Below are positions 1 through 64,000 of a stretch of 64,000 bases of DNA, one piece after another. Each line of letters begins with the position of its first letter. Positions within the stretch are counted from its first letter, which is position 1. This DNA comes from Candidatus Eremiobacteraceae bacterium (lineage in GTDB: Bacteria > Vulcanimicrobiota > Vulcanimicrobiia > Eremiobacterales > Eremiobacteraceae): the NCBI GenBank assembly GCA_035710745.1, contig DASTCX010000013.1:1-64000 (forward strand). The letters are read 5' to 3'. The translations under genes and the position numbers were made by a program. The notes below the pieces were generated by a model. That model had not been told where the DNA came from, did no database searches, and saw nothing but the letters and a program-made list of their open reading frames with translations.

Positions 1-358
1 CGCCATCCTCATCCCGAACTTCCTGCACGCGCGCGCTGAAGCGCAGACGTCGGGCTGCGAAGGCAACGAAAAGCAGATCGCGACTGCGCTTGAAGAGTAC
101 GCCGTCGACCACAACGGCACGTACGGCGCGGGCGGCACGGTTTCGAGCACGCTGCTCGGCACGCTGTACCTCGGCGTCACCCCGTCGGATCCGGTCAACA
201 AGTCGAACTACAGCGTCACGACCACGACGGGCTCGTACGGCTCGTACCAGATCACGGATACCGGTGGACACGACACGACGACGACCGGCAACCTTCCGGG
301 CAACCCCGGCGGTCAGTCGATCATCTACAACCAAAACTCGGGCATCCAAGCCAAGTAA
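1..358 (+). CDS. Type IV pilin-like protein, 5' end missing
   Basis: The window opens inside the N-terminal hydrophobic helix (AILIPNFLHARAEAQ), so the leader peptide and start codon lie upstream. The reading frame starts at base 2 and ends with TAA at 356-358. The visible part is the pilin spine helix followed by a small Gly/Thr-rich globular domain with a single Cys (TSGCEGN) and a C-terminal end NSGIQAK. It is a close paralogue of the next gene, matching it almost residue for residue in the helix and in the GGHDTTTT and NLPGNPGG segments. This is the usual form of a short major-pilin-like or pseudopilin subunit polymerised by the PilB/PilMNOPQ machine. A hairpin terminator follows directly, so it may be transcribed separately from the second pilin. 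Confidence 0.88.
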   Translation, partial: AILIPNFLHARAEAQTSGCEGNEKQIATALEEYAVDHNGTYGAGGTVSSTLLGTLYLGVTPSDPVNKSNYSVTTTTGSYGSYQITDTGGHDTTTTGNLPGNPGGQSIIYNQNSGIQAK

Positions 359-383
359 CAAAGCGGGATCACGAGACTGGAAA

Positions 384-414
384 GGGCCGGCGCAAAGCCG
401 GCCCTTCAGTTTTT
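384..414 (+). terminator. Rho-independent terminator after first pilin
   Basis: GGGCCGGC at 384-391 pairs with GCCGGCCC at 397-404 around a short loop, followed by TTCAGTTTTT. It lies 26 nt after the pilin stop codon and separates the two tandem pilin genes. Confidence 0.85.
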
Positions 415-522
415 CGACGCGGCGCGCTGCGCTGCCCCGGCTGCGACGGGTGTCACACCGGGCACGCTCCGGTCCGCGGCTTCGACCGTTTGGGCATTAA
501 CCGTGTGGAGGGTCACAACGAC

Positions 523-957
523 GTGCAACTGCGCGCCAGCTACAAAGGCTTCACGCTCATCGAGCTGATGGTCGTCATCGCGATCATCGCGATCTTAGCC
601 GCCATCCTCATCCCGAACTTCATCCACGCTCGCGCCGAGGCGCAGACGTCCGGCTGCGAGGGCAACGTGAAGATGATCGCGACGGGGCTCGAGGAATATG
701 CGGTCGACCATCAGGGCTCGTACGGCCCAGGCGGCTCCGTGACGAGCACGCTGCTCGGCACGCCGTATCTCGCGATCACGCCGAAGGATCCGGTCAACGG
801 GTCGAACTATAACATCAACACCGCGACCGGCACGTACGGCTTGTACATCGTCAGCGATTCCGGCGGCCACGACACGACGACGACGCTCAACCTGCCGGGA
901 AACCCTGGCGGCGGGTCGATCGTCTACGCCCAGAACTCGGGAATCCAGGCGAAGTGA
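523..957 (+). CDS. Type IV prepilin (second tandem copy)
   Basis: This is a 144-residue prepilin. The short leader ends in Gly before the class III cleavage site, YKG|FTLIELMVV, with the conserved Glu at +5 of the mature protein, followed by a hydrophobic helix of about 20 residues. The globular domain is short and Gly/Thr-rich with one Cys. GTG at 523 is chosen because GGAGGG sits 10 nt upstream at 507-512; TTG 490 and GTG 505 are in-frame alternatives with no ribosome site. Mature subunits would be cut and N-methylated by the adjacent PilD and assembled into pili. It is a near-duplicate of the truncated gene upstream, so the pair is a recent tandem duplication, perhaps a major and a minor subunit. 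Confidence 0.92.
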   Translation: MQLRASYKGFTLIELMVVIAIIAILAAILIPNFIHARAEAQTSGCEGNVKMIATGLEEYAVDHQGSYGPGGSVTSTLLGTPYLAITPKDPVNGSNYNINTATGTYGLYIVSDSGGHDTTTTLNLPGNPGGGSIVYAQNSGIQAK

Positions 958-958
958 T

Positions 959-1753
959 TTGCCTTCTGACGTCGCGCTAGCGTTTTTCCCGCTCGCAGCG
1001 TCGCTCTTCGGACTGCTCGTCGGCTCGTTCGTCAACGTCGTCATCTACCGCGTGCCGCGCGGCGAATCGGTCGTATTTCCGCCCTCGCGGTGCACCGCGT
1101 GCGGTCACCGTATCGGTCCGCTCGAGAACATCCCGGTCGTTTCGTGGCTCGCGCTCGGCGGCAGATGCAGTTCGTGCAAAGCACCGATCTCGGTCCGCTA
1201 CCCGCTCGTCGAACTCGTCGTCGGTGCGCTTTTCGCCCTCTCCGCGATCGAGTACGGCCCGACTCTCGCGTGTATCGCCGCGTCGCTTTTGGGCGCCGTG
1301 CTCGTCGCCGTGCTGTTCTTCGATCTCGATCATCTGCTCATCCCCGATGCGTTCGTCGTGCCGTGTGCGATCCTCGCGTTCGCGTTCAGCGCCACGCAGC
1401 ACCGCATGCTCGATGCGCTCGAAGGTGCGGCGATCGCCGGCGGCGCTTTCCTGCTCATCTACTTGGCCACGCGCGGTCGCGGGATGGGGCTCGGCGACGT
1501 GAAGCTCGCAGCGGCTCTCGGTCTCGCGCTGCAAGCGAGCACGGCCGTGGCGCTCGTCGCTGCGTCGTTTATTGCGGGAGCCGCTATCGCGCTACCGGTC
1601 CTCGTCGCGGGAAGTCGCGGAAGACGGGACGCGCTCCCATTCGGCCCATTCCTCGTGATCGCAGGGCTCGCGCTGGTCTTCGCGCCGCAGGTCGCTTTCG
1701 CGCCCTTCGAGGCGTACCGCCATTGGGTTCAGTCGCATGGAGCGTCCTTGTAG
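959..1753 (+). CDS. pilD: Prepilin peptidase / N-methyltransferase
   Basis: An inner-membrane aspartyl protease (A24 family, 264 aa) that removes prepilin leaders and methylates the new N-terminal residue. The N-terminal bundle carries the GSFVNVVIYRVPRG motif and a zinc-site pair of CxxC motifs (CTACG near residue 43, CSSCK near 72). The catalytic aspartates are in FFDLDHLLIPD and in GLGDVKL, and there are about seven membrane segments. TTG 959 starts 1 nt after the pilin stop, consistent with translational coupling; no better in-frame start precedes the first conserved block. The TAG stop at 1751-1753 lies inside an interspersed palindrome. Confidence 0.93.
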   Translation: MPSDVALAFFPLAASLFGLLVGSFVNVVIYRVPRGESVVFPPSRCTACGHRIGPLENIPVVSWLALGGRCSSCKAPISVRYPLVELVVGALFALSAIEYGPTLACIAASLLGAVLVAVLFFDLDHLLIPDAFVVPCAILAFAFSATQHRMLDALEGAAIAGGAFLLIYLATRGRGMGLGDVKLAAALGLALQASTAVALVAASFIAGAAIALPVLVAGSRGRRDALPFGPFLVIAGLALVFAPQVAFAPFEAYRHWVQSHGASL

Positions 1754-1774
1754 CGGTCGAGCTCTAGCTCGACA
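1749..1774. repeat. Interspersed TCGAG/CTCGA palindrome (TGTAG type)
   Basis: Left arm TGTAGCGGTCGAGCT-type with right arm AGCTCGAC; the outer right arm is degenerate. It contains the pilD stop codon. Confidence 0.75.
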
Positions 1775-1891
1775 GACGCTCACGAACGGCCTGTGTCTGC
1801 CGATACTCTTTGTATCGAACGCGGCTGAAGGCGACGCGACGGACCCGCATCCTTCGCGCGGCCGAGAAGCAAATCGAAAAGGCGAAACGTC

Positions 1892-2593
1892 GTGCAGCGA
1901 ACCTTCGATCGACCCATAGATGCAGCGATGCTCAAGAAAGTGCCGCTCTTCGCGGAATTCTCCGACGACGACCTCGTCGCGGTGTCCGCGCTCATGCAGG
2001 CGCGACGCTACGCGAAGCACGCGGTGCTCGTGTACGAAGGCGACCCCGGTGACGCGCTGTTCGTCGTCATCAGCGGCAACGTCGCCGTGACTCGCGTCAG
2101 CAACGACGGCAAAGAGACGATCCTCTCGATCCTCAAAGAGGGCGACTTCTTCGGTGAGATGGGCGTCCTCGACGCCTCGCCACGGTCGGCGACGATCAAA
2201 GCGCTCCGCGACGCGGATGTTGCGATCCTCGCCCGCAAAGACTTCCTCGAGCTGCTCGGACGCAATCCGGCGATGTGCTTGAGCCTCGTCGGCGCGCTAT
2301 CGTCGCGACTACGCGCGACGAATCAAGCGATCCAGGCGAACGCATATCAGGACATCCGCACGCGCTTGGCCTCGCTGCTGCTCAACCTCGAGCGGAACTT
2401 CGGCGAGAAGGTCGACGGCGGCACGCGATTGACGCTTCGCCTGACGAACCAAGAGATGGCGAACATGATCGGCACGACGCGAGAGACCGTCAACCGCATG
2501 CTCAACAAGTTCTGGGATGAGCGGCTCATCGACATGCGGACGGCGAACATCGTCGTCGTCGACCACGCGCGACTCCAGACGATGCTCGGCTAA
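1892..2593 (+). CDS. Crp/Fnr-family transcriptional regulator
   Basis: A 233-residue regulator. The N-terminal cyclic-nucleotide-binding beta-roll spans about residues 20-130 (KHAVLVYEGDPGDALFVVISG, then GDFFGEMGVLD and PRSATIKA in the phosphate-binding cassette region). A dimerisation helix and a C-terminal winged helix follow, with the recognition motif LTNQEMANMIGTTRETVNRML (about 180-200). There are no Cys residues placed for an Fe-S cluster, so it is Crp-like rather than a classical Fnr. GTG 1892 has AAAGGCGA upstream; ATG 1928 is an alternative that would drop 12 residues. It sits between pilD and pilMNOPQ and has its own terminator, so it could be a local pilus regulator, but that is only positional. 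Confidence 0.92.
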   Translation: MQRTFDRPIDAAMLKKVPLFAEFSDDDLVAVSALMQARRYAKHAVLVYEGDPGDALFVVISGNVAVTRVSNDGKETILSILKEGDFFGEMGVLDASPRSATIKALRDADVAILARKDFLELLGRNPAMCLSLVGALSSRLRATNQAIQANAYQDIRTRLASLLLNLERNFGEKVDGGTRLTLRLTNQEMANMIGTTRETVNRMLNKFWDERLIDMRTANIVVVDHARLQTMLG

Positions 2594-2658
2594 AGCCGCG
2601 AGGGACCGGGCTTGATGTGTCCGGCCGGCGAGTGAAGAAGACGTCGGATGGTTTTGTG

Positions 2659-2686
2659 GGGGCCCGGTCATAGCCGGGCCCCTTTG
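2659..2686 (+). terminator. Rho-independent terminator after crp
   Basis: GGGGCCCGG (2659-2667) pairs with CCGGGCCCC (2674-2682), loop TCATAG, followed by a short TTT tract. Confidence 0.82.
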
Positions 2687-2727
2687 CATTGACGTAGGCT
2701 TGACCCGGGCGGTCGCTGGTAAGGAAC

Positions 2728-2771
2728 GTCGAGCTTCGCTCGACCAGTCGAGATAAATCTCGACCGCTCCC
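2728..2771. repeat. Two adjacent interspersed palindromes
   Basis: A short hairpin GTCGAG-CTTCG-CTCGAC (2728-2744) is followed by GTCGAGATAAATCTCGAC with right outer arm CGCTCCC (2747-2771). The second is the common family member with its left outer arm missing. Confidence 0.75.
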
Positions 2772-2918
2772 TTCGTCCCGTTAGGTAGCACACGCAAATG
2801 TACGTTCTAAAATGCGTCCCACGCATGCCGATAGGTATTGATATGAGGTCATGTCCGACGCTTCGTTCGTCATGGCCATTGGGATGTCGGCAATGGATGT
2901 CGGCTAGAGGAAGCACTG

Positions 2919-4043
2919 ATGTCGTTCCTCGGTAGACTTTTCACAAAAGGCGGCCAGCGCACGATCGGCGTCGACTTCGGTTCTTTCGAACTGAAGGCGG
3001 CGCAGTTCGCTCCCTCACCGCATGGTCCGGTGCTCGAGCACGTGTACAAAGTGCAGACGCCGGCGAACTCGATCAAAGACGGCGTCGTCACGGATCCGCC
3101 GCTCGTCGGCGAAGCGCTGCGCCAACTGATCAGCGAGGGCGCGTTCACCGCGAAGCGCACCGTCTCTGCCGTCGCCGGCCCGACCGTCGTCGTGCGCCAG
3201 GTGACGATGCCGGCGATGAGCGAGCGCGAGCTGCGCGAATCGACGAAGTACGAAGCGGAGCGCTTCTTGCCGTACTCGGTCGACGAAGCGCAGATCGATG
3301 CGAAGATCCTCGGCAAAGCCGATGACGGGCAGAACATGGACGTCCTCGTCGTCGCCGCGCAAAAAGATCTCGTCCTGTCGCAGGCGAGCGCCATCCAATT
3401 CGCCGGCCTCACCGCCGGCGTCGTCGAGGTCGAACCGTTCGCGATGGTGCGCGCGATGATACCGGCCGACGATCCGCGCTTCCAGCAGAACATCGCGATC
3501 ATCAACGTCGGCGCGTCGACGACGAGCATCAACATCACGAAGGCGGGCTTCGTGCCGTTCACGCGCAACGTGCCGATCGGCGGCGCGGCGTTCACGAAGG
3601 CGATCGCCACCGGCCTCAACATCTCGATCGACGAAGCCGAGACGATGAAGCGCGAGAAGGCGGCGATCCTGTCGCAGCGCGACACGGCGCCGGTGCCGCC
3701 GACCGTCACGCGCATCTTCAACGTCATCACGCCGCCGCTCACCGAGCTCGTCACCGAGATCCACAAATCGCTCGACTACTTCCGCACGCGCTTCCGCGGC
3801 GAGGTCATCGAGTCAGTCATCCTCGGCGGCGGCACGGCGCGCCTTTCGAATCTCGACGCGTTCCTCGGCCACGAGCTCGGGTTGCCGGTCTCGATCGCCA
3901 ATCCGCTCGCGCAGGGCGCGTACAATCCCGCCGATTTCCCGGCGGAATACCTCAGCGACATCGGGCCGTCGCTCATCGTCGCCGCAGGGCTGGCGTTGCG
4001 CGACCTGGCTCCTGAGGGCGGGCGCATGCCCGTCTCGGCGTAA
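2919..4043 (+). CDS. pilM: Type IV pilus assembly protein PilM
   Basis: A 374-residue actin/FtsA-like cytoplasmic ATPase that binds the N-terminal tail of PilN and links the inner-membrane PilNO complex to the motor. The phosphate-1 motif is TIGVDFGSFELK (residues 15-26). The middle shows IINVGASTTSINI (about 192-204), and the C-terminal adenosine loop is VILGGGTARLSNLDAF (about 295-312). Length is typical of PilM. ATG 2919 has GAGGAAG about 8 nt upstream. It is the first gene of a tight pilM-N-O-P-Q operon. Confidence 0.95.
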   Translation: MSFLGRLFTKGGQRTIGVDFGSFELKAAQFAPSPHGPVLEHVYKVQTPANSIKDGVVTDPPLVGEALRQLISEGAFTAKRTVSAVAGPTVVVRQVTMPAMSERELRESTKYEAERFLPYSVDEAQIDAKILGKADDGQNMDVLVVAAQKDLVLSQASAIQFAGLTAGVVEVEPFAMVRAMIPADDPRFQQNIAIINVGASTTSINITKAGFVPFTRNVPIGGAAFTKAIATGLNISIDEAETMKREKAAILSQRDTAPVPPTVTRIFNVITPPLTELVTEIHKSLDYFRTRFRGEVIESVILGGGTARLSNLDAFLGHELGLPVSIANPLAQGAYNPADFPAEYLSDIGPSLIVAAGLALRDLAPEGGRMPVSA

Positions 4044-4069
4044 GGACAGCGGGGGACGCAAGACAAGCG

Positions 4070-4657
4070 ATGTCGGTCATCAACATAAACCTCCTCCCGT
4101 CTGCGCAGAAGCAGCGGCTCGTCGTCTTCGATCGCGGTCTCGCGATCGGGCTCGGGCTCATCGTCGTCGAGATCTTGGCGATCTTCGGCTTCATGGCGGT
4201 CATGAACCACAAGATCTCCGCGCTCAACGATCAGATCACGACGCAGGAGCAGCAGCTCGTCGCGGTCCAGGCGCAAGTGAAGGAAGTCGACGACCTCCGG
4301 GATCAGGTGCAAGACCTTGAGGCGAAAGCGAACCTGCTCGAGCGCATCAAGCAGAGCCCGATCCAGCTCTCCGAGATCCTGAAAGACCTGAGCGACAACA
4401 CGCCGACCGGCGTGTGGTTCAACAACGTGACGGTCAACCACTCGACGACCGGCGGCAACGTCGCGCTCGAGGGCAAGACGTCGACATACCGCGACGTGGC
4501 GAACCTCATGCTCAACCTCGACTCGTCGGCGATGTTCGGCAACGCGACGCTCTCGACGACGCGGATGCAGCCCGCGGACCCCAGCCACCCGAGCGAAGGC
4601 GGCGACGTCACGTTCTCGATGAGCGGCGACTTGAGCCAGGCGGTGATCGGACAATGA
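4070..4657 (+). CDS. pilN: Type IV pilus assembly protein PilN
   Basis: A 195-residue bitopic inner-membrane protein. The N-terminus carries the INxNLLP tail (ININLLP at residues 4-10) that inserts into PilM. A single membrane helix (about 25-46) is followed by a periplasmic coiled coil rich in Gln and Asp (about 48-90) and a ferredoxin-like domain. It pairs with PilO to form the alignment complex between motor and secretin. GGGGG lies upstream of ATG 4070. Its TGA overlaps the pilO ATG. Confidence 0.95.
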   Translation: MSVININLLPSAQKQRLVVFDRGLAIGLGLIVVEILAIFGFMAVMNHKISALNDQITTQEQQLVAVQAQVKEVDDLRDQVQDLEAKANLLERIKQSPIQLSEILKDLSDNTPTGVWFNNVTVNHSTTGGNVALEGKTSTYRDVANLMLNLDSSAMFGNATLSTTRMQPADPSHPSEGGDVTFSMSGDLSQAVIGQ

Positions 4658-5541
4658 CGTTCCTCTCGAACCCGCTGAACCGGGCCCTACTCATCGCGGC
4701 GCTGATCGTCGTCATCGGCCTGCTCGCGTTCTTCACGATCGTGCAGCCGCTGCAGCAGCAGTACAGCGCGTCGCAAGCGCGCCTCGCGCAAGACCAGCAG
4801 TCGTACAGCGATCTCAAGCGCGTCGCCGACCAGAAGCCGCAATATCTCGCGCTGACAAAACAGATCCAGACGCGGCTCGCGGGCGTCGAGCTGACGGCCG
4901 ACCCGCGCGTCTACATCCCGTCGTACCTCAAGCAGATCGAAGACCTCGCGAAGAAGGACGGCCTCCAGGTCACCGCGGTGACCCCGCAGGCGCCTCCGAC
5001 TCCCGCACCGGGGTCCTCGCCGACGCCGGGGCCGATCGCGACCGTCAACCCGAACATCAGCGCCGTCGCGCCGATCAACAGCGCGCGCGCCGCCGCCGGT
5101 TCGGCGAATGCGCAAGCGAACACGACGAACGGCGTGGCGACCGCGACCGGCGCGACGCCTATCCCCGGTCCTAACGCACCCGCCGGTACGCAGCCGGCAA
5201 ACACCGCGGGCGGCAAGGTCGGCACCTCGGCGCCGAGTTCGGCGCGCGCGAACGCGATCGCGTACTTGAACCAGTCGTTCACGCAGGTGCCGATCAACAT
5301 GGAGTTCGCCGGCACGTACGCGCAGCTCGAGACGTTCTTGAACGACCTCAACAAGTTCCCGAAACTCATCGGCGTCGGCAACGTCACGTTGGCGCCCTCG
5401 ACGCATGTAGGCGTCGGCGAAACGCCGACGCTGACGATCACGCTGCCGATCGTCGCATATCGTCTCAGCCCGACGCAGGGCACGGTACCGCCGCCGGCTC
5501 CTCCGGGATCCGGCGCCCGGACCACGGGCAACGGAGGATAG
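4654..5541 (+). CDS. pilO: Type IV pilus assembly protein PilO, with long low-complexity insert
   Basis: A 295-residue bitopic protein with a membrane helix at about residues 9-31, a periplasmic coiled coil (about 35-75) and a C-terminal ferredoxin-like domain of PilO type (about 205-280, LNQSFTQVPINMEFAGTYAQLETFL). It starts at ATG 4654 inside the pilN stop (ATGA). Between the coiled coil and the C-terminal domain is a Pro/Ala/Thr/Asn-rich insert of roughly 90 residues (about 110-200, with APPTPAPGSSPTPGP and repeats of Ala, Asn and Thr). The usual PilO, at about 200 residues, lacks this. The insert looks flexible and probably extends the periplasmic arm. Confidence 0.92.
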   Translation: MTFLSNPLNRALLIAALIVVIGLLAFFTIVQPLQQQYSASQARLAQDQQSYSDLKRVADQKPQYLALTKQIQTRLAGVELTADPRVYIPSYLKQIEDLAKKDGLQVTAVTPQAPPTPAPGSSPTPGPIATVNPNISAVAPINSARAAAGSANAQANTTNGVATATGATPIPGPNAPAGTQPANTAGGKVGTSAPSSARANAIAYLNQSFTQVPINMEFAGTYAQLETFLNDLNKFPKLIGVGNVTLAPSTHVGVGETPTLTITLPIVAYRLSPTQGTVPPPAPPGSGARTTGNGG

Positions 5542-5544
5542 GCG

Positions 5545-6066
5545 ATGAACCGCACAAGCTTCGCGATTATCGCCGCCGGCGCTGCGCTCGCTATCGCGGC
5601 GTGCTCGTCGCAACCGCCGCCGCCGCCGCCGGCCGTCACGGTGTCGCAGTCGCTCATCACCGCGACGCCTCCGCCTCCTGTGTCGACGCCGGTGCCGGTG
5701 CAGCGCGCCCATCAGGTGCCGGGAGCCGGCAGACCTGATCCGTTCGTCGCCCTTTACGGTCCGGCCGCAGCCGCGCCGCCGCCGAGCAAGCCGGTCGCCG
5801 TCTCGACGTTCCCGTCGATTCCGACACTGCCCGGTTTTGGCCCGGGTGGTCAGGCACACACGATTTGGGATGGCGTCGCGCTGACCGGTGTCGTGCGCGG
5901 CCAAGGTTATACCGCGATCGTCGCGGTCAACGATCAATCGTACATCGTCCGGCAAGGCGACTCGGTAGGTTCGCTGTTCCGCGTCGCCGCGATCGGACCT
6001 GACTTCGTCACGCTCGTCTACACGGGGTCGCCCGCGGCCGAGCGTACGTTCACACTAGGGGGATAG
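5545..6066 (+). CDS. pilP: PilP-like lipoprotein of the type IV pilus
   Basis: A 173-residue lipoprotein. The signal peptide ends in lipobox AIAAC (Cys about residue 20), followed by a polyproline stretch. The motif GRPDPFVAL near residue 60 is typical of PilP/GspC homology regions. A C-terminal beta domain carries the VRGQGYTAIVAVNDQSYIVRQGD strand pair. PilP links PilN/PilO to the secretin PilQ; its position between pilO and pilQ, with 3-nt gaps, supports the call. Confidence 0.9.
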   Translation: MNRTSFAIIAAGAALAIAACSSQPPPPPPAVTVSQSLITATPPPPVSTPVPVQRAHQVPGAGRPDPFVALYGPAAAAPPPSKPVAVSTFPSIPTLPGFGPGGQAHTIWDGVALTGVVRGQGYTAIVAVNDQSYIVRQGDSVGSLFRVAAIGPDFVTLVYTGSPAAERTFTLGG

Positions 6067-6069
6067 GCA

Positions 6070-8106
6070 ATGTTACGGCATCTTCGGTCGGTGTCGGCGT
6101 GGCTGCTCAGCAGCGTCATCGCTATGAGCAGCGTCGTCGCACCGCAGCCGGGCAGCGCTGCAGGCAACATGGTGACCGACGTATCGTACGGCAAGACCGA
6201 CGGCGCGTTCACCGTCTCTGTCGCGGCGACCGGTTCCGTGAGCACGCATGTGCAGCGGCTGGCGGTCGATTCGAAGCAGAACCTGCAGGATCTCGTCATC
6301 GACGTCTCACCGGCGTCGTACGACGGGCAGACGAAGGTCATCGGCTTTTCGTCTGGCTCGATCCGGCAGGTTCGACTCGGCCAGCTCTCCTCGTCGCCGG
6401 CGATCATGCGGATCGTCGTCGAGGCGCAGGGCACGCCGCAGTACGATCTTAAAGCCGGCGCCGGCAACAAGAGCCTGACGTTGCGCCTTCCGACATCGCA
6501 AGTCGCGTACACGCTGCCGACGGCGCAAGCCGTCGCCGCGGCGCGCGCGGCCCAGACCCGGCAGACGTCCGCGCTCGCCCCGAAACCGGCGGTCGTCGCG
6601 TCGAAGCCCGCGAGCAAACCCGCCGTCGTAGCGGTCAAGCCCGCGCAAGCTCCCGCGCCGCAACCGAAACCGGTCGTGCACGCGCCGCCTGCTCCGAAGC
6701 CGGCCGTCGTCGCTGCGCCCGTCGCTTCCAAGCCTGTGCAGCATCCGGCGCCGAAACCGCAGACGGTCGCATTCGCTGCGCCGGCTCCGTCGGCGACGCA
6801 GAACCCGTGGCTGCCGGGCGGAAAGTTCTATTGCAAAGTGCCGGTCAAGGGATCGCACTACGCGCCGTACCATCATGCGCCGGGCTCATCCGTGATGCCG
6901 TCGTCGCAGAACATGGGTCCGGGCGGATCGTCGAGCTACGGCTCGGCTTCGGCCGGAACGGTGACGCTCGACGTCAAAAACGCCGACATCATCGACGTCC
7001 TGAAGGTGCTCGCCGAACAGAGCGGTCAGAACATCGTCGCGACGCAGAACGTCAAGGGAACGACGACCGTCGATCTCCATAACGTGCCGCTCAAAGAGGC
7101 GCTCGACCTCATCGTGCGCACGAACGGACTCGACTATCGCCAGGTCGGCAACGTCTACGTCGTGGGCACGCCAGGGGATCTTTCGGCGCAGTTCGGACAA
7201 GCCGGGCAAGTCGCGACGCAGTCCGTCGCGTTCCCGATCAAGTACGCGAACCCCGTCGACCTGCAGAAGCAGCTCGCGACGGTCATCCCGGCCAACAACT
7301 TCACGGTCGACGCGCGGACGGATACGCTGCTCGTCACCGGAACGCCCGACATCATCCAGTCGGCGCGCAACTTCCTCGCGTTGTCGGATATTCCGGCGCC
7401 GCAGGTGATGTTCGAAGTCAAGGTCATCGACATCACGCGCACCAACGACACGGACAACACAGGCGTCAACTACACCGGCTCGTCGGCTCTCGCGTTCCTC
7501 GAGAACCCGCTCGGCGCGCCGCCTGGGACCACCTTCACGCTGCCGGCGACGCAGTACCTCGGCCAGCCGATCCCGCTGCAGCCGTTCACGCGCAACGAGC
7601 TCTTCATCCAAGCGCAGCTCAACTACCTCATCACGCACAACGAAGCGCAGCTGCTCGCGGATCCGAAGGTCTCGGCGCTCGATAACCTGCCGGCCTCGAT
7701 CCTCATCGGTCAGACGTACCCGATCGTCTACTACGATCCGCGCGCGGGCCAGTTCCAAGCGCAGTTCGTCGACATCGGCGTCAAGATGAACATCACGCCG
7801 GTCATCAATACCGACGGCTACATCACGACGACCCTGCACACGGAGCGCAGCGTCATCACGGGCTTCGTGCAGCAGTTCCCGATCTTGAACAAGCGTTCGG
7901 CCGACTCGACGCTGCGCGTCAAGGACGGCGAGACGATCGTGCTCGGCGGTATGATCGACGACGAGATGACGAAGTCGATCTCGAAGATCCCCTTGCTCGG
8001 CGACATCCCGGTCTTCGGGGTGCTCTTCAAGAACATCAACACGACGAAGCTCCACAACGAGGTCGTATTCCTCATCACGCCGCATATCATCAACGAGCGG
8101 CAATGA
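6070..8106 (+). CDS. pilQ: Type IV pilus secretin PilQ
   Basis: The outer-membrane secretin through which the pilus exits (678 aa). In order: signal peptide (about 1-30), an AMIN peptidoglycan-binding domain (about 35-140), a long Lys/Pro/Ala-rich linker with repeated KPAVVA units (about 165-240), an STN/N0 domain (about 295-365, NADIIDVLKVLAEQSGQNIV), a secretin N1 domain (about 375-440) and the C-terminal secretin barrel (about 440-675). The barrel contains NEAQLLADPKVSALDN, VKDGETIVLGGMI and IPLLGDIPVFGVLF. It is the last gene of the pilM-Q operon and is followed by a terminator. Confidence 0.96.
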   Translation: MLRHLRSVSAWLLSSVIAMSSVVAPQPGSAAGNMVTDVSYGKTDGAFTVSVAATGSVSTHVQRLAVDSKQNLQDLVIDVSPASYDGQTKVIGFSSGSIRQVRLGQLSSSPAIMRIVVEAQGTPQYDLKAGAGNKSLTLRLPTSQVAYTLPTAQAVAAARAAQTRQTSALAPKPAVVASKPASKPAVVAVKPAQAPAPQPKPVVHAPPAPKPAVVAAPVASKPVQHPAPKPQTVAFAAPAPSATQNPWLPGGKFYCKVPVKGSHYAPYHHAPGSSVMPSSQNMGPGGSSSYGSASAGTVTLDVKNADIIDVLKVLAEQSGQNIVATQNVKGTTTVDLHNVPLKEALDLIVRTNGLDYRQVGNVYVVGTPGDLSAQFGQAGQVATQSVAFPIKYANPVDLQKQLATVIPANNFTVDARTDTLLVTGTPDIIQSARNFLALSDIPAPQVMFEVKVIDITRTNDTDNTGVNYTGSSALAFLENPLGAPPGTTFTLPATQYLGQPIPLQPFTRNELFIQAQLNYLITHNEAQLLADPKVSALDNLPASILIGQTYPIVYYDPRAGQFQAQFVDIGVKMNITPVINTDGYITTTLHTERSVITGFVQQFPILNKRSADSTLRVKDGETIVLGGMIDDEMTKSISKIPLLGDIPVFGVLFKNINTTKLHNEVVFLITPHIINERQ

Positions 8107-8134
8107 CCGCGAACTGACCTCAGGGACGACGAAC

Positions 8135-8162
8135 CCGCCGGCCTCAGGGCCGGCGGTTTTCT
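8135..8162 (+). terminator. Rho-independent terminator after pilQ
   Basis: CCGCCGGCC (8135-8143) pairs with GGCCGGCGG (8148-8156) with a 4-nt loop and TTTTCTT tail. Confidence 0.9.
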
Positions 8163-8179
8163 TGTCCGCATGACGACAT

Positions 8180-8206
8180 GGGAGCGGTCGAGATTCATCT
8201 CGACCG
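8180..8206. repeat. Interspersed palindrome directly upstream of aroC
   Basis: GGGAGCGGTCGAGAT, centre TC, then ATCTCGACCG; the right outer arm is missing. It ends 8 nt before the aroC ATG, in the place where a ribosome site would be expected. Confidence 0.85.
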
Positions 8207-8214
8207 GAAACGGC

Positions 8215-9375
8215 ATGATCCGGTATCTCACCGCGGGCGAGTCGCACGGACCGGCGCTCGTCGGCATCATCGACGGCATTCCGGCAGGATTGCGGCTCGA
8301 CGTAGCGGCCATCGACGCGGCGCTGACCGCGCGTCAAGGCGGTCACGGCCGAAGCAGACGCCAGCAGATAGAACACGACACCGTCGAGTTCTTCGCGGGC
8401 CTCCGTGGCGGCGTGACGCTAGGATCGCCGCTGGCGCTCGTCATCCGCAATCGCGATCACGAGAACGTCCGCGCGCTCATGGATCCGCTGACGGGAAGCG
8501 GGCCGCCGATCACCCGGCCGCGGCCAGGACACGCCGACTATGCAGGCGGCCTGAAATTCCGGCACGCCGATCTGCGCAACGTGCTCGAGCGCGCGAGCGC
8601 ACGCGAGACGGCGATGCGCGTCGCGCTCGGCGAGATCGCGAGGCAGTATTTGGGTGTGTTCGGCATCACAGTGAACGGCTTCGTTTTTCAAATCGGCGAG
8701 GTGCGCGCGGGGGACTTAGGTCGCCTGCCCGATAGTGATAATGTGGCCGATTCTCCCGTGCGGTGTCCGGACGCTTCGGCGTCGGCGCTCATGGTCGAAA
8801 GGATCGACCGCGCGAAGAAAGATGGAGACACGCTCGGCGGGGCGTTCGAGCTTCGCGCGATGGGGATGCCGGTCGGGATCGGCAGCAACCGGCAGCCTTG
8901 GGATCGGCTTGACGCGCGCATAGCGGCAGCGATGATGAGCATTCAGACCGTCAAGGCGGTCGAGATCGGAGAAGGCATCACGACTGGCGAGTACGTCGGC
9001 AGCAAGGCGCACGACACGTTCGAGCCGAGCGGCGGCGGCATCGCGCGCGGCACGAATCGCGCCGGCGGCATCGAGGGCGGCATGTCGAACGGGGAGGATC
9101 TGGTCGTGCGCGTCCGGGTCAAACCGATCGCGACGCTGATGAAGCCGCTCGCGTCCGTCGACCTGTCGACGGGAGCGGCAGCGCCGGCGACGATCGTGCG
9201 CAGCGACGTCTGCGCGGTGCCGGCTGCATCGGTCATCGGCGAAGCGATGTTGTGCCTCGCGCTGGCCGACGCGGTGTCGGAGAAGTACGGCGGCGATTCG
9301 GCCGCGGAGTCGAGAGAGCATTTCGACGCGTCGCAGCGCGGAGCGGACACGCTCTTCAAGGGGCTCGGAGGATAA
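8215..9375 (+). CDS. aroC: Chorismate synthase
   Basis: Converts EPSP to chorismate with reduced FMN, the last step of the shikimate pathway. The protein is 386 aa, normal for the family. Signatures: MIRYLTAGESHGPAL at the N-terminus, RASARETAMRVALGEIAR (about residues 127-144), and the C-terminal GGIEGGMSNGED (about 285-296). ATG 8215 is chosen because it begins exactly at the conserved MxRYLTAGESHG start; the frame stays open upstream into the palindrome. Only GGAAA is available as a ribosome site. It heads a cluster with two TPR proteins, aroK and aroB. Confidence 0.96.
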   Translation: MIRYLTAGESHGPALVGIIDGIPAGLRLDVAAIDAALTARQGGHGRSRRQQIEHDTVEFFAGLRGGVTLGSPLALVIRNRDHENVRALMDPLTGSGPPITRPRPGHADYAGGLKFRHADLRNVLERASARETAMRVALGEIARQYLGVFGITVNGFVFQIGEVRAGDLGRLPDSDNVADSPVRCPDASASALMVERIDRAKKDGDTLGGAFELRAMGMPVGIGSNRQPWDRLDARIAAAMMSIQTVKAVEIGEGITTGEYVGSKAHDTFEPSGGGIARGTNRAGGIEGGMSNGEDLVVRVRVKPIATLMKPLASVDLSTGAAAPATIVRSDVCAVPAASVIGEAMLCLALADAVSEKYGGDSAAESREHFDASQRGADTLFKGLGG

Positions 9376-9376
9376 G

Positions 9377-12300
9377 GTGGGGTCGATCCCAGCGAGTGCG
9401 GGAGGCGAGAGCCACGGCAGAGCGGATGCGCTCATCGCTGCCGCACGCGCGTCGGCGCAGAGCGGCGATCTGGAAACCGCGTCGGCGAGCGCGCGCCGCG
9501 CAGCGGCGCTGCCCGACTGCTCCGCCGAAGACCGAGTAGAGGCCGCGGGCATCATCGCGACCGCTGGCGATAAGCCGAAGGCGGTCGAGCTGCTGCTCGA
9601 CGCGGGCTCACGGTTCTTGTACGACTCGGGCGACATGCCGAAAGCGCGCGCAGCGTTCGCACAAGCGCATGCGCTCGACCCTGCGAACCTCGATGTCATC
9701 TTCCAGATGGGCCAAGCCGATGTCGTCGAGGGCCGCACGCAGGACGCGCTGGCGAAATTCATCGACGTCCTGCGCAAGTCGAACCTCAAGCACATCCCCG
9801 CGCTTTTCGAAGCCGGCTGCATCTATCAAGCGAACGGACAGTACGATCAGGCGATCCTGGCGTTCAAGAAAGTGCTCGATCGCGAGAAGACGCACGTGCA
9901 AGCGGTCGTGCACATGGGCCAGCTCCATCAGACGAAGGGCATGGTCCCGGAGGCGCTCGGCTACTACCTTCAAGCGGCCGAGATGGCGCGCGACGTCGAA
10001 CAGCTCGGCACCGCACAGCAACTGTGCCACATGGTCCTCGCGCTCGACGGTGCGAACCAAAAAGCGCGCTTCATGCTCGACGACATCAACGATCGTGCCG
10101 CAGACGCGCTGGCCGCGGCGGAAGAGGCCGCCGCGCTCGACGGATCAGCTGAGGCGGCCGCGGTCGAAACCGCGCCTTCGACGGTCGTCGCGCAGCCCGC
10201 TCATTCGGCTGCGGCGGATGCGCCACGAAGCGCTCCGGCGGCGCCGGTCGTCGACACTGCAGCGGTCGCCGCGCTCGACGAGAAGCGCCTCAAACTCCAA
10301 AAGGAGATCGAAGAGCTCAGCGGCGCACGCCTCGAGCTCGAGGCCGGTCTTGCTCGCGCCAAGGACGAGGCCGAAGCTGCGGTCTCGGCGCGTGCCGGGA
10401 CCCTCACCGCGAAGGCGCAAGCCGAAGCCGAGCTCGCGACGCTCAATGAGGCGATCGGGCGCAGTCGCGCTCAGGCTGATGAGCTGTCGCGGCGCAAGCG
10501 CGACATCGAAAACGAGACGCAGACCGCTGCGACGGCGCTCCATGAGGCGCGGCAAAGCGAGTCCGCCGTCGCCGCGTCCGCGGAAAAGCGCCGCGCCGAG
10601 ATAGAGGCTGAGCTCGCCGAGATCGCATCGCGTCGCGCGCAGGAAGAAGCATCGCTGGCCGATGTCACGCGAGCCGCCGAGGAGCGTAAGAAAGAACTTG
10701 CCGCGCTCGAGGCTGCGACGAAGAAGCTCAAAGACGACCACAACGCGGCGAGCGCTGCGGCAGCCGAGGCTGCGGCAGCCGAAGCGAAGCTCAAAGGTCT
10801 GCACAGTCGGGCGTCTGCGGATGCGGAAGCCGCGACTCAGCGCGTCGCCGACACGAAGCGCGAAGCTGCGGAAGCCGAAGCGCGCCGCGAGGCGGCCGCA
10901 ACGGCCGCTGCCCAGAACGAAGCGAAGCTCAAGACCCTCGAGTCGCAAGCAGCCGAGAGCGATGCGAAGCTCAAAGCGATCCAAGCGCAAGCAGCCGAGA
11001 GCGATGCCAAGCTGAAGGCGATCCAAGCCCAAGCTGCGGCCGAAAACGACGCGATCGCGAAGCGCCTCGCCGCGGCGAGCAAGGATGCCGCCGACGCCGA
11101 GGCTCGTCGCGAGAATGCGAGCGCTTTGGCTGCCGCGGCCGAAGCCAAGCTCGAAGCGCTTCGCGAACAGGTCAAGACGGCGACGGCCGGCGCAGCCGAT
11201 GCCGGAAAACTGAAGCAGGCTTCAGCGAAGCTCAAAGAGATCGAGACGGCGACCGCCGCGGCGGCTGCTACGCTCGCGCAGTCGACGTCCGCACTCGAAG
11301 CGACCGAGGCCCGCAAGCGCGAGGCCGATGAGGCCTACGCCCGCTCGAAATCCCTCGCGGCAGCGGCGGAAGAAAAGCGCCAGGCCGCTGCGCTGGCCGC
11401 AGATCAAGCGGAAGCGCTCCGCGCGAAGCGCGAAGCGGATGCCGAAGCACTGTCGTCGCGACTAGCTGCGATCGAAGACGCCCGCAAAGACGCCGACGCT
11501 CAAGTCAAGTTGCTCGCGACAGAGAATGCGGCGCTTTCCGAGGTGACCGCAAAGGTCGCCGCGCAGCGCAGCGCGCTCGAGGCCGCGCAAGCGGCTTGGC
11601 GCGAAGCCGAGCACGGCCGGACCGAGGCTTCTGTCGAGGCTGAGCGCATGCGCGCGGATTGCGCGCGCCTCAAAGATGAAGCGGCGAAAGCGCGCGAAGA
11701 GGCAGCGGCCGCTCACGCACAAGTCGCGGCGGCGTCCGCCGCGGCGGCGTCAGCGCCCGCCCCGGAGCAGCGCCGGCGCGCGACGGACGAGTCGTACGCG
11801 GAGGCGGTCGTCGCCGTTGTTCCGGCCGAGGCGTGCGCCGATTCGCTGCGCACCATCGAGACGCTCGCCGCGGACGGCGAGATGCCGTTCGAGGTCGCGG
11901 CCGAGCTTGCAGGGCTCATCCACGAGGGCCGTTCGGTCGAGGCGTTGCGCGTCGCTCGCGCGCGCGCCAACCTCGAGGCCAAACCCGCCCCGTATCTATT
12001 GGCCGTCGCCGACTTGTCGCGCGACCTCGGTGACGCGTCAGGGGCGCGCGAGACGTATCGCACGCTCGCTGCCGCCGACCCGTCGAAGACGGGGCTCGTC
12101 CACCAGCGCCTTGGCCAATTGTTCCTCACCTTTGCGGACAAAGGCACCGCCGCCGCACTCGCGCGCGACGACGCGCACTATGCATTCGCGCAGGAGCCCG
12201 CGAAGGCGCTCGAAGCGTACGCGGATCTCGTCGCACGTTTCCCGGGCGATCCGAGCTTCCGTCAAGAACTGGGCGAAGTACACGAAAAGCTCGGCAACAT

Positions 12301-13594
12301 CGAGGCCGCGGGGCTCGCGTTCTCGCAGGCAATCGCGCAATATCTCGTGGGCGACGACGCGAACAAAGCCGTCGAGCTCGCGCCGAGACTGCTCGCGGCG
12401 CGCCCCGGTGACGGGCAATCGCTCGAACTCGTAGCCCGCGCTTACGAACGCGCAGGCAAGACCGATGACGCGCGCAAGTCGCTCGATGAGGCGCTCGGGG
12501 CATATCGCGCCGCCGGCTCCGCCGCCGACCTCGAACGTGTCTGCCGCAAGCTGGCCGAGATAGCCGACAACCCGGTGCCGTATCGTCGCGAGCTGGCGTC
12601 ACTGCTCAAAGACGTGGGCGACATCGGCGGAGCGGCCGAGCAGCTGCTCGAGGCGGCCGAAAAACTGCTCACGTGGTCGAACGCCGCCGACGCCCTCGCG
12701 CTTCTGCGTGAAGCGGCGGTGCTCGCGGCGGAGGTAGAACCTTTGCGCGACCGGATCGCGGCCGCGAAGGAGCGGGCGGTCGAAGCCCAAGGATCCGTCG
12801 ACGCGGCGTCGCGCGGCAGCGTGTTCTTGGCCCGCCATCAGTACGAGAAAGCCGCGGACGCATATCGAGCCGCGGTCGAGAAGAACGCGTACAACGCGGA
12901 CGCCTGCTACCAGCTCGCGTGCCTGCTGACCGATCAATTCCCCGATCTCGCCACGGCGGAGCAGCTGCTCGATAACGCGGCGGAGCTTCGGCCGGGACAT
13001 ACGGCGACGCGCTATCGCTTGTGCCTCGTCAAGGCGGCGCGCGGCGACGTCGAGCAAGCCGTCGAGCTCCTCATCGCGCTCGCGCGCTTCGACGAGAACA
13101 ACGGCGACTTCATCGATCAGTTCGTCGAACGGCTCGAAAAGGACGCCGACACCGGCTCGGTCGCCGCGAAGTACCGGCTCGGCATCGCGTATCGAGAGCT
13201 CGGCCGCGTCGAGGAAGCGCTCGTCATCCTGCAGTCGATCCAGCGCGAGACCGAGTTCATCGTCTTGTGCCTCAACGCGATCGGCCTGTGCCTGCGCCGT
13301 CAGGGCCTCGACACCGCCGCTGCGAAGCGCTTCCAGAAGGCGATCGAAACGCCCGGCTATCCGGAGCATCAATACAACGACGCGCTGTACAACCTCGGCG
13401 ACCTGTACGAGGGCAAGAAAGATCCGGAATCGCTTGCGCTGTCGCTCTCCTCGTACGAAGAGCTGTACGCCCGCGACTGCACGTTCCGCGACATCGCCGA
13501 TCGCATCAAGTCGGTGAAGTCGAAGCTCGGTGCTACAGAAGGCCCGAAAGTGAAGCGGCTACCGAATCGCTCCGAGGCGTCGAACGACCGGTGA
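9377..13594 (+). CDS. Giant TPR / coiled-coil protein
   Basis: A 1,405-residue protein of unknown function. N-terminal TPR-like helices span about residues 15-230 (ALAKFIDVLRKSNLKHIPALFEAGCIYQ-type repeats). An Ala/Glu/Lys/Arg-rich coiled coil follows (about 285-800), with two identical 14-residue units in the middle (10949-11032). A second TPR array runs from about 850 to 1390 (QEPAKALEAYADLVARFPGD, ALYNLGDLYEGKKDPESLAL). No signal peptide or membrane helix is evident, so it is probably a cytoplasmic scaffold. GTG 9377 starts 1 nt after aroC with GGAGGA just upstream, and its stop overlaps the next GTG, so it is translated as part of the aro transcript. No catalytic motif was recognised. Confidence 0.88.
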   Translation: MGSIPASAGGESHGRADALIAAARASAQSGDLETASASARRAAALPDCSAEDRVEAAGIIATAGDKPKAVELLLDAGSRFLYDSGDMPKARAAFAQAHALDPANLDVIFQMGQADVVEGRTQDALAKFIDVLRKSNLKHIPALFEAGCIYQANGQYDQAILAFKKVLDREKTHVQAVVHMGQLHQTKGMVPEALGYYLQAAEMARDVEQLGTAQQLCHMVLALDGANQKARFMLDDINDRAADALAAAEEAAALDGSAEAAAVETAPSTVVAQPAHSAAADAPRSAPAAPVVDTAAVAALDEKRLKLQKEIEELSGARLELEAGLARAKDEAEAAVSARAGTLTAKAQAEAELATLNEAIGRSRAQADELSRRKRDIENETQTAATALHEARQSESAVAASAEKRRAEIEAELAEIASRRAQEEASLADVTRAAEERKKELAALEAATKKLKDDHNAASAAAAEAAAAEAKLKGLHSRASADAEAATQRVADTKREAAEAEARREAAATAAAQNEAKLKTLESQAAESDAKLKAIQAQAAESDAKLKAIQAQAAAENDAIAKRLAAASKDAADAEARRENASALAAAAEAKLEALREQVKTATAGAADAGKLKQASAKLKEIETATAAAAATLAQSTSALEATEARKREADEAYARSKSLAAAAEEKRQAAALAADQAEALRAKREADAEALSSRLAAIEDARKDADAQVKLLATENAALSEVTAKVAAQRSALEAAQAAWREAEHGRTEASVEAERMRADCARLKDEAAKAREEAAAAHAQVAAASAAAASAPAPEQRRRATDESYAEAVVAVVPAEACADSLRTIETLAADGEMPFEVAAELAGLIHEGRSVEALRVARARANLEAKPAPYLLAVADLSRDLGDASGARETYRTLAAADPSKTGLVHQRLGQLFLTFADKGTAAALARDDAHYAFAQEPAKALEAYADLVARFPGDPSFRQELGEVHEKLGNIEAAGLAFSQAIAQYLVGDDANKAVELAPRLLAARPGDGQSLELVARAYERAGKTDDARKSLDEALGAYRAAGSAADLERVCRKLAEIADNPVPYRRELASLLKDVGDIGGAAEQLLEAAEKLLTWSNAADALALLREAAVLAAEVEPLRDRIAAAKERAVEAQGSVDAASRGSVFLARHQYEKAADAYRAAVEKNAYNADACYQLACLLTDQFPDLATAEQLLDNAAELRPGHTATRYRLCLVKAARGDVEQAVELLIALARFDENNGDFIDQFVERLEKDADTGSVAAKYRLGIAYRELGRVEEALVILQSIQRETEFIVLCLNAIGLCLRRQGLDTAAAKRFQKAIETPGYPEHQYNDALYNLGDLYEGKKDPESLALSLSSYEELYARDCTFRDIADRIKSVKSKLGATEGPKVKRLPNRSEASNDR
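10949..11032 (+). repeat. In-frame 42-bp tandem duplication in the coiled coil
   Basis: Units 10949-10990 and 10991-11032 encode the same 14 residues, AAESDAKLKAIQAQ, with two or more synonymous differences. A degenerate copy (ending KLKTLESQ) precedes them. The unit preserves coiled-coil periodicity (two heptads). Confidence 0.85.
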
Positions 13595-14796
13595 AGCAAA
13601 GCGAACTTCAGGCCGCCGTCGCCGCGTGGAAGCCAGCGCCGAAAAAGCGCGGCAAGGCGTCTGCGAAACCGAAGGCGAGCCCGTCGCGGCTCGACTCCGC
13701 GCGCAAACTTGCCGAGCTGTCGATCGCAGCCGCACCCGACGATCAACTCATCGATGCCCTTGAAGCGGCCTCGGAGGCGTTCCCGGATGACAAGGATATC
13801 CGTCGGGCGCATTGCCGAGCGCTGGCGGATGCCGGTCGCATGGGCGAAGCGATCGCCGAATTTGAAGAACGCCTGCAGAGCCATCCGGACGACGCCGAGG
13901 ATCTCATCGACGTCTCGGCGCTGTACGAACGGACGCAGCGCGGTGATCTCGCGGTCGACAGGCTGCGGCGCGCCGTCGACCGGCTCGTCGCGGCGGGCGA
14001 TCTCGCGCGAGCGATCCCGGCTGCGAAGCGACTCATCGGCCTCGAGCCGTCGTCGCTCGAGAACGCGACGGATCTCGTGTCGCTCTTGCGCGCGCACGAC
14101 CCGAAGCTGCTCGTCGAAGGCATAGAGCATCTGGCGGACATCTATCGTACGCGCGGCAAGCTCGGCCAAGAGGCAGCGGCGTGCTGCGAGCTCCTTTCGC
14201 TCGCCCCCGGCCGCGCCGACGTCAAAGATCGGCTTGCTTCCATATACACGCGCATCCTCGACGTCGATCCGGACGACGGCGACGCGTGGATCGGACTCGC
14301 GGCGATCGACGAGCCGCTCGCGGAACAGCTGCGCGTCATCCTAGCGCCGGCCGAAGCAGCCTCGACACGGCCCGAGCAGAACATCACGCCGATCGAGCAG
14401 CACCAGACATATGCGATGCGCAAGGCCCGAGAGCTCATGGACGCCGGCGACATGGCCGGAGCCGCTCTGTGCCTCGAGCGGGTCGTGCGAACCAACCCGC
14501 AGCCCCGCAACCGGCTGTTGCTCGGCAGGTGCTACCGGGAATGCCACAAGGAACAAGCGGCTGCCGAACAGGGCCTGCGGGCGCTGGCGGACGCACAGGC
14601 CGCCGGTGACGTGGACCTGGCGGACGAGGCGCTGGCGTGGGTCTCCGAGGCGCTCCCGAGCGCGAAACGCCCGCTGACGGACGCGGTTTTCCTAAACCAC
14701 CGTCCCGAATCGGCCGATGCATTATATGAGGAACTGCGCTCGCTCTGGGATGAAGCCGCTGAGCTACTGAACGCCGCCGCGGACGCATCGGAGTGA
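13591..14796 (+). CDS. TPR-repeat protein
   Basis: 401 residues starting at GTG 13591, overlapping the preceding stop (GTGA). A basic Lys/Ala-rich N-terminus (residues 10-40) is followed by tandem TPR-like helical pairs across the rest (FPDDKDIRRAHCRALADAGRMGEAIAEFEERLQ near 70-100, and again MDAGDMAGAALCLERVVRTNP near 290). It resembles the C-terminal TPR half of the giant neighbour and may have split from it or be its partner. There is no signal peptide and no enzymatic motif. Confidence 0.87.
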   Translation: MKQSELQAAVAAWKPAPKKRGKASAKPKASPSRLDSARKLAELSIAAAPDDQLIDALEAASEAFPDDKDIRRAHCRALADAGRMGEAIAEFEERLQSHPDDAEDLIDVSALYERTQRGDLAVDRLRRAVDRLVAAGDLARAIPAAKRLIGLEPSSLENATDLVSLLRAHDPKLLVEGIEHLADIYRTRGKLGQEAAACCELLSLAPGRADVKDRLASIYTRILDVDPDDGDAWIGLAAIDEPLAEQLRVILAPAEAASTRPEQNITPIEQHQTYAMRKARELMDAGDMAGAALCLERVVRTNPQPRNRLLLGRCYRECHKEQAAAEQGLRALADAQAAGDVDLADEALAWVSEALPSAKRPLTDAVFLNHRPESADALYEELRSLWDEAAELLNAAADASE

Positions 14797-15443
14797 ACGC
14801 GTCTGCGGGTGTGCTCGACCGGATCCTCGATCCCGGGGGGCCGAACAACAGGGTAACCTTGGCACCACTTCCGCGCCGCCGCCAATCGTCGCCGTTCAGC
14901 GTTCTGCTTACGCTGGCCGCGCTCGCATTCGTCATCGTCATGGGCCTCGCGGCGCTCAACCGTGAGGCGGCGGGTGAGCCCGTCCTGCCGCAGCAGCTCT
15001 CTCGGTTCTTCGACCAGAACGATCCAGGCTTGCCGGCGGGCCTCAACTACGACCTCTCGGTCATCGACCCGCAGACGATGCACCCGACCGACTCGCTGCC
15101 GCAGTTAGGCACGGTCGAGCTGCGGCTCGCGATCACCAACGACTCGGCGCTTCCGATGAACCTCGATTTCCCGAGCGCGTTGCAGTGCGAGTTCACGGTG
15201 CGGCGCATCTACACGTTCATCGGCGGCTGGTTCGTCGTGCCGCTCGAGGTCTGGCGTTCATCGTATTTCCACAACTATTCGAAGAAGCCGACGAAGCTTC
15301 GCCTCGCTCCGGGCCAGACAAAAGTGTACACGGCCGATTGGACGATCAACAACCTCAACCAGCTGCAAGTGCCGCCGGGCGACTATCGCGTCTACACGTC
15401 GTTCCAGGGCATCAAACCGCTCCTCGTCTCTAAACCGTTGTAG
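14793..15443 (+). CDS. Membrane-anchored BsuPI-like domain protein
   Basis: A 216-residue protein with a cytoplasmic N-terminus (about 1-30), one membrane helix (about 34-56, FSVLLTLAALAFVIVMGLAAL) and an extracytoplasmic beta-sandwich (about 75-215). The sandwich shows the pattern of the intracellular proteinase inhibitor (BsuPI) fold: VELRLAITNDSALPMNLDFPSA, then VWRSSYF, LRLAPGQTKVYTADW and VPPGDYRVYTSF. GTG 14793 overlaps the upstream stop (GTGA). Despite the family name, a protease-inhibitor role is unproven. Its TAG stop is contributed by an interspersed palindrome. Confidence 0.8.
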   Translation: MNASAGVLDRILDPGGPNNRVTLAPLPRRRQSSPFSVLLTLAALAFVIVMGLAALNREAAGEPVLPQQLSRFFDQNDPGLPAGLNYDLSVIDPQTMHPTDSLPQLGTVELRLAITNDSALPMNLDFPSALQCEFTVRRIYTFIGGWFVVPLEVWRSSYFHNYSKKPTKLRLAPGQTKVYTADWTINNLNQLQVPPGDYRVYTSFQGIKPLLVSKPL

Positions 15444-15521
15444 CGGTCGAGGTTTACCTCGACCGCCGCGGACCACCCAACGCGAGGCCGTTTTCGGTCG
15501 AGCTAAAGCTCGACCGCTACA
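15439..15521. repeat. REPIN-like doublet of palindromes
   Basis: The left element (15439-15467) has TGTAGCGGTCGAGG paired with CCTCGACCGC. The right element (15495-15521) has CGGTCGAGCT paired with AGCTCGACCGCTACA. They are separated by 27 nt, and the outermost arms TGTAGCGG and CCGCTACA are themselves inverted copies, giving one long symmetric unit. The stop codon of the BsuPI-like gene lies in the left element. Confidence 0.85.
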
Positions 15522-15582
15522 GAATAAGACCTTGACATAGTCGCGCCTGGGAGTCGTCGCAGCGAGCGCGAAATCTGTCCGC

Positions 15583-16110
15583 GTGAACGTCACGATCACC
15601 GGATTCATGGGAGCCGGGAAGACGACTGCCGGGCGCCGCCTCGCGCGCTTGCTGCGCATCCCGTTCGTCGACAGCGACGTCGAGATAGAGCGCGTCCACG
15701 GGCCGATCGCGGAGCTGTTCGAGCGCGAAGGCGAAGCGGTTTTCCGCGTGCGCGAGTCGGAGACGATCGCGCGGCTGTGTGAAGGCGGTCCGCTCGTGCT
15801 CGCCGTCGGCGGCGGCGCCATCCTCGATCCGGCGAACCGGGCGATCATGCGGCGAAACGGCTGCATCGTGAACCTGGCGATCAAGGCAGAGACCGCGTAC
15901 GCCCGCGTCGCGCATCGCACGCACCGGCCGCTGCTCGGTCCGGTTCCGACGCTCGAGACGATCCGTTCGCTCATGGCCGAACGTTCCGCCGCGTACGCCG
16001 ATAACGACCTCTCGATCTCCGTCGACTCGCGCTCGCCGTCGGCGATCGCGCACATCATCGCGCGCTGGTACAAGCGCAAGGCTGCGGCGGAAGAGCCGGT
16101 GACCAAGTGA
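15583..16110 (+). CDS. aroK: Shikimate kinase
   Basis: Phosphorylates shikimate at O3 using ATP. 175 aa, normal length. Walker A GFMGAGKTTAGRRLA (residues 7-21), shikimate-binding VDSDVEIE (about 30-37), FRVRESET (about 61-68), Walker B-like LAVGGGAI (about 79-86) and the LID segment with RTHRPLLG (about 111-118). GTG 15583 gives the canonical N-terminus. Its stop overlaps the aroB start. Confidence 0.95.
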   Translation: MNVTITGFMGAGKTTAGRRLARLLRIPFVDSDVEIERVHGPIAELFEREGEAVFRVRESETIARLCEGGPLVLAVGGGAILDPANRAIMRRNGCIVNLAIKAETAYARVAHRTHRPLLGPVPTLETIRSLMAERSAAYADNDLSISVDSRSPSAIAHIIARWYKRKAAAEEPVTK

Positions 16111-17195
16111 GCGCCGATATCGTCGTCGACGGCCTCCCTTATCCGATCGTCATCGCAGCAGACGCGGCGCTGACGCTGCCAAGACTCGTCGGCGATCGAC
16201 GCCGGGTTATCGTCGTTTGCGACCGACGCGTAGCTGACCGAGCACGCGCGATCGCCGGCGGCCTCGAAAGCGCGGGTTTTTCGCTCGCCGAACCGATCGC
16301 GATTCAGGCCGGCGAGCGGACCAAACGCCTCGATTCCGCGGCATCTTTATACGAAGCATTCGTCGAACGAGGCGCGGAGCGGTCAACGCTCGTAGTCGCC
16401 GTGGGCGGCGGCACGACGACCGACCTTGTCGGGTATACGGCCGCGACGTTCATGCGCGGCTTGTCATGGGCGGTCGTCCCCACGACCATCCTCGCGATGG
16501 CCGACGCCGCTATCGGGGGCAAGACCGGCGTCGACCTTCGTTCCGGCAAGAATCTCGTCGGCGCGTTCTGGAATCCGGTCGCGGTCGTCGCGGACGTCCG
16601 TTCGCTCGAGACGCTCCCCGAACGCGAGAGACGCACCGGGCTTGCGGAAGCGATCAAATGCGCCATCATCGCGGACCCCGGTCTGCTCGAGCGCATCGCG
16701 GCGATGCCCGAGAGCGCATCGCCGGAGTGGTGGCGCGGCATCGTCGCAGAAGCGGCGAGCGTCAAGGCGAAGATCGTCGCGGCCGACCCGCGCGAGACCG
16801 GACGCCGCGCCGTCCTCAATCTCGGCCATACCGTCGGGCACGCGCTCGAGGCGGCGACGAGCTACCGCATGCCGCATGGCGAGGCGGTCGCGGTCGGCAT
16901 TCGCGCCGCCGGCCTCATGTCGAGGACGCGCGGCGACTGGCCGCCTGCTGATCACGTCCGCGTCTTGAACGTCATGCGCCGCGTCGGACTTCCCGTGTTC
17001 GCGCGGGCGGTCAAAGCGGACGCGATCCTGAGCGGCATCGCGCGCGACAAGAAGGTCGTCGACGGCCGCGTGCGATTCGTGCTGCCCGTATCGCTCGGTG
17101 ATGTCCGGCACGGCGTCGAGGTCGACACGGCGATCGCGCTGCGGGCCATCGAGAGCTGCATGTCGCCGCCGACCGGAACCGAACTCACCGGATGA
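16107..17195 (+). CDS. aroB: 3-dehydroquinate synthase
   Basis: NAD- and metal-dependent cyclisation of DAHP to 3-dehydroquinate (362 aa). Motifs: AVGGGTTTDLVGYTAATFMRG (about 97-117), PTTILAMADAAIGGKTGVDL (about 123-142), GLAEAIKCAII and the metal-binding NLGHTVGHALE (about 240-250). It starts at GTG 16107, overlapping the aroK stop (GTGA), and ends overlapping the priA ATG, so aroK-aroB-priA form one translationally coupled unit. Confidence 0.96.
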   Translation: MSADIVVDGLPYPIVIAADAALTLPRLVGDRRRVIVVCDRRVADRARAIAGGLESAGFSLAEPIAIQAGERTKRLDSAASLYEAFVERGAERSTLVVAVGGGTTTDLVGYTAATFMRGLSWAVVPTTILAMADAAIGGKTGVDLRSGKNLVGAFWNPVAVVADVRSLETLPERERRTGLAEAIKCAIIADPGLLERIAAMPESASPEWWRGIVAEAASVKAKIVAADPRETGRRAVLNLGHTVGHALEAATSYRMPHGEAVAVGIRAAGLMSRTRGDWPPADHVRVLNVMRRVGLPVFARAVKADAILSGIARDKKVVDGRVRFVLPVSLGDVRHGVEVDTAIALRAIESCMSPPTGTELTG

Positions 17196-19612
17196 GTCGC
17201 ATCGACTGCGTCGACGTCGTCGTCGACGTGCCGGCGGCTCGGCTTGCGGAAGCTTTCACATATCTCGTCGGCGGATCTGAAGCGCGCATCGGAGCGCGCG
17301 TGCGCGTGCCCTTCGGGGGCCGCTCCGTCGGCGGATGGATCGTGTCCGAGAGACGGGCCGCGGTCGATCCGGAATCGCTCAAACCGATCGAATCGGATGA
17401 AGAAGAACCGCGCTCGCTCGACCCGTCGCTCGTGCGCCTCGCCGGCTGGCTCCACAAGCGCTACGCGTGCAGTTACCGAGAAGCCATCGCCGCGGTGGCG
17501 GGCAAAGGATCGTCGCGCGCGAGCGGGGCGCTTTATCGATTCGTCGTTGCGGTTGACGATGGAGCCGGAACCAATGCCGAACCCGCCTCAGCCGAGCCTC
17601 GCTCGGCCTACCAGATATTCGCAAAGCGATTCGGGGAAAAGCCGTTCGCGGCGCTCGCTGCGCTGAGGGCGATGCGAGACGCGGGCGTACGGATCTCGTT
17701 GACGGCCGTTTTGCGAGAACTCGACCGGCTTATCCGCGCACGGGTGATCGAGCGCGTCGATCGACCATCTCCGAAGCCGCAGGCGCCGAAAACGATCAGG
17801 ATCATCGCCGTCGTTCATCCGGAGCGTGCGTCCAACGCGGCGCAAAAGCGGATCGTCGCGGCGCTTCCGGCAGACGGTCGCGGTATGCCGCTCGCCGAAC
17901 TCGTGCGCGCAGCCTCGACGACTCCGCAAACGATCAAACGCGCGGTCGAGGCCGGCGTTTGTTCGATGCGCCAAACCGCGGTCACCGCCGAGCTCGAGAT
18001 TGCCGCACATCCGCGCACGACCCTCGTTCCGACTGCGGCACAGCGAGACGCGATCGAGGCGATCGGCGAAAGCGTACGCGAAGGCGGTGTCGTCTTGCTC
18101 CAGGGAGTCACCGGCTCCGGCAAGACGCTCGTCTACGCACGAGCCATCGAGCAGGTGCGTGCGAGCGGTGGGCGCGCGATCGTCCTGGTGCCCGAGATCG
18201 CGCTGACGCCGCAGACCGCCGGTCGCATCGCGCAGCCCTTCGGATCGCGCGTCGCCGTCGTGCACAGCGCTATGTCGGACGGCGATCGCGCCCGCGTTTG
18301 GGCGTCTGCGGCGAACGGTTCAATCGACGTCGTCGTCGGCGCCCGTTCCGCCGTCTTCGCGCCGCTGCCGGACGTGCGCCTCATCGTCGTCGACGAAGAG
18401 CACGAGCCATCGTACAAGCAGGACGTCGCGCCTCGGTACGACGCCGCTGCGGTGGCGCGCGAGCGGATGCGCAACGTCGGCGGCGCCGTCGTGCTCGGTT
18501 CGGCGACTCCGAGCCTCGAATCGTACGCAGAGGCCTTGGGAGGCGGCATCCGGCACCTGCGGCTGCGCGACCGCGCGACCGCAGCGCCGCTGCCGCCCGT
18601 CGAGATCGTCGACATGTCGGGTGAGTCGGGATCGCGGACGCGCAGGCCGCTCGGTGTGGCGCTCGTCGGCGCGATCGAGCAGGCGCTCGCGCAGCGCGAG
18701 AAGGCCTTGCTGTTCGTCAACCGGCGCGGCTACGCCGGACTGCTCCTCTGTCGCGCGTGCGGTTACGCGCCGGCGTGCCGGCGGTGTTCGATATCGCTTG
18801 TGGTGCACGTCGCCGATGGTTCGATGCGCTGCCACATCTGCGGTGACGCGTACAGAGTCGCGGTGCGCTGCCCACGGTGCAATTCCGAGGACCTCAAGCC
18901 GTTCGGCTTCGGCACGCAACGCGTGGAAGAAGAAGTGCGAGCGCTGTTCCCTGCCGCGCGAATCGTCCGCATGGATTCCGATACGACCGGTACGCGCGGC
19001 TCGCACCGCGAACTACTGGAGACGTTCGGCGCCGATGCCGACATCCTCGTCGGCACGCAGATGATCGCAAAGGGCCTTGACTTTCCCACCGTGACGGTCG
19101 TGGGCGTCGTCGCAGCGGACATCGATCTCAATCGGCCGGATTTTCGCGCTGCCGAGCGCACGTTCGGCCTACTGACACAGGTCGCCGGCCGTGCAGGTCG
19201 CGCGTCGCCGGGAGCGCGCGTCGTCGTCCAGACCTACGCGCCGGATCACTATGCCGTCCAGTTGGCGGCTCGACACGATTACGATGCATTCGCGGCGAAA
19301 GAGCTGGCGCTGCGACGCGAGCTGCATTACCCGCCGTTCGGCAAGCTCGCGTACCTGTCGGTCGCTTCGCCGGACGCCGCGGCGGCATCGGGCACGGCAA
19401 GCGCGATCGCGCAGGCGTTGCGTGACCGCGCGGACGGCGTCGAGGTCTTGGGTCCCGCCTTCGAACCGGTCGCGAAAGCCCGCGGCGAATATCGTATGCG
19501 CATCGCTCTCAAAGCCGATTCCGAGGAAGATCTGCTCGGCTCGGTCGATGCGGCCCGCGCACATCGCATCCCGAGCGGCGTCCGCCTGACCGCGATCGTC
19601 GACCCCCGCTAG
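17192..19612 (+). CDS. priA: Primosomal protein N' (replication restart helicase)
   Basis: An 806-residue superfamily 2 helicase that reloads the replisome at stalled forks. Order: N-terminal 3'-DNA-binding domain (about 1-105), a winged-helix-like region, then the helicase core with Walker A GVTGSGKT (about 308-315), DEEH box VVDEEHEPSYKQ (about 403-414) and QVAGRAGRA. A zinc module of eight Cys (CRACGYAPACRRC through CHICGDAYRVAVRCPRC) lies at about 527-570, complete. ATG 17192 overlaps the aroB stop. Length is slightly above E. coli PriA. Confidence 0.96.
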   Translation: MSRIDCVDVVVDVPAARLAEAFTYLVGGSEARIGARVRVPFGGRSVGGWIVSERRAAVDPESLKPIESDEEEPRSLDPSLVRLAGWLHKRYACSYREAIAAVAGKGSSRASGALYRFVVAVDDGAGTNAEPASAEPRSAYQIFAKRFGEKPFAALAALRAMRDAGVRISLTAVLRELDRLIRARVIERVDRPSPKPQAPKTIRIIAVVHPERASNAAQKRIVAALPADGRGMPLAELVRAASTTPQTIKRAVEAGVCSMRQTAVTAELEIAAHPRTTLVPTAAQRDAIEAIGESVREGGVVLLQGVTGSGKTLVYARAIEQVRASGGRAIVLVPEIALTPQTAGRIAQPFGSRVAVVHSAMSDGDRARVWASAANGSIDVVVGARSAVFAPLPDVRLIVVDEEHEPSYKQDVAPRYDAAAVARERMRNVGGAVVLGSATPSLESYAEALGGGIRHLRLRDRATAAPLPPVEIVDMSGESGSRTRRPLGVALVGAIEQALAQREKALLFVNRRGYAGLLLCRACGYAPACRRCSISLVVHVADGSMRCHICGDAYRVAVRCPRCNSEDLKPFGFGTQRVEEEVRALFPAARIVRMDSDTTGTRGSHRELLETFGADADILVGTQMIAKGLDFPTVTVVGVVAADIDLNRPDFRAAERTFGLLTQVAGRAGRASPGARVVVQTYAPDHYAVQLAARHDYDAFAAKELALRRELHYPPFGKLAYLSVASPDAAAASGTASAIAQALRDRADGVEVLGPAFEPVAKARGEYRMRIALKADSEEDLLGSVDAARAHRIPSGVRLTAIVDPR

Positions 19613-19630
19613 CTCGACTTAGAGCGAAAT

Positions 19631-19662
19631 GGGAGCGGTCGAGATAAATCTCGACCGCTCCC
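19631..19662. repeat. Perfect 32-bp interspersed palindrome
   Basis: GGGAGCGGTCGAGAT followed by AA/ATCTCGACCGCTCCC: the consensus singlet, fully symmetric. It lies between the convergent priA and beta-barrel genes, where as RNA it would form a strong hairpin on either strand and may act as a bidirectional terminator. Confidence 0.9.
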
Positions 19663-19684
19663 TAGTCAGCTCGAAGTGAACTAC

Positions 19685-20380
19685 TTAGAACGTGGCGCCG
19701 ACGCCGATCTCGACGCCCGACAGTGATCGCGGCGAAAAGCTCGCCGCTGAGAAATTCTGATCCGAGAATCCGATGCGACCGAAAAGCCCCGACGTGCCGG
19801 GCGGCGTGAATGCGAGTCCGAGCCGGAGCACGGTCAGACCGCCGCGCGTCGTGCCCGATGGAAGCGACGGATAGTAGAACCCCGACCCGTAGAGCGAGAT
19901 CCTGCGCGCGAAGTCGGGCAGCACGGTGAGGCCGAGACCCAAACCGCTCGACGTGGCGTGCGCGGTCGATCGCTGTAGCGCCGCGTAGCCGATTCCGATC
20001 GCGAGCGGCGTCTTCGAGAACTGGTAGAGTCCGTTCACATCGAGGCGAGATTCGACCGATGAGTCGTCGCCGTGGATGTTGACGTCTTCGAAATGAAGTG
20101 TCGCCAAATACGAATCGGAGAGGCGGCCTTGCAGCTCTAGCTCGTATCCGGTCGACCCCGCGGCTTTGAAGGGTGCGGGCGTCGGCGACGCCGGCACGAT
20201 CCCGCCGGATCCGTTCAACGTCATGACGCCGAAGAGCGCGTAGCCGCCGCTGCCTACGCCGGCGCTTGCGCTCGGCGACGGGCTCGGGAACGGACTGGAC
20301 TCATCGGCATTCGCGCTCGGGCGCTGCACGATGAAGAGCGCGGCGAGGACTGCCAGCAGTCCGGCCGCGGCGACGCGCAC
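19685..20380 (-). CDS. Secreted beta-barrel-like protein
   Basis: 231 residues with a signal peptide (about 1-26, MRVAAAGLLAVLAALFIVQ) and a Ser/Pro-rich linker (FPSPSPSASAG). Alternating hydrophobic and polar strands with Gly/Ser turns follow to a C-terminal Phe (VEIGVGATF), the hallmark of outer-membrane beta-barrels. No named family was recognised. GTG 20380 is 3 nt after the rpsT stop, so the two genes share a transcript from the rpsT promoter. A stand-alone promoter is not possible in the gap. Confidence 0.75.
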   Translation of the reverse strand: MRVAAAGLLAVLAALFIVQRPSANADESSPFPSPSPSASAGVGSGGYALFGVMTLNGSGGIVPASPTPAPFKAAGSTGYELELQGRLSDSYLATLHFEDVNIHGDDSSVESRLDVNGLYQFSKTPLAIGIGYAALQRSTAHATSSGLGLGLTVLPDFARRISLYGSGFYYPSLPSGTTRGGLTVLRLGLAFTPPGTSGLFGRIGFSDQNFSAASFSPRSLSGVEIGVGATF

Positions 20381-20383
20381 GGC

Positions 20384-20632
20384 TTACGCCTTCGCGCTCT
20401 TAGCCCGTTTCGCGAGCCGCGACTTCTTGCGGTTCGCCTTGTTCTTATGGATGATGCCGCGCGCGGCGGCCTTGTCGAACGCCGAGGCCGCGGCCGTGCG
20501 GTCGGCGTCGGTCGCGCCGGCTCCGCCGGCCTTTTTCCCGAGCGTCTTGAGCTTGCTCGTGACCGCCTGATTGCGCTGCCGTCGTTTCTCAGAAGCGCGA
20601 GTCCACTTGATCGCTGCCTTTATGTTCGGCAC
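20384..20632 (-). CDS. rpsT: 30S ribosomal protein S20
   Basis: 82 residues, Lys/Arg/Ala-rich all-helical protein. PNIKAAIKWTRASEKRRQRNQ at the N-terminus and the C-terminal ARGIIHKNKANRKKSRLAKR match bS20, which binds 16S rRNA. GTG 20632 is chosen over the longer open frame because the S20 family begins at MPNIKxAxKR; AAAGGGA precedes it. A promoter is visible upstream. Confidence 0.95.
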   Translation of the reverse strand: MPNIKAAIKWTRASEKRRQRNQAVTSKLKTLGKKAGGAGATDADRTAAASAFDKAAARGIIHKNKANRKKSRLAKRAKSAKA

Positions 20633-20691
20633 GAAGTCCCTTTCCGGATGTCTGCGTGTGGGCGTCGAGCGTGACGCCAAAAATCCGCACC

Positions 20692-20721
20692 ATCATACCA
20701 TGCGGCGACCGTCGCGGGCAA
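20692..20721 (-). promoter_or_regulatory. Probable sigma-70 promoter of rpsT
   Basis: On the minus strand TTGCCC (20721-20716) and TATGAT (20697-20692) are separated by 18 nt. The predicted start leaves a leader of about 55 nt before the rpsT GTG. Confidence 0.6.
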
Positions 20722-20759
20722 GCGAGCACGGGACATCTGGAGGTGGCAAAGTCGCTGCG

Positions 20760-21617
20760 GTGAACGATTGCGCGCTTGTGAATAACGCGATCGTCAGACT
20801 CATCGCAAGTCCGCCGCTTCCGCCGCACGTCCTCGACGACATCGCCGCTTCGATCGAAGCTGGCAGCACGTTGCTCGCGGCCCACAACGACCACGACGTC
20901 AACGCGTCCGCGCTGAGCTTCCGCGCTGGTGCAGACGATTTCATCGGGGTCCTCGAGCCGCTGTCGGACAAGATCGGCAAAGGGCTGGCCGCGGGCAGAG
21001 CGTTTCGCTTCGACATCATGCTCGACGAGCCGGCCGTATTCGCCGACGAACCGATCAGAAGCCTCGCGGTGCACATGCACGGTTCGTTCGCAGCGCCGGT
21101 CTTCGTGGCTCGCCGCGACAAGCCGGCGGCTGCGTGGGCGTTCGACCGGCCGATGCCGTGGGGGCGCAAAGGTCTCGCGGTCGGTCAAGCCGCGCCGATG
21201 CTGCCGTACGGCGGATCGGACTGCCTAGGCGTTGCGCTCGAGCTGACTCGCCCGACGCTTGTCCTCAAAGCGCGGCTCGAAGATGTTCCCGAGCATGGGC
21301 TCGTCAAAGCGTGCGCCGCCGTCGGTGGGGCGGAGAGCGGATTTTCTGAGGTAGGCGCGTACGCTGCCGTGTCCGCTGCCGATGGTGCGTCCGTCGTCAT
21401 CCTCGAGTTCGGCGACGCGGCGAAGTCGCCGATCGTCCGAACGCTCACCGTGCTCGACATCGAGGCGCGTCGCTACGGGGGCAGGTTGGGGATGACCGCG
21501 CTGCTGTCGCACGTGCCGCTCGATGCGCTCTTGGACACGCTGTCGCTCGAGACCGGACTGAACGCGACGCCGGCGCAAGTGTTGGAGACGCACTTGCCCG
21601 ACGACCGCGCGCGTTAA
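20760..21617 (+). CDS. Conserved-context protein of unknown function upstream of cdaA
   Basis: About 285 residues with no recognised family. The sequence is soluble in character (no signal peptide or membrane helix), with an alpha start (LVNNAIVRLIASPPLPPHVLDDIAASIEAG) and a mixed alpha/beta remainder (RSLAVHMHGSFAAPVFVARRDKPAAAW, LGVALELTRPTLVLKARLEDV). GTG 20760 has GGAGG 16 nt upstream; ATG 20700 is an alternative adding 20 residues. It ends 8 nt before cdaA, so it is probably co-transcribed with the c-di-AMP synthase operon and could modulate it, but this is inference from position only. Confidence 0.75.
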   Translation: MNDCALVNNAIVRLIASPPLPPHVLDDIAASIEAGSTLLAAHNDHDVNASALSFRAGADDFIGVLEPLSDKIGKGLAAGRAFRFDIMLDEPAVFADEPIRSLAVHMHGSFAAPVFVARRDKPAAAWAFDRPMPWGRKGLAVGQAAPMLPYGGSDCLGVALELTRPTLVLKARLEDVPEHGLVKACAAVGGAESGFSEVGAYAAVSAADGASVVILEFGDAAKSPIVRTLTVLDIEARRYGGRLGMTALLSHVPLDALLDTLSLETGLNATPAQVLETHLPDDRAR

Positions 21618-21625
21618 GCGTATCG

Positions 21626-22492
21626 ATGGAACTGCCGCACATCACGTTCGGCTGGACCGATGTCCTCGACGTCGTGCTCACCGCCTACGTCGTCTACGTC
21701 GTGCTCTTGCTCATCCGCGGAACGCGCGCCGTGCAGATATTGCAAGGCATCGCGCTCCTGCTCGTGCTTCGGCTCATCGCGCAGGGACTGCACCTATGGA
21801 CGATGCTCTCGATCTTCAACGGTTTGCTCATCGCGTCCGGCGTCGCGATACCGGTCGTATTCCAGCCGGAGCTGCGCCGGGCGCTTGCGCTGCTCGGCAC
21901 CGGTGAGTTCCTCGAAGGCCGAGGCGCGCACCACGGCGCCGGCACCGACGGCGAGGTCGCGGGGATCGTCGGACGAGCGGCCGCTAATTTTGCGCGCGGC
22001 GCGATCGGCGCCATCATCGTCATCGAGCGCGCCACCGGCCTCGAGGAGTACGTCGAGAGCGGCCGCGTGCTCGACGCGCGGATCTCCTACGAGTTGCTGT
22101 TGACGCTTTTCGCGCCGAAGACGCCGCTCCACGACGGCGCGGTCATCGTTCGCCGCGACCGCATCGTCGCGGCCGGTTGCTTCTTGCCGCTCTCGGAGGC
22201 GACCGTCGACCGCCGCATCGGCACGCGGCACCGGGCGGCGCTTGGATTGACGGAGCAGACGGATTCGATCGTGCTGCTCGTGTCGGAGGAGACGGGCGAC
22301 ATCGAGATCGCGCGCGCAGGTCGTCTGACACTCGTAGGCAAGGGTGCCGAGGACGCGACTTCGGCGCTCCTGCAGGCGATGGCGCCGGCATCGACGGCGC
22401 AGAACGTCTCGTTCATCGACAGGGTGAGGATGCTATGGGGCAGAGCGGATGGCGCTGCTGATCGATTCGGTAAGACGCAACTTCGGCCTTAA
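21626..22492 (+). CDS. cdaA: Diadenylate cyclase (c-di-AMP synthase, CdaA type)
   Basis: A membrane enzyme condensing two ATP to c-di-AMP. Three N-terminal membrane helices (about residues 12-85) precede the DAC domain (about 95-260), which carries both catalytic signatures: LHDGAVIV (DGA, about 169-176) and GTRHRAALG (RHR, about 199-207). The FQPELRRALALLG segment before the domain is also typical. 288 aa is normal for CdaA. It lies in the classic order cdaA-cdaR-glmM, in which CdaR and GlmM are known regulators of the cyclase. Confidence 0.96.
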   Translation: MELPHITFGWTDVLDVVLTAYVVYVVLLLIRGTRAVQILQGIALLLVLRLIAQGLHLWTMLSIFNGLLIASGVAIPVVFQPELRRALALLGTGEFLEGRGAHHGAGTDGEVAGIVGRAAANFARGAIGAIIVIERATGLEEYVESGRVLDARISYELLLTLFAPKTPLHDGAVIVRRDRIVAAGCFLPLSEATVDRRIGTRHRAALGLTEQTDSIVLLVSEETGDIEIARAGRLTLVGKGAEDATSALLQAMAPASTAQNVSFIDRVRMLWGRADGAADRFGKTQLRP

Positions 22493-23129
22493 GGTGACGG
22501 CCGTCGTCGTCTCGGTCGCGCTGTGGTTCACGCTGAACTATTTCGGCAGCTCGCAAGACGTCTTTTCGAAGACGCTCGAACTGCCGCTAGCGGTGCGCGG
22601 GCTCGGCGCTGGGTTCGTCGCGGCCCCTCAAGTCGAGACGGTGAGGGTCGACCTTTCGGGCCCGCGACCCGACGTCGAGAGCGCAACCGTCTCGGATCTC
22701 TCCGCATTCGTCGATTGCTCGGGACGTCAGACCGGCGTTTACTCGTTCGCGGTGAACGTCGTCGGGCGCGATGCCGATAAGGTTAAGGTAGTGACTCCCG
22801 ATCAAGCGGTCGTCTCGATCGATCGGTACGCCTTTCGAGCGGTCCCAGTGCTCGCGCGCGGCGCGGGCGGGACCTTGCTGGCAAACGCCGTGGTCGCGCC
22901 TTCGACCATCGAAGTGGCTGGCGGCGCATCGACGGTCGCGAAAGTCGTCGCGGTCCAAGTCGTCGTGCCGGAACCCGGCGCGCTGCCCGCCGGCTTTGCT
23001 GCCGTCATGAAACCGGATCCGATCGACGGCGCATTGCAGCCGGTGCGTGGCGTCACCGTTCTCGGCGTCGTCCGCGTGACCGCGCCGACCGGCTCGACCT
23101 CGCCGGACCTCGGTACGACACCGAAATGA
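22449..23129 (+). CDS. cdaR: YbbR-domain protein, CdaA regulator
   Basis: 226 residues. A short cytoplasmic N-terminus is followed by one membrane helix (about 13-34, LKVTAVVVSVALWFTLNYF). YbbR beta-repeats sit outside (about 40-115 and 120-200; VRGLGAGFVAAPQVETVRVDLSG is typical of repeat 1). In Firmicutes CdaR modulates CdaA through its membrane segment. ATG 22449 overlaps the end of cdaA by 44 nt, and its stop overlaps the glmM ATG. It has two to three repeats, shorter than the four in Bacillus CdaR. Confidence 0.88.
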   Translation: MALLIDSVRRNFGLKVTAVVVSVALWFTLNYFGSSQDVFSKTLELPLAVRGLGAGFVAAPQVETVRVDLSGPRPDVESATVSDLSAFVDCSGRQTGVYSFAVNVVGRDADKVKVVTPDQAVVSIDRYAFRAVPVLARGAGGTLLANAVVAPSTIEVAGGASTVAKVVAVQVVVPEPGALPAGFAAVMKPDPIDGALQPVRGVTVLGVVRVTAPTGSTSPDLGTTPK

Positions 23130-24463
23130 ACCGCCTCTTCGGCACCGACGGCGTCCGCGGCGTCGCGAACGAATTTCTCACGCCGGAGCTCGCCTTTGCG
23201 CTCGGCCGCGCCGGCGCTTCCGTGCTCGCCGCGCACGGTGAGCGGCGTCCGATCCTCGTCGGGCGCGACACGCGGCTTTCGGGACCGATGCTCGAAAACG
23301 CGCTCAGCGCCGGCGTATGCTCGATCGGGCTCGACGTTTGGAAGCTCGGCATCGTCCCGACTCCGGCGGTCGCGTTCTTGACGCGTCAGCTCGAAGCCGC
23401 GGCCGGCGTCATGATCTCCGCGTCACATAATCCCATCGAAGATAACGGCATCAAGTTCTTCGCCGCTGACGGCTGCAAGCTACCCGACACGCTGGAGGAT
23501 GAGATCGCCGGGCATGTCGAGGCGCATCACGAGCTGCCGCGCCCGACCGGAAAGCAGATCGGAACGATCGGCGACCGGACGCGCGACGTGGCGGCGTACG
23601 CCGATCACTGCGTCGCCCTCGGCGGAGATCTCTCCGGCCTCACGGTCGTCGTCGACGGCGCTTACGGGTCTGCCTACGATCTCGCGCCGCGCATCTTACG
23701 GCGCCTCGGAGCAGGCGTCATCCGTCTCCATTGCAAGGACGATGGCGGCCGGATCAACGTCCGCTGCGGCGCGACAGATCTGACGTCGCTGCGCCGCGCC
23801 GTCGCGCGGCACCCGAACAGCATCGGCGTCGCGTTCGATGGCGATGCGGACCGCGCTCTCTTCGTCGACGAAGGCGGGGAGGTCGTCACCGGCGATCACG
23901 TGCTCGCCATCTGGGCGAAGGAACTGCTCGATTCGGACGAGCTGCCGCACAAGACGATCGTCGCGACGGTCATGAGCAATCTCGGCCTCGAGCTGGCGAT
24001 CGCCGCGATGGGCGCGAAGCTCGTGCGGACGGCAGTCGGCGACCGCTACGTCCTCGAGGCGATGCAGCGCGGCGGGTTCAGGATCGGCGGCGAGCAGTCG
24101 GGGCACATCATCGACCTCGAGGCGAACACGACGGGTGACGGCATCGCGACCGCTGTGCGGCTGCTGTCGCTCGCGGCCAAGGCCGGCGCATTGCGCGCGT
24201 TGCGCGAGCGCATGCAGACATATCCGCAGATCCTGGTCAACGTCCGCGTCGACGACAAGCGGTGCGTCGAGCGCGACGGCGTTCGCGATGCGATCGCCGC
24301 GGCCGAAAAATCGATGCGGGGCAAGGGTCGCATCCTTGTGAGGCCGTCAGGCACCGAGCCGCTCATCCGTATCATGATCGAAGGGCAAGACGAGTCCGAA
24401 ATGCGGACGATAGCCCAGTCGATCGCCGACCGCATCGTTGCTGCGGCCCCGTCAATCACATAG
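23126..24463 (+). CDS. glmM: Phosphoglucosamine mutase
   Basis: Interconverts glucosamine-6-P and glucosamine-1-P on the route to UDP-GlcNAc (445 aa). Motifs: MNRLFGTDGVRGVAN start; catalytic phosphoserine loop ISASHNPIEDNGIKFF (about 97-112); metal loop DGDADRALFVDE (about 238-249); sugar loop GGEQSGHII (about 321-329); phosphate loop RPSGTEPLIRIMIEG (about 409-423). ATG 23126 overlaps the cdaR stop. GlmS, the preceding enzyme in the pathway, is encoded at 56.8-58.7 kb. Confidence 0.97.
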   Translation: MNRLFGTDGVRGVANEFLTPELAFALGRAGASVLAAHGERRPILVGRDTRLSGPMLENALSAGVCSIGLDVWKLGIVPTPAVAFLTRQLEAAAGVMISASHNPIEDNGIKFFAADGCKLPDTLEDEIAGHVEAHHELPRPTGKQIGTIGDRTRDVAAYADHCVALGGDLSGLTVVVDGAYGSAYDLAPRILRRLGAGVIRLHCKDDGGRINVRCGATDLTSLRRAVARHPNSIGVAFDGDADRALFVDEGGEVVTGDHVLAIWAKELLDSDELPHKTIVATVMSNLGLELAIAAMGAKLVRTAVGDRYVLEAMQRGGFRIGGEQSGHIIDLEANTTGDGIATAVRLLSLAAKAGALRALRERMQTYPQILVNVRVDDKRCVERDGVRDAIAAAEKSMRGKGRILVRPSGTEPLIRIMIEGQDESEMRTIAQSIADRIVAAAPSIT

Positions 24464-24664
24464 AACCGTTTTACGGGACGCCATAAGAGGACGGCCTGGT
24501 ACGGCCGCGCGAACCCCGGCAAAAGACCCTAGTGATGCGCGGCATTGAGACCGCGCCGCCCTCCCAGTTACCATGGAGGTAGTCAGGCAGACCCGCGAGC
24601 CTGCCATCCATCGCAAGGCCGGTCAAGGCGCCCAGGACGGGCTGCCGCAGCTAGGCCAGACCAA
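24464..24664 (+). other. Unassigned structured leader upstream of the riboswitch
   Basis: About 200 nt between glmM and the c-di-AMP riboswitch, with no ORF of credible codon use. Several hairpins are visible: CGGCC/GGCCG (about 24495-24511), GCGCGG/CCGCGC (about 24538-24557) and GGCAG/CTGCC (about 24589-24606). It may contain the promoter, the glmM transcript end, or a second RNA element. I did not match it to a known RNA family. Confidence 0.5.
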
Positions 24665-24794
24665 GTCGCCGAGTTCGTGAGGCCCTGAGGGCCGGCCACG
24701 AAACGGGGGACCCATCGGTTGGGGTGAGTCCGCGCAGATGAGCGCGGAGGCGCGATCTTTCCCGCGCTAACCCGTCAGCTAACCCCGTAGGCGT
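24665..24794 (+). promoter_or_regulatory. Cyclic di-AMP riboswitch (ydaO/yuaA type)
   Basis: The conserved blocks of the ydaO aptamer appear in order: CGCCGAG (24667-24673), ACGGGGGACC (24703-24712), TTGGGGTGAGTCC (24719-24731), the variable GCGC hairpin with GGAGGCGCGA, then CCCGCGCTAACC and CAGCTAACCCCGTAGGCG (24776-24793). P1 forms from CGCC at 24667 and GGCG at 24790-24793. The downstream SD, GGAAGAGG, begins only 4 nt after P1 and the TTG start 16 nt after, so the likely mode is control of SD access or premature termination. Known members switch off cell-wall hydrolase genes when c-di-AMP is high, and the regulated gene here is one. Confidence 0.92.
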
Positions 24795-24809
24795 TCGGAA
24801 GAGGTACCG

Positions 24810-25589
24810 TTGCGATCTCTCGCTGTTTTTAGCGTTCTCGCGGCCTTTGTCGCCGTTTGTGCGATGCCCGCTGGGGCTGCGAATCTCGTCCACACAGTTG
24901 TGGCCGGAGATACGCTTTGGACCATCGCGCGGGCGAATAACGTCTCAGTCGCGCAGCTCGAGGCGCTCAACCACCTCACCGACGCCAGCATTTTGCAGAT
25001 CGGTGAATCCGTCGTGCTGCGAACCGCGCAGGTAAGACCGACGAAGGTCGCCGCGCGTCACGCATCTGCAAGCGTGCGGCACTCCAAGACTGTTGTCGCG
25101 CAGCGGGTCTCGACGCCCGAACCCGGAGCGATGAAGAACGCCGTTTGGTTTGCGACGCACACCGGCGAAGCGCCGCCGCCGCCCGTCTCCGTAAGTTTCG
25201 AAGTCGCACGGCGCATCCTCGCTTTCGATGAGCGCGTGACGCACACCGCGCTGCGCTACATCGGCGTGCCGTACGTCTGGGGCGGCACGTCCTTCGGCGG
25301 CGTCGACTGTTCGGGCTTCGTGTACGCGGTCTTCGAGCATAACGGCATCGACGTACCGCGCACCGCCGATAGCCAGTTCGAAGTCGGCCGGCCCGTTGCG
25401 ACTCGCGATCTGCAGCCCGGCGATCTCGTGTTCTTCCAGACGTACGCACCCGGCGCGTCGCACGTCGGCATCTATCTCGGCGGCGGCCGATTCGTCCACG
25501 CATCTGCGTCGGACGGCGTACGCATCGACGAACTCTCCATGGATTACTACGCGTCGCGCTACATCGGGGCTCGACGGCTCATCCACTGA
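24810..25589 (+). CDS. LysM and NlpC/P60 peptidoglycan hydrolase
   Basis: A 259-residue secreted endopeptidase. Signal peptide (about 1-25), one LysM domain (about 28-72, HTVVAGDTLWTIARANNVSVAQL), an Arg/Thr-rich linker, and an NlpC/P60 domain (about 145-258). The catalytic Cys is in GVDCSGFVYAVF (about residue 167), the His in GASHVGIYLGGG (about 218) and the third polar residue in RFVHASA (about 230). TTG 24810 is placed by GGAAGAGG at 24797-24804 and gives a proper signal peptide. It should cleave stem-peptide bonds during wall growth and is under the c-di-AMP riboswitch. Confidence 0.95.
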   Translation: MRSLAVFSVLAAFVAVCAMPAGAANLVHTVVAGDTLWTIARANNVSVAQLEALNHLTDASILQIGESVVLRTAQVRPTKVAARHASASVRHSKTVVAQRVSTPEPGAMKNAVWFATHTGEAPPPPVSVSFEVARRILAFDERVTHTALRYIGVPYVWGGTSFGGVDCSGFVYAVFEHNGIDVPRTADSQFEVGRPVATRDLQPGDLVFFQTYAPGASHVGIYLGGGRFVHASASDGVRIDELSMDYYASRYIGARRLIH

Positions 25590-25690
25590 TCTCGGTTGGC
25601 GCGGCGCCGATGTGACGCCGCTCACGCTGGGCCGCACGGACGCATCTTCAGAACCCCAGCCGATAACGTACGTGAGCGGAGGATGTGACC

Positions 25691-26236
25691 GTGAAGAATG
25701 GACCTAGCGTCGCGAATGCGGCGAGCGACAAGACGATCCAACACGCCAAGATCCGCGGCGTTTCGATCTGGTTCTATATCATCGCCGGCTTGCAGCTGCT
25801 GTCGGCGTATCAGGCGTATCAGGCCGGAAGCGATGCGCTTGCAGCCGCCGGAGCGACGATCGCCGTCGTCGACCTGCTCATCGGCGCCGCGTTCGTCGTG
25901 CTCGGGTACTTCGCGGGCCAGAGACATCCGTGGGCATTCGTCGCAGGCATCGTGCTCTACGTGATCCGCACCGCCGTCAATCTCATCCAGTTCTTCAGCC
26001 CGATCGCGCTCCTCATCCGTCTCTATCTCACGTATCGAATCTGGCAAGGCTTGCAGGCCTGTCTGGCCGCGAATCGCGCCGATCAAGCGATGGCGATGCT
26101 CAACCAGCGGCGCCTCGTCATGCCGACGACGTCTCCGGCGACATCGTTTGCGTCGAGCGAGCCTGCCGCAGCGGCGCCGGCACCGGCACAACCGTGGCGC
26201 CCGGCGATGCAACAGTCGGAGCCCGAGACGCCGTAG
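25691..26236 (+). CDS. Small integral membrane protein, unknown function
   Basis: 181 residues with three or four membrane helices between about residues 23 and 120 (GVSIWFYIIAGLQLLSAYQA; TIAVVDLLIGAAFVVLGYF; WAFVAGIVLYVIRTAVNLI) and a Pro/Ala/Ser-rich cytoplasmic tail. GTG 25691 is preferred to GTG 25685 because GGAGGA ends at 25683, a usable 7-nt spacing for 25691 only. It follows the NlpC/P60 gene and is closed by a terminator, so it may belong to the riboswitch-controlled transcript. Confidence 0.8.
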   Translation: MKNGPSVANAASDKTIQHAKIRGVSIWFYIIAGLQLLSAYQAYQAGSDALAAAGATIAVVDLLIGAAFVVLGYFAGQRHPWAFVAGIVLYVIRTAVNLIQFFSPIALLIRLYLTYRIWQGLQACLAANRADQAMAMLNQRRLVMPTTSPATSFASSEPAAAAPAPAQPWRPAMQQSEPETP

Positions 26237-26257
26237 ATCGACGGCGCCGTATGCGAA

Positions 26258-26287
26258 CGCCGGCCGTCGAGCCGGCGTTTTGTTTTT
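26258..26287 (+). terminator. Rho-independent terminator
   Basis: CGCCGGC (26258-26264) pairs with GCCGGCG (26271-26277) around CGTCGA, followed by TTTTGTTTTT. Confidence 0.92.
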
Positions 26288-26302
26288 GACCACACATGAT
26301 TT

Positions 26303-26330
26303 TGTAGCGGTCGAGCTTTAGCTCGACCGT
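26303..26330. repeat. Interspersed palindrome (TGTAG type)
   Basis: TGTAGCGGTCGAGCT with AGCTCGACCGT, centre TT; the right outer arm is degenerate. Located between a terminator and tRNA-Gln. Confidence 0.85.
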
Positions 26331-26381
26331 CTGACCTGCGGGATGCGATGCGGCGCTACCAGAAGAACGGGCGTCGCGTGA

Positions 26382-26454
26382 TGGGGCGTAGCCAAGCTGG
26401 TAAGGCAGCGGCCTTTGGAGCCGCCATGCGAAGGTTCGAGTCCTTCCGCCCCAG
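26382..26454 (+). tRNA. tRNA-Gln (TTG anticodon)
   Basis: 73-nt cloverleaf: acceptor TGGGGCG/CGCCCCA, anticodon arm GCGGC-CTTTGGA-GCCGC giving anticodon TTG, and T arm GAAGG-TTCGAGT-CCTTC, followed by discriminator G. The 3' CCA is not encoded (GCAC follows). Confidence 0.95.
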
Positions 26455-26507
26455 CACACGCATCCGACGGCGGCATGCCATCGTATACTAGGGCGGGAGC
26501 ATGCAAT

Positions 26508-27080
26508 TTGCCGCGTGACATCGCAGACGACCGGCTGATCGAGGCGCTCGGCCGCCAGGACGTCGGCGCGCTCGAATCGTTCTACGACCGCTACGGCAAG
26601 GTCGCGTATTCGCTCGCGTACCGGATCGTCGGCGAACGCGGCGTCGCCGAAGACGTCGTCCAGGACGCGTTCCTGTCGGTCTGGCGTCAGGCGAAGTCGT
26701 ATCGACCTGACCGCGGCAGCCCGAAGACGTGGCTCATGGCGATCGTGCGCAACCGTTCGATCGACAAGCTGCGCTCGCACGCGTCGGGTGCGAACTCCGT
26801 CTCGATCGACGAGATCCCGGAAGATTTCGGCGCCGAGCCCGGACCCTGGCAGCAGGTATGGAGCGACGTGCGCGGCACGACGGTTCGCGACGCGCTCGAG
26901 CGGTTGCCCGTCGAGCAGAAGAAGAGCATCGAGCTCGCGTACTTCTCGGGCTACTCGCAAACAGAGATCGCCGACTTGATGGGCGTGCCGCTCGGCACGG
27001 TCAAGGGAAGGATGCGGATCGGTCTTCAGAAGCTGAAAGCGATGCTCGAAACACCGGAATTGGGGGTGAGCGGCATATGA
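26508..27080 (+). CDS. ECF-type RNA polymerase sigma factor
   Basis: 190 residues. Region 2 (about 25-95) contains YDRYGKVAYSLAYRIVGERGVAEDVVQDAFLSVW and WLMAIVRNRSIDKLR. Region 4 (about 125-180) has ALERLPVEQKKSIELAYFSGYSQTEIADLMGVPLGTVKGRM, a typical HTH. TTG 26508 is chosen because GGGCGGGAG lies about 8 nt upstream; an open frame continues back through the tRNA but is not credible. TATACT at 26484-26489 may be its -10 box. The stop overlaps the anti-sigma ATG, so the pair is coupled. Confidence 0.94.
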   Translation: MPRDIADDRLIEALGRQDVGALESFYDRYGKVAYSLAYRIVGERGVAEDVVQDAFLSVWRQAKSYRPDRGSPKTWLMAIVRNRSIDKLRSHASGANSVSIDEIPEDFGAEPGPWQQVWSDVRGTTVRDALERLPVEQKKSIELAYFSGYSQTEIADLMGVPLGTVKGRMRIGLQKLKAMLETPELGVSGI

Positions 27081-27850
27081 TCGAATCGGATCACGTGCTC
27101 GATCTCACCGCTGCGTACGCGCTTCGCGCGCTGTCGCCCAGCGAGCAGAAGGTGGTTGAAGAGCATTGCGCCTCGTGCGCATCGTGCGCGGCCGACCTCG
27201 CCGAAATGAGCGGGCTCGCGGCGACGCTGCCGCTCGCGTGCGAACCGATGACGCCGTCGGCGGCGCTCAGGAGCAGGCTGCTCGCGCAAGCGCGAGGAGA
27301 AGCGGCGGCAGGCCAGGTGCTGCGCAATTCGCAGCGCCGCGCCGTCATGCGGGCGAGCACACCGTGGTGGGCCGGCCTTGCGGCGGCGGTATTTCTCGCA
27401 GGCGTCTCGCTCAACGTCTCCGCGATGATCGAGCGCTCTCGGATGGACGCGCAAGCGGCGTCGGCCTCGGCGCAGATGGCCGCGATGCGCGACGAGCTCG
27501 CGCTGAACAAAGGTGCGATCGTCGAGATCGCCGCCGCTCGCAAAGTATGGGATATGAGCGGCGGCAAGCCGTCGCACTGGTGGCACTGCACGCTGGCGCA
27601 GCCGTTCGGGAACAAGCCGGCGATGCTCGTCGCCTCGATGCCATCGATGCCGCAAGGAAAGACGTTCGAAGTCTGGGTGATCCGCGGCGGCAAGGTCCAC
27701 AGCGCGGGGATGGTGGCCGCCGGCAAGACGAGCATGATGCACATGCCGATGCCTGTCCGCAAGGGTGACGTCGTCGCTTTCAGCGTCGAGCCGATGGGCG
27801 GCAGCGCGACGCCGACGATGCCCTTCGCGATGTCGCAATCGCTCGATTGA
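27077..27850 (+). CDS. Anti-sigma factor, RskA-like with zinc motif
   Basis: 257 residues. The cytoplasmic N-terminal anti-sigma domain has a zinc motif HxxxCxxC (EEHCASCASC, about 30-38). One membrane helix follows (about 98-118, WWAGLAAAVFLAGVSLNVSAM), then a short coiled coil and a C-terminal extracytoplasmic RskA-type domain (about 165-255; KTFEVWVIRGGKVHSAGMVA, Met/His-rich MMHMPMPVRKGD). It would hold the adjacent ECF sigma factor at the membrane and release it after regulated proteolysis. The His/Met-rich outer segment could sense metal or oxidation, which is speculative. Confidence 0.93.
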   Translation: MIESDHVLDLTAAYALRALSPSEQKVVEEHCASCASCAADLAEMSGLAATLPLACEPMTPSAALRSRLLAQARGEAAAGQVLRNSQRRAVMRASTPWWAGLAAAVFLAGVSLNVSAMIERSRMDAQAASASAQMAAMRDELALNKGAIVEIAAARKVWDMSGGKPSHWWHCTLAQPFGNKPAMLVASMPSMPQGKTFEVWVIRGGKVHSAGMVAAGKTSMMHMPMPVRKGDVVAFSVEPMGGSATPTMPFAMSQSLD

Positions 27851-27852
27851 AG

Positions 27853-27902
27853 TAGTAGGCCGACCGAAGGTCGGCTGCCGAGCTTCGCTCGGCCGACTAC
27901 AC
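27853..27902. repeat. Second-class palindrome doublet (GCCGAG core)
   Basis: Two fused hairpins: GGCCGACC-GAA-GGTCGGC and GCCGAG-CTTCG-CTCGGC, bounded by GTAGGCCGA on the left and TCGGCCGACTACA on the right. It lies between convergent genes, and the citrate synthase TAG stop (27897-27899) is inside it. Confidence 0.8.
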
Positions 27903-29048
27903 TTTTACGTCAGCGGCTCGTTCGCCGAGCTGGATATACACCGAGTCCGTGGCGCCGACGTAGTTCGCGCTCGGCCGGATGAGCTTATTGTCGGCGTACT
28001 GCTCCATGACGTGCGCGCACCAGCCGGCGATGCGGCTCATCGCGAAGACGGGCGTGAAGTACGGCGTCGGGATCCCGAGCGTATGATAGACCGACGCGCT
28101 GTATAGGTCGACGTTCGGATACAACTGCTTCTGCGTCCAGACGGCTTGTTCCATACGCTCGGTCATATCGACCCACTTCGTGGTGCCGGCGCGGGGCCCC
28201 ATGTCTTTGGCGATCCGCTTCAGTTCGGTCGCTCGCGGATCGTACGCGCGGTAGACGGCGTGGCCGAACCCCATGATCTTCTCGTGCGCGGCGAACTTGC
28301 GCGCGACCCACGCGTCGACCGCGTCGACGGAGCCGATGTCGAGCAAGTTCTCGATGACGCCTTCGTTGGCGCCGCCGTGGAGCGGACCTTTGAGCGTACC
28401 TATAGCAGACGTGATCGCCGCGTACATGTCGGAGAGCGTCGCGGCCGTCACGAGGGCCGAGAAGGTCGATGCGTTCATCCCGTGATCAACGTGGAGCACG
28501 AGCGCCGCATCGAGGGCGCGGGCAGCCGCCGGATCCGGCTCGGCTCCGAACATCATGTAAAGAAAATTCGCGGCCGTGTTGAGATCGGGGCGCGGAGCCA
28601 GCGGCTCTCGATCTTGGCCGATGCGATGGTATGCGGCGAGAATGGTGGGCAACATCGCGGTGAGCCGCATCGCCTTCTCAAGCGTCGCGGCGGGCGACAT
28701 ATCTTTGACGGCCGGATCGAAGAGCCCGAGCGCCGAGACCGCCGTGCGGAGGACGTCCATCGGGACCGCTTGCGGCGGCAGTTCTTTGAGCAGCGCGAGA
28801 AGCGGCGCCGGCAGCTCTCGCCGCTGCGCGAGCGCAACGGTGAACCGATCGAAGTTCGCGCGCGACGGCAGCGCGCGATACCACAGCAGGTACGCGACCT
28901 CTTCGAAGTTCGAATTGACGGCGAGGTCGTGGATGTCGAAGCCGCAGTACGTCAGCTTGCCTGCCGCACCGTCGATCGACGACAGGCGTGTGTCGCCGAC
29001 GACCGCGTTGCGCAGTCCGGCTCCGTTCTCAGGAGTGCTCGTGGGCAC
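27897..29048 (-). CDS. gltA: Citrate synthase
   Basis: Condenses oxaloacetate and acetyl-CoA to citrate (383 aa). Catalytic motifs: VLHVDHGMNASTF, GPLHGGANEGVIENL (active-site His) and GFGHAVYRAYDPRA (His and Arg), with the general-base Asp in the late part of the sequence. GTG 29048 is chosen over the longer frame because AGAGGAC lies about 7 nt upstream; ATG 29090 has no ribosome site. It is the short bacterial type, close in form to 2-methylcitrate synthases, so propionyl-CoA use cannot be excluded. It is divergent from mdh, the neighbouring TCA-cycle gene. Confidence 0.93.
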   Translation of the reverse strand: MPTSTPENGAGLRNAVVGDTRLSSIDGAAGKLTYCGFDIHDLAVNSNFEEVAYLLWYRALPSRANFDRFTVALAQRRELPAPLLALLKELPPQAVPMDVLRTAVSALGLFDPAVKDMSPAATLEKAMRLTAMLPTILAAYHRIGQDREPLAPRPDLNTAANFLYMMFGAEPDPAAARALDAALVLHVDHGMNASTFSALVTAATLSDMYAAITSAIGTLKGPLHGGANEGVIENLLDIGSVDAVDAWVARKFAAHEKIMGFGHAVYRAYDPRATELKRIAKDMGPRAGTTKWVDMTERMEQAVWTQKQLYPNVDLYSASVYHTLGIPTPYFTPVFAMSRIAGWCAHVMEQYADNKLIRPSANYVGATDSVYIQLGERAADVKV

Positions 29049-29244
29049 GTTCGTCCTCTTCGATAGGTGCTCGGCGGATGCGAAGCGCATCGCTCGATAG
29101 ATATAACGGGATTTTCGGTGCTTTCGCGACAGCGCACTCCAAGGAGCGCCTTGCGAGATTGCAGTAAAAGTCACAGCCTTTCGCGGTTTTGCTCGCTGGT
29201 CGGCTAAGCCCATCGTCACACTTTCACAGTCAACGAGGAGCGCC

Positions 29245-30177
29245 ATGCGCAAGAAAGTCACCATCGTCGGAGCCGGGAACGTCGGCGCCAGCACGGCGCA
29301 TTGGATCGCGGCAAAAGAGCTCGCCGACGTCGTCCTCGTCGACATCATCCCGAACGTGCCGATGGGCAAATCGCTCGATCTGCTCCAGTCGCTGTCGGTC
29401 GAAGGAAGCGACGTGCGCGTCGAAGGCGCGAACGATTACGGGCCGACCGCGAACTCGGATATCGTCGTCATCACCGCCGGCCTGCCGCGCAAGCCCGGAA
29501 TGAGCCGCGACGACCTGCTTCGGGTAAACGCCGGCATCGTCGCGACCGCGACCGAGAACGCCGTGAAGCTGTCGCCGAACGCGATCCTCATCATCGTCAC
29601 GAACCCGCTCGACGCGATGTGCGAGGTAGCCCGCAAGACGAGCGGCTTCCCCCGCGAGCGCATCCTCGGGATGGCCGGCGTCCTCGATTCGGCCCGCTTC
29701 GCGACCTTCATCGCGTCCGAACTCGACGTAAGCGTCGAGAACGTCGGGGCGTTCGTGCTGGGTGGACACGGCGACCAGATGGTGCCGCTGCCGCGCTACT
29801 CGACCGTCGCGGGAATCCCGATCACCGATCTCATGGATGCGGCGACCATCGACCGCCTCGTCAAGCGTACGGCGCAGGGCGGGGCTGAAATCGTCAACCT
29901 GCTCGGCACGGGCAGCGCCTACTACGCTCCGGCGCGCTCGATCGCGGACATGGTCGACGCGATCCTCAAGGACAAGAACAAGATCCTACCGTGCGCGGCC
30001 TACCTCAAGGGCGAATACGGCATCAAAGACCTCTTCGTCGGCGTGCCGTGCAAGCTCGGCGCAAAAGGCCTCGTCGAGGTCATCCAGATCAAGCTCACGG
30101 CCGACGAACAGGCTGCGCTGCAGAAGAGCGCCGCGGCGGTCAAGGAGCTCGTCGACGCCCTTGGAGCGGCCGTCTGA
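29245..30177 (+). CDS. mdh: Malate dehydrogenase
   Basis: NAD-dependent oxidation of malate to oxaloacetate, the substrate of the divergent citrate synthase. 310 aa, LDH-like MDH group. Rossmann motif GAGNVGAS (residues 8-15), coenzyme Asp in VLVDI (about 32-36), substrate loop [14 protein letters not shown] (the first Arg selects a dicarboxylate), and catalytic [14 protein letters not shown] (His about 173). ATG 29245 has GAGGAG 6 nt upstream. Confidence 0.96.
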
Positions 30178-30250
30178 CAAGGAAAAAGGCTCATCGCCGA
30201 TAGGCCCATGCGGGACGGGGTTGGGGCGCCGGTCGCTTTCCGGCCGATGT

Positions 30251-30256
30251 TATAAT
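30251..30256 (+). promoter_or_regulatory. TATAAT -10 box immediately upstream of pilB
   Basis: A consensus -10 hexamer ends 5 nt before the pilB ATG (30262). Initiation 6-7 nt downstream would give a nearly leaderless mRNA. No -35 box at normal spacing was found, so the call is tentative. Confidence 0.4.
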
Positions 30257-30261
30257 CAAGG

Positions 30262-32400
30262 ATGATGAAGCGATCGCCCGCCGGTGAGGCAGCTGCTCGG
30301 CGCCGGTATCAGCGGCGCCGGATGCGCGTATCCGTTTCTATCCAGACCGACGATGGAAAGATGGCGTCCGGTACTGCATCGGACGTGAGCCTCGGCGGTC
30401 TTCGTCTTGCCACGTCCGACCAGCTGACCGTGGGCGACAAGGGCTACGCGCTCGTCACGGTCGGCCAGGGTGAGACGGTCAGGGCCGACATCGAGATCGT
30501 CTGGCAGCACGGGCCGAACGGCACCGCCTCGAAGACGTATGGCATCCGTTTCGGCGCCCTCAACGGTTCGGAGCGGTTCGCGCTCCTCGAGGCGATCTAC
30601 GCGCCGGGCGGCCAGCCGCAGTTCCTCGGCGTCGTCGACGGCTCGGGCAAAGCTCCCGCGGAAGGACGCGCCGCCGCGAGTCTCCCGGCCGCGCACCACC
30701 TTTATTACATGCGGCTTTTGCGCCGCATCGAACAAGTCCACAAGCTGTCGCCTTCCGATACTGATCGCGTCCTGTTCTCGCGTCTATACGAAGGCAAGTC
30801 GCTTCAAGACGCGCTCATCGAGGCGAAGATCATCAACGACGACCTCTACGACGCGTTCATGGGCGCGGTCTACGACGTACCCTTCATCGACCTGAAACGC
30901 GACCGTCCGAGCGTCGGCGTTTCCGACGCGGTGACGGCGAGCGTCGCCTCGACGCAAAACGTCATTCCGATCGCGCGCGACGAAGGCAAGCTCGTCGTCG
31001 CGATGGCCGATCCGATGGACTTGCCGACGCTCGACTTGCTCCAGATGCGCAACCACCAACAGGTCGAGGTTCGCTTCGCGCTCATCGAAGACGTCGAGAC
31101 TGCGATACGCGATGTCTATCAAGGCGCGCGGTTGCAGTCCGCCGACCGGCTGCTCGACCTCCTTCCCGGCATGGCCGCCCTCGAGTCGTTCAATGAAAAC
31201 GAAGTCGAGGATCTCGAGACGCTCCGCAAGCTGTCTGATGCGACCCCGATCGTCTCGATCGTCGACTCGATGCTCCGTTCAGCGGTCGACGACGGCGCGA
31301 GCGACATCCATCTCGAACCGCAGACGGACAAGACGCTTGTCCGGTTCCGGCTCGACGGCGTCCTCCACTCGATCCGAACGCTTCCGAAGGCGGCGTATCC
31401 GGCGGTCGTCTCGCGCATCAAGATCATGTGCCGGATGGACATCACGATCCGCCATGTGCCTCAAGATGGGCGAGCGTCGATGCGCTACGCGCGCAAAGAT
31501 TTCGACCTTCGCGTCGCGTCGATCCCGACCGTCGACGGCGAGAAGATCGTCATCCGTCTGCTCGAGAAGAACCCGTCGTACAAGACGCTTCGCGCGATCG
31601 GCTTCTCCGAGCGCAATTTCGAGCTGCTCGAGCCGATGATCCATCGGCCGCACGGCATGATCTTGTGCTGCGGCCCGACCGGCAGCGGTAAGTCGACGAC
31701 GCTCTTCGCGGCGATCCAAGAGATCAACGACGGCGCGACGAACATCACGACGATCGAGGATCCGGTCGAATACCGCGTGCAAGGCGTCAACCAGGTCGAG
31801 ATCGCGACGAAGCGCGGCGTGACGTTCTCGTCGATTCTCCGCTCGGTCCTCCGCCAAGATCCCGACATCATCTACGTCGGTGAGATCCGCGATCGAGAGA
31901 CCGCCGATCTCGCCGTGCGCGCGGCGCTCACCGGCCATTTGCTCTTCTCGACGCTCCACACGAACACGGCGGTGCAAGCGATAGCGCGCCTTATCGATAT
32001 CGGCGTCGACCCGGCGCTCATCGGCTCCTCGCTCATCGCGGTCGTCGGTCAACGGCTCGTCCGCCGCATCTGCGAGCGCTGCAAAGAAAAGTACGAGATC
32101 CCCGCTGACGAGGCGGTGTTGCTCGAAGAGATCCTCCCGCTCGTCGCACCAAAAGAGCTGTACCGCGGCAAGGGTTGCCATCAATGCCACGGCACAGGCT
32201 TCAAGGGCCGGATGGCCGTCCACGAAGTCGTCATCATCGACGAAGGCCTGCGCCGGCTCATCGCAAAGGCGGCCGACTCGACGCAACTGCTCGACTACGT
32301 CGTCAACGTCCAGCAGTTCGCCGACCTGCGCGACGATGCGGTCCAGCGCATGCTCGACGGGGCGACGACGCTGCAGGAAGTCCTGCGCACGACCGTCTAG
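30262..32400 (+). CDS. pilB: PilZ-PilB fusion: type IV pilus extension ATPase
   Basis: 712 residues. The N-terminus is a PilZ domain (about 12-118), with the c-di-GMP motif RRRMR before VSV (about 18-25) and DVSLGGLRL (D/NxSxxG, about 41-49). A GSPII/MshEN domain follows (about 155-290), then the hexameric ATPase: HLEPQTDKTLVRFRLDG, Walker A GPTGSGKST (about 472-480), Asp box, Walker B DPDIIYVGEIRD (about 533-544), and a tetracysteine zinc site CERCKEKYEI and CHQCHGTGF (about 604-645). It powers pilus polymerisation on the PilMNO platform. The extra PilZ domain is not part of the standard PilB. ATGATG allows a start at 30262 or 30265. Confidence 0.95.
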   Translation: MMKRSPAGEAAARRRYQRRRMRVSVSIQTDDGKMASGTASDVSLGGLRLATSDQLTVGDKGYALVTVGQGETVRADIEIVWQHGPNGTASKTYGIRFGALNGSERFALLEAIYAPGGQPQFLGVVDGSGKAPAEGRAAASLPAAHHLYYMRLLRRIEQVHKLSPSDTDRVLFSRLYEGKSLQDALIEAKIINDDLYDAFMGAVYDVPFIDLKRDRPSVGVSDAVTASVASTQNVIPIARDEGKLVVAMADPMDLPTLDLLQMRNHQQVEVRFALIEDVETAIRDVYQGARLQSADRLLDLLPGMAALESFNENEVEDLETLRKLSDATPIVSIVDSMLRSAVDDGASDIHLEPQTDKTLVRFRLDGVLHSIRTLPKAAYPAVVSRIKIMCRMDITIRHVPQDGRASMRYARKDFDLRVASIPTVDGEKIVIRLLEKNPSYKTLRAIGFSERNFELLEPMIHRPHGMILCCGPTGSGKSTTLFAAIQEINDGATNITTIEDPVEYRVQGVNQVEIATKRGVTFSSILRSVLRQDPDIIYVGEIRDRETADLAVRAALTGHLLFSTLHTNTAVQAIARLIDIGVDPALIGSSLIAVVGQRLVRRICERCKEKYEIPADEAVLLEEILPLVAPKELYRGKGCHQCHGTGFKGRMAVHEVVIIDEGLRRLIAKAADSTQLLDYVVNVQQFADLRDDAVQRMLDGATTLQEVLRTTV

Positions 32401-32412
32401 ACAGCAGCCCTC

Positions 32413-33723
32413 ATGGCCGCTGATCGAGACTTCGGATTCTCCACAAGAGCCCTGCACGCCGGAACGCCGCCGGATCCGATCACCGGCGCGCGCACGACTC
32501 CGATCGTCATGAGCGCGAGCTACGTCTTCGAGTCGACCGAGCACGCCGCGAACCTCTACTCGCTGCGCACGTACGGGAACATCTACTCGCGCATCAGCAA
32601 TCCGACGGTCTCGGCCTTCGAGGAGAAGATAGCAAGCCTCGAGGGCGGACTCGGCGCGGTAGCGACGTCGTCCGGACACGCGGCGCAGCTCGTCGCCGTG
32701 CTTTCGCTTGCGCAAAACGGCGACCACATCGTCAGCTCCGCTAACCTCTACGGCGGATCGGTGACGCAGTTCTCGGTCGCGTTCAAGCGGCTCGGGATCG
32801 AGACGACGCTCGTGCCCGGCGGCGAACCGGATGGCATGCGCGCCGCGATCCGGCCGAACACGAAGGCGCTCTACGTCGAGACGATCGGCAATCCTCAGGG
32901 CACGATCGGCGACATCGAAGGGCTCGCGAAGGTGGCGCATGCGGCCGGAGTGCCGCTCATCGTCGATAATACGTTCGCGTCACCGTATTTGTGCAGACCG
33001 ATCGAGCACGGTGCCGACATCGTCGTCCACTCGGCGACGAAGTTCATCTGCGGGCACGGCACGGTCATGGCGGGGGTCGTCGTCGAGTCGGGCAGATTCC
33101 CATGGAGCGCCGGCAAGCATCCGCTCTTGTCGGAGCCGAGCCCCGGCTATCACGGCATGCTGTTCACCGAGACGTTCGGCGAATACGCGTTCCTCATGAG
33201 GGCGCGAGCTGAGGTGCTGCGGGATTTCGGCCCCTGCTTGTCGCCGTTCGACGCGTTCTTGCTCATCCAAGGAGTCGAAACGCTCGCCATTCGCATGGAG
33301 CGTGAAACGGCAAGCGCCGCGACGATCGCCGCCCATCTGGAAAAGCACGACGGTGTGGCGTGGGTGCGTTATCCTGGTTCGGCGTCGAACCCGCAGCGCG
33401 AGCTCGTGCGTAAGTACCTGCCGCGCGGAGCGGGCTCGATCTTCACCTTCGGACTGCGCGGCGGCCGAACTGCTGCGGTGGCGTTCATCGAGTCGCTCCA
33501 GCTCTGGAGCCATCTCGCCAACGTCGGCGACGCGAAGAGCCTCGTCATACACCCTGCCTCGACGACGCATGCGCAGCTCAGCGAGGACGAGATGGAGCGC
33601 GCCGGCGTCACGCCGGACATGGTTCGCGTCTCGGTCGGCCTCGAGGATGTCGACGATCTCATCTGGGATCTCGACCGGGCGCTCGAAGTCGCCGGCAAAG
33701 CCGCCGGAGCGGCGGCGCGTTGA
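32413..33723 (+). CDS. metY: O-acetylhomoserine sulfhydrylase (PLP enzyme)
   Basis: 436 residues, the normal length for MetY and longer than cystathionine enzymes. FSTRALHAGTPPDPITGARTTPI at the start, YSRISNPTV (about 57-65), and the PLP-lysine segment VVHSATKFICGHGTVMAG (about 203-220, Lys in SATK). The long central insert with PGYHGM is characteristic of the O-acetylhomoserine family. It makes homocysteine from O-acetylhomoserine and sulfide. A second enzyme of this superfamily lies at 51.4 kb. It starts 12 nt after pilB and overlaps the CoA-binding gene. Confidence 0.93.
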   Translation: MAADRDFGFSTRALHAGTPPDPITGARTTPIVMSASYVFESTEHAANLYSLRTYGNIYSRISNPTVSAFEEKIASLEGGLGAVATSSGHAAQLVAVLSLAQNGDHIVSSANLYGGSVTQFSVAFKRLGIETTLVPGGEPDGMRAAIRPNTKALYVETIGNPQGTIGDIEGLAKVAHAAGVPLIVDNTFASPYLCRPIEHGADIVVHSATKFICGHGTVMAGVVVESGRFPWSAGKHPLLSEPSPGYHGMLFTETFGEYAFLMRARAEVLRDFGPCLSPFDAFLLIQGVETLAIRMERETASAATIAAHLEKHDGVAWVRYPGSASNPQRELVRKYLPRGAGSIFTFGLRGGRTAAVAFIESLQLWSHLANVGDAKSLVIHPASTTHAQLSEDEMERAGVTPDMVRVSVGLEDVDDLIWDLDRALEVAGKAAGAAAR

Positions 33724-34193
33724 TCCTTCGCACCCCTGCGGAACGCCGCGAGCTGCTCGAACGGACGAAGACCGTCTTCATGGTCGGGGCGAGTCCGAAC
33801 CACGTGCGCCCGAGCTACTTCGTCTATCGGTATCTGCTGTCGCACGGCTTCGAGGTGTACGGAGTCAATCCGAATGCTGCGTCGATCGACGGCGACGCGT
33901 GCTACCCGTCGCTATCGGCATGCGCGAAGGTGCACGGAGCTCCGGACGTCGTCGACGTCTTCAGACGGAAAGAAGAAGTGGTAGCGGTCGCGCGCGATGC
34001 GATCGCCGTCGGTGCGAAGGCGATCTGGTTCCAGTACGGCGTCATCAACGACGAGGCGATCCGCATCGCCGACGAGGCGGGATTATTCGTCGTCTACGAC
34101 CGGTGCATGAAGGTCGAGCACGCGCGTTTCCACGGCGGTCTCACCATGACGGGGATGAACTCGGGCGTTATCTCGTCGCGCCGGCACCGCTAG
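33720..34193 (+). CDS. CoA-binding (YccU-like) protein
   Basis: 157 residues with a Rossmann-like CoA_binding fold: TVFMVGASPNHVRPSYFVYRYLLSHGFEVYGVNP (about 17-50), DVVDVFRRKEEV (about 78-89), KAIWFQYGVINDEA and FVVYDRCMKVEHAR. TTG 33720 overlaps the metY stop, so the two are translationally coupled. It resembles stand-alone domains of the ADP-forming acyl-CoA synthetase alpha subunit. A role in controlling or supporting methionine/CoA-linked metabolism is inferred only from the coupling. Confidence 0.88.
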   Translation: MILRTPAERRELLERTKTVFMVGASPNHVRPSYFVYRYLLSHGFEVYGVNPNAASIDGDACYPSLSACAKVHGAPDVVDVFRRKEEVVAVARDAIAVGAKAIWFQYGVINDEAIRIADEAGLFVVYDRCMKVEHARFHGGLTMTGMNSGVISSRRHR

Positions 34194-35665
34194 TTCCGAC
34201 TGAACCTGTGCGCGGGGCCGAAAAGAACGACGTAGACGCGGTTGCTGAGTTCGACGCGCGGTTCGAGCCACTCGCCGAGTTGCGGGCGCATCGATTCGAG
34301 GTACGATATCGCCCGCCGGTTCGGGTCGACGTAGTAGTACTGATTTTCGATGTACCAAACGCGCGTCTTGGGGTTATCGCTCAGCCATCTTGCTAGCGCT
34401 GAGACGGAAGTCGGCCCGACGATGGGTAGTTCGGGGTGATCGACGTACGTCGAACCGTAAGCACCGGAGATCTCGTCCATGTAGCCCTGATCGAAAACGA
34501 TGATATCGCTGCGTTGTTCGCGCTGCTCGAAGATCGACTGCACCAAGTTCCAATCGGGGAACTGATACAGCGGATCGAAAAGCACGTTCGTCGTGCAGAA
34601 TGCGAGCAGGGCAAAAATCGCTCCGCCGACCGCGAACGCCGCGATGCGCACATTCGGCAGAAGAAGATGCCGGTCGACGACTTGGCCGACGCCGATCGCG
34701 AACACGGGAAGGACGGGCAGCAAGTAACGCGGCGCGGCGAGGAACTTGCCGCTGATGAGGCTCAAGACGACCTGGAGGGCCGCGACGAGCAGCCAGAACG
34801 GGAGAACCGTCCGGCGGGCTGACCACGCGGCCCAGACGCACATCGCCACGACGATGAACGTCACGACGACATCAAAGCCCGGCGCTCGGATCCACGCGAG
34901 CGGTGTTCCGTCGAGCACGGCGTCGCGGGCGATCGTCCACCACTCGATTGGCAGCGACGCCGTGCCCGCCACAAGGCCACCGCCGGGGAGCTGCCTGAGC
35001 ATGTATGGCAGCCACGGCAAGAAGCTTAGACCGGCGAGCACAGCGCCGGCGGCGGCAGGCCATGCCGAGCGACGTTTCGCTAGACCATAGAGAAACTGGC
35101 AAGCTACGTTCAGGATTCCGAGGTAGTGGAGATACGGCTGGGTTATCGCGCAGAGCGCGAACAATGCCCATAGAACGATCCGTCGCCGGCCTTCCGCGCG
35201 CTCCGCTTCGATGAGCAACCACCACGAGACCGCGACGAGCGCGTCGAATACGACGTACATCCTGTAGATGCGGTCCCAGAGGATCGACGTCGGGTCGATC
35301 GCGATGATCAGCGCGGCGACGCCGGCAGCCACGGGGCCGAAAAGCCTTCTGGCGATCGCCCACGTCGCGACGATCGTCACGAGGGCGAACGGCGCGGTGA
35401 AATACCGATACCATTCGTGCGGCCATCGATCGCTCGGCATGTGGAGCCCGACGAGGAAATGAGTGATCGCATAGAAGAGCGGTGGATGATAATCTGTAGC
35501 GGCTAGGATCGATATCATATCGCGCAGCGGTTGTGTGGCCACTTGAAATGTGTGGATCTCGTCGACGTAAATGCTGCTCGAGGTCAGACCGATGAGCCGG
35601 GTCGCGGCTCCGATGACCAAAGCGACGACGAGCATCGCGTAGCTGGGGTCGATGCGTTTGATCAT
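34190..35665 (-). CDS. GT-C family membrane glycosyltransferase (PMT/ArnT-like)
   Basis: 491 residues with about ten to twelve membrane helices. The first extracytoplasmic loop carries an acidic pair (SIYVDEIHTFQVA, about 31-43) and is followed by DYHPPLFYAITHFLVG, a pattern shared by PMT_2/ArnT glycosyltransferases that use lipid-linked sugar donors. A soluble C-terminal domain (about 380-490) follows. Its start overlaps the stop of the paralogue upstream on the same strand (ATGA), and its end overlaps the CoA-binding gene by 4 nt. The sugar and acceptor are unknown. Confidence 0.82.
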   Translation of the reverse strand: MIKRIDPSYAMLVVALVIGAATRLIGLTSSSIYVDEIHTFQVATQPLRDMISILAATDYHPPLFYAITHFLVGLHMPSDRWPHEWYRYFTAPFALVTIVATWAIARRLFGPVAAGVAALIIAIDPTSILWDRIYRMYVVFDALVAVSWWLLIEAERAEGRRRIVLWALFALCAITQPYLHYLGILNVACQFLYGLAKRRSAWPAAAGAVLAGLSFLPWLPYMLRQLPGGGLVAGTASLPIEWWTIARDAVLDGTPLAWIRAPGFDVVVTFIVVAMCVWAAWSARRTVLPFWLLVAALQVVLSLISGKFLAAPRYLLPVLPVFAIGVGQVVDRHLLLPNVRIAAFAVGGAIFALLAFCTTNVLFDPLYQFPDWNLVQSIFEQREQRSDIIVFDQGYMDEISGAYGSTYVDHPELPIVGPTSVSALARWLSDNPKTRVWYIENQYYYVDPNRRAISYLESMRPQLGEWLEPRVELSNRVYVVLFGPAHRFSRN

Positions 35666-37128
35666 TTCCGATCGAGTATCGCGACGGTCACCGTCTCGCC
35701 GGTCGTCGCCCGGTTGAACCGCTCGACTCCATCGATGCGATAGTAGGGGTTCAGATCCTTGATGAGATCATCGTTCGGATCGACGGCGCTTGCGCCGAAG
35801 AGCACGAGCCACACCCGCTTGTAGCCCCTGATCTTCTCCGTTTTCGCAGCCGCGACTGGTCCGCCGCCGTCGACGCCGATCTGCGCGAACGGCGTGGACG
35901 GCGCGATACGCTTCAGGACGAGCAACGAGGACGGCTGCTCGGCGACGACGGCATCGCTCGCCGAAGCGCGCGCCATGACGAAACTCCAGATAGCCGGCCA
36001 GTCGGCGGTATAGAAATACGGATCGGTCGCTCGGACGATCCCGTACGCCGCAACGGCGGCGACGATCCCGACGACCCCGAGCGCGGCAGGACGTCGCATA
36101 GAAGCAAGGTGCGCTAGCGCGACGCCGAGCCACGCGCACGCCGCGTAGCCGAGCATCAAGAAGTAGCGGTCGAGGTACAGTGATTCATGTTTCGCAAGAC
36201 TCACGAGCACGACGAGCACCGACGATAGCCCGAGCCACGGCAATGCCGTGCCGCGAGAGAAGAAGAGGGTGGTGGCGAGAGCAACGGCTAGACCGATGAC
36301 GGCGATGATGTGGATCGGATCGAGCCAAACGTCGGTCTCGGGGTGGAGCAACGCCTCCCCGGGGATCCGGAAGATCGCTGCGGCGGGGTGCTCAAGACCC
36401 CACGGCCACGACTGTCCGCCGAACGACATCTGGTGGGTGAAGGTGGCCAATTGCGGAAGGAATGCGACGCACGCGACGACCGCTCCGACGACGGCCTTTG
36501 TCAGCGCGGTCCGCTCGCGGATCGCGATCCAGATAAGCTGCGAGGCGAGCACGAACAGTGCGAGATACAGCAGATACATGGATGCGATCGTGCACGCGAC
36601 CCAACCGCACCACAGTGCCCGACGTGCGCCGACCGCCAGGTCATCGCGCACGACGACGAGCGACAAGAAATACCAGCCGAGGAGCTCGAAGGTGGAGAAG
36701 GGCGCGTACATGCGCACCCAGGTGTCGTAGAAGACGATCGTCGGCATCACGGCGGCGAGCGCCATCGCGATGAGCGCCGGCGTTCGACCCGCCCACAAGT
36801 TCACGATCGCATAGACGAGGACGACGGATGCGACGCCGAGAGCGACCATGAACAGGCGCGGCACGATGTCCGGCGCGTTGAGTGCCTCGAACGGACGAAG
36901 GATGACGAGGATGAGCGGCGGGTGGACATCGGCACCCATGAGCGGGATGCCCTGACGAAGCGGCAGCCCGGCCATGTCGAGCGTGAGCGCTTCGTCGACC
37001 TGAAGCGGTCGTCTCACTGCTTCGACGATCCGTAGCGCCGTCGCCGCGGCGAGGATCAGCCAAAACGGCGCGACGGCCGTTATACGACGATTAAGATCAG
37101 TGGACGTCGTAGACGTCCGCCGTGTCAT
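35662..37128 (-). CDS. GT-C family membrane glycosyltransferase, tandem paralogue
   Basis: 488 residues with the same architecture as its neighbour: N-terminal helix, loop with LQVDEALTLDMAG (about 42-54), DVHPPLILVILRPF (about 66-79), many membrane helices and a C-terminal extracytoplasmic domain of about 110 residues. The Asp-Glu after helix 1 is the likely catalytic/metal site of this class. ATG 37128 overlaps the 3' end of the secreted protein gene by 32 nt. The two paralogues probably add sugars to a lipid or protein acceptor outside the cell. Confidence 0.82.
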   Translation of the reverse strand: MTRRTSTTSTDLNRRITAVAPFWLILAAATALRIVEAVRRPLQVDEALTLDMAGLPLRQGIPLMGADVHPPLILVILRPFEALNAPDIVPRLFMVALGVASVVLVYAIVNLWAGRTPALIAMALAAVMPTIVFYDTWVRMYAPFSTFELLGWYFLSLVVVRDDLAVGARRALWCGWVACTIASMYLLYLALFVLASQLIWIAIRERTALTKAVVGAVVACVAFLPQLATFTHQMSFGGQSWPWGLEHPAAAIFRIPGEALLHPETDVWLDPIHIIAVIGLAVALATTLFFSRGTALPWLGLSSVLVVLVSLAKHESLYLDRYFLMLGYAACAWLGVALAHLASMRRPAALGVVGIVAAVAAYGIVRATDPYFYTADWPAIWSFVMARASASDAVVAEQPSSLLVLKRIAPSTPFAQIGVDGGGPVAAAKTEKIRGYKRVWLVLFGASAVDPNDDLIKDLNPYYRIDGVERFNRATTGETVTVAILDRK

Positions 37129-37495
37129 CCGGGGCGAGCAATGATGGGGGCGGCGGCCTACAGAGTCCCATTATTGTGTCGGGATCCAAATACACATCCC
37201 GCGTTCGGACTTGGTCCGAAGTGATTGCGATTGATTGCCCCGAGCAGTCGTTCAAGTGAAAGCCTTCCTTGCTTGCTATCACCTGATAGTCTCCAGGCAG
37301 AAGGCCTAAGAATGCATAGAAACCGTTCGCGTCCGATTGAGTCTGGATCGTCCCCGCAGGCCCGGTAGCGACCACCAGGGCCCCGGCGGCCGGGCCGTTC
37401 GCATAAACGTAGCCGCGGACTCCACCGCCGTCCGCCAATGAAGTCGCTGTCGAAAAGAGCAAAGCGAACAATGCAAGTGTCGCAATACGCTTCAT
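37097..37495 (-). CDS. Secreted protein with CarboxypepD_reg-like domain
   Basis: 132 residues. Signal peptide (about 1-21) followed by one beta-sandwich repeat (about 25-110): GGVRGYVYANGPAAGALVVATGPAG, then TQSDANGFYAFLGLLPGDYQVIASKEGF, the typical carboxypeptidase regulatory-like pattern. The tail is Pro-rich with two Cys that could pair (DCSGQS and GLCRPP). It is the first gene of a minus-strand unit with two membrane glycosyltransferases and could be their protein substrate, which is untested. Confidence 0.82.
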   Translation of the reverse strand: MKRIATLALFALLFSTATSLADGGGVRGYVYANGPAAGALVVATGPAGTIQTQSDANGFYAFLGLLPGDYQVIASKEGFHLNDCSGQSIAITSDQVRTRDVYLDPDTIMGLCRPPPPSLLAPDDTADVYDVH

Positions 37496-37592
37496 GGTCG
37501 CGACGTTTCGTTGCCGCCTGCGGCGAGTACTCGCGTCGGCAGAAGCGTGAGCGCTGACGTCATCGTGCGATCCATCAAAGGCGGATGAGGGT

Positions 37593-38546
37593 TTGCAGGA
37601 ATCCGGCTATTTCGTGAAACAGTTATTATACGAAGTGAGCGACACTCAAAAACGCCCGGCCCTCATCGACGCCTTTTCGGCCTATATCCGCCTCGAGAGG
37701 GGCCTCTCCCAGGGCACTGCGGTGGCCTACACGGGCGATTTGGACGACTTCGCCCGGTTCCTCGATAAAGGCCGCGACGAGGCACGGCTGGCCAAGGCTG
37801 ACCTCAGCGACGCCCGCCGCTACGTCATGACGCTCATGGGCCAACGCAAATACTCAGCGGCGGCTGTCCGGCGGCGGATCGCCTCGCTGCGGGCCTTCTT
37901 CAAATACCTCAAACGGACCGGAAAACGGTCGGACGACCCGCTGTCGGACTTCAAGCCGCCCAAGGAGCCCAAGACCCTGCCGAAGGTGCTGACCGAGCGC
38001 GAAGTCGCCAAACTGCTGGCCGCCAAGGTCCATACCGACGACGAATTCCTCTACGCCCGCGATCATGCGATGCTCGAGCTGCTCTACGCCGCCGGCATCC
38101 GAGTCGCCGAGCTTGTCGGGCTCAATACGGCGGACGTCGATCGCGAGCGACGGACGCTGCGCGTCACCGGCAAGGGCAACAAACAACGGATGACACTTGT
38201 CAACAAGACCGCCGTTCGCGCGCTCAATCGCTGGCTTGCGATCCGGCCTGCGTCGCAGACCGATGCGCTCTTCGTGAGCAAATCCGGCAACCGGCTCTCG
38301 ACGCGGATGGTGCAATACATGTTCCGCGCGCTCAAGAAGGCAGCGGGCATCGAGCGCTACGCCTCGCCGCATACGTTGCGACACTCGTTCGCGACGCATC
38401 TGCTCGAGCATGGCGCCGACCTCGTCGTCATCAAAGAGCTGCTCGGTCACGAGAATCTGAGCACGACGCAGATCTACACGAACGTCTCGCTCGAACACAT
38501 CCGTCAGACGTACGACGACGCGCATCCGCGAGACAAAGACACCTGA
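37593..38546 (+). CDS. xer: Tyrosine recombinase, XerC/XerD type
   Basis: 317 residues. N-terminal SAM-like core-binding domain (about 25-110, LIDAFSAYIRLERGLSQGTAVAYTGDLDDF) and catalytic domain (about 130-310). The full catalytic set is present: Arg in YAAGIRVAEL, Lys in GKGNKQR, HxxR in HTLRHSFATHLL, His in LLGHENLST and the nucleophile Tyr in TQIYTNV. It has the size and sequence of chromosomal dimer-resolution recombinases rather than phage integrases, and no att repeats or phage genes are nearby. TTG 37593 is the longest start; GTG 37614 is a reasonable alternative. Confidence 0.92.
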   Translation: MQESGYFVKQLLYEVSDTQKRPALIDAFSAYIRLERGLSQGTAVAYTGDLDDFARFLDKGRDEARLAKADLSDARRYVMTLMGQRKYSAAAVRRRIASLRAFFKYLKRTGKRSDDPLSDFKPPKEPKTLPKVLTEREVAKLLAAKVHTDDEFLYARDHAMLELLYAAGIRVAELVGLNTADVDRERRTLRVTGKGNKQRMTLVNKTAVRALNRWLAIRPASQTDALFVSKSGNRLSTRMVQYMFRALKKAAGIERYASPHTLRHSFATHLLEHGADLVVIKELLGHENLSTTQIYTNVSLEHIRQTYDDAHPRDKDT

Positions 38547-38623
38547 CGCCGTGAAATGACGGAGCGACCGGTCCCGTGGAAGGCCGGCCGCTCCTGGGCG
38601 GGGAGAGAAATCGTCGAGAGGAA

Positions 38624-38658
38624 GCCGAGGGCGTGGGCAGTCGCCCTCGGCTTTTTTT
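38624..38658 (+). terminator. Strong Rho-independent terminator after xer
   Basis: GCCGAGGGCG (38624-38633) pairs with CGCCCTCGGC (38642-38651), 8-nt loop, followed by seven T. Confidence 0.95.
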
Positions 38659-38666
38659 GGTCTACG

Positions 38667-39305
38667 TCAGTGAGTGGTCGTCGTCGATTCTATGTGTCGT
38701 TCGGTGAAGAACATGTGGTCGCCGCCCATCTCGCTGAGATGGAGCAGGATCTCGCCGGCGGTCGGTGAGCCGGATGGACCTTTGAAATACATCCGATCGT
38801 GGGTCTGCTCGTTCTCATGGCCGCTGGACATGGAGCTGCGCTGCTGCGAAGTCAACACCGCTTCCATGCGCTGATGCGTCGACTGCATGATCGACATCAT
38901 CTGTTGCATCGCTGCCTGATGCGTCGACAGCACCGCCTGCGCCTCGCCGGGCGAGAGCGCTGCGTTCAACTGCTTCGTCGCAGCATCCCAATCGGGGTTC
39001 GGAGAGACCGCAAGATTGCCGACGATCTGCGCGAGCAGCTGCCGGTGAGCGGGCGTGATCGAGCCGAGGACTCTCGAACGAGCCTGCGACATCAACTGCT
39101 GCATCTGCTGATGCGACTGATCCATGATCTGATGGATCTGTTGCTGTTGGGCCGGCGTGAGGTTCTGGCCATCGAGATCGAAGGCCATGCCCATGCCGGG
39201 CGGGGGAGGCATCGGAGGCATCGGAGCGGGCGCTTCGCCGGCGACCGCACCCAGAGGAAGGCTGATGACGGCGACGGCGAATATCGCCGGGATGAGGTTT
39301 CTCAT
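38667..39305 (-). CDS. Periplasmic Spy/CpxP-like protein
   Basis: 212 residues. Signal peptide (about 1-22), Pro/Met-rich segment (APMPPMPPPPGMGM), then helices rich in Gln and Met with the LTPAQQQQIHQIMDQ motif (LTxxQ, about 49-63) and a second AVLTSQQR motif (about 148-155). This is the pattern of the metal- or stress-related Spy/CpxP/ZraP chaperone group. The C-terminus is His/Thr-rich (HIESTTTTH). It is divergent from a sensor kinase gene, the context in which such proteins often act as feedback sensors. Confidence 0.8.
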   Translation of the reverse strand: MRNLIPAIFAVAVISLPLGAVAGEAPAPMPPMPPPPGMGMAFDLDGQNLTPAQQQQIHQIMDQSHQQMQQLMSQARSRVLGSITPAHRQLLAQIVGNLAVSPNPDWDAATKQLNAALSPGEAQAVLSTHQAAMQQMMSIMQSTHQRMEAVLTSQQRSSMSSGHENEQTHDRMYFKGPSGSPTAGEILLHLSEMGGDHMFFTERHIESTTTTH

Positions 39306-39418
39306 AGGAGCGAGTATACGACCGACACCTTACGGCAGCGTGTGACGGGCCGTCTTCTTCTTCTGCCGGCCGCTTCGTTTCACAGGGCCCTCTAAGGCGG
39401 ATTTGGTCCGATAGACAC

Positions 39419-40810
39419 ATGACCGCAAAGCAGGGCGTCCCCGTCGCCGCGATCGCCGCGCACTGCGCGCTCGTCGCGCTTTGGCTCGTTCTCGCGGTCG
39501 GGATCTCCGCATTCGCGCTCCATCTGAGCACGTCAGCCGTCAACTACGGGGATGTGCAGCTCGCGGATGCCGCTTCGGGCCTCGGGCGAATGGCGGCGTC
39601 GCTCAGCGCTGCCGGCGCGAGCGAGGTTCAGCTGACGACATCGATCACCGCTGCGGCGAAGGCGCGCGGTCTTTCCGTGTCGAGCCAGAGCATGCCGCGC
39701 CCACCAGAACCCGACCCGCGCTTGCCGGTGCCGCCGCCCTTCGGACTCATGGTGCCGACGCAGATCCTCAGCCCGTCCGGGCCGTTCGAGTCGCCATCAG
39801 CGGTCCTGCACGTCGCCGACACGATGTTCGTCTTCCAGCTTGAAGACGATCCCGTCATGAACGTAGAGCGTTGGTATGCTATCTCGATGATCGCTCTGTT
39901 CGTCATCGCGATCCTCGTGTCGTTCCTCGTTCAGCGCCGGACCCTGCGCCGAGCGCTCGCGCCGGTCACGACAATCGAGTCCGCGCTTCGCCGTCTCGCC
40001 GTCGGGGAATACGCACGCCTCGAGATGTTCGGCGACGAATCGAGCCCGGGCGTCGTCGGCGCCTACAATGCGGCGGCTGATGAGCTTGCGTCATCGATCC
40101 GTTTACGCGCCGAGGCTGAGGCGAATCTCCGCCAGTTCGTCGCCGACGCCGGCCACGAACTGCGGACGCCGCTCACAGTCGTCATGGGTTTCGTCGACGT
40201 CCTGCGCCAGGGGGCGATCGCCGAACAAGCGCTCGCGCAACGCATTCTCGACTCCGTCGCCGTCGAAGGCGAGCGCATGCGCCGCCTCATCACGCGCATG
40301 CTCATGCTCGCACGGCTCGACGCGGTGGCGCCGGAACGCCGAGAGTCGGTCGATCTGTCGCAAGTGGTCGCCGACACCGTCCAGTCGTTCGAACCGCTTC
40401 GCGGCACGACATCGCTCGCGACGAAGCTCGACCCCGATGTCAGCGTCGCCGGCTCGGCATCGGACGTCCGCGAGATCGTCGGCATCCTCGTCGACAACGC
40501 GATCAAGTATGCGCCCGGCTCGCATGTCGTCGCGTCGACGACGCGCGACGATCGTTACGGGATCCTGACTGTGACCGACGACGGTCCGGGAATGCCGCCT
40601 GAACTACGCGTGCGCGCGTTCGACCGATTCTCCCGCGGCGACGAGCGCGGCTCGGTGCCCGGTTCCGGCCTTGGCCTCGCGATCGTCAAGCGGATCGCCG
40701 TGCGTGCCGACGGCGACGTCGATCTCGAAAGCGGGCCGGGAAAAGGCACGCAGGTCCGCGTGCGACTGCCGATCGCGGACGGTTTAGTCCGCGGCGTCGG
40801 CGTGCAGTGA
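39419..40810 (+). CDS. Two-component sensor histidine kinase
   Basis: 463 residues. Two membrane helices (about 10-36 and 152-172) flank a periplasmic sensor loop of about 115 residues that is Pro-rich in the middle. HAMP-like segment (about 175-230), HisKA H-box DAGHELRTPLTVVMG (about 241-255), N-box LVDNAIKYAPGS, G1 VTDDGPGMPPEL and G2 GSGLGLAIVKRIA. Its 3' end overlaps the response regulator gene tail to tail by 27 nt, so the pair is convergent rather than in an operon. Confidence 0.94.
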   Translation: MTAKQGVPVAAIAAHCALVALWLVLAVGISAFALHLSTSAVNYGDVQLADAASGLGRMAASLSAAGASEVQLTTSITAAAKARGLSVSSQSMPRPPEPDPRLPVPPPFGLMVPTQILSPSGPFESPSAVLHVADTMFVFQLEDDPVMNVERWYAISMIALFVIAILVSFLVQRRTLRRALAPVTTIESALRRLAVGEYARLEMFGDESSPGVVGAYNAAADELASSIRLRAEAEANLRQFVADAGHELRTPLTVVMGFVDVLRQGAIAEQALAQRILDSVAVEGERMRRLITRMLMLARLDAVAPERRESVDLSQVVADTVQSFEPLRGTTSLATKLDPDVSVAGSASDVREIVGILVDNAIKYAPGSHVVASTTRDDRYGILTVTDDGPGMPPELRVRAFDRFSRGDERGSVPGSGLGLAIVKRIAVRADGDVDLESGPGKGTQVRVRLPIADGLVRGVGVQ

Positions 40811-41506
40811 GTAGCCGGCCGAACGCACGGTGTGGATGAGCTTGCGGCCCTGACCGCCGTCGATTTTCGCGCGCAGATACGAGATGTACGTCTCGACGAC
40901 GCCGATCTCGCCTTCGTAGTCGTGACCCCAGACGATCTCGAGCAACTGTTCTTTGCTGAAGATCCGGTGCGGCTCGCGCAGCAGAGTCACGAGCAGCGAG
41001 TACTCGCGATTCGTCAGCGCGATCTTCGCACCGCCGCGGCGCACGTCACGCGATTTCACGTCGACCGAGAGGTCGGCATGCTGCAGCCGTTCGGGTTGGG
41101 CGCTCATCGTCGGCCGGCGTAACGCGGCGGTGATGCGCGCGATGAGCTCCGAGAGAGCAAAGGGCTTCGCCAGGTAATCGTCGGCGCCGAGCTGCAAACC
41201 CGTTATCTTGTCGTCGACGTCGCCTTTGGCCGTGAGCATGATGATCGGCGCCTGCGTGTGGCTGCGGATCGCGGGCAGCAGCGAGAAGCCGTCGGCGAAC
41301 GGGAGCATGACGTCGAGCAGGACGACATCGGGCTGCCAGCCGTCGATGACCTCGCCGACAGCTCTGCCGTCGGCAAGCACCTTGACGATGAAGCCTTTGC
41401 GCTCGAGCCCGAGCTGCAGCATCTCGCGGATGTTGCGCTCGTCATCGATCGCGAGGACCTTGGCGCCGTTGCCGTCCATGTCGAGCATCTTTGCCAGCAT
41501 AGCCAC
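40784..41506 (-). CDS. OmpR/PhoB-family response regulator
   Basis: 240 residues. Receiver domain (about 15-130) with acidic pair AIDDE, phospho-acceptor Asp in PDVVLLDVMLP, Thr in IMLTAK and Lys in YLAKPF, all intact. A winged-helix effector domain follows (about 140-235), with LTNREYSLLVTLLREP and VVETYISYLRAKI. GTG 41506 is the longest start; internal ATG codons at residues 3, 7 and 10 are alternatives, and none has a strong ribosome site. It is the probable partner of the kinase it converges with. Confidence 0.92.
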   Translation of the reverse strand: MAMLAKMLDMDGNGAKVLAIDDERNIREMLQLGLERKGFIVKVLADGRAVGEVIDGWQPDVVLLDVMLPFADGFSLLPAIRSHTQAPIIMLTAKGDVDDKITGLQLGADDYLAKPFALSELIARITAALRRPTMSAQPERLQHADLSVDVKSRDVRRGGAKIALTNREYSLLVTLLREPHRIFSKEQLLEIVWGHDYEGEIGVVETYISYLRAKIDGGQGRKLIHTVRSAGYSLHADAAD

Positions 41507-41539
41507 AGATTCTTGGAGCGCCCTGTGAACCTTCGCTGA

Positions 41540-41622
41540 TGTAGCGGTCGACCTTCAGGTCGACCCTCGCGGTCTTGACGTTGCGGGACTCGTCTCCGGT
41601 CGAGCTAAAGCTCGACCGCTAC
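41540..41622. repeat. REPIN-like doublet of palindromes
   Basis: The left element (41540-41565) has TGTAGCGGTCGACC with GGTCGACC. The right element (41596-41622) has CCGGTCGAGCT with AGCTCGACCGCTAC. The spacer is about 30 nt and the outer arms are inverted relative to each other. It lies between response regulator and ABC permease. Confidence 0.82.
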
Positions 41623-41623
41623 G

Positions 41624-42484
41624 CTAAACGTCGCGCTTGTTGAAGCTCCAGATGCCGAGCAGTAAGACCGCGACGATCCAGCCGGCCGACCATATCAGAA
41701 ATGGCCCCGTCGGCGGGGTGGACACCGTGATCGGGTTGGCGCCCTGTGTCGTGCCGCTCATCGCGGCGATGAGAACGGGCTCGAGCGCGAACGCCGCGCC
41801 GCGCCAGAGACCTCCCGTCGGAACGAGCAGCGTAATGGCGGTACAGGCGTGCTGCAGACCTTCATTGTGGAATATCGCGGCGGCGGTCGATCCTGGTTGC
41901 GCGAGCCACGACACGCCGTAGAGGACGAGGGCGATGATGCCGCCGGTGATCGAGGCGAGTCGCGTCGAAAGCGCGAGCGCAAGGGTCAGCAGCGCGATCG
42001 CCTGGAACGCGATGAATCCGAGCGCGACGATCGGATGAGGCGGCACGTAGCCGGTGATGAGGCGCACGACGATGAGCTCGAGGCCGCCTGCGCCAAACGC
42101 GTACAAGGCGAGCAGCACGGAAAGCCCGAGCCACTTGCCGAGCAGCACGTCGCTGCGGCGGATCGGCCGCGGAAGGACGACGAGCGCGACGCCGGATTCG
42201 ACTTCGCCCGCGATCGACGGCGCTGCGAGGAACGCCGCCCCGACCGCGAGCACGAAGCTGAACATCTGCGCGAGCATGATGACGAGGATCGCGTACGTCG
42301 CTGCCGCCTGCGAAGGCGATGGGCGGCCCTCGACGATCGACATCGCATGCAAGCGCTCGAAGCCCCATCCCGAAAGCCCGATGACGAGGAGCGAAAGCAA
42401 CCCGACCGCCAGGATGACGCGACGCCGCGCCGCTTCGCGCAGCGTCAGGCTAGCGATCGCGAGCAGCGGCATCAGCGGATCCAT
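41624..42484 (-). CDS. ABC-2 type transporter permease
   Basis: 286 residues with six membrane helices and no catalytic motif. The start LLAIASLTLREAARRRVILAVGLLSLLVIGL is typical of NosY/NatB-like ABC-2 permeases, and a central PRPIRRSDVLLGKWLG segment follows TM3. It overlaps the upstream ATPase gene by 35 nt if ATG 42484 is used; ATG 42472 is an alternative. Together they make an exporter of unknown substrate, downstream of an ECF sigma/anti-sigma pair. Confidence 0.9.
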   Translation of the reverse strand: MDPLMPLLAIASLTLREAARRRVILAVGLLSLLVIGLSGWGFERLHAMSIVEGRPSPSQAAATYAILVIMLAQMFSFVLAVGAAFLAAPSIAGEVESGVALVVLPRPIRRSDVLLGKWLGLSVLLALYAFGAGGLELIVVRLITGYVPPHPIVALGFIAFQAIALLTLALALSTRLASITGGIIALVLYGVSWLAQPGSTAAAIFHNEGLQHACTAITLLVPTGGLWRGAAFALEPVLIAAMSGTTQGANPITVSTPPTGPFLIWSAGWIVAVLLLGIWSFNKRDV

Positions 42485-43424
42485 GAAGCAATCGGATGAA
42501 CTGGTCTTCGAGCGACCGACGATTCGGCTCGACCGCTGTTATCCGCGCGCCGGCGCGCACGAGAGCGGCGACCGCGTCAGGGACTTGTCCGGGCGTCACG
42601 CCGCGGAGGACGATCGCCCGGCCTCCTTCTTCTTCTGCCGCCTGACCGAATGGCTTCAGCGTCTCGAGGAACGCCGGCGATGCCGCCTCCATCTTTATCC
42701 GCACCGACCAGCCGTCGCCCGTTATCTCTGCAAGCGGCCCGATGGCGATGACGCGACCGCGGTCGACGATCGCCACGCGATCGCAGACCTGCTCCACCTC
42801 GGTGAGCAGGTGCGAATTGAGGAACACCGTCACGCCGCGACGCTTGAGCGCATGAAGTACGTCGCGCACTTCGCGACGCCCGACCGGATCGAGCGCCGAC
42901 GTCGGCTCGTCGAGCAAGATGAGCTCGGGCTCGCCGATGAGCGCGACCGCGAGGCCGAGACGCTGCTGCATTCCTTTGGAATACGATCCGACGCGGTCCG
43001 AGGCGCGTTTCGCGAGGCCGACCGTCTCGAGCGCGTCGTCGACGTGTCTCGTCCGCGCGCCTTTCGAAACGCCTGCCAGCACGCAATGGAAGCCGAGCAC
43101 CTCGCGCGCGCTGAGCCAATCTTGGTATCGGAAGAGCTCGGGCAGATATCCGACTTTGCGGCGCGTCTCGCGATCGCCGACCGGCGCACCGAGCACGAAT
43201 GCCTCGCCGCCGCTCGGAAACGTCAAACCGAGCAAGAGCTTCACCGCGGTCGTCTTGCCGGCGCCGTTGGGTCCGAGAAACCCGAAGACTTCGCCGCGCG
43301 GAACGCTCATCGAGAGCGCCGCGAGCGCGGCGACGTCCCCGTACTGCTTCGCGAGATCGACCGTGTGAATAGCGGGCGAGGGGCCTGCTGATGCGGACCC
43401 CTCGCGCGACACGGCCGCCGTCAT
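42450..43424 (-). CDS. ABC transporter ATP-binding protein
   Basis: 324 residues. Walker A GPNGAGKTT (about 52-60), Q-loop, signature YSKGMQQRLGLA (about 148-159), Walker B LILLDEPTSALDP (about 168-180) and switch His in FLNSHLL. The extra C-terminal region (about 225-320) resembles the DrrA/NatA type. The ATG is 4 nt after the anti-sigma stop, so it is co-transcribed with the sigma unit. Confidence 0.94.
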   Translation of the reverse strand: MTAAVSREGSASAGPSPAIHTVDLAKQYGDVAALAALSMSVPRGEVFGFLGPNGAGKTTAVKLLLGLTFPSGGEAFVLGAPVGDRETRRKVGYLPELFRYQDWLSAREVLGFHCVLAGVSKGARTRHVDDALETVGLAKRASDRVGSYSKGMQQRLGLAVALIGEPELILLDEPTSALDPVGRREVRDVLHALKRRGVTVFLNSHLLTEVEQVCDRVAIVDRGRVIAIGPLAEITGDGWSVRIKMEAASPAFLETLKPFGQAAEEEGGRAIVLRGVTPGQVPDAVAALVRAGARITAVEPNRRSLEDQFIRLLHGSADAAARDR

Positions 43425-43428
43425 GCGC

Positions 43429-44646
43429 CTATCGAAGCGATTGCGCGATCTCCATGAGCTGCCGCTGCTGCATGCCGCCGCATACTCCGTAGACGATGCC
43501 GTTCTTCTGCCAGACGATCATGCCCCCGACGCCCGTGTTGTCGCCGATCGCAAGACCTTGCGCGCCGTCGATCGCTACCTGCTGCGAGTACGATTTGTCG
43601 ATGGGAACCGGTATCGGCATCGTCGTGCTCGGGTCTCCGATGGCGCGGATTTCGTCGGCGAGCTGCGGCGCTACTCCCGGCATCGCGAGGAGGTAGTCCT
43701 CGATCTCGCGCGTCGTCGCTCCCGTCGAGTAGACCCGAGGTGCGACCGCCTCGACGACGACGAGCGGCGGCAGGTTCGAGATGTCATCGCTGGGCTCGCG
43801 CTCGACCCGGGTGTTCGCGTCCGACGATTTGTCGTCGATCGTTCCACCCGAGCGAACTTGTTCGGTAGCGCTATGGCGCATCGGTGCCGACGGCAATTGG
43901 GCGCCGTAAGTGACGACGATCATCGGTCCGGCGTGGAGCGTGAGGACGCTCCCATCGAGACCCGGCGGCATCGGCGGTATCGGTTTGTGGACCGATGCTG
44001 CGTACGCTCGCGCTCGAGCGGCGCTGAACTGGAAGGCTGCAGAGACCGGCGAGATCGCGTAGTAATGCGCCTCGCGTGACAAGTTCGGCGGCACGTATGA
44101 CGGCAGGCGCGCTGGGATGTGCGTCAGCGCCGATGCTAGCGCTGCTGTGGCGACTTCGCGATGCGCGGTCGCGCCCTGCTGCGCCATCGTGCCGAAGGAC
44201 TTGAGATCCGGCATGTACTGGAGCTCGCCCTTTGAGATATTGATCGCGACGAACGTGTGCGGTTCGAAGATCGTCAAAAAGCTCTGCGCGAGCGTGCCCA
44301 TGGGCGTGAACACGAACGCGACCACGAGGACGGCAGCTGCAAGCGCACCGATCGCGGGTGCGACATATCGTCGCCGCAGGGGACCTATAAGGCGCTGCAG
44401 TCCCGACGAAACGCTCGGAATGGATGTCTTCTTGCGCGCGATGAACCGGCTATACGCCGAGACCGCGTCGACGCCGCTGGCCGTCGAAGTTCCGAGAGCA
44501 GCTCTCGCCGCTTCCGCCTCGTCGGCGACGATCGCAGCTCGCGCTTGGCACTGCGCGCAGCTATCGATGTGACGCTTCAGGTCGGACGACACCGCGAACG
44601 GCTCGTCGAGCATTCGGCGCAGCGCGCCCTCATCAGCGTGACGCAT
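43429..44646 (-). CDS. Anti-sigma factor with large extracytoplasmic domain
   Basis: 405 residues from ATG 44646, which has GAAGGAG 7 nt upstream. A zinc-finger anti-sigma domain with HxxxCxxC (KRHIDSCAQC, about 24-33) is followed by a membrane helix (about 112-135, APAIGALAAAVLVVAFVF). A long outer domain (about 145-405) ends in VGGMIVWQKNGIVYGVCGG, similar in pattern to DUF4367-type sensors. It overlaps the ECF sigma gene by 14 nt and precedes an ABC exporter. Confidence 0.87.
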   Translation of the reverse strand: MRHADEGALRRMLDEPFAVSSDLKRHIDSCAQCQARAAIVADEAEAARAALGTSTASGVDAVSAYSRFIARKKTSIPSVSSGLQRLIGPLRRRYVAPAIGALAAAVLVVAFVFTPMGTLAQSFLTIFEPHTFVAINISKGELQYMPDLKSFGTMAQQGATAHREVATAALASALTHIPARLPSYVPPNLSREAHYYAISPVSAAFQFSAARARAYAASVHKPIPPMPPGLDGSVLTLHAGPMIVVTYGAQLPSAPMRHSATEQVRSGGTIDDKSSDANTRVEREPSDDISNLPPLVVVEAVAPRVYSTGATTREIEDYLLAMPGVAPQLADEIRAIGDPSTTMPIPVPIDKSYSQQVAIDGAQGLAIGDNTGVGGMIVWQKNGIVYGVCGGMQQRQLMEIAQSLR

Positions 44647-45187
44647 ATTCGAACTCCTTCTTGAACGCCGATTCCGCCCGGCGAAGCACCGATCCGACAT
44701 GGTTGACCGGAATGCCGAGCGCCGCTCCGACTTCGGCATACGACATCCCTGAGTAGCGCAGGGCGAGCACCGAGGCGTATCGCTCCGACAGCTTGCTCAT
44801 CGCAGCGCGAACGGCAGCTGATCGCTCGGCATGTTCGAGCCGGGATGGCGGATCCGTCTCGGTCGCCGTGCCGAGCGTGAGCGGCTCGTCCGTCCGATGG
44901 TCGCGCTCCTCGCGTGCCGCGCGACGCCGCCGCGAGCGGATCGTGTTGAACGCGAGATGCACGACGGCCCGGCGCAGCCACGCGGCCGCATACGGCGCAT
45001 CCGCCGCGTGCGAGCGATGGTACTGGGTGAAAGCCTCTTGCGCGACGTCCTCGGACTCGCTCGCATCGAGACCCGTCCGCATCGCGATCGAGTGGATGCG
45101 TGGATATTCGGCGAGGTACAACGACTCGAACGCGTCCGCATCCGTCCGCACGTGCATCGCCTCTTCGACTGTCAAGGCCCAGGCCAA
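44633..45187 (-). CDS. ECF-type RNA polymerase sigma factor
   Basis: 184 residues. Region 2: FESLYLAEYPRIHSIAMRTGLDASESEDVAQEAF (about 19-52). Region 4: LSERYASVLALRYSGMSYAEVGAALGIPVNHVGSVLRRA (about 132-170). The start is uncertain: TTG 45187 gives the longest protein, while ATG 45157 (10 residues shorter) has GAAGAGG very close upstream. The order sigma, anti-sigma, ABC ATPase, ABC permease on the minus strand suggests the exporter belongs to its regulon. Confidence 0.92.
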   Translation of the reverse strand: MAWALTVEEAMHVRTDADAFESLYLAEYPRIHSIAMRTGLDASESEDVAQEAFTQYHRSHAADAPYAAAWLRRAVVHLAFNTIRSRRRRAAREERDHRTDEPLTLGTATETDPPSRLEHAERSAAVRAAMSKLSERYASVLALRYSGMSYAEVGAALGIPVNHVGSVLRRAESAFKKEFEYASR

Positions 45188-45256
45188 TCGCTTCGCCTCC
45201 CGGTCGCGCCCTGCTACGCCCTTAGAGCACCGCCGGTCGGCCGGTTGTGACGCCTC

Positions 45257-46237
45257 TTAGACCGCTATTTCGGTTCCGATCTTCTTGCCTTTAGCCCGCT
45301 CGACGGCCACAGCCGCGCAGGCGATGTCCTCGATCGCCATGCCGAGCGATTTGAAGATCGTGGTTTCGTCCGCCGACCGGCGACCCTCCGCCTGCTTCAC
45401 GACGACATCGCAGAGGCGAACGAGGTCGGGCTGGGCGGGAAGCTTGCCCTCGCGGATCGCGGCGAGGATGTCGCCGGACTCGCGCATCGCGCCTTCGACC
45501 GTATCGACGAAGAGGCGCGCGCGGCCGACAAGACTCGGTGACAGCTCTTGCATAGAAGGCGCGCTCGACCCGACCGCATTGACGTGGGTCCCCTGCTCGA
45601 TATCTGCTTCATCCACGATCGGAATCGTCGACGGCGTCACCGTGCAGACGACATGCGCACCGAGACACGCCTCCCCGATCGTCGCCGACACCGTCGCCTT
45701 GATGCCGAGCCCGCTGGCCCAATCGGCGAGTTTCTTCGCGTTGTCGCGCGTGCGGCCCCAGACGCGGAGTTCGCGGAGCATGCCTATCGCCTGGAGGGCT
45801 TGTACATGCGACCGGGCTTGGACGCCAGTCCCGATCATCGCGCCGACAGTTGACCCTTCGCGCGCGAGCGCGCGCGTCGCGATCGCCGATGTCGCCGCCG
45901 TGCGCATCTCGGTGATGAGCCGGCCGTCGAGCAATGCAGACGGCACGCCGGTCTGTGGATCGAAGAGCTCGATGATCGCGTTGTGCGTATGGAGTCCGAG
46001 CTTCGCGTTGTCGGGGAAGAACGTGACGAGCTTCGCGCCGAGACCCGTACCGTCGATAGCGCACGGCATGGAGCCGAACATGCCGGTGCTCGTGCGAACG
46101 GCGACCCTGACCGGCTGGATGACTTTGTCTTGCGCTTGCGCCCGAAGTGCGCTCTCGACCGCCTCGATGACGTCCGCCATCGGAAGAACCGCAGCGATGT
46201 CGGCCTCCGAAAGGACGAGCATGCGGCGCTCGCTCAT
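45257..46237 (-). CDS. Ornithine cyclodeaminase / mu-crystallin family protein
   Basis: 326 residues, NAD(P)-dependent. N-terminal substrate domain (LVLSEADIAAVLPMADVIEAVESALR, about 7-32; LGAKLVTFFPDN, about 66-77) and a Rossmann domain with GTGVQARSHVQAL (about 136-148), TVTPSTIPIV and the conserved NAVGSSAPSMQEL. The family includes ornithine cyclodeaminases, alanine and ketimine reductases and SbnB-like synthases; the sequence does not decide among them. It starts 10 nt after the EgtB-like gene on the same strand. Confidence 0.88.
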   Translation of the reverse strand: MSERRMLVLSEADIAAVLPMADVIEAVESALRAQAQDKVIQPVRVAVRTSTGMFGSMPCAIDGTGLGAKLVTFFPDNAKLGLHTHNAIIELFDPQTGVPSALLDGRLITEMRTAATSAIATRALAREGSTVGAMIGTGVQARSHVQALQAIGMLRELRVWGRTRDNAKKLADWASGLGIKATVSATIGEACLGAHVVCTVTPSTIPIVDEADIEQGTHVNAVGSSAPSMQELSPSLVGRARLFVDTVEGAMRESGDILAAIREGKLPAQPDLVRLCDVVVKQAEGRRSADETTIFKSLGMAIEDIACAAVAVERAKGKKIGTEIAV

Positions 46238-46247
46238 GCGGCGAGCG

Positions 46248-47510
46248 TCAGCGGACGCACCGGAACTTCGCGTAGATGTACGGGTATGCCGAGCGGTACC
46301 AGTTGCGGAGACTGCGGCGGATCAGCTCGCGCGCCGTCACCGGCGAACCGCCCTTCACGACGAAGTGGAGGTCGTCGAAGAAGTCGGCTGAGTACTGCGG
46401 GTACGTCACCATCGGCTCGAAGCCGGGCAGCGGTCCGAACGGCGTCGCGGTCCACTCCCATCCATTGCCGATGAGGTCGTTGACGCCCCACGCGCTCGCT
46501 CCCGCGGGATGCGACCCCACGGGTTCCGGATCCCATGTAGCAAAATCGAATGCGCCGAATTTTGCCGCTGGAGCGCCATCACCCCACGGCAGCGCACGTT
46601 CGTCGCCGCCGGGCGTGCCGAACGCCGCGCGATGATACTCGGCCTCCAACATCAGGCGGGCATTTTTCCACGTCGCGTACGCGATCGCCTGATCGCGCGT
46701 CGTGTAAACCGGCCACGAGCGACGGAGCGGTAATTCCTCGAACATGCCGAGGATGCGCCACTCGTCGCCGCGCTGCACCCAGAACGGCGGCGGCGGACCC
46801 CCGGCGTTGACGAATTCGAGATAGTCGGCGTTCGTCACGCTGTGCGTATCGACGGAAAACGCCGGAACATCGACCCGAAGCTCCTCGAATTCGTTATCCC
46901 AGCCGAACGGGATCGCGTCGCGCTTGGCTCCGAGAGTCGCCGCTCCGGCCGCGATACGCACGACCTCGTTACGCGGTAACGCTCCATCTGCGGGCGCGGC
47001 GCCGTTGCTAGGTTTGCGCTTGTGCTCGAGCGGCACGCGATGATAGATGTAGAGAAGCGTCTCATGATGCATCTGCTCGTGCTCTAGGATCGTATAGGCC
47101 GCCTGAACCGCTCGGCTGCCTGCCGGCGCCGACTCCGCCTGTCGAAGGCAGTCGACGATCACGTCGTCGCACGCTTTGCCGAAGGCGAGTATCTCGTCGC
47201 GATCCGGCCACGACGAACGCGTCGCGGCCGCGGCTGCCTTCGCATCGGCCGGATCGATGCCGCGCTGGAAAAGCCGTTCGAGCTCGGGATCGACGGACTT
47301 GACGCCCATCGTGTCGCGAGCGAGCGTGATAAAACTGAACGCGGGCAGATGCCCTTCGTAGAAGAGCACCGGGTGGCGCAGCGGGATCGGCCGGCTCGCG
47401 TACGCCTGCGCATCGACCATGTCGAAGAGCATGGTCGAACGCTCGCGATTGCGGCGGTACCAATCGGTGAAATCGATGGCGGTCGAAGGTGGATTGAGGA
47501 CGTCTCGCAT
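46248..47510 (-). CDS. EgtB-like sulfoxide synthase / SUMF1-family non-haem iron enzyme
   Basis: About 420 residues. N-terminal DinB-like helical domain (about 1-165) with the iron-ligand pattern in LEHEQMHHETLLYIYH (HxxxHxE type), and a C-terminal formylglycine-generating-enzyme fold (about 185-420) with FSVDTHSVTNADYLEFV, WPVYTTRDQAIAYATW and GNGWEWTATPF. EgtB joins Cys-containing thiols to hercynine in ergothioneine synthesis. No EgtD methyltransferase is present in the window. ATG 47510 gives the better spacing to AAGGAG; ATG 47513 is adjacent. Confidence 0.86.
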   Translation of the reverse strand: MRDVLNPPSTAIDFTDWYRRNRERSTMLFDMVDAQAYASRPIPLRHPVLFYEGHLPAFSFITLARDTMGVKSVDPELERLFQRGIDPADAKAAAAATRSSWPDRDEILAFGKACDDVIVDCLRQAESAPAGSRAVQAAYTILEHEQMHHETLLYIYHRVPLEHKRKPSNGAAPADGALPRNEVVRIAAGAATLGAKRDAIPFGWDNEFEELRVDVPAFSVDTHSVTNADYLEFVNAGGPPPPFWVQRGDEWRILGMFEELPLRRSWPVYTTRDQAIAYATWKNARLMLEAEYHRAAFGTPGGDERALPWGDGAPAAKFGAFDFATWDPEPVGSHPAGASAWGVNDLIGNGWEWTATPFGPLPGFEPMVTYPQYSADFFDDLHFVVKGGSPVTARELIRRSLRNWYRSAYPYIYAKFRCVR

Positions 47511-47588
47511 CATGCGCTCCTTTCGGCGTGCGCCGATAAGGGGCCGAGGCGCTTCCATTTCACGATTCGCCCGACCTCCCTACACGTT

Positions 47589-47604
47589 GTATCCGCGAGG
47601 ATAC
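47589..47604. promoter_or_regulatory. Perfect inverted repeat upstream of the EgtB-like gene
   Basis: GTATCC and GGATAC (47589-47594, 47599-47604) around GCGA, in the 100-nt gap between the channel stop and the EgtB-like start. No T tract follows on the minus strand, so an operator is more likely than a terminator. Confidence 0.35.
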
Positions 47605-47610
47605 GTCGCG

Positions 47611-48672
47611 CTAGTTATGGCCCGGCAATGCTGTGCGCTCGCCGATCAGTTGCGCTGTCGCATGCAGCCAGCGTCGGCCGATACCGTCAAGCGGCCTCAC
47701 GTATTGCGCGCGCAACTGGTCGAACTGGTTCCAAGCGTCGGCATCGTCGCGGATGAGGTACCCTGCGCGCGTCAAGCGCGAGCGGATGATCTCGCGCTCC
47801 GCGGACGTCGTCGTCTCCGGGGCACGGCCAGGCAGATCGAAATATTCTTCGAGATCGTGCGTCAGGTGCATGCCGACGTCGAGAAAAAGCCGCGCTTCGC
47901 CGATGGGCGCATCGTCTGGAAGCGTGACCGTCACGAGCAGCGCCGCCGCATCGAGCAATGCCCCGAGCGCGGCGACCCACGACTCGTCCTTGTGACTCGA
48001 GCGGAACGCCATGAGGATCGGATACGCCAGGTGGCTGTCCATGACGTCGGCCACCCACAGCTCGCTGTCGCGGAAGAGCGCCGATAGGTCGCGCGTCATC
48101 CCAAGGGCGCCATACGTTTCGAGGAGCGCCACGCCCGATGCGGGCGCACCGGCACGCGTGTCGAGGATGACGACGAAGCGCTCGCGCTGCTGGAAAGCGC
48201 CGATGATCGAGTACAAGAACGTGATAGCGACCGCGACCGTGCCGATGCCGCTCGCGCCGGCGAACAGCGACACGGCGCGCGTCCATCCGCCGGTCGCGAC
48301 GAAGTCTCCGTAGCCGATCGTGAGCAAGCTCGTCGCAGAGAAATAGAGCGCTGAGCCGAAATCGGGGAGCGGCGGCTGGACCTGATAGCGCAACCCCCAG
48401 AGGATGAGCGAGTACGACACGACGAGAGCGAACAGCCAGATGCCGAGGAGCATGATGAAATAGAGCGGTGCGAGCGGGCCGAGTATGTCTTCTCTCCACT
48501 CGACAGGCGTCGCAGCTGCGATTCGCCTCATCGTGATAAAGACAAGACGCGCGAACCAGACGCTGATGCGGTTCACGCCCTGGACGGCACGCGGCACGAG
48601 CACTTGCTTGAAGATATCGTTGAGCACCCAGACAACGCCGAACGCCCCGAGCACCACGTAGACCACGGTCAT
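47611..48672 (-). CDS. Potassium channel-like membrane protein
   Basis: 353 residues. N-terminal membrane helices (about 1-20, 40-55, 68-92) and a pore module with selectivity filter TSLLTIGYGDF (about 112-122), followed by the inner helix (GIGTVAVAITFLYSIIGAF). The C-terminal half (about 165-353) is soluble and helical, with no RCK or cyclic-nucleotide domain recognised, so the gating ligand is unknown. ATG 48672 is divergent from the protease operon. Confidence 0.9.
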   Translation of the reverse strand: MTVVYVVLGAFGVVWVLNDIFKQVLVPRAVQGVNRISVWFARLVFITMRRIAAATPVEWREDILGPLAPLYFIMLLGIWLFALVVSYSLILWGLRYQVQPPLPDFGSALYFSATSLLTIGYGDFVATGGWTRAVSLFAGASGIGTVAVAITFLYSIIGAFQQRERFVVILDTRAGAPASGVALLETYGALGMTRDLSALFRDSELWVADVMDSHLAYPILMAFRSSHKDESWVAALGALLDAAALLVTVTLPDDAPIGEARLFLDVGMHLTHDLEEYFDLPGRAPETTTSAEREIIRSRLTRAGYLIRDDADAWNQFDQLRAQYVRPLDGIGRRWLHATAQLIGERTALPGHN

Positions 48673-48798
48673 GATCGGATTGTGTGGCGGGCGAACTCCG
48701 CCTCCCTTCCGTCGGACCTATCCTCTTGTCTAGGCCGTCATCGCCCGGATGGCCGATGCATCGAGGCGGTGCGCGTCGCATCATACACGGTAGAGCAA

Positions 48799-48826
48799 GG
48801 CGGTCGACGCAGGGTCGACCGCTCCA
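48799..48826. repeat. Degenerate interspersed palindrome
   Basis: GGCGGTCGAC and GTCGACCGCTCC around GCAGG: the family arms with a changed centre. It lies 17 nt before the first protease start. Confidence 0.65.
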
Positions 48827-48843
48827 CGAGGAGACGCAGAGAA

Positions 48844-49758
48844 ATGTCCGCACTGACCAACCTTTCCGACGATCTGGGCAACGCCGTCGCGACCGCCGCA
48901 CGATCCGTCGTCACCGTCCACGGCGGGCGGCGCTTCGGAGCGAGCGGCGTGCTCTGGCGACCGGGGGTGGTCGTCACGACCGACCACGCCCTCGAGCAAG
49001 ACGAGGAGATCGGGGTAACCCTGCCCGACGGCACGCGCGTCGCCGCAAGGCTCGCGGGCCGCGATGGCAGCACGGATCTCGCAATACTAAAAATCGACTC
49101 GGCGGCGGCTCAGGTCGCGGAACGAGCACCGTCGGACGCGCTGCGCATCGGGCACGTTGTCATCGCCGTCGCCCGACCCGGCGGTGACGGTCCTTCAGCC
49201 AGCATGGGCGTCATGAGCGCGCTGTCGGATTCTTGGACGACATGGCGCGGCGGGCGCGTCGATCGCTTTATCCGCGCCGACTTGACGCTCTACCCTGGGT
49301 TCTCGGGTGGTCCGCTCGTCGACGCGGCGGGGCGCCTGATCGGCATCAACACCTCAGGCCTGACCCGACATTGGTCGGTGGCGCTGCCGCCGTCGACCGT
49401 CGATCGCGTCGCCGATGCCCTCCTGACGAAAGGGCGAATCGCCCGCGGCTACCTCGGCGTTGGATTGCAGCCGGTTCGCGTGCCTGAATCGATCGCGCGC
49501 ACGCTGCAGTTGGCGCGTACCGGCGGCGCGATCGTCGTCGCCGTCGAGCCCGGGAGTCCGGCGGATCGAAGCGGCGTCATGATCGGCGACGTCCTCGTCG
49601 GCATCGACGGCAGCGCCGTCTCCGATGTCGAGGATGTCCACGGCCTGCTCGGGCCGGACAAAGTCGGCTCGCAATCCTCGCTGCGCGTGATCCGCGCCGG
49701 CGCGCTCACGCAAGTGTCCGTCACAATCGGCGAACGCGCCGGCTCGGACGACGAATAG
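48844..49758 (+). CDS. Cytoplasmic trypsin-like serine protease with PDZ domain
   Basis: 304 residues of HtrA/DegP type. Catalytic His in VVTTDHALE (about 54), Asp in GSTDLAIL (about 76) and Ser in YPGFSGGPLVD (about 156), so the triad is complete. A PDZ domain follows (about 195-295, GYLGVGLQPV and GAIVVAVEPGSPADRSGVMIGDVLVGIDG). No signal peptide or membrane anchor precedes it, unlike the usual periplasmic HtrA. ATG 48844 is preceded by AGGAGACG. It is followed by a second protease and a regulator. Confidence 0.9.
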   Translation: MSALTNLSDDLGNAVATAARSVVTVHGGRRFGASGVLWRPGVVVTTDHALEQDEEIGVTLPDGTRVAARLAGRDGSTDLAILKIDSAAAQVAERAPSDALRIGHVVIAVARPGGDGPSASMGVMSALSDSWTTWRGGRVDRFIRADLTLYPGFSGGPLVDAAGRLIGINTSGLTRHWSVALPPSTVDRVADALLTKGRIARGYLGVGLQPVRVPESIARTLQLARTGGAIVVAVEPGSPADRSGVMIGDVLVGIDGSAVSDVEDVHGLLGPDKVGSQSSLRVIRAGALTQVSVTIGERAGSDDE

Positions 49759-49775
49759 CGGACGACGAATAACCT

Positions 49776-49807
49776 GGGAGCGGTCGAGATTTATCTCGAC
49801 CGCCGCG
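49776..49807. repeat. Interspersed palindrome, left-half form
   Basis: GGGAGCGGTCGAGAT with ATCTCGACCGCCGCG. The CCGCG right edge matches the inner end of left elements in the doublets, so it looks like half of a doublet. It sits between the two protease genes. Confidence 0.85.
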
Positions 49808-49838
49808 ATCTAGCCAGTACGACCATAAGGACTCTCAA

Positions 49839-50705
49839 ATGCTCGAACGCAACCAGAACAACGTGACCGAACTGGACGCAGATCTCGCCGCGATCGCCGG
49901 ACGGCTGCGGCGCTCGACGGTGCAAGTGGTGCCCGGCAACGGCCGAGGCTCGGGGCTCATCGCGCGATCCGACGGCACGATCGTCACGAACGCGCATGTC
50001 GCGCACGGCAAGCGTGCGAAAGTCGTCCTCCACGACGGCCGCGAACTGAACGGAGAAGTTGTCGCGAAGGCTCGAGAGCGCGACCTCGCAGTGATCCGCG
50101 TCGACGCTCGCGACCTGCCGGTGGTCGAGTTCCGTGACGCGCGTGCGCTGCGACCCGGAGAACTCGTCCTCGCCGTCGGCAACCCGCTCGATCTCGTCGG
50201 CGCACTGACCAGCGGCATCATCCACAGCGTCGATCGGACCGCTCGTAGGGTCGTCGCCGACCTCTTGCTGCTTCCGGGAAATTCAGGCGGTCCTCTCGCC
50301 GATGCCAGTGGCAGGATCGTCGGCGTCAACTCGATGGTCGTCAACGGACTCGCCGTCGCTATCGCGTCGAACGTCGTCCGCCGCTTCATCGCGTCGCCGT
50401 CCGAACGGCCGTACATCGGCATCGTCGCGCAGCCGGTCCAAGTGCCCGTGATGGGAGAGCAACGTCTCGGACTGCTCATCACCGACGTGGCCGATCGCTC
50501 ACCCGCTGATCGTGCGCATCTCATGCCCGGCCGCATCGTCATCGGGGTCGGCGGAGCGTTGCTCGATTCGCCCGACGATCTCGCGGCTGCCGTCGACGAC
50601 AGCGAGGTCGGTGGATCGATCCGGCTCGACCTGCTCGACGGTGAGCGCGTCGGCGGAATCGAAGTCTTCATCGGCGACGCGTCGAGGGCCCAGAAAGCGG
50701 CATGA
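49839..50705 (+). CDS. Cytoplasmic trypsin-like serine protease with PDZ domain, second copy
   Basis: 288 residues. Catalytic His in IVTNAHVAHG (about 53), Asp in ERDLAVI (about 83) and Ser in LPGNSGGPLAD (about 149); oxyanion and beta-barrel patterns are intact. PDZ domain about 190-280 (YIGIVAQPVQV, LITDVADRSPADRAHLMPGRIVIGVGG). There is no signal peptide. It is clearly paralogous to the upstream protease but diverged. Its stop overlaps the regulator ATG, so the two are translationally coupled. Confidence 0.9.
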   Translation: MLERNQNNVTELDADLAAIAGRLRRSTVQVVPGNGRGSGLIARSDGTIVTNAHVAHGKRAKVVLHDGRELNGEVVAKARERDLAVIRVDARDLPVVEFRDARALRPGELVLAVGNPLDLVGALTSGIIHSVDRTARRVVADLLLLPGNSGGPLADASGRIVGVNSMVVNGLAVAIASNVVRRFIASPSERPYIGIVAQPVQVPVMGEQRLGLLITDVADRSPADRAHLMPGRIVIGVGGALLDSPDDLAAAVDDSEVGGSIRLDLLDGERVGGIEVFIGDASRAQKAA

Positions 50706-51319
50706 CGCGGATCGCGATCGCGGGGTCTTCCGACGTCGCCCGTGCGGGCGTCGCCAGCATCGTGGCGGGTATCGACGGGTTCGACCTGGTCGGTCGCGCC
50801 GCGACACCCGATGAGCTCGCCGATCTCGTGCGTTCCTCGACACCCGACGTCGTGCTCATCGACGCCGGTCCGAACGACGCCGACGACATCGCCCGGTGGC
50901 TATCGGTAATGGGTGATGCGCTCCACGCACCGGGCGTCGTGCTGCTCTCGGACGAGCCGTCGGATGAGGCGTTCGGCCGGCACCGAGCGTGGGCGTCCTT
51001 GCCGCGCCAGGCCGGGCGAGAAGAGATCGAAGCGTCGATCCGCGCGGTTGCGGTGGGACTCGTCGTCCTCCACCCCGACGCGCTCGATCAACCTGCGCCT
51101 GTCCGTTCCAACGTCGACGGCGGCGTGCTCACGCCGCGAGAGATCGAAGTCCTCGGCATGCTGGCGGGCGGACTGCCGAACAAGGCGATCGCGAAGAAAC
51201 TCGGCGTCTCCGCGCATACGGTGAAATTCCACGTCGGTTCGATCATGACGAAGCTCCACGCCTCGAGCCGCACCGAAGCGGTCACCGACGGCATCCGCCG
51301 CGGCTTGATATTCCTATAG
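50702..51319 (+). CDS. LuxR/NarL-type regulator with degenerate receiver
   Basis: 205 residues. The N-terminal receiver-like domain (about 1-125) keeps the phospho-acceptor position (PDVVLIDAG), but the acidic pair normally near residue 8 reads GSS and the conserved Lys region reads SLPRQAG, so phosphorylation is doubtful. The C-terminal LuxR HTH (about 138-200) is intact: LTPREIEVLGMLAGGLPNKAIAKKLGVSAHTVKFHV. It starts inside the stop of the second protease (ATGA), so its level is tied to that of the protease. It may respond to protein interaction instead of a kinase. Confidence 0.9.
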   Translation: MTRIAIAGSSDVARAGVASIVAGIDGFDLVGRAATPDELADLVRSSTPDVVLIDAGPNDADDIARWLSVMGDALHAPGVVLLSDEPSDEAFGRHRAWASLPRQAGREEIEASIRAVAVGLVVLHPDALDQPAPVRSNVDGGVLTPREIEVLGMLAGGLPNKAIAKKLGVSAHTVKFHVGSIMTKLHASSRTEAVTDGIRRGLIFL

Positions 51320-51328
51320 CATTATTTT

Positions 51329-51413
51329 GGGGAGCGGTCGAGCTTCAGCTCGACCGCCGCGGTCTATCATGGGCAAGCTCGTCTGCGGTCGATATAAATC
51401 TCGACCGCTCCCC
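51329..51413. repeat. REPIN-like doublet of palindromes
   Basis: The left element (51329-51361) has GGGGAGCGGTCGAGCT with AGCTCGACCGCCGCGG. The right element (51385-51413) has GCGGTCGAT with ATCTCGACCGCTCCCC and one arm mismatch. The spacer is 23 nt. The outer arms GGGGAGCGG and CCGCTCCCC are exact inverse copies. It lies between convergent genes. Confidence 0.87.
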
Positions 51414-51416
51414 AGT

Positions 51417-52553
51417 TTATAAAAGCGCCTGTTTCAAGTCCTCCATCAGGTCGGCTGGATGTTCGAGGCCGACTGAGACGCGCAGGAGATCGGCGGGCGT
51501 CGTCGTGCCCGGACCCTCGATGGACGCACGATGCTCGATGAGGCTCTCGGATCCGCCGAAGCTCGTCGCGCGCGTGAATACCCGGCAACGCGCCGCGACG
51601 CCCATCGCCGCTGGCTCGCCCCCTCGGACTTGGAACGAAAGCAGTCCACCGAACCCGCTCATCTGCCTCGCAGCGATCGCGTGGCCGGGCGCGCTTTTCA
51701 AGCCCGGGTAGTGGACTGCGCTGACCTTCGGATGCCCAACGAGAAACAGCGCGAGTTCCAGCGCCGAACCCGATTGCGCTCGCACGCGCAACGCCAGCGT
51801 GCGCATGCCGCGCAGAGCCAGCCAACAATCGAACGGCGACGGCACGGCGCCGAGCGCGTGCTGGAGATGGCGAAGGCGCTCGAATCTCGGCCCTTCTTCT
51901 CTCGCGATCACCGCGCCGCCGAGCACGTCGCTATGGCCGCCGATATATTTCGTCGTGGCATGGACGACGAAATCCGCCCCGTCGGAGAGCGGACGTGAAA
52001 GGATCGGCGTTGCCAGCGTATTGTCGCACACGCAGATCGCGCCCGCCTTGTGCGCGATCTTGACGACTGCCGAGATATCCGCCACCTTCAGCATCGGGTT
52101 CGAGGGCGTCTCGACCCAGATCATCCGCGTGTTCGGCCGCACCGCCGCGCTCACCGCCTCGAGATCGCCTATCTCCACGTACGTCGCTTCGAGGCCCCAA
52201 GGCGTCAGGCAGTCGTTCAAGATGACGCGCGTACCGTAGTATGCGTCACCGGGTAGGATCACGTGGTCACCGCGCGAGAGGGTTTGCATGATCGTCGCGG
52301 TCGCGGCCGATCCCGACGAGAAAGCGGCTGCCGCCGCGCCGCCCTCGATGACGGCGAGCGCCGTCTCGAGCGAGCCGCGAGTCGGATTCGCCTTCCTTTG
52401 ATAGCTGTAGCCGCGTGAGTACCCGCCGTCGGCGTCGCGCTCGAAGATGGTCGACAGATGGATCGAAGGCGAAACCGCGCCGGTCGCCGGCTCCGGCTGC
52501 GCTCCGGCGTGGACGGCGAGGGTCTCTATGTGGACCGACTTCTCTACACTCAT
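51417..52553 (-). CDS. metB: Cystathionine gamma-synthase/lyase family PLP enzyme
   Basis: 378 residues, typical of MetB/MetC-type enzymes. Motifs: TLAVHAGAQPEPATGAVSPSI (about 11-31), YSRGYSYQRKANPTRGSLE (about 45-63), the PLP-Lys segment FVVHATTKYIGGHSDVLGG (about 195-213, Lys in TTKY) and FGGSESLIEHRAS near the C-terminus. Synthase (transsulfuration towards methionine) and lyase activities cannot be separated by eye. It complements the MetY route at 32.4 kb. It converges with the regulator gene across a palindrome doublet. Confidence 0.9.
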   Translation of the reverse strand: MSVEKSVHIETLAVHAGAQPEPATGAVSPSIHLSTIFERDADGGYSRGYSYQRKANPTRGSLETALAVIEGGAAAAAFSSGSAATATIMQTLSRGDHVILPGDAYYGTRVILNDCLTPWGLEATYVEIGDLEAVSAAVRPNTRMIWVETPSNPMLKVADISAVVKIAHKAGAICVCDNTLATPILSRPLSDGADFVVHATTKYIGGHSDVLGGAVIAREEGPRFERLRHLQHALGAVPSPFDCWLALRGMRTLALRVRAQSGSALELALFLVGHPKVSAVHYPGLKSAPGHAIAARQMSGFGGLLSFQVRGGEPAAMGVAARCRVFTRATSFGGSESLIEHRASIEGPGTTTPADLLRVSVGLEHPADLMEDLKQALL

Positions 52554-52563
52554 GCTTATCTCG

Positions 52564-52588
52564 AGCCGAGCTTCGCTCGGCCTACCAC
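52564..52588. repeat. Second-class palindrome (GCCGAG core)
   Basis: GCCGAG-CTTCG-CTCGGC with flanking CTACCAC. It matches one half of the element at 27853 and lies between mlaD and the metB-like gene. Confidence 0.7.
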
Positions 52589-52600
52589 ATTTTCACACCC

Positions 52601-54103
52601 TCAGTACTTGATCTCGAGGCCGAAGGACGGCGTCTTCGTCTGGGTGTTGTTCCAGAGATAGCGCTCGCCGTAGAACAGCTGCAAACGTTCGCTCAACCGT
52701 AGATCGCCGTACAAGTCGAGGGTCGGATGCTTCGGATCGTAGACCCGGGCGTCGATCCCGATCGGGCTGCCGAACGGCCGGAACAGCGCTGCGATCCCGA
52801 GCTTCGAGTATTCGACGCCCGCCCCGAGCTGGAGATCCTTCGAGTTGTGGTCGAGCAGGAAGTTGTACGTCGTCGAATAGCCGAGATCGTTCGCTCCGAC
52901 CGAGAGATGCGTCTTCGCTTTGGGCAGCAAGACCAGATTCAGGTCGCTGGCGGGTCCGCCGCCGTGCGTGCCCCAGGTCTCTCGTACATCCGCTTGGACG
53001 AGCGGCTGCGAGAATAACCCGCTACCCAGCTGGAATCGCGGCAACGGATGTGTTCCGCCGGACGCGCCCGGTGCCGGTGTCGCGCCTGAAGGAAGCGGTT
53101 GCGAAGCGCCCGGCTGCACCGGACTGGGTTCCGTTCCGGCCGTCGTGAACTGTCCGAGGATCGCGTCGGCTTTCGCCGTCACGGACTGGAGATTCGCGAC
53201 CGTCTGCTTCAGTTCCGACTCCGTCTTCGGATCGCCGGTGACGCTCTCGAGTTCGGTCGCCATCGCTTTGAGCTTCGCCGTCGCGCCCTCGACGTTCTGC
53301 ACGGTGCCGATGAGGCCGTCGTGCAGGAGAGGATCTTGCGCGATCGAGGCGATCCCCGCCATCGTCTTGTTCAGGTTATCGGCCGTCGACGAGAGGCGGT
53401 CGACGAGCTTCTGGAGGCGCGGGCGGTCCTCGCTGACGAGCCCGTTGAGATTGCCCGTGAGCGCGTCCATGTTGCCGCCGGTCGTACGGATGGTCTCGTT
53501 CAACGCCGTGACGGTCGATTGCATCTGGGCGGTCAGCGTCGTAAGGCTCGAGTCGGCATCTTGCACGAGACTGTCCGTATGCGTCGCGACGAGCGAGAAT
53601 TTCCTCGCGAGCGCCGGCAGTTCGCGATTGACTACCGCCATCGTCTTCGAGAAGTTCTTCAACTGCTCTTGACCGGCGCTGATGAGGTCGGTCAGCGTCG
53701 GCGGCAGCGTGCCCCAAGGCTGCTGATCCAAGGGCAGGGGCTGCTGCGGCATGATCATCGCGACCTGGCGCTGCGTCGGCGGTTCGATCGTCAGCGTCGT
53801 GGCGCCCGTGATCGTGATTGCGACGACGAACAAGGAGTCGCGATAAATCGTGACGCCGTTGTTGATCGTGCACGTCACCTCGACGGTCTGATCCGGCAGC
53901 AGATCGACCGTCGTCACCTCTCCGACCTGGACACCCGACAGCAGAACGGTGCTGCCCTCCTGCAAGCCGCCGACGTCGTGGAACCGCAGGCCGACCTTAT
54001 ACCCGTTATGCGATAGCGCGTAGTTCGTGATGAAGTAGTACGCCGCGAACACGCCCGCGAGCGCCAAGAGCGTGAAGATGCCGACCCGCGCTTGCGTGCT
54101 CAC
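52601..54103 (-). CDS. mlaD: MlaD-type MCE protein with long coiled coil and C-terminal beta-strand domain
   Basis: 500 residues. N-terminal membrane helix (about 7-27), one MCE domain (about 35-115, YKVGLRFHDVGGLQEGSTVLLSGVQVGEV), a helical coiled-coil region (about 135-315) and a Pro/Gly-rich linker (about 320-350). The C-terminal segment (about 355-500) is of alternating amphipathic strands (LNLVLLPKAKTHLSVGANDL, KDLQLGAGVEYSKLGIAALF) ending in an aromatic residue (FGLEIKY). MCE proteins carry lipids between membranes. The C-terminal part looks like an outer-membrane barrel, making a potential one-protein bridge, as described for Veillonella MlaD. GTG 54103 is the start. Confidence 0.88.
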   Translation of the reverse strand: MSTQARVGIFTLLALAGVFAAYYFITNYALSHNGYKVGLRFHDVGGLQEGSTVLLSGVQVGEVTTVDLLPDQTVEVTCTINNGVTIYRDSLFVVAITITGATTLTIEPPTQRQVAMIMPQQPLPLDQQPWGTLPPTLTDLISAGQEQLKNFSKTMAVVNRELPALARKFSLVATHTDSLVQDADSSLTTLTAQMQSTVTALNETIRTTGGNMDALTGNLNGLVSEDRPRLQKLVDRLSSTADNLNKTMAGIASIAQDPLLHDGLIGTVQNVEGATAKLKAMATELESVTGDPKTESELKQTVANLQSVTAKADAILGQFTTAGTEPSPVQPGASQPLPSGATPAPGASGGTHPLPRFQLGSGLFSQPLVQADVRETWGTHGGGPASDLNLVLLPKAKTHLSVGANDLGYSTTYNFLLDHNSKDLQLGAGVEYSKLGIAALFRPFGSPIGIDARVYDPKHPTLDLYGDLRLSERLQLFYGERYLWNNTQTKTPSFGLEIKY

Positions 54104-54124
54104 GCCGGCGTGCTCATCGATCGG

Positions 54125-54925
54125 CTAAACGGGGATCGGGCCAACGTCGCTCCCTTGCAAGAATTGCTGGACGATCGGGTTCGGCGATTGTCGCACCTTG
54201 GGGACCGAGCCGTACTCGATGATCGTCCCCTCGAAAAGCAACGCGATCTCGTCCGCGATCGCGAAGACCGACGGCAAGTCGTGCGATATGACGAGGCACG
54301 TCACTTTCAGCTTGTGCTGGATGTTCTTGATCGTCTCGGTGATGATGTTCGTCATGATCGGATCCAGACCGGTCGTCGGCTCGTCGAACATGATGATTTC
54401 AGGCTCGTTCACGATGGCGCGGGCAAACCCCGCTCGCTTTTGCATGCCTCCGGAAAGCTCCCCGGGCAACTTGTCACCCTCTCCATCGAGCCCGACCGAT
54501 TCGAGCGCGTTCTTGACCCGTTCGTTGATCTCGTCGTCCTCCAGATCGGTGAGCTCGTAGAGCGGAAAGGCGACGTTCTCTGAGACCGACATCGAGTCGA
54601 AGAGCGCGTTGTACTGAAAAGCGAAACCGATCCGTTTACGGATCTCGAGGATCTCCGTCTCCGGCAGCCTGCTGATCTCCGAGCCGAGCGTGAAGACGCA
54701 GCCGCGGGTCGGCCGGCGCAGCCCGTTCGCGACGCGCAGGATCGTCGACTTGCCGGCGCCCGACAGTCCGATGATGCACGTCGTATGACCGCGGATGCAA
54801 TCGAGCGAGCAATCCGACAGCACGATCTTCTCGCCGTAGCGCAGCTCGACGGATTGAAGCCTGATCGCGACGTCCGGCGGAGGCGGCGAGGGCACCAGCT
54901 CTCGCGACTGTTTCTCGTCGATCAT
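54125..54925 (-). CDS. mlaF: Phospholipid ABC transporter ATPase MlaF
   Basis: 266 residues. Walker A GLSGAGKST (about 54-62), Q-loop FAFQYNALFDSMSV (about 101-114), signature LSGGMQKRAGFARA (about 153-166), Walker B IIMFDEPTTGLDP (about 174-186) and switch His in VISHDLP. FDSMSVSENVAFPL is typical of MlaF/Mkl. ATG 54925 overlaps the mlaE stop (ATGA). Confidence 0.95.
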   Translation of the reverse strand: MIDEKQSRELVPSPPPPDVAIRLQSVELRYGEKIVLSDCSLDCIRGHTTCIIGLSGAGKSTILRVANGLRRPTRGCVFTLGSEISRLPETEILEIRKRIGFAFQYNALFDSMSVSENVAFPLYELTDLEDDEINERVKNALESVGLDGEGDKLPGELSGGMQKRAGFARAIVNEPEIIMFDEPTTGLDPIMTNIITETIKNIQHKLKVTCLVISHDLPSVFAIADEIALLFEGTIIEYGSVPKVRQSPNPIVQQFLQGSDVGPIPV

Positions 54926-55704
54926 GGGAACAGCACGAACGATAGCGCGAAGTTGAACACGAAGATGAGGATGATCCCGGTGACGACCGCGTGCGTCGTC
55001 ACCCGGCCGACGCCTTCGGCCCCTCCTTCGGCCCGGAAGCCTTCGTAACCGGCGACGAGCGCGACCAGCACGCCGAAGACCGCGGCCTTCTCAAGACCTT
55101 TGTAGAAATCGGAAAAGATGATCGTCGTCTGCACGGAGTGCCAATACGTGTACGGCGACATGTGCACCCGCAGCCACGCCATGTAATAGCCGCCGTAGAC
55201 ACCGACGATATCCGCGAAGACAGTGAGCATCGGGACCGTGATGAGCGATGCCAATAGGCGCGGGGTGACGAGGACCTTCACCGCGCTGACGCCCATCGAT
55301 TGGAGCGCTTCGACTTGCTCGGTGACGACCATCGAGCCGAGCGAAGCGGTGATCGCCGCACCCGCGCGGCCGGCGAAGACGATGCCGGTGAGCATCGGCC
55401 CCAGCTCGCGGACCTCGCCGAAGGCGACGCTCCCACCGACGAACTGCGACAGGCCATAACTCACGGCTTGCGAGGCCGCTTCGAGCGATATCACCAAGCC
55501 GGTGAAGAGAGAGGTCAACACGACGATCGTCCACGACTCGACGCCGAGGAAGTACGCCTGCCGTATGACTTCGACAGGTCGGAAGTTCAGGGTGACGACG
55601 TTACGGCAGACCTCGCCGAACATCGTCGCGAGCCCGCCCGCGTATTCGAAGAACCGGTTGACGCCGGAGAAGGGGCCCGCCCGGCGCGGCGCCACGGCGC
55701 TCAT
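54922..55704 (-). CDS. mlaE: Phospholipid ABC transporter permease MlaE
   Basis: 260 residues, about five or six membrane helices. Conserved MlaE core: FTGLVISLEAASQAVSYG (about 65-82), GELGPMLT-like REL GPMLTGIVFAGRAGAAITASLGSM segments (about 99-123), EQVEALQSMGVSAVKVLVTPRLLA (about 127-150) and VPMLTVFADIVGVYGGYY. With MlaF and MlaD it forms the inner-membrane transporter. No mlaA, mlaB or mlaC is present here. It starts within the stop of the small coiled-coil gene. Confidence 0.95.
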   Translation of the reverse strand: MSAVAPRRAGPFSGVNRFFEYAGGLATMFGEVCRNVVTLNFRPVEVIRQAYFLGVESWTIVVLTSLFTGLVISLEAASQAVSYGLSQFVGGSVAFGEVRELGPMLTGIVFAGRAGAAITASLGSMVVTEQVEALQSMGVSAVKVLVTPRLLASLITVPMLTVFADIVGVYGGYYMAWLRVHMSPYTYWHSVQTTIIFSDFYKGLEKAAVFGVLVALVAGYEGFRAEGGAEGVGRVTTHAVVTGIILIFVFNFALSFVLFP

Positions 55705-56027
55705 CGAGACGAACCCCCGCCGGCGTCGCCGAGCGCATCGAGGACGCGGCGCGCCGCTTCCAGCCGTCGCTGCGCCGCGCCCCGCTCGGCCTGCGCGTTG
55801 TACTGGCGTTGATAGAGGTCGTCGAGGCGGCGGTCGAGGTCGGCGAGATGGGTGACCGACTCGCGCGCGAGGGCGGCGAAATAACGGTGCATCTCCTTCT
55901 TCAGCGAGGCGAGCGCATCGGCATCACCGGCCCGGGACCGTGCGCGATCGCGCGATCGTACGAGCGCTCTGTCGGTGACGTGGAAATCGTCGAGCAGAGC
56001 GAGGAGCTCGATGGCTTGCGCGTTCAC
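55701..56027 (-). CDS. Small coiled-coil protein, unknown function
   Basis: 108 residues, helical and strongly charged (Arg, Asp, Glu, Ala), with heptad-like stretches ([38 protein letters not shown]). GTG 56027 overlaps the rph stop (GTGA) and its own stop overlaps the mlaE ATG, which is the main evidence that it is a real gene. No signal peptide. The longer open frame upstream runs antiparallel within rph and is not used. Confidence 0.68.
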
Positions 56028-56821
56028 GACGTCGCGCCTTTCACCGCATTGGCCGAGGCCGCAGGCTTGCGCCCGAAAACCGGCACGTCCACGCGGGAGA
56101 GCGCTTCGCGCTGGAGCGCGATCAAGGTATCGATGCCGGACCGCGCGAGTCCCAGCAGACGGTCGAGCTCCTGGCGCGAAAACGGCAACCCTTCCGCGGT
56201 GCCCTGCAGTTCGACGAACTTGCCCTCCCCGGTCATGACGACGTTCATATCGACTTGCGCTTGCGAATCCTCCGCGTACGAGAGGTCGAGAACGGGGCGG
56301 CCGCCGACGAGCCCGACCGAAACGGCCGCCAGCCAGTCGATGACCGGCCAGCCGCGAAGCTTGTTCTCCTGACGCAAGCGCGCGAGCGAAAGACAAAGCG
56401 CGACGAAGGCGCCGGTGACCGCGGCCGTCCGCGTGCCGCCATCCGCCTGGATGACGTCGCAATCGATGGTTATCGTCCGCTCGCCGAGCGCTTTCGTGTC
56501 GACGACGGAGCGCAGACTGCGGCCGATGAGCCGTTGGATCTCATGCGTCCGGCCGCCGATGCGACCCTGCGAAGCCTCGCGCGGCGTCCGTTGCGCGGTC
56601 GACCGCGGCAGCAGCGAGTACTCGGCGGTCACCCACCCGACGCCTTGGCCCTTGAGGAACGGCGGCACGCGGTCCTCGACGGTCGCCGCGCACAGCACCT
56701 TCGTCTCGCCGAACGCGATGAGCAGCGAACCTTCCGCGAAACGAAGGAAGTCGGGCTGCAGCGTCACCGGCCGCAGCGCGTCGTCGGCTCGTCCGTCCGA
56801 GCGCGAGTTAGGATCGTGCAC
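56024..56821 (-). CDS. rph: Ribonuclease PH
   Basis: 265 residues. A phosphate-dependent 3'-5' exonuclease that trims tRNA precursors. [47 protein letters not shown] start region, GRSLRSVVD, and active-site [24 protein letters not shown] (about 120-143) with [20 protein letters not shown] near 180-200. GTG 56821 lies 3 nt after the glmS stop. Length is typical. Confidence 0.96.
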
Positions 56822-56824
56822 GCG

Positions 56825-58654
<1,830 letters not shown>

Positions 58655-58679
58655 GTTTACAAGACTTGCCTTTCGCCGA

Positions 58680-59312
58680 TCACGACGAGCCGTCGAGCGC
58701 GCTTCGTCCGCGCACGCGAGCGATCTTCAAACGCTCCGCGATGAGCACGGCGCGCAGCTTCTCGAGCGCGGCGTCGAAATCGTCGTTGACGATGAGATAC
58801 TCGTAGTTGCCGATCGCGTCCGCTTCGCGCGCGGCGATCGCGACGCGCTCTTCGATCGTCTCCGGCGATTCCGTGCGTCGCTGCTCGAGCCGCTCGCGCA
58901 GGATGGCCGCCGACGGAACGGTCAGGAACACGAGCACCGCTTGCGGGTATACGATCTTGATCGCCATCGCGCCGTTGACTTCCGGCTTCATGACGAGATC
59001 GCGGCCGGCGGCCAGCGCATCTTCGATCGGCTTTTTCGGCGTGCCGTAAAGATTGCCGGCGTAGTCGCGGGTCTCGAGGAATTCGCCCGCCGATCTTCGG
59101 CGCTCGAATTCGTTCCGCTCGAGGAACCAGTAGTGCTGGCCTTCGACCTCGCCCGGCCGCGACGGTCGCGTCGTCGCCGAGACGGAGTACGCGAGCTTCG
59201 GCTCCGCCGCACGCAGCGCGTCGACGAGGCTGTCCTTCCCCGACCCCGAGGGTCCGGAGACGACGAGCAATACGGGTTCGCGTGGGACCGGCGCAAGGTT
59301 GTCGGCTGGCAA
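58680..59312 (-). CDS. gmk: Guanylate kinase
   Basis: 210 residues. Converts GMP to GDP with ATP. P-loop VVSGPSGSGKDS (about 17-28), GMP-binding SVSATTRPSRPGEVEGQHYWFL (about 43-64) and DYAGNLYGTPKKPIE (about 83-97). TTG 59312 has GAGGACGGA just upstream. It is the first gene of the minus-strand run gmk-glmS-rph-mla, and its start is only 35 nt from the divergent rqcH start. Confidence 0.95.
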   Translation of the reverse strand: MPADNLAPVPREPVLLVVSGPSGSGKDSLVDALRAAEPKLAYSVSATTRPSRPGEVEGQHYWFLERNEFERRRSAGEFLETRDYAGNLYGTPKKPIEDALAAGRDLVMKPEVNGAMAIKIVYPQAVLVFLTVPSAAILRERLEQRRTESPETIEERVAIAAREADAIGNYEYLIVNDDFDAALEKLRAVLIAERLKIARVRGRSALDGSS

Positions 59313-59347
59313 TCCGTCCTCGTCAACGCGCGGCCGTCAGGTGGTCC

Positions 59348-61060
59348 GTGACGCTCGACGTTTGGCTCGTCGCGCGTCTCGCGGCGGAGCTTCGAGACGC
59401 TCTCACCGGTGCCCGCGTGCGGAGCGTCACTGCCGGCGACGGCGGCATGCGGATCGCGTGCTATCGCCGCGGCCTCGAGGCGATCTTGCGCGCCACGCTC
59501 GGACCCGATGGTCCGCTCTTGGCACTGCACTCCGATCCGGAGCCGGAAAACGAAAACGTCGCCGGAGGTTGGGCCGGGGGCGTGGCTCCGCTGCTGCGCG
59601 GATGCTCCGTCGAATCCGTCCAAGCCGTCCCGGACGACCGCATCGTATTCCTAGACGTCGTTTCTCGTTCCGCATTTGGCGTGCCTGCCCGCCATCGCGT
59701 CGCGTTCGAGCTCGAGCCGAACAAGGCGAACATCCTCGTGCTGCGACCCGGTGATGACGAGCGCTGGCAGATCCTCGCCGCGGCGAAGGAGTTCGAAGGC
59801 GCGCACGGCGCCCGCAGTATCGAGGTCGGCGAATCGTATCGGCTGCCGCCGCCTCGCACACCGAAACTCGATACGCCGTCATTCGCTTTGGCGATCGACG
59901 CGGAAAGCGATCTCCAACCGCGCGTGATCGCGCGGCTGCTCGGCGAGTTCGACGTCTCGTGCACGCCGCCGCTAGCGCGCGACGTCGTCGAGCGCGCGAC
60001 GCAACGCGATGCCGGGCGGCCGTTATCCGAACGGCTACTTCAGATCTGGCTGCCGCTGCGCGAACGGGTCGCAGCCGCAGCCGCCGACATCACGGCACCC
60101 GTGTTCGCATGGGGTTCGGGCGCCGTTCTCGACGTCGTCCACCTCGTCGCGCTATCATGGCCGCCGGGCGATATGCAAACCTTGCCCGACCTCAACGAGG
60201 CCTGCGTACGATCGCAATCGAGCGGCGACAGGAAACGCATGGCGCCGGCTGAGGATGCGCTGCGCAAGCGACTGCTCACGATGATCGAGCGATGTGATAA
60301 GGAGCGGGCTTCGCTCGAGGCGGCGCAGCGGCGAGCCATCGAGGCGGAACGTCTGAAAGAAGCCGGCGACGCGATCTATACGTATCTCGCCGACATCGAA
60401 CCGCGAGCCGACGCGCTCGTGACGCCGGAGGGGTTGCGCGTCGAACTCGACCCGGCCCTCGCGCCGAAGGACAATGCAGCCGCGTACTTCCGCCGCTACA
60501 AGAAAGCGAAGAGCGGCATGCCTCGCGTCGCGCAGCGTCTTGGCGTGCTCGAGCGCAACCGAGCGTTCTGGGAATCGCTCTTATGGGAGCTCGACCGCGC
60601 CGCATCCGATAGTCCGGCGGCCCTCGCCGCGATGTGCGACGAGATCGCAGATGCGATCGGCCGCAACCGCGCGACCGCCAAACGTTCGGCGTCGAAGCGC
60701 GCCGCGTCGCGGGTCGTCGACGTGCCCGGCGGAGCGGTCGCGCACGTCGGCAGATCGCCGAAAGATAACGAGCGCGTGACGTTCACCGTCGGCGCGCCGA
60801 ACGACCTGTGGTTTCATGCGCGCGGCGTTCCCGGAGCGCATGTCATCCTCAAGCTCCGCGATCCCCGCGACAGGCCCAGCGACGAGCAGATCATCGCGGC
60901 GGCGGCGCTTGCCGCCGGTCAAAGCCGCGCCGCCGCCGCGTCGAAGGTCGAAGTCGACTTCACGCAGCGCAAACACGTGCGCAAGCAAGGCGGAAGCAGA
61001 CCTGGGCTCGTCTGGTACACGGATTTCCGGACGGTCCTCGTCGAGCCGGTGAAAGCTTAG
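59348..61060 (+). CDS. rqcH: RqcH / NFACT-family ribosome-associated quality control protein
   Basis: 570 residues. NFACT-N domain at the start (LDVWLVARLAAELRDALTGARV), helix-hairpin-helix region, central coiled coil (about 300-430, RCDKERASLEAAQRRAIEAERLK) and C-terminal NFACT-R domain (DLWFHARGVPGAHVILKL, about 497-514; QRKHVRKQGGSRPGLVWYTDFRTVLVEP). RqcH binds stalled 50S-peptidyl-tRNA complexes and directs alanine tailing. GTG 59348 is chosen because homology begins at VTLDVW; upstream codons would run into gmk. Confidence 0.92.
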   Translation: MTLDVWLVARLAAELRDALTGARVRSVTAGDGGMRIACYRRGLEAILRATLGPDGPLLALHSDPEPENENVAGGWAGGVAPLLRGCSVESVQAVPDDRIVFLDVVSRSAFGVPARHRVAFELEPNKANILVLRPGDDERWQILAAAKEFEGAHGARSIEVGESYRLPPPRTPKLDTPSFALAIDAESDLQPRVIARLLGEFDVSCTPPLARDVVERATQRDAGRPLSERLLQIWLPLRERVAAAAADITAPVFAWGSGAVLDVVHLVALSWPPGDMQTLPDLNEACVRSQSSGDRKRMAPAEDALRKRLLTMIERCDKERASLEAAQRRAIEAERLKEAGDAIYTYLADIEPRADALVTPEGLRVELDPALAPKDNAAAYFRRYKKAKSGMPRVAQRLGVLERNRAFWESLLWELDRAASDSPAALAAMCDEIADAIGRNRATAKRSASKRAASRVVDVPGGAVAHVGRSPKDNERVTFTVGAPNDLWFHARGVPGAHVILKLRDPRDRPSDEQIIAAAALAAGQSRAAAASKVEVDFTQRKHVRKQGGSRPGLVWYTDFRTVLVEPVKA

Positions 61061-61075
61061 CGGTCCGCTCGCCTC

Positions 61076-62137
61076 TCAATCTTCGACGTGGGCTCGTTCG
61101 ACGAACATCGCGTCGCCAAACGAGTAGAACCTGTACGCGTTTGCGATCGCTTCGGCGTACGCCGCGAGGACGCGTTCCCGGCCGGCGAAGGCGCTGACGA
61201 GCATGAGCAGCGTCGAACGCGGGAGATGGAAGTTCGTCAAGAGCGCATCAGCGGTCCGGAAGCGATACGGCGGATGTATGAAGATCGACGTCTCGCGTTC
61301 GCCGGACTCGATGGTACCGTCCGCGCGGGCCGATGCCTCGAGCGCACGCAGGACGGTCGTGCCGACGGCGATGATGCGCTTTCCAGCGGAACGCGTCACC
61401 TCTTTCGCGTCTACCGCAGCGACCGGGATCTCATAGCGCTCGGCGTGCATGTGGTGCGCGCGGAGGTCGTCGGTCTTGACCGGCCTGAACGTCCCTGCGC
61501 CGACGTGCAAGGTGATCGTCGTCCAGCCGATGCCTCGCCGCCGCAGCGCCTCGATCGTGTCCTCGGTGAAATGAAGGCCGGCCGTCGGCGCCGCTACCGA
61601 ACCCTCGGCCGCCGCGTAGATCGTCTGGTAGCGCTCGTCGGCGTCCGGCGGTGGCGCGTGGATGTACGGCGGCAGCGGCAGATCACCGAAGCGCGCCATC
61701 GCTTCGGTGACGCCGATGCCGTAAAATCGGACGATGCGGTTGCCGCCGGCCGCCCAGTCGACGATCTCGATTCCGCAATCTGAGCCGAGCGAAAGGCGGT
61801 CGCCTTTGCGGATGCGCCTGCCTGGGCGCGCCATCGCCTCCCAGCAGTCCGGCTCCGCGCTTGGATGGAGCAGAAGCACTTCGGCTCGACCGCCTTCGCG
61901 GCGCCGGGGTTGAAATCGCGCGCGCAGCACTTTCGCGTCGTTCGCGATCAGCAGATCGCCCGGCTCGACGACCTCGGCGATGTCGGCGAAACGCAGGTGA
62001 CGGATCGGCCCCTTGCGAGGCAGCACGAGAAGCCGCGAGGCGTCGCGACGATCGGCGGGTCGCTGCGCTACGAGCGCTTCGGGAAGTACGTAATCGAAGG
62101 CATCCGTGCGGAAATCGGCGGGCGTTTCGTCATCCAT
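61076..62137 (-). CDS. queA: S-adenosylmethionine:tRNA ribosyltransferase-isomerase
   Basis: 353 residues. Transfers the ribosyl part of SAM to preQ1 in tRNA, forming epoxyqueuosine. Motifs: FDYVLPEALVAQRPADRRDASRLLVL (about 14-39), DLLIANDAKVLRARF (about 62-76), APTAGLHFT (about 180-188), LHVGAGTFRPV (about 206-216) and the C-terminal NFHLPRSTLLMLVSAFAGRE. ATG 62137 has GGACGAGG upstream and overlaps the PilZ gene end by 8 nt. Confidence 0.95.
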   Translation of the reverse strand: MDDETPADFRTDAFDYVLPEALVAQRPADRRDASRLLVLPRKGPIRHLRFADIAEVVEPGDLLIANDAKVLRARFQPRRREGGRAEVLLLHPSAEPDCWEAMARPGRRIRKGDRLSLGSDCGIEIVDWAAGGNRIVRFYGIGVTEAMARFGDLPLPPYIHAPPPDADERYQTIYAAAEGSVAAPTAGLHFTEDTIEALRRRGIGWTTITLHVGAGTFRPVKTDDLRAHHMHAERYEIPVAAVDAKEVTRSAGKRIIAVGTTVLRALEASARADGTIESGERETSIFIHPPYRFRTADALLTNFHLPRSTLLMLVSAFAGRERVLAAYAEAIANAYRFYSFGDAMFVERAHVED

Positions 62138-62471
62138 CCTCGTCCGCCGCCTGCGATCGCCATAACGCAAGCTTGTCCGCCAAGGCGTCGCGATGCAGCG
62201 CGCTGAGCGCTTCGAGCTCGACGCCGACGATCTGGCGGTCGTCGGTCTTCGACGGCGTGCACCACCTGACGACGCCGGTCATCGCGCCGTCCGCGATCTG
62301 CGCGATCGCGAACCGCAGCTTCGACCCGAGCGCGAACGGCTCGCCGCACAAGAGGCCGATGCCGCCCTCGCATATGTCGAGCGTCGTCGCATCGATCGGC
62401 TTAGGGCCACCTGGGTCGATGATGACGGGGAGCTCTTTGCGGCATCGCTCCCATCGCCGGCGTTGGACCAT
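62130..62471 (-). CDS. Stand-alone PilZ-like protein with degenerate ligand motifs
   Basis: 113 residues covering one PilZ beta-barrel. The Arg motif reads RCRKE before LPV, where RxxxR is expected, and the second motif reads DICEGGIGLLC, with Cys in place of the usual Ser of D/NxSxxG. GVVRWCTPS and IVGVELEAL strands fit PilZ. The changes suggest weak or no c-di-GMP binding, unlike the PilZ domain fused to PilB in this window. It is coupled to queA downstream and lies 2 nt after the SpoIID-like stop. Confidence 0.83.
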   Translation of the reverse strand: MVQRRRWERCRKELPVIIDPGGPKPIDATTLDICEGGIGLLCGEPFALGSKLRFAIAQIADGAMTGVVRWCTPSKTDDRQIVGVELEALSALHRDALADKLALWRSQAADEDG

Positions 62472-62473
62472 CG

Positions 62474-63622
62474 CTACCTCGTCGCGAGCCGGTCCGCGAT
62501 GCTCGCGAACTGGACGCCGTGGTAGTAGAACTCGAGGATCTCGTCGGCCGTCTTACCCGCTTCCGCCATGCCGCGAGCGCCCCACTGCGCCATGCCGACG
62601 CCGTGGCCGAACCCCTCACCAGAGATACGGATGACACCGCCGCGCAAGGAGATCGAATCGATGCGCGTGCTGCGCACGACGTGGTTCCCGACGAGCGCGC
62701 GGAACGTCGTCGCCGGTATCACCCGCGCGTCTTTGGTTCCGTTTATCGACACGCTCAGCGCACGACCCGATTCGTCGCGCGATACGACCGCGATCGAACC
62801 GATCGAGCCGATGTCGCCGAAGCTGGCGCGAAGGGCCGACGTGAACGTCTGCGCGTCGACGGAAGCGCTCCATCCGTCGTCGGGCGACGTCGTGCAATAC
62901 GGATCCTGATGCGCGACGAGGTAGGGTTCCGGGTCGGCTAGCGCGTCGCCGCTGCTCGTATACCCTCCATCGCAGCTCGAGTAATACGCGTGCACGACAT
63001 CGGCGCCCGCCACGAGGATCTTTCCGCGCGTCGAGCTCACCGCCGATTCGACGGTGGGAGTCTCCGCCGCGACTCCTTTATATGCTTGGTCTTGCTCGCC
63101 GGCACGCAGATCGTAGCCGAGCCACTCGCGTGTGCCCAGATGCGCGACAGCATAGGTCCTCGCGACGATGGCTTGCGCTTGAAGTGCGGCTCGCGGCCAC
63201 GACGGGTCCATCTCGCTCCCGACCACGCCGTCGAGGTAACGCTCGAGGTCGACGACGTTGATGATGTCGATCGAGCCGTCGGAAGTCGCCTGGACGATCG
63301 CTGCGCCGCGATAGACCGTGCCGTCGATCGCGAGCGGATAACGAGGATCGGCTGGAGCGACGACGATGGCGCTGCCGGCTTGGATAGCGCCCGCGAGAAG
63401 CAGGCCATCGGCGTTCGGCCTCACGTCGAGCACCGTCGTGACGTCCGGTTCGACGTACGGGCTTCCGCTCGAGACGTTCGGGGGCCTCACGGTAAGCCCG
63501 CCTTCAGAGGAGAGAACGGTGCGGAACTGATCGCGAAGCAGCGATACGCGGATCGGCGTGTCGTCGGCGAGCGCGGGGGCCGCCCACAAGACGACGAGAA
63601 GCGCCGCGAGCGCGGCTTTCAC
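62474..63622 (-). CDS. Secreted SpoIID/LytB-domain protein
   Basis: 382 residues. Signal peptide (about 1-19), an SPOR-like/beta region, then the SpoIID domain: [38 protein letters not shown] (about 126-163) with the conserved catalytic Glu in [16 protein letters not shown] and the C-terminal [22 protein letters not shown]. SpoIID proteins are lytic transglycosylases acting on denuded glycan; LytB enhances amidases. No sporulation genes are nearby. GTG 63622 overlaps the ruvB stop (GTGA). Confidence 0.92.
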
Positions 63623-64000
63623 AGCAGGCGTGGCTGCCCGGTGTCGTCGTGCCCGATGTGCGCTCGGGCTTGGGGTGTCGCGCGCCGGCCGTTCGCCGAC
63701 CGCTGCACGAAACCGATCTGGATGAGATACGGCTCGACGACGTCGATCAGCGTGTTCTCCTCTTCGTTGAGACTTGCAGCGAGCGCACCGATGCCCACGG
63801 GACCGCCGCGATATTGGACGACGAGCGCGTTCAAGAACGCGCGATCGAGGGCGTCTAGGCCGAGAAGGTCGATCCGTTCGAGCTCGAGGGCGGCTTTGGC
63901 GATCTCGCGATCGATGCGACCGTCGGCTTTCACTTCGGCGAAGTCGCGGACGCGACGCAGCAGCCGGTTCGCGATCCGCGGCGTTCCGCGAGCGCGGCCC
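63619..64000 (-). CDS. ruvB: Holliday junction helicase RuvB, C-terminal part
   Basis: The window ends inside this gene; about 126 C-terminal residues are visible. [28 protein letters not shown] contains the sensor-2 Arg of the AAA+ core, followed by the winged-helix domain: [64 protein letters not shown]. This is diagnostic for RuvB. It is the upstream gene of the ruvB-spoIID-pilZ-queA unit. Confidence 0.96.

Follow-up and report, generated by a model that had tools for sequence, protein, structure and literature searches.

Background

In the operon known from Firmicutes, the genes cdaA, cdaR and glmM follow one another in this order. The c-di-AMP riboswitches of the ydaO/yuaA class (Rfam family RF00379) have their prototype at ydaO (kimA) of Bacillus subtilis, where the switch works through formation of a terminator and ends transcription. 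Tight binding of c-di-AMP, two molecules per aptamer, is a defining property of the class. The crystallised ydaO aptamer has an internal loop, CUCCUUCG, whose complement is found in the 3' tail, CGAAGGAG; a stable pseudoknot is mentioned as well (PMC5393176). Another switch, that of nlpC (cg2402) in Corynebacterium glutamicum, lowers the amount of reporter protein and not that of its mRNA; its authors propose pairing of CTCC with GGAG of the ribosome site, in a pseudoknot (PMC9960051). The targets of the actinobacterial rpfA/rpf1 switches belong to another hydrolase family, and no link to the synthase operon is described for them (as cited in PMC9960051).

We analysed 64,000 nucleotides from Candidatus Eremiobacteraceae bacterium (assembly GCA_035710745.1, contig DASTCX010000013.1, positions 1 to 64,000), hereafter the window. 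The phylum, 'Ca. Eremiobacterota', is now named Vulcanimicrobiota. Its first cultivated member, Vulcanimicrobium alpinus WC8-2, has thin peptidoglycan and an outer membrane covered with LPS (PMC9758169). In open-licence papers, we found nothing on riboswitches or c-di-AMP in Eremiobacterota.

Like the C. glutamicum system, the locus described here combines an NlpC/P60 target with translational control, reported there and inferred here. The two differ in that the synthase of C. glutamicum is DisA and its nlpC heads an operon of its own, whereas the switch in the window stands behind cdaA-cdaR-glmM. These are the same three genes, in the same order, as in Firmicutes.

Results and discussion

An ordinary aptamer in front of a wall hydrolase gene

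Features of the locus are collected in Table 1. The original prediction read the upstream genes as cdaA-cdaR-glmM and the downstream gene as a LysM-NlpC/P60 hydrolase; Pfam bears this out, with domain matches in all three upstream products and both LysM and NLPC_P60 in the downstream one. Because the reading frame of cdaR overlaps those of cdaA and glmM, we assign the three genes to one operon. Further downstream (26382-27850), the window contains a tRNA gene, then two frames, one resembling an ECF sigma factor and the other probably encoding an anti-sigma factor.

Table 1. Position of genes and RNA elements in the window
Feature	Position	Strand	Basis or remark
cdaA, membrane diadenylate cyclase (c-di-AMP synthase)	21626..22492	+	Pfam DAC 137.8 bits, CdaA_N; DGA and RHR motifs in translation
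cdaR, YbbR-domain regulator of CdaA	22449..23129	+	Pfam YbbR 36.3 bits
glmM, phosphoglucosamine mutase	23126..24463	+	four PGM_PMM (PGM/PMM) Pfam domains
glmM stop to aptamer	24464..24656	+	193 nt; may contain a promoter (weak match at 24545-24574)
c-di-AMP riboswitch aptamer (ydaO/yuaA, RF00379)	24657..24808	+	81.1 bits; core motifs identical to crystallised aptamer sequence
P1 5' strand CGCC	24667..24670	+	Rfam consensus structure line
Pseudoknot loop strand UCUUUC	24756..24761	+	predicted 6-bp helix with 24797-24802, one G-U
P1 3' strand GGCG	24790..24793	+	Rfam consensus structure line
Pseudoknot tail strand GGAAGA	24797..24802	+	counterpart of loop-tail pairing in crystallised sequence
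nlpC Shine-Dalgarno AGAGG	24800..24804	+	sequence; 5 nt before TTG start
nlpC, secreted LysM-NlpC/P60 peptidoglycan hydrolase	24810..25589	+	NLPC_P60 110.8 bits, LysM 46.2 bits (Pfam); 259 residues; TTG start 1 nt past aptamer end

A ydaO-type aptamer had also been predicted, starting at 24665. The Rfam covariance search of the window returned RF00379 well above its gathering score of 38, as a full-length match (model positions 1-134, E 2.8e-17) that begins earlier, at 24657; it is the single copy in the whole 2.97 Mb assembly. Upon alignment with the 4QLM/4QLN sequence, the core motifs CGGGGGAC, GGGGYGA and CCCGUCAGCUAACC of the c-di-AMP-bound crystal construct are all present, and the aptamer shares with ydaO/yuaA (kimA) the pseudoknot between internal loop and 3' tail as well. 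Over 55 aptamer sequences, 21 alignment columns are invariant. Around the pseudoknot loop, the helix of the window copy does not follow the family consensus, and many relatives score higher than its 81 bits, up to 95. The thermodynamic fold of the aptamer alone misses the known structure, and folding of single sequences was therefore given no weight. The RNA is thus clearly an ordinary member of RF00379, and both its type of target and the proposed type of control have been described before.

The aptamer is the next element after glmM, as predicted; it does not follow directly, since 193 nt lie between them. One promoter-like match, TTGAGA-18-TACCAT, was found in this stretch. A separate structured RNA was considered there and rejected, as the stretch matches no Rfam family and folds no better than shuffled sequences. 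Among relatives, the median gap between glmM stop and aptamer is 109 nt. The family of the window has gaps of 170-220 nt, which could hold a separate promoter. In ten genomes, the aptamer begins at most 24 nt behind the glmM stop, once overlapping it, leaving no space for a separate promoter between the two. For this reason the aptamer is probably transcribed together with the synthase operon; in the short-gap genomes, nlpC may also have a promoter inside glmM. The opposite extreme is about 2 kb of extra DNA between glmM and aptamer at four loci, L047 (genome G095), L043 (G129), L086 (G089) and L135 (G025). In the window's family, the glmM-nlpC leaders have a common CGTGAC-like core, in some followed by a possible -10 box. 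The core, which genomes that lost the aptamer keep too, may belong to an nlpC promoter or be the site of a regulator.

The predicted pseudoknot enters the ribosome site

The original prediction placed P1 next to the Shine-Dalgarno sequence and concluded that control is translational. The conclusion remains the best reading, because the start codon is 1 nt past the aptamer and no terminator was found; the geometry has to be revised, since the 3' strand of P1 ends before the predicted pseudoknot tail, and it is this tail that touches the Shine-Dalgarno sequence. The two have AGA (24800-24802) in common, that is, three of the five Shine-Dalgarno bases. In many relatives, the AGGAG core is mostly beside the pseudoknot strand and not inside it. 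With cover only partial, steric blocking may be what masks the ribosome site. The assembly of the window does not contain its 16S rRNA; that of a relative (G118), used for the anti-Shine-Dalgarno sequence, ends in the usual CCTCC. A hairpin over the Shine-Dalgarno sequence and start codon of the window (AGAGGU with AUCUCU) was rejected, being absent by eye from the leaders of relatives.

A loop-tail helix is possible in every scored copy of the aptamer, in a few divergent copies only as a short helix or in another register. Loop and tail change together: most copies have UCUUUC/GAAAGA, those of genera g36 and g47 UUCUUCC/GGAAGAA, that of genome G012 CUUCCAA/UUGGAAG, and second copies ACGGGA/UCCCGU and CGGGCA/UGUCCG. 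MAFFT misaligned the pseudoknot loop, and the pairing was therefore tested by re-pairing loops and tails instead of by column counts. In 55 copies (one per genus plus extras), the mean helix score was 15.2 versus 13.8 +/- 0.27 after re-pairing, none of 1000 re-pairings being as high, with the reservation that kinship of the sequences inflates such tests. The copies from the canonical locus alone (41, one per genus) gave a marginal result, 15.0 versus 14.5 +/- 0.24 (equalled in 43 of 1000 re-pairings), owing to the strong conservation of both strands among them; most of the signal therefore comes from the divergent copies. Unlike in the C. glutamicum case, the pairing can here be compared across many genera.

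A proposed translational OFF switch at the end of the synthase cluster

We suggest that the RF00379 element acts on nlpC, the final gene of the cdaA-cdaR-glmM-nlpC cluster, as a translational OFF switch, and we give this reading a probability of roughly 0.72. It is inferred that the ligand binds, in which direction the switch works, that the ribosome site becomes masked and that one transcript is shared. In the proposed model, CdaA would make c-di-AMP, which, when plentiful, would bind the aptamer and stabilise P1 together with the adjoining pseudoknot (UCUUUC/GGAAGA). The 3' strand of the pseudoknot would then take up the 5' part of the nlpC Shine-Dalgarno sequence and stack against the rest of it. 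Because of the bases common to both, binding of c-di-AMP should mask the ribosome site; ribosomes would fail to load and less wall hydrolase would be produced. Upon a drop in c-di-AMP, the strand would be freed and the hydrolase translated. Since such control acts on translation, cdaA, cdaR and glmM could share the transcript without being switched off themselves. The prototype ydaO/kimA switch ends transcription, whereas here the pseudoknot strand runs into the Shine-Dalgarno sequence and the start codon follows at once.

Adjacency of switch and synthase across the phylum

The arrangement was followed through a sample of 149 genomes of Eremiobacterota/Vulcanimicrobiota. RF00379 scores above its cut-off in 99 of them and a DAC gene is present in 131. 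Of the 109 switches, 81 are on the same contig and strand as a DAC gene, and 79 follow that gene downstream at a distance of 1.7-4.3 kb (74 at no more than 2.5 kb). The flanks of all 109 were collected. Ninety-five matches, in 94 genomes, occupy the canonical locus: 89 have a recognisable glmM homologue upstream, and 93 are followed by an nlpC homologue, the remaining two being cut by contig ends. TTG is the first in-frame start candidate of nlpC in 84 of the 93, a strikingly conserved rare start codon; it fits nlpC also in four of the five genomes, described below, that lost the aptamer. The cultivated Vulcanimicrobium alpinum (alpinus) has the full arrangement from cdaA to nlpC.

Genomes of the class with synthase and without switch are mostly explained, among those checked (G070, G085 and G114 were left out), by contigs that end before the expected switch; in G087 the start of the cut-off aptamer is visible at the contig end. 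In G035 and G094 the absence is real: cdaA is kept, and another gene replaces the nlpC-switch unit behind glmM.

For comparison, we took 31 switch-bearing genomes reached via an NlpC search, nearly all from Firmicutes and one an Armatimonadetes MAG. None of their 77 switches lies within 20 kb of any DAC gene, unlike in the window. As far as sampled, the link of switch to synthase is a trait of the Eremiobacterota lineage and not of RF00379 at large. The originally suggested peculiarity of such a switch in a diderm is weak. Firstly, the switch is widespread in Eremiobacterota, and the outer membrane of the cultivated member of this phylum is covered with LPS. Secondly, ydaO switches precede NlpC homologues also in genomes of Sporomusaceae/Negativicutes (L286, L288), which are diderm Firmicutes.

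Joint loss of synthase and aptamer

RF00379 and DAC genes are both absent from five genomes of the window's family, G015, G016, G021, G022 and G023, of which four have a completeness of 96% or more. Both cdaA and cdaR are gone before glmM, and the aptamer is gone between glmM and nlpC, which are still adjacent. The loss of cdaR was judged by gene neighbourhood, as YbbR Pfam counts across the family are too insensitive. The surroundings are kept as well, with homologues of the window genes at 19685, rpsT and 20571 followed by glmM and nlpC, and in some of the fetched stretches also priA and the downstream sigma-factor gene. In the glmM tree, the loss needs two changes, and a single change sufficed in none of 200 bootstrap trees; when only the well-supported branches are considered, a second loss is not required. 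Loss of cdaA, cdaR and aptamer thus apparently happened in two events. Among the phylum genomes examined, no intact aptamer without synthase was found; G049 and G110, first candidates for this, were dismissed because their contigs end before the expected cdaA. This is what one would predict for an aptamer that is retained because of its ligand. As to other c-di-AMP-related genes, no phosphodiesterase of PgpH type was found in the window's family, and DHHA1 proteins were discarded as a discriminator, being present nearly everywhere, also in genomes without cdaA.

The alternative that survives best is that adjacency to cdaA is merely inherited gene order: the switch would control nlpC and stand behind glmM by chance, with no regulatory meaning of the neighbourhood. 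Gene order priA, rpsT, glmM, nlpC is conserved generally, also in lineages without cdaA; c-di-AMP diffuses, so that its source need not be near; and G035 and G094 keep cdaA with the nlpC-switch unit missing. Against this, the aptamer goes when cdaA goes although nlpC stays, an argument that rests on about two events, and adjacency is kept across about 40 genera while being absent from the 31 comparison genomes. We consider it rather doubtful that inheritance of gene order is the whole explanation, and even so it would be compatible with the OFF-switch model for the switch itself. Joint loss and kept adjacency both fit a functional link through the messenger, with the shared transcript being the uncertain part. 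For a diffusible messenger adjacency is not needed; what it suggests is shared transcription and shared evolutionary fate.

Termination, activation or remnant

A genuine c-di-AMP switch might also end transcription early in nlpC, by an intrinsic or Rho-dependent terminator, in the manner of Bacillus ydaO/kimA. The B. subtilis prototype is a precedent, and in G012, from another class of the phylum, a terminator-like hairpin with a T-run lies between the aptamer and kdpA. A terminator scan of L042, again from another class, found none in spite of resemblance by eye. In nearly all copies from the class of the window, the nlpC start codon falls no more than 2 nt ahead of the aptamer end and no more than 8 nt behind it. 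A terminator would have no space in such a leader, and no terminator hairpin with a T-run is predicted at 24300-25700 of the window. Early termination would then have to rely, for instance, on a Rho site inside the nlpC coding region, and we regard it as improbable. That c-di-AMP turns nlpC on, or that the aptamer is a degenerate remnant without binding, is very improbable: the window copy is off consensus around the pseudoknot loop and has a lower bit score than the best relatives, but c-di-AMP riboswitches are described as OFF switches (PMC9960051), the core with its invariant columns is intact, and disappearance of the aptamer along with the synthase speaks for its retention because of the ligand.

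Switches outside the canonical locus

Extra switches in the window's family (L060, L081, L119, L094, L124, L125 and L126) precede genes of apparently secreted proteins, among them PF04185 phosphoesterases (L119, L125), a Laminin_G_3/GHL15-like protein (L124) and others without Pfam match. Genome G027 has three switches, none of them on the contig of cdaA. Second switches in G098, G096 and G065 (L132, L136 and L145) precede glycosyltransferase genes; Pfam places those of L136 and L145 in group 1. At L132 and L136, the pseudoknot strands have changed to GGG/CCC type, and an additional hairpin apparently stands before the Shine-Dalgarno sequence. In other classes of the phylum (L042, L077, L117, L076), the switches stand before an SLT transglycosylase gene, kdpA (with the terminator-like hairpin), an alanine racemase gene and a universal-stress-protein-like frame.

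Conclusions

Three aspects appear to be new: the fixed place of the switch behind the synthase operon throughout the class, the joint loss of the two, and the comparative support for the Shine-Dalgarno sequence as a strand of the pseudoknot. The broadest statement would be that, class-wide, the transcript of the synthase operon includes a switch for the messenger which that operon makes, that the Shine-Dalgarno sequence of the hydrolase gene is part of the pseudoknot strand, and that the switch is discarded upon loss of the synthase; we hold this to be about an even chance. If true, a single RNA would tie the making of the precursor (glmM) and of the messenger (cdaA) to the cutting of the wall (nlpC).

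Control of wall hydrolases by c-di-AMP has been studied mainly in Firmicutes and Actinobacteria, and here it would be kept across a class of Gram-negative type. The translational mechanism, so far a proposal for one species, C. glutamicum, gains independent comparative support in another phylum. Apparently two lineages dropped synthase and switch and kept the target. They represent a natural deletion, through which a physiological link between c-di-AMP and the NlpC hydrolase becomes open to direct tests; the cultivated Vulcanimicrobium alpinum is suited to these as well.
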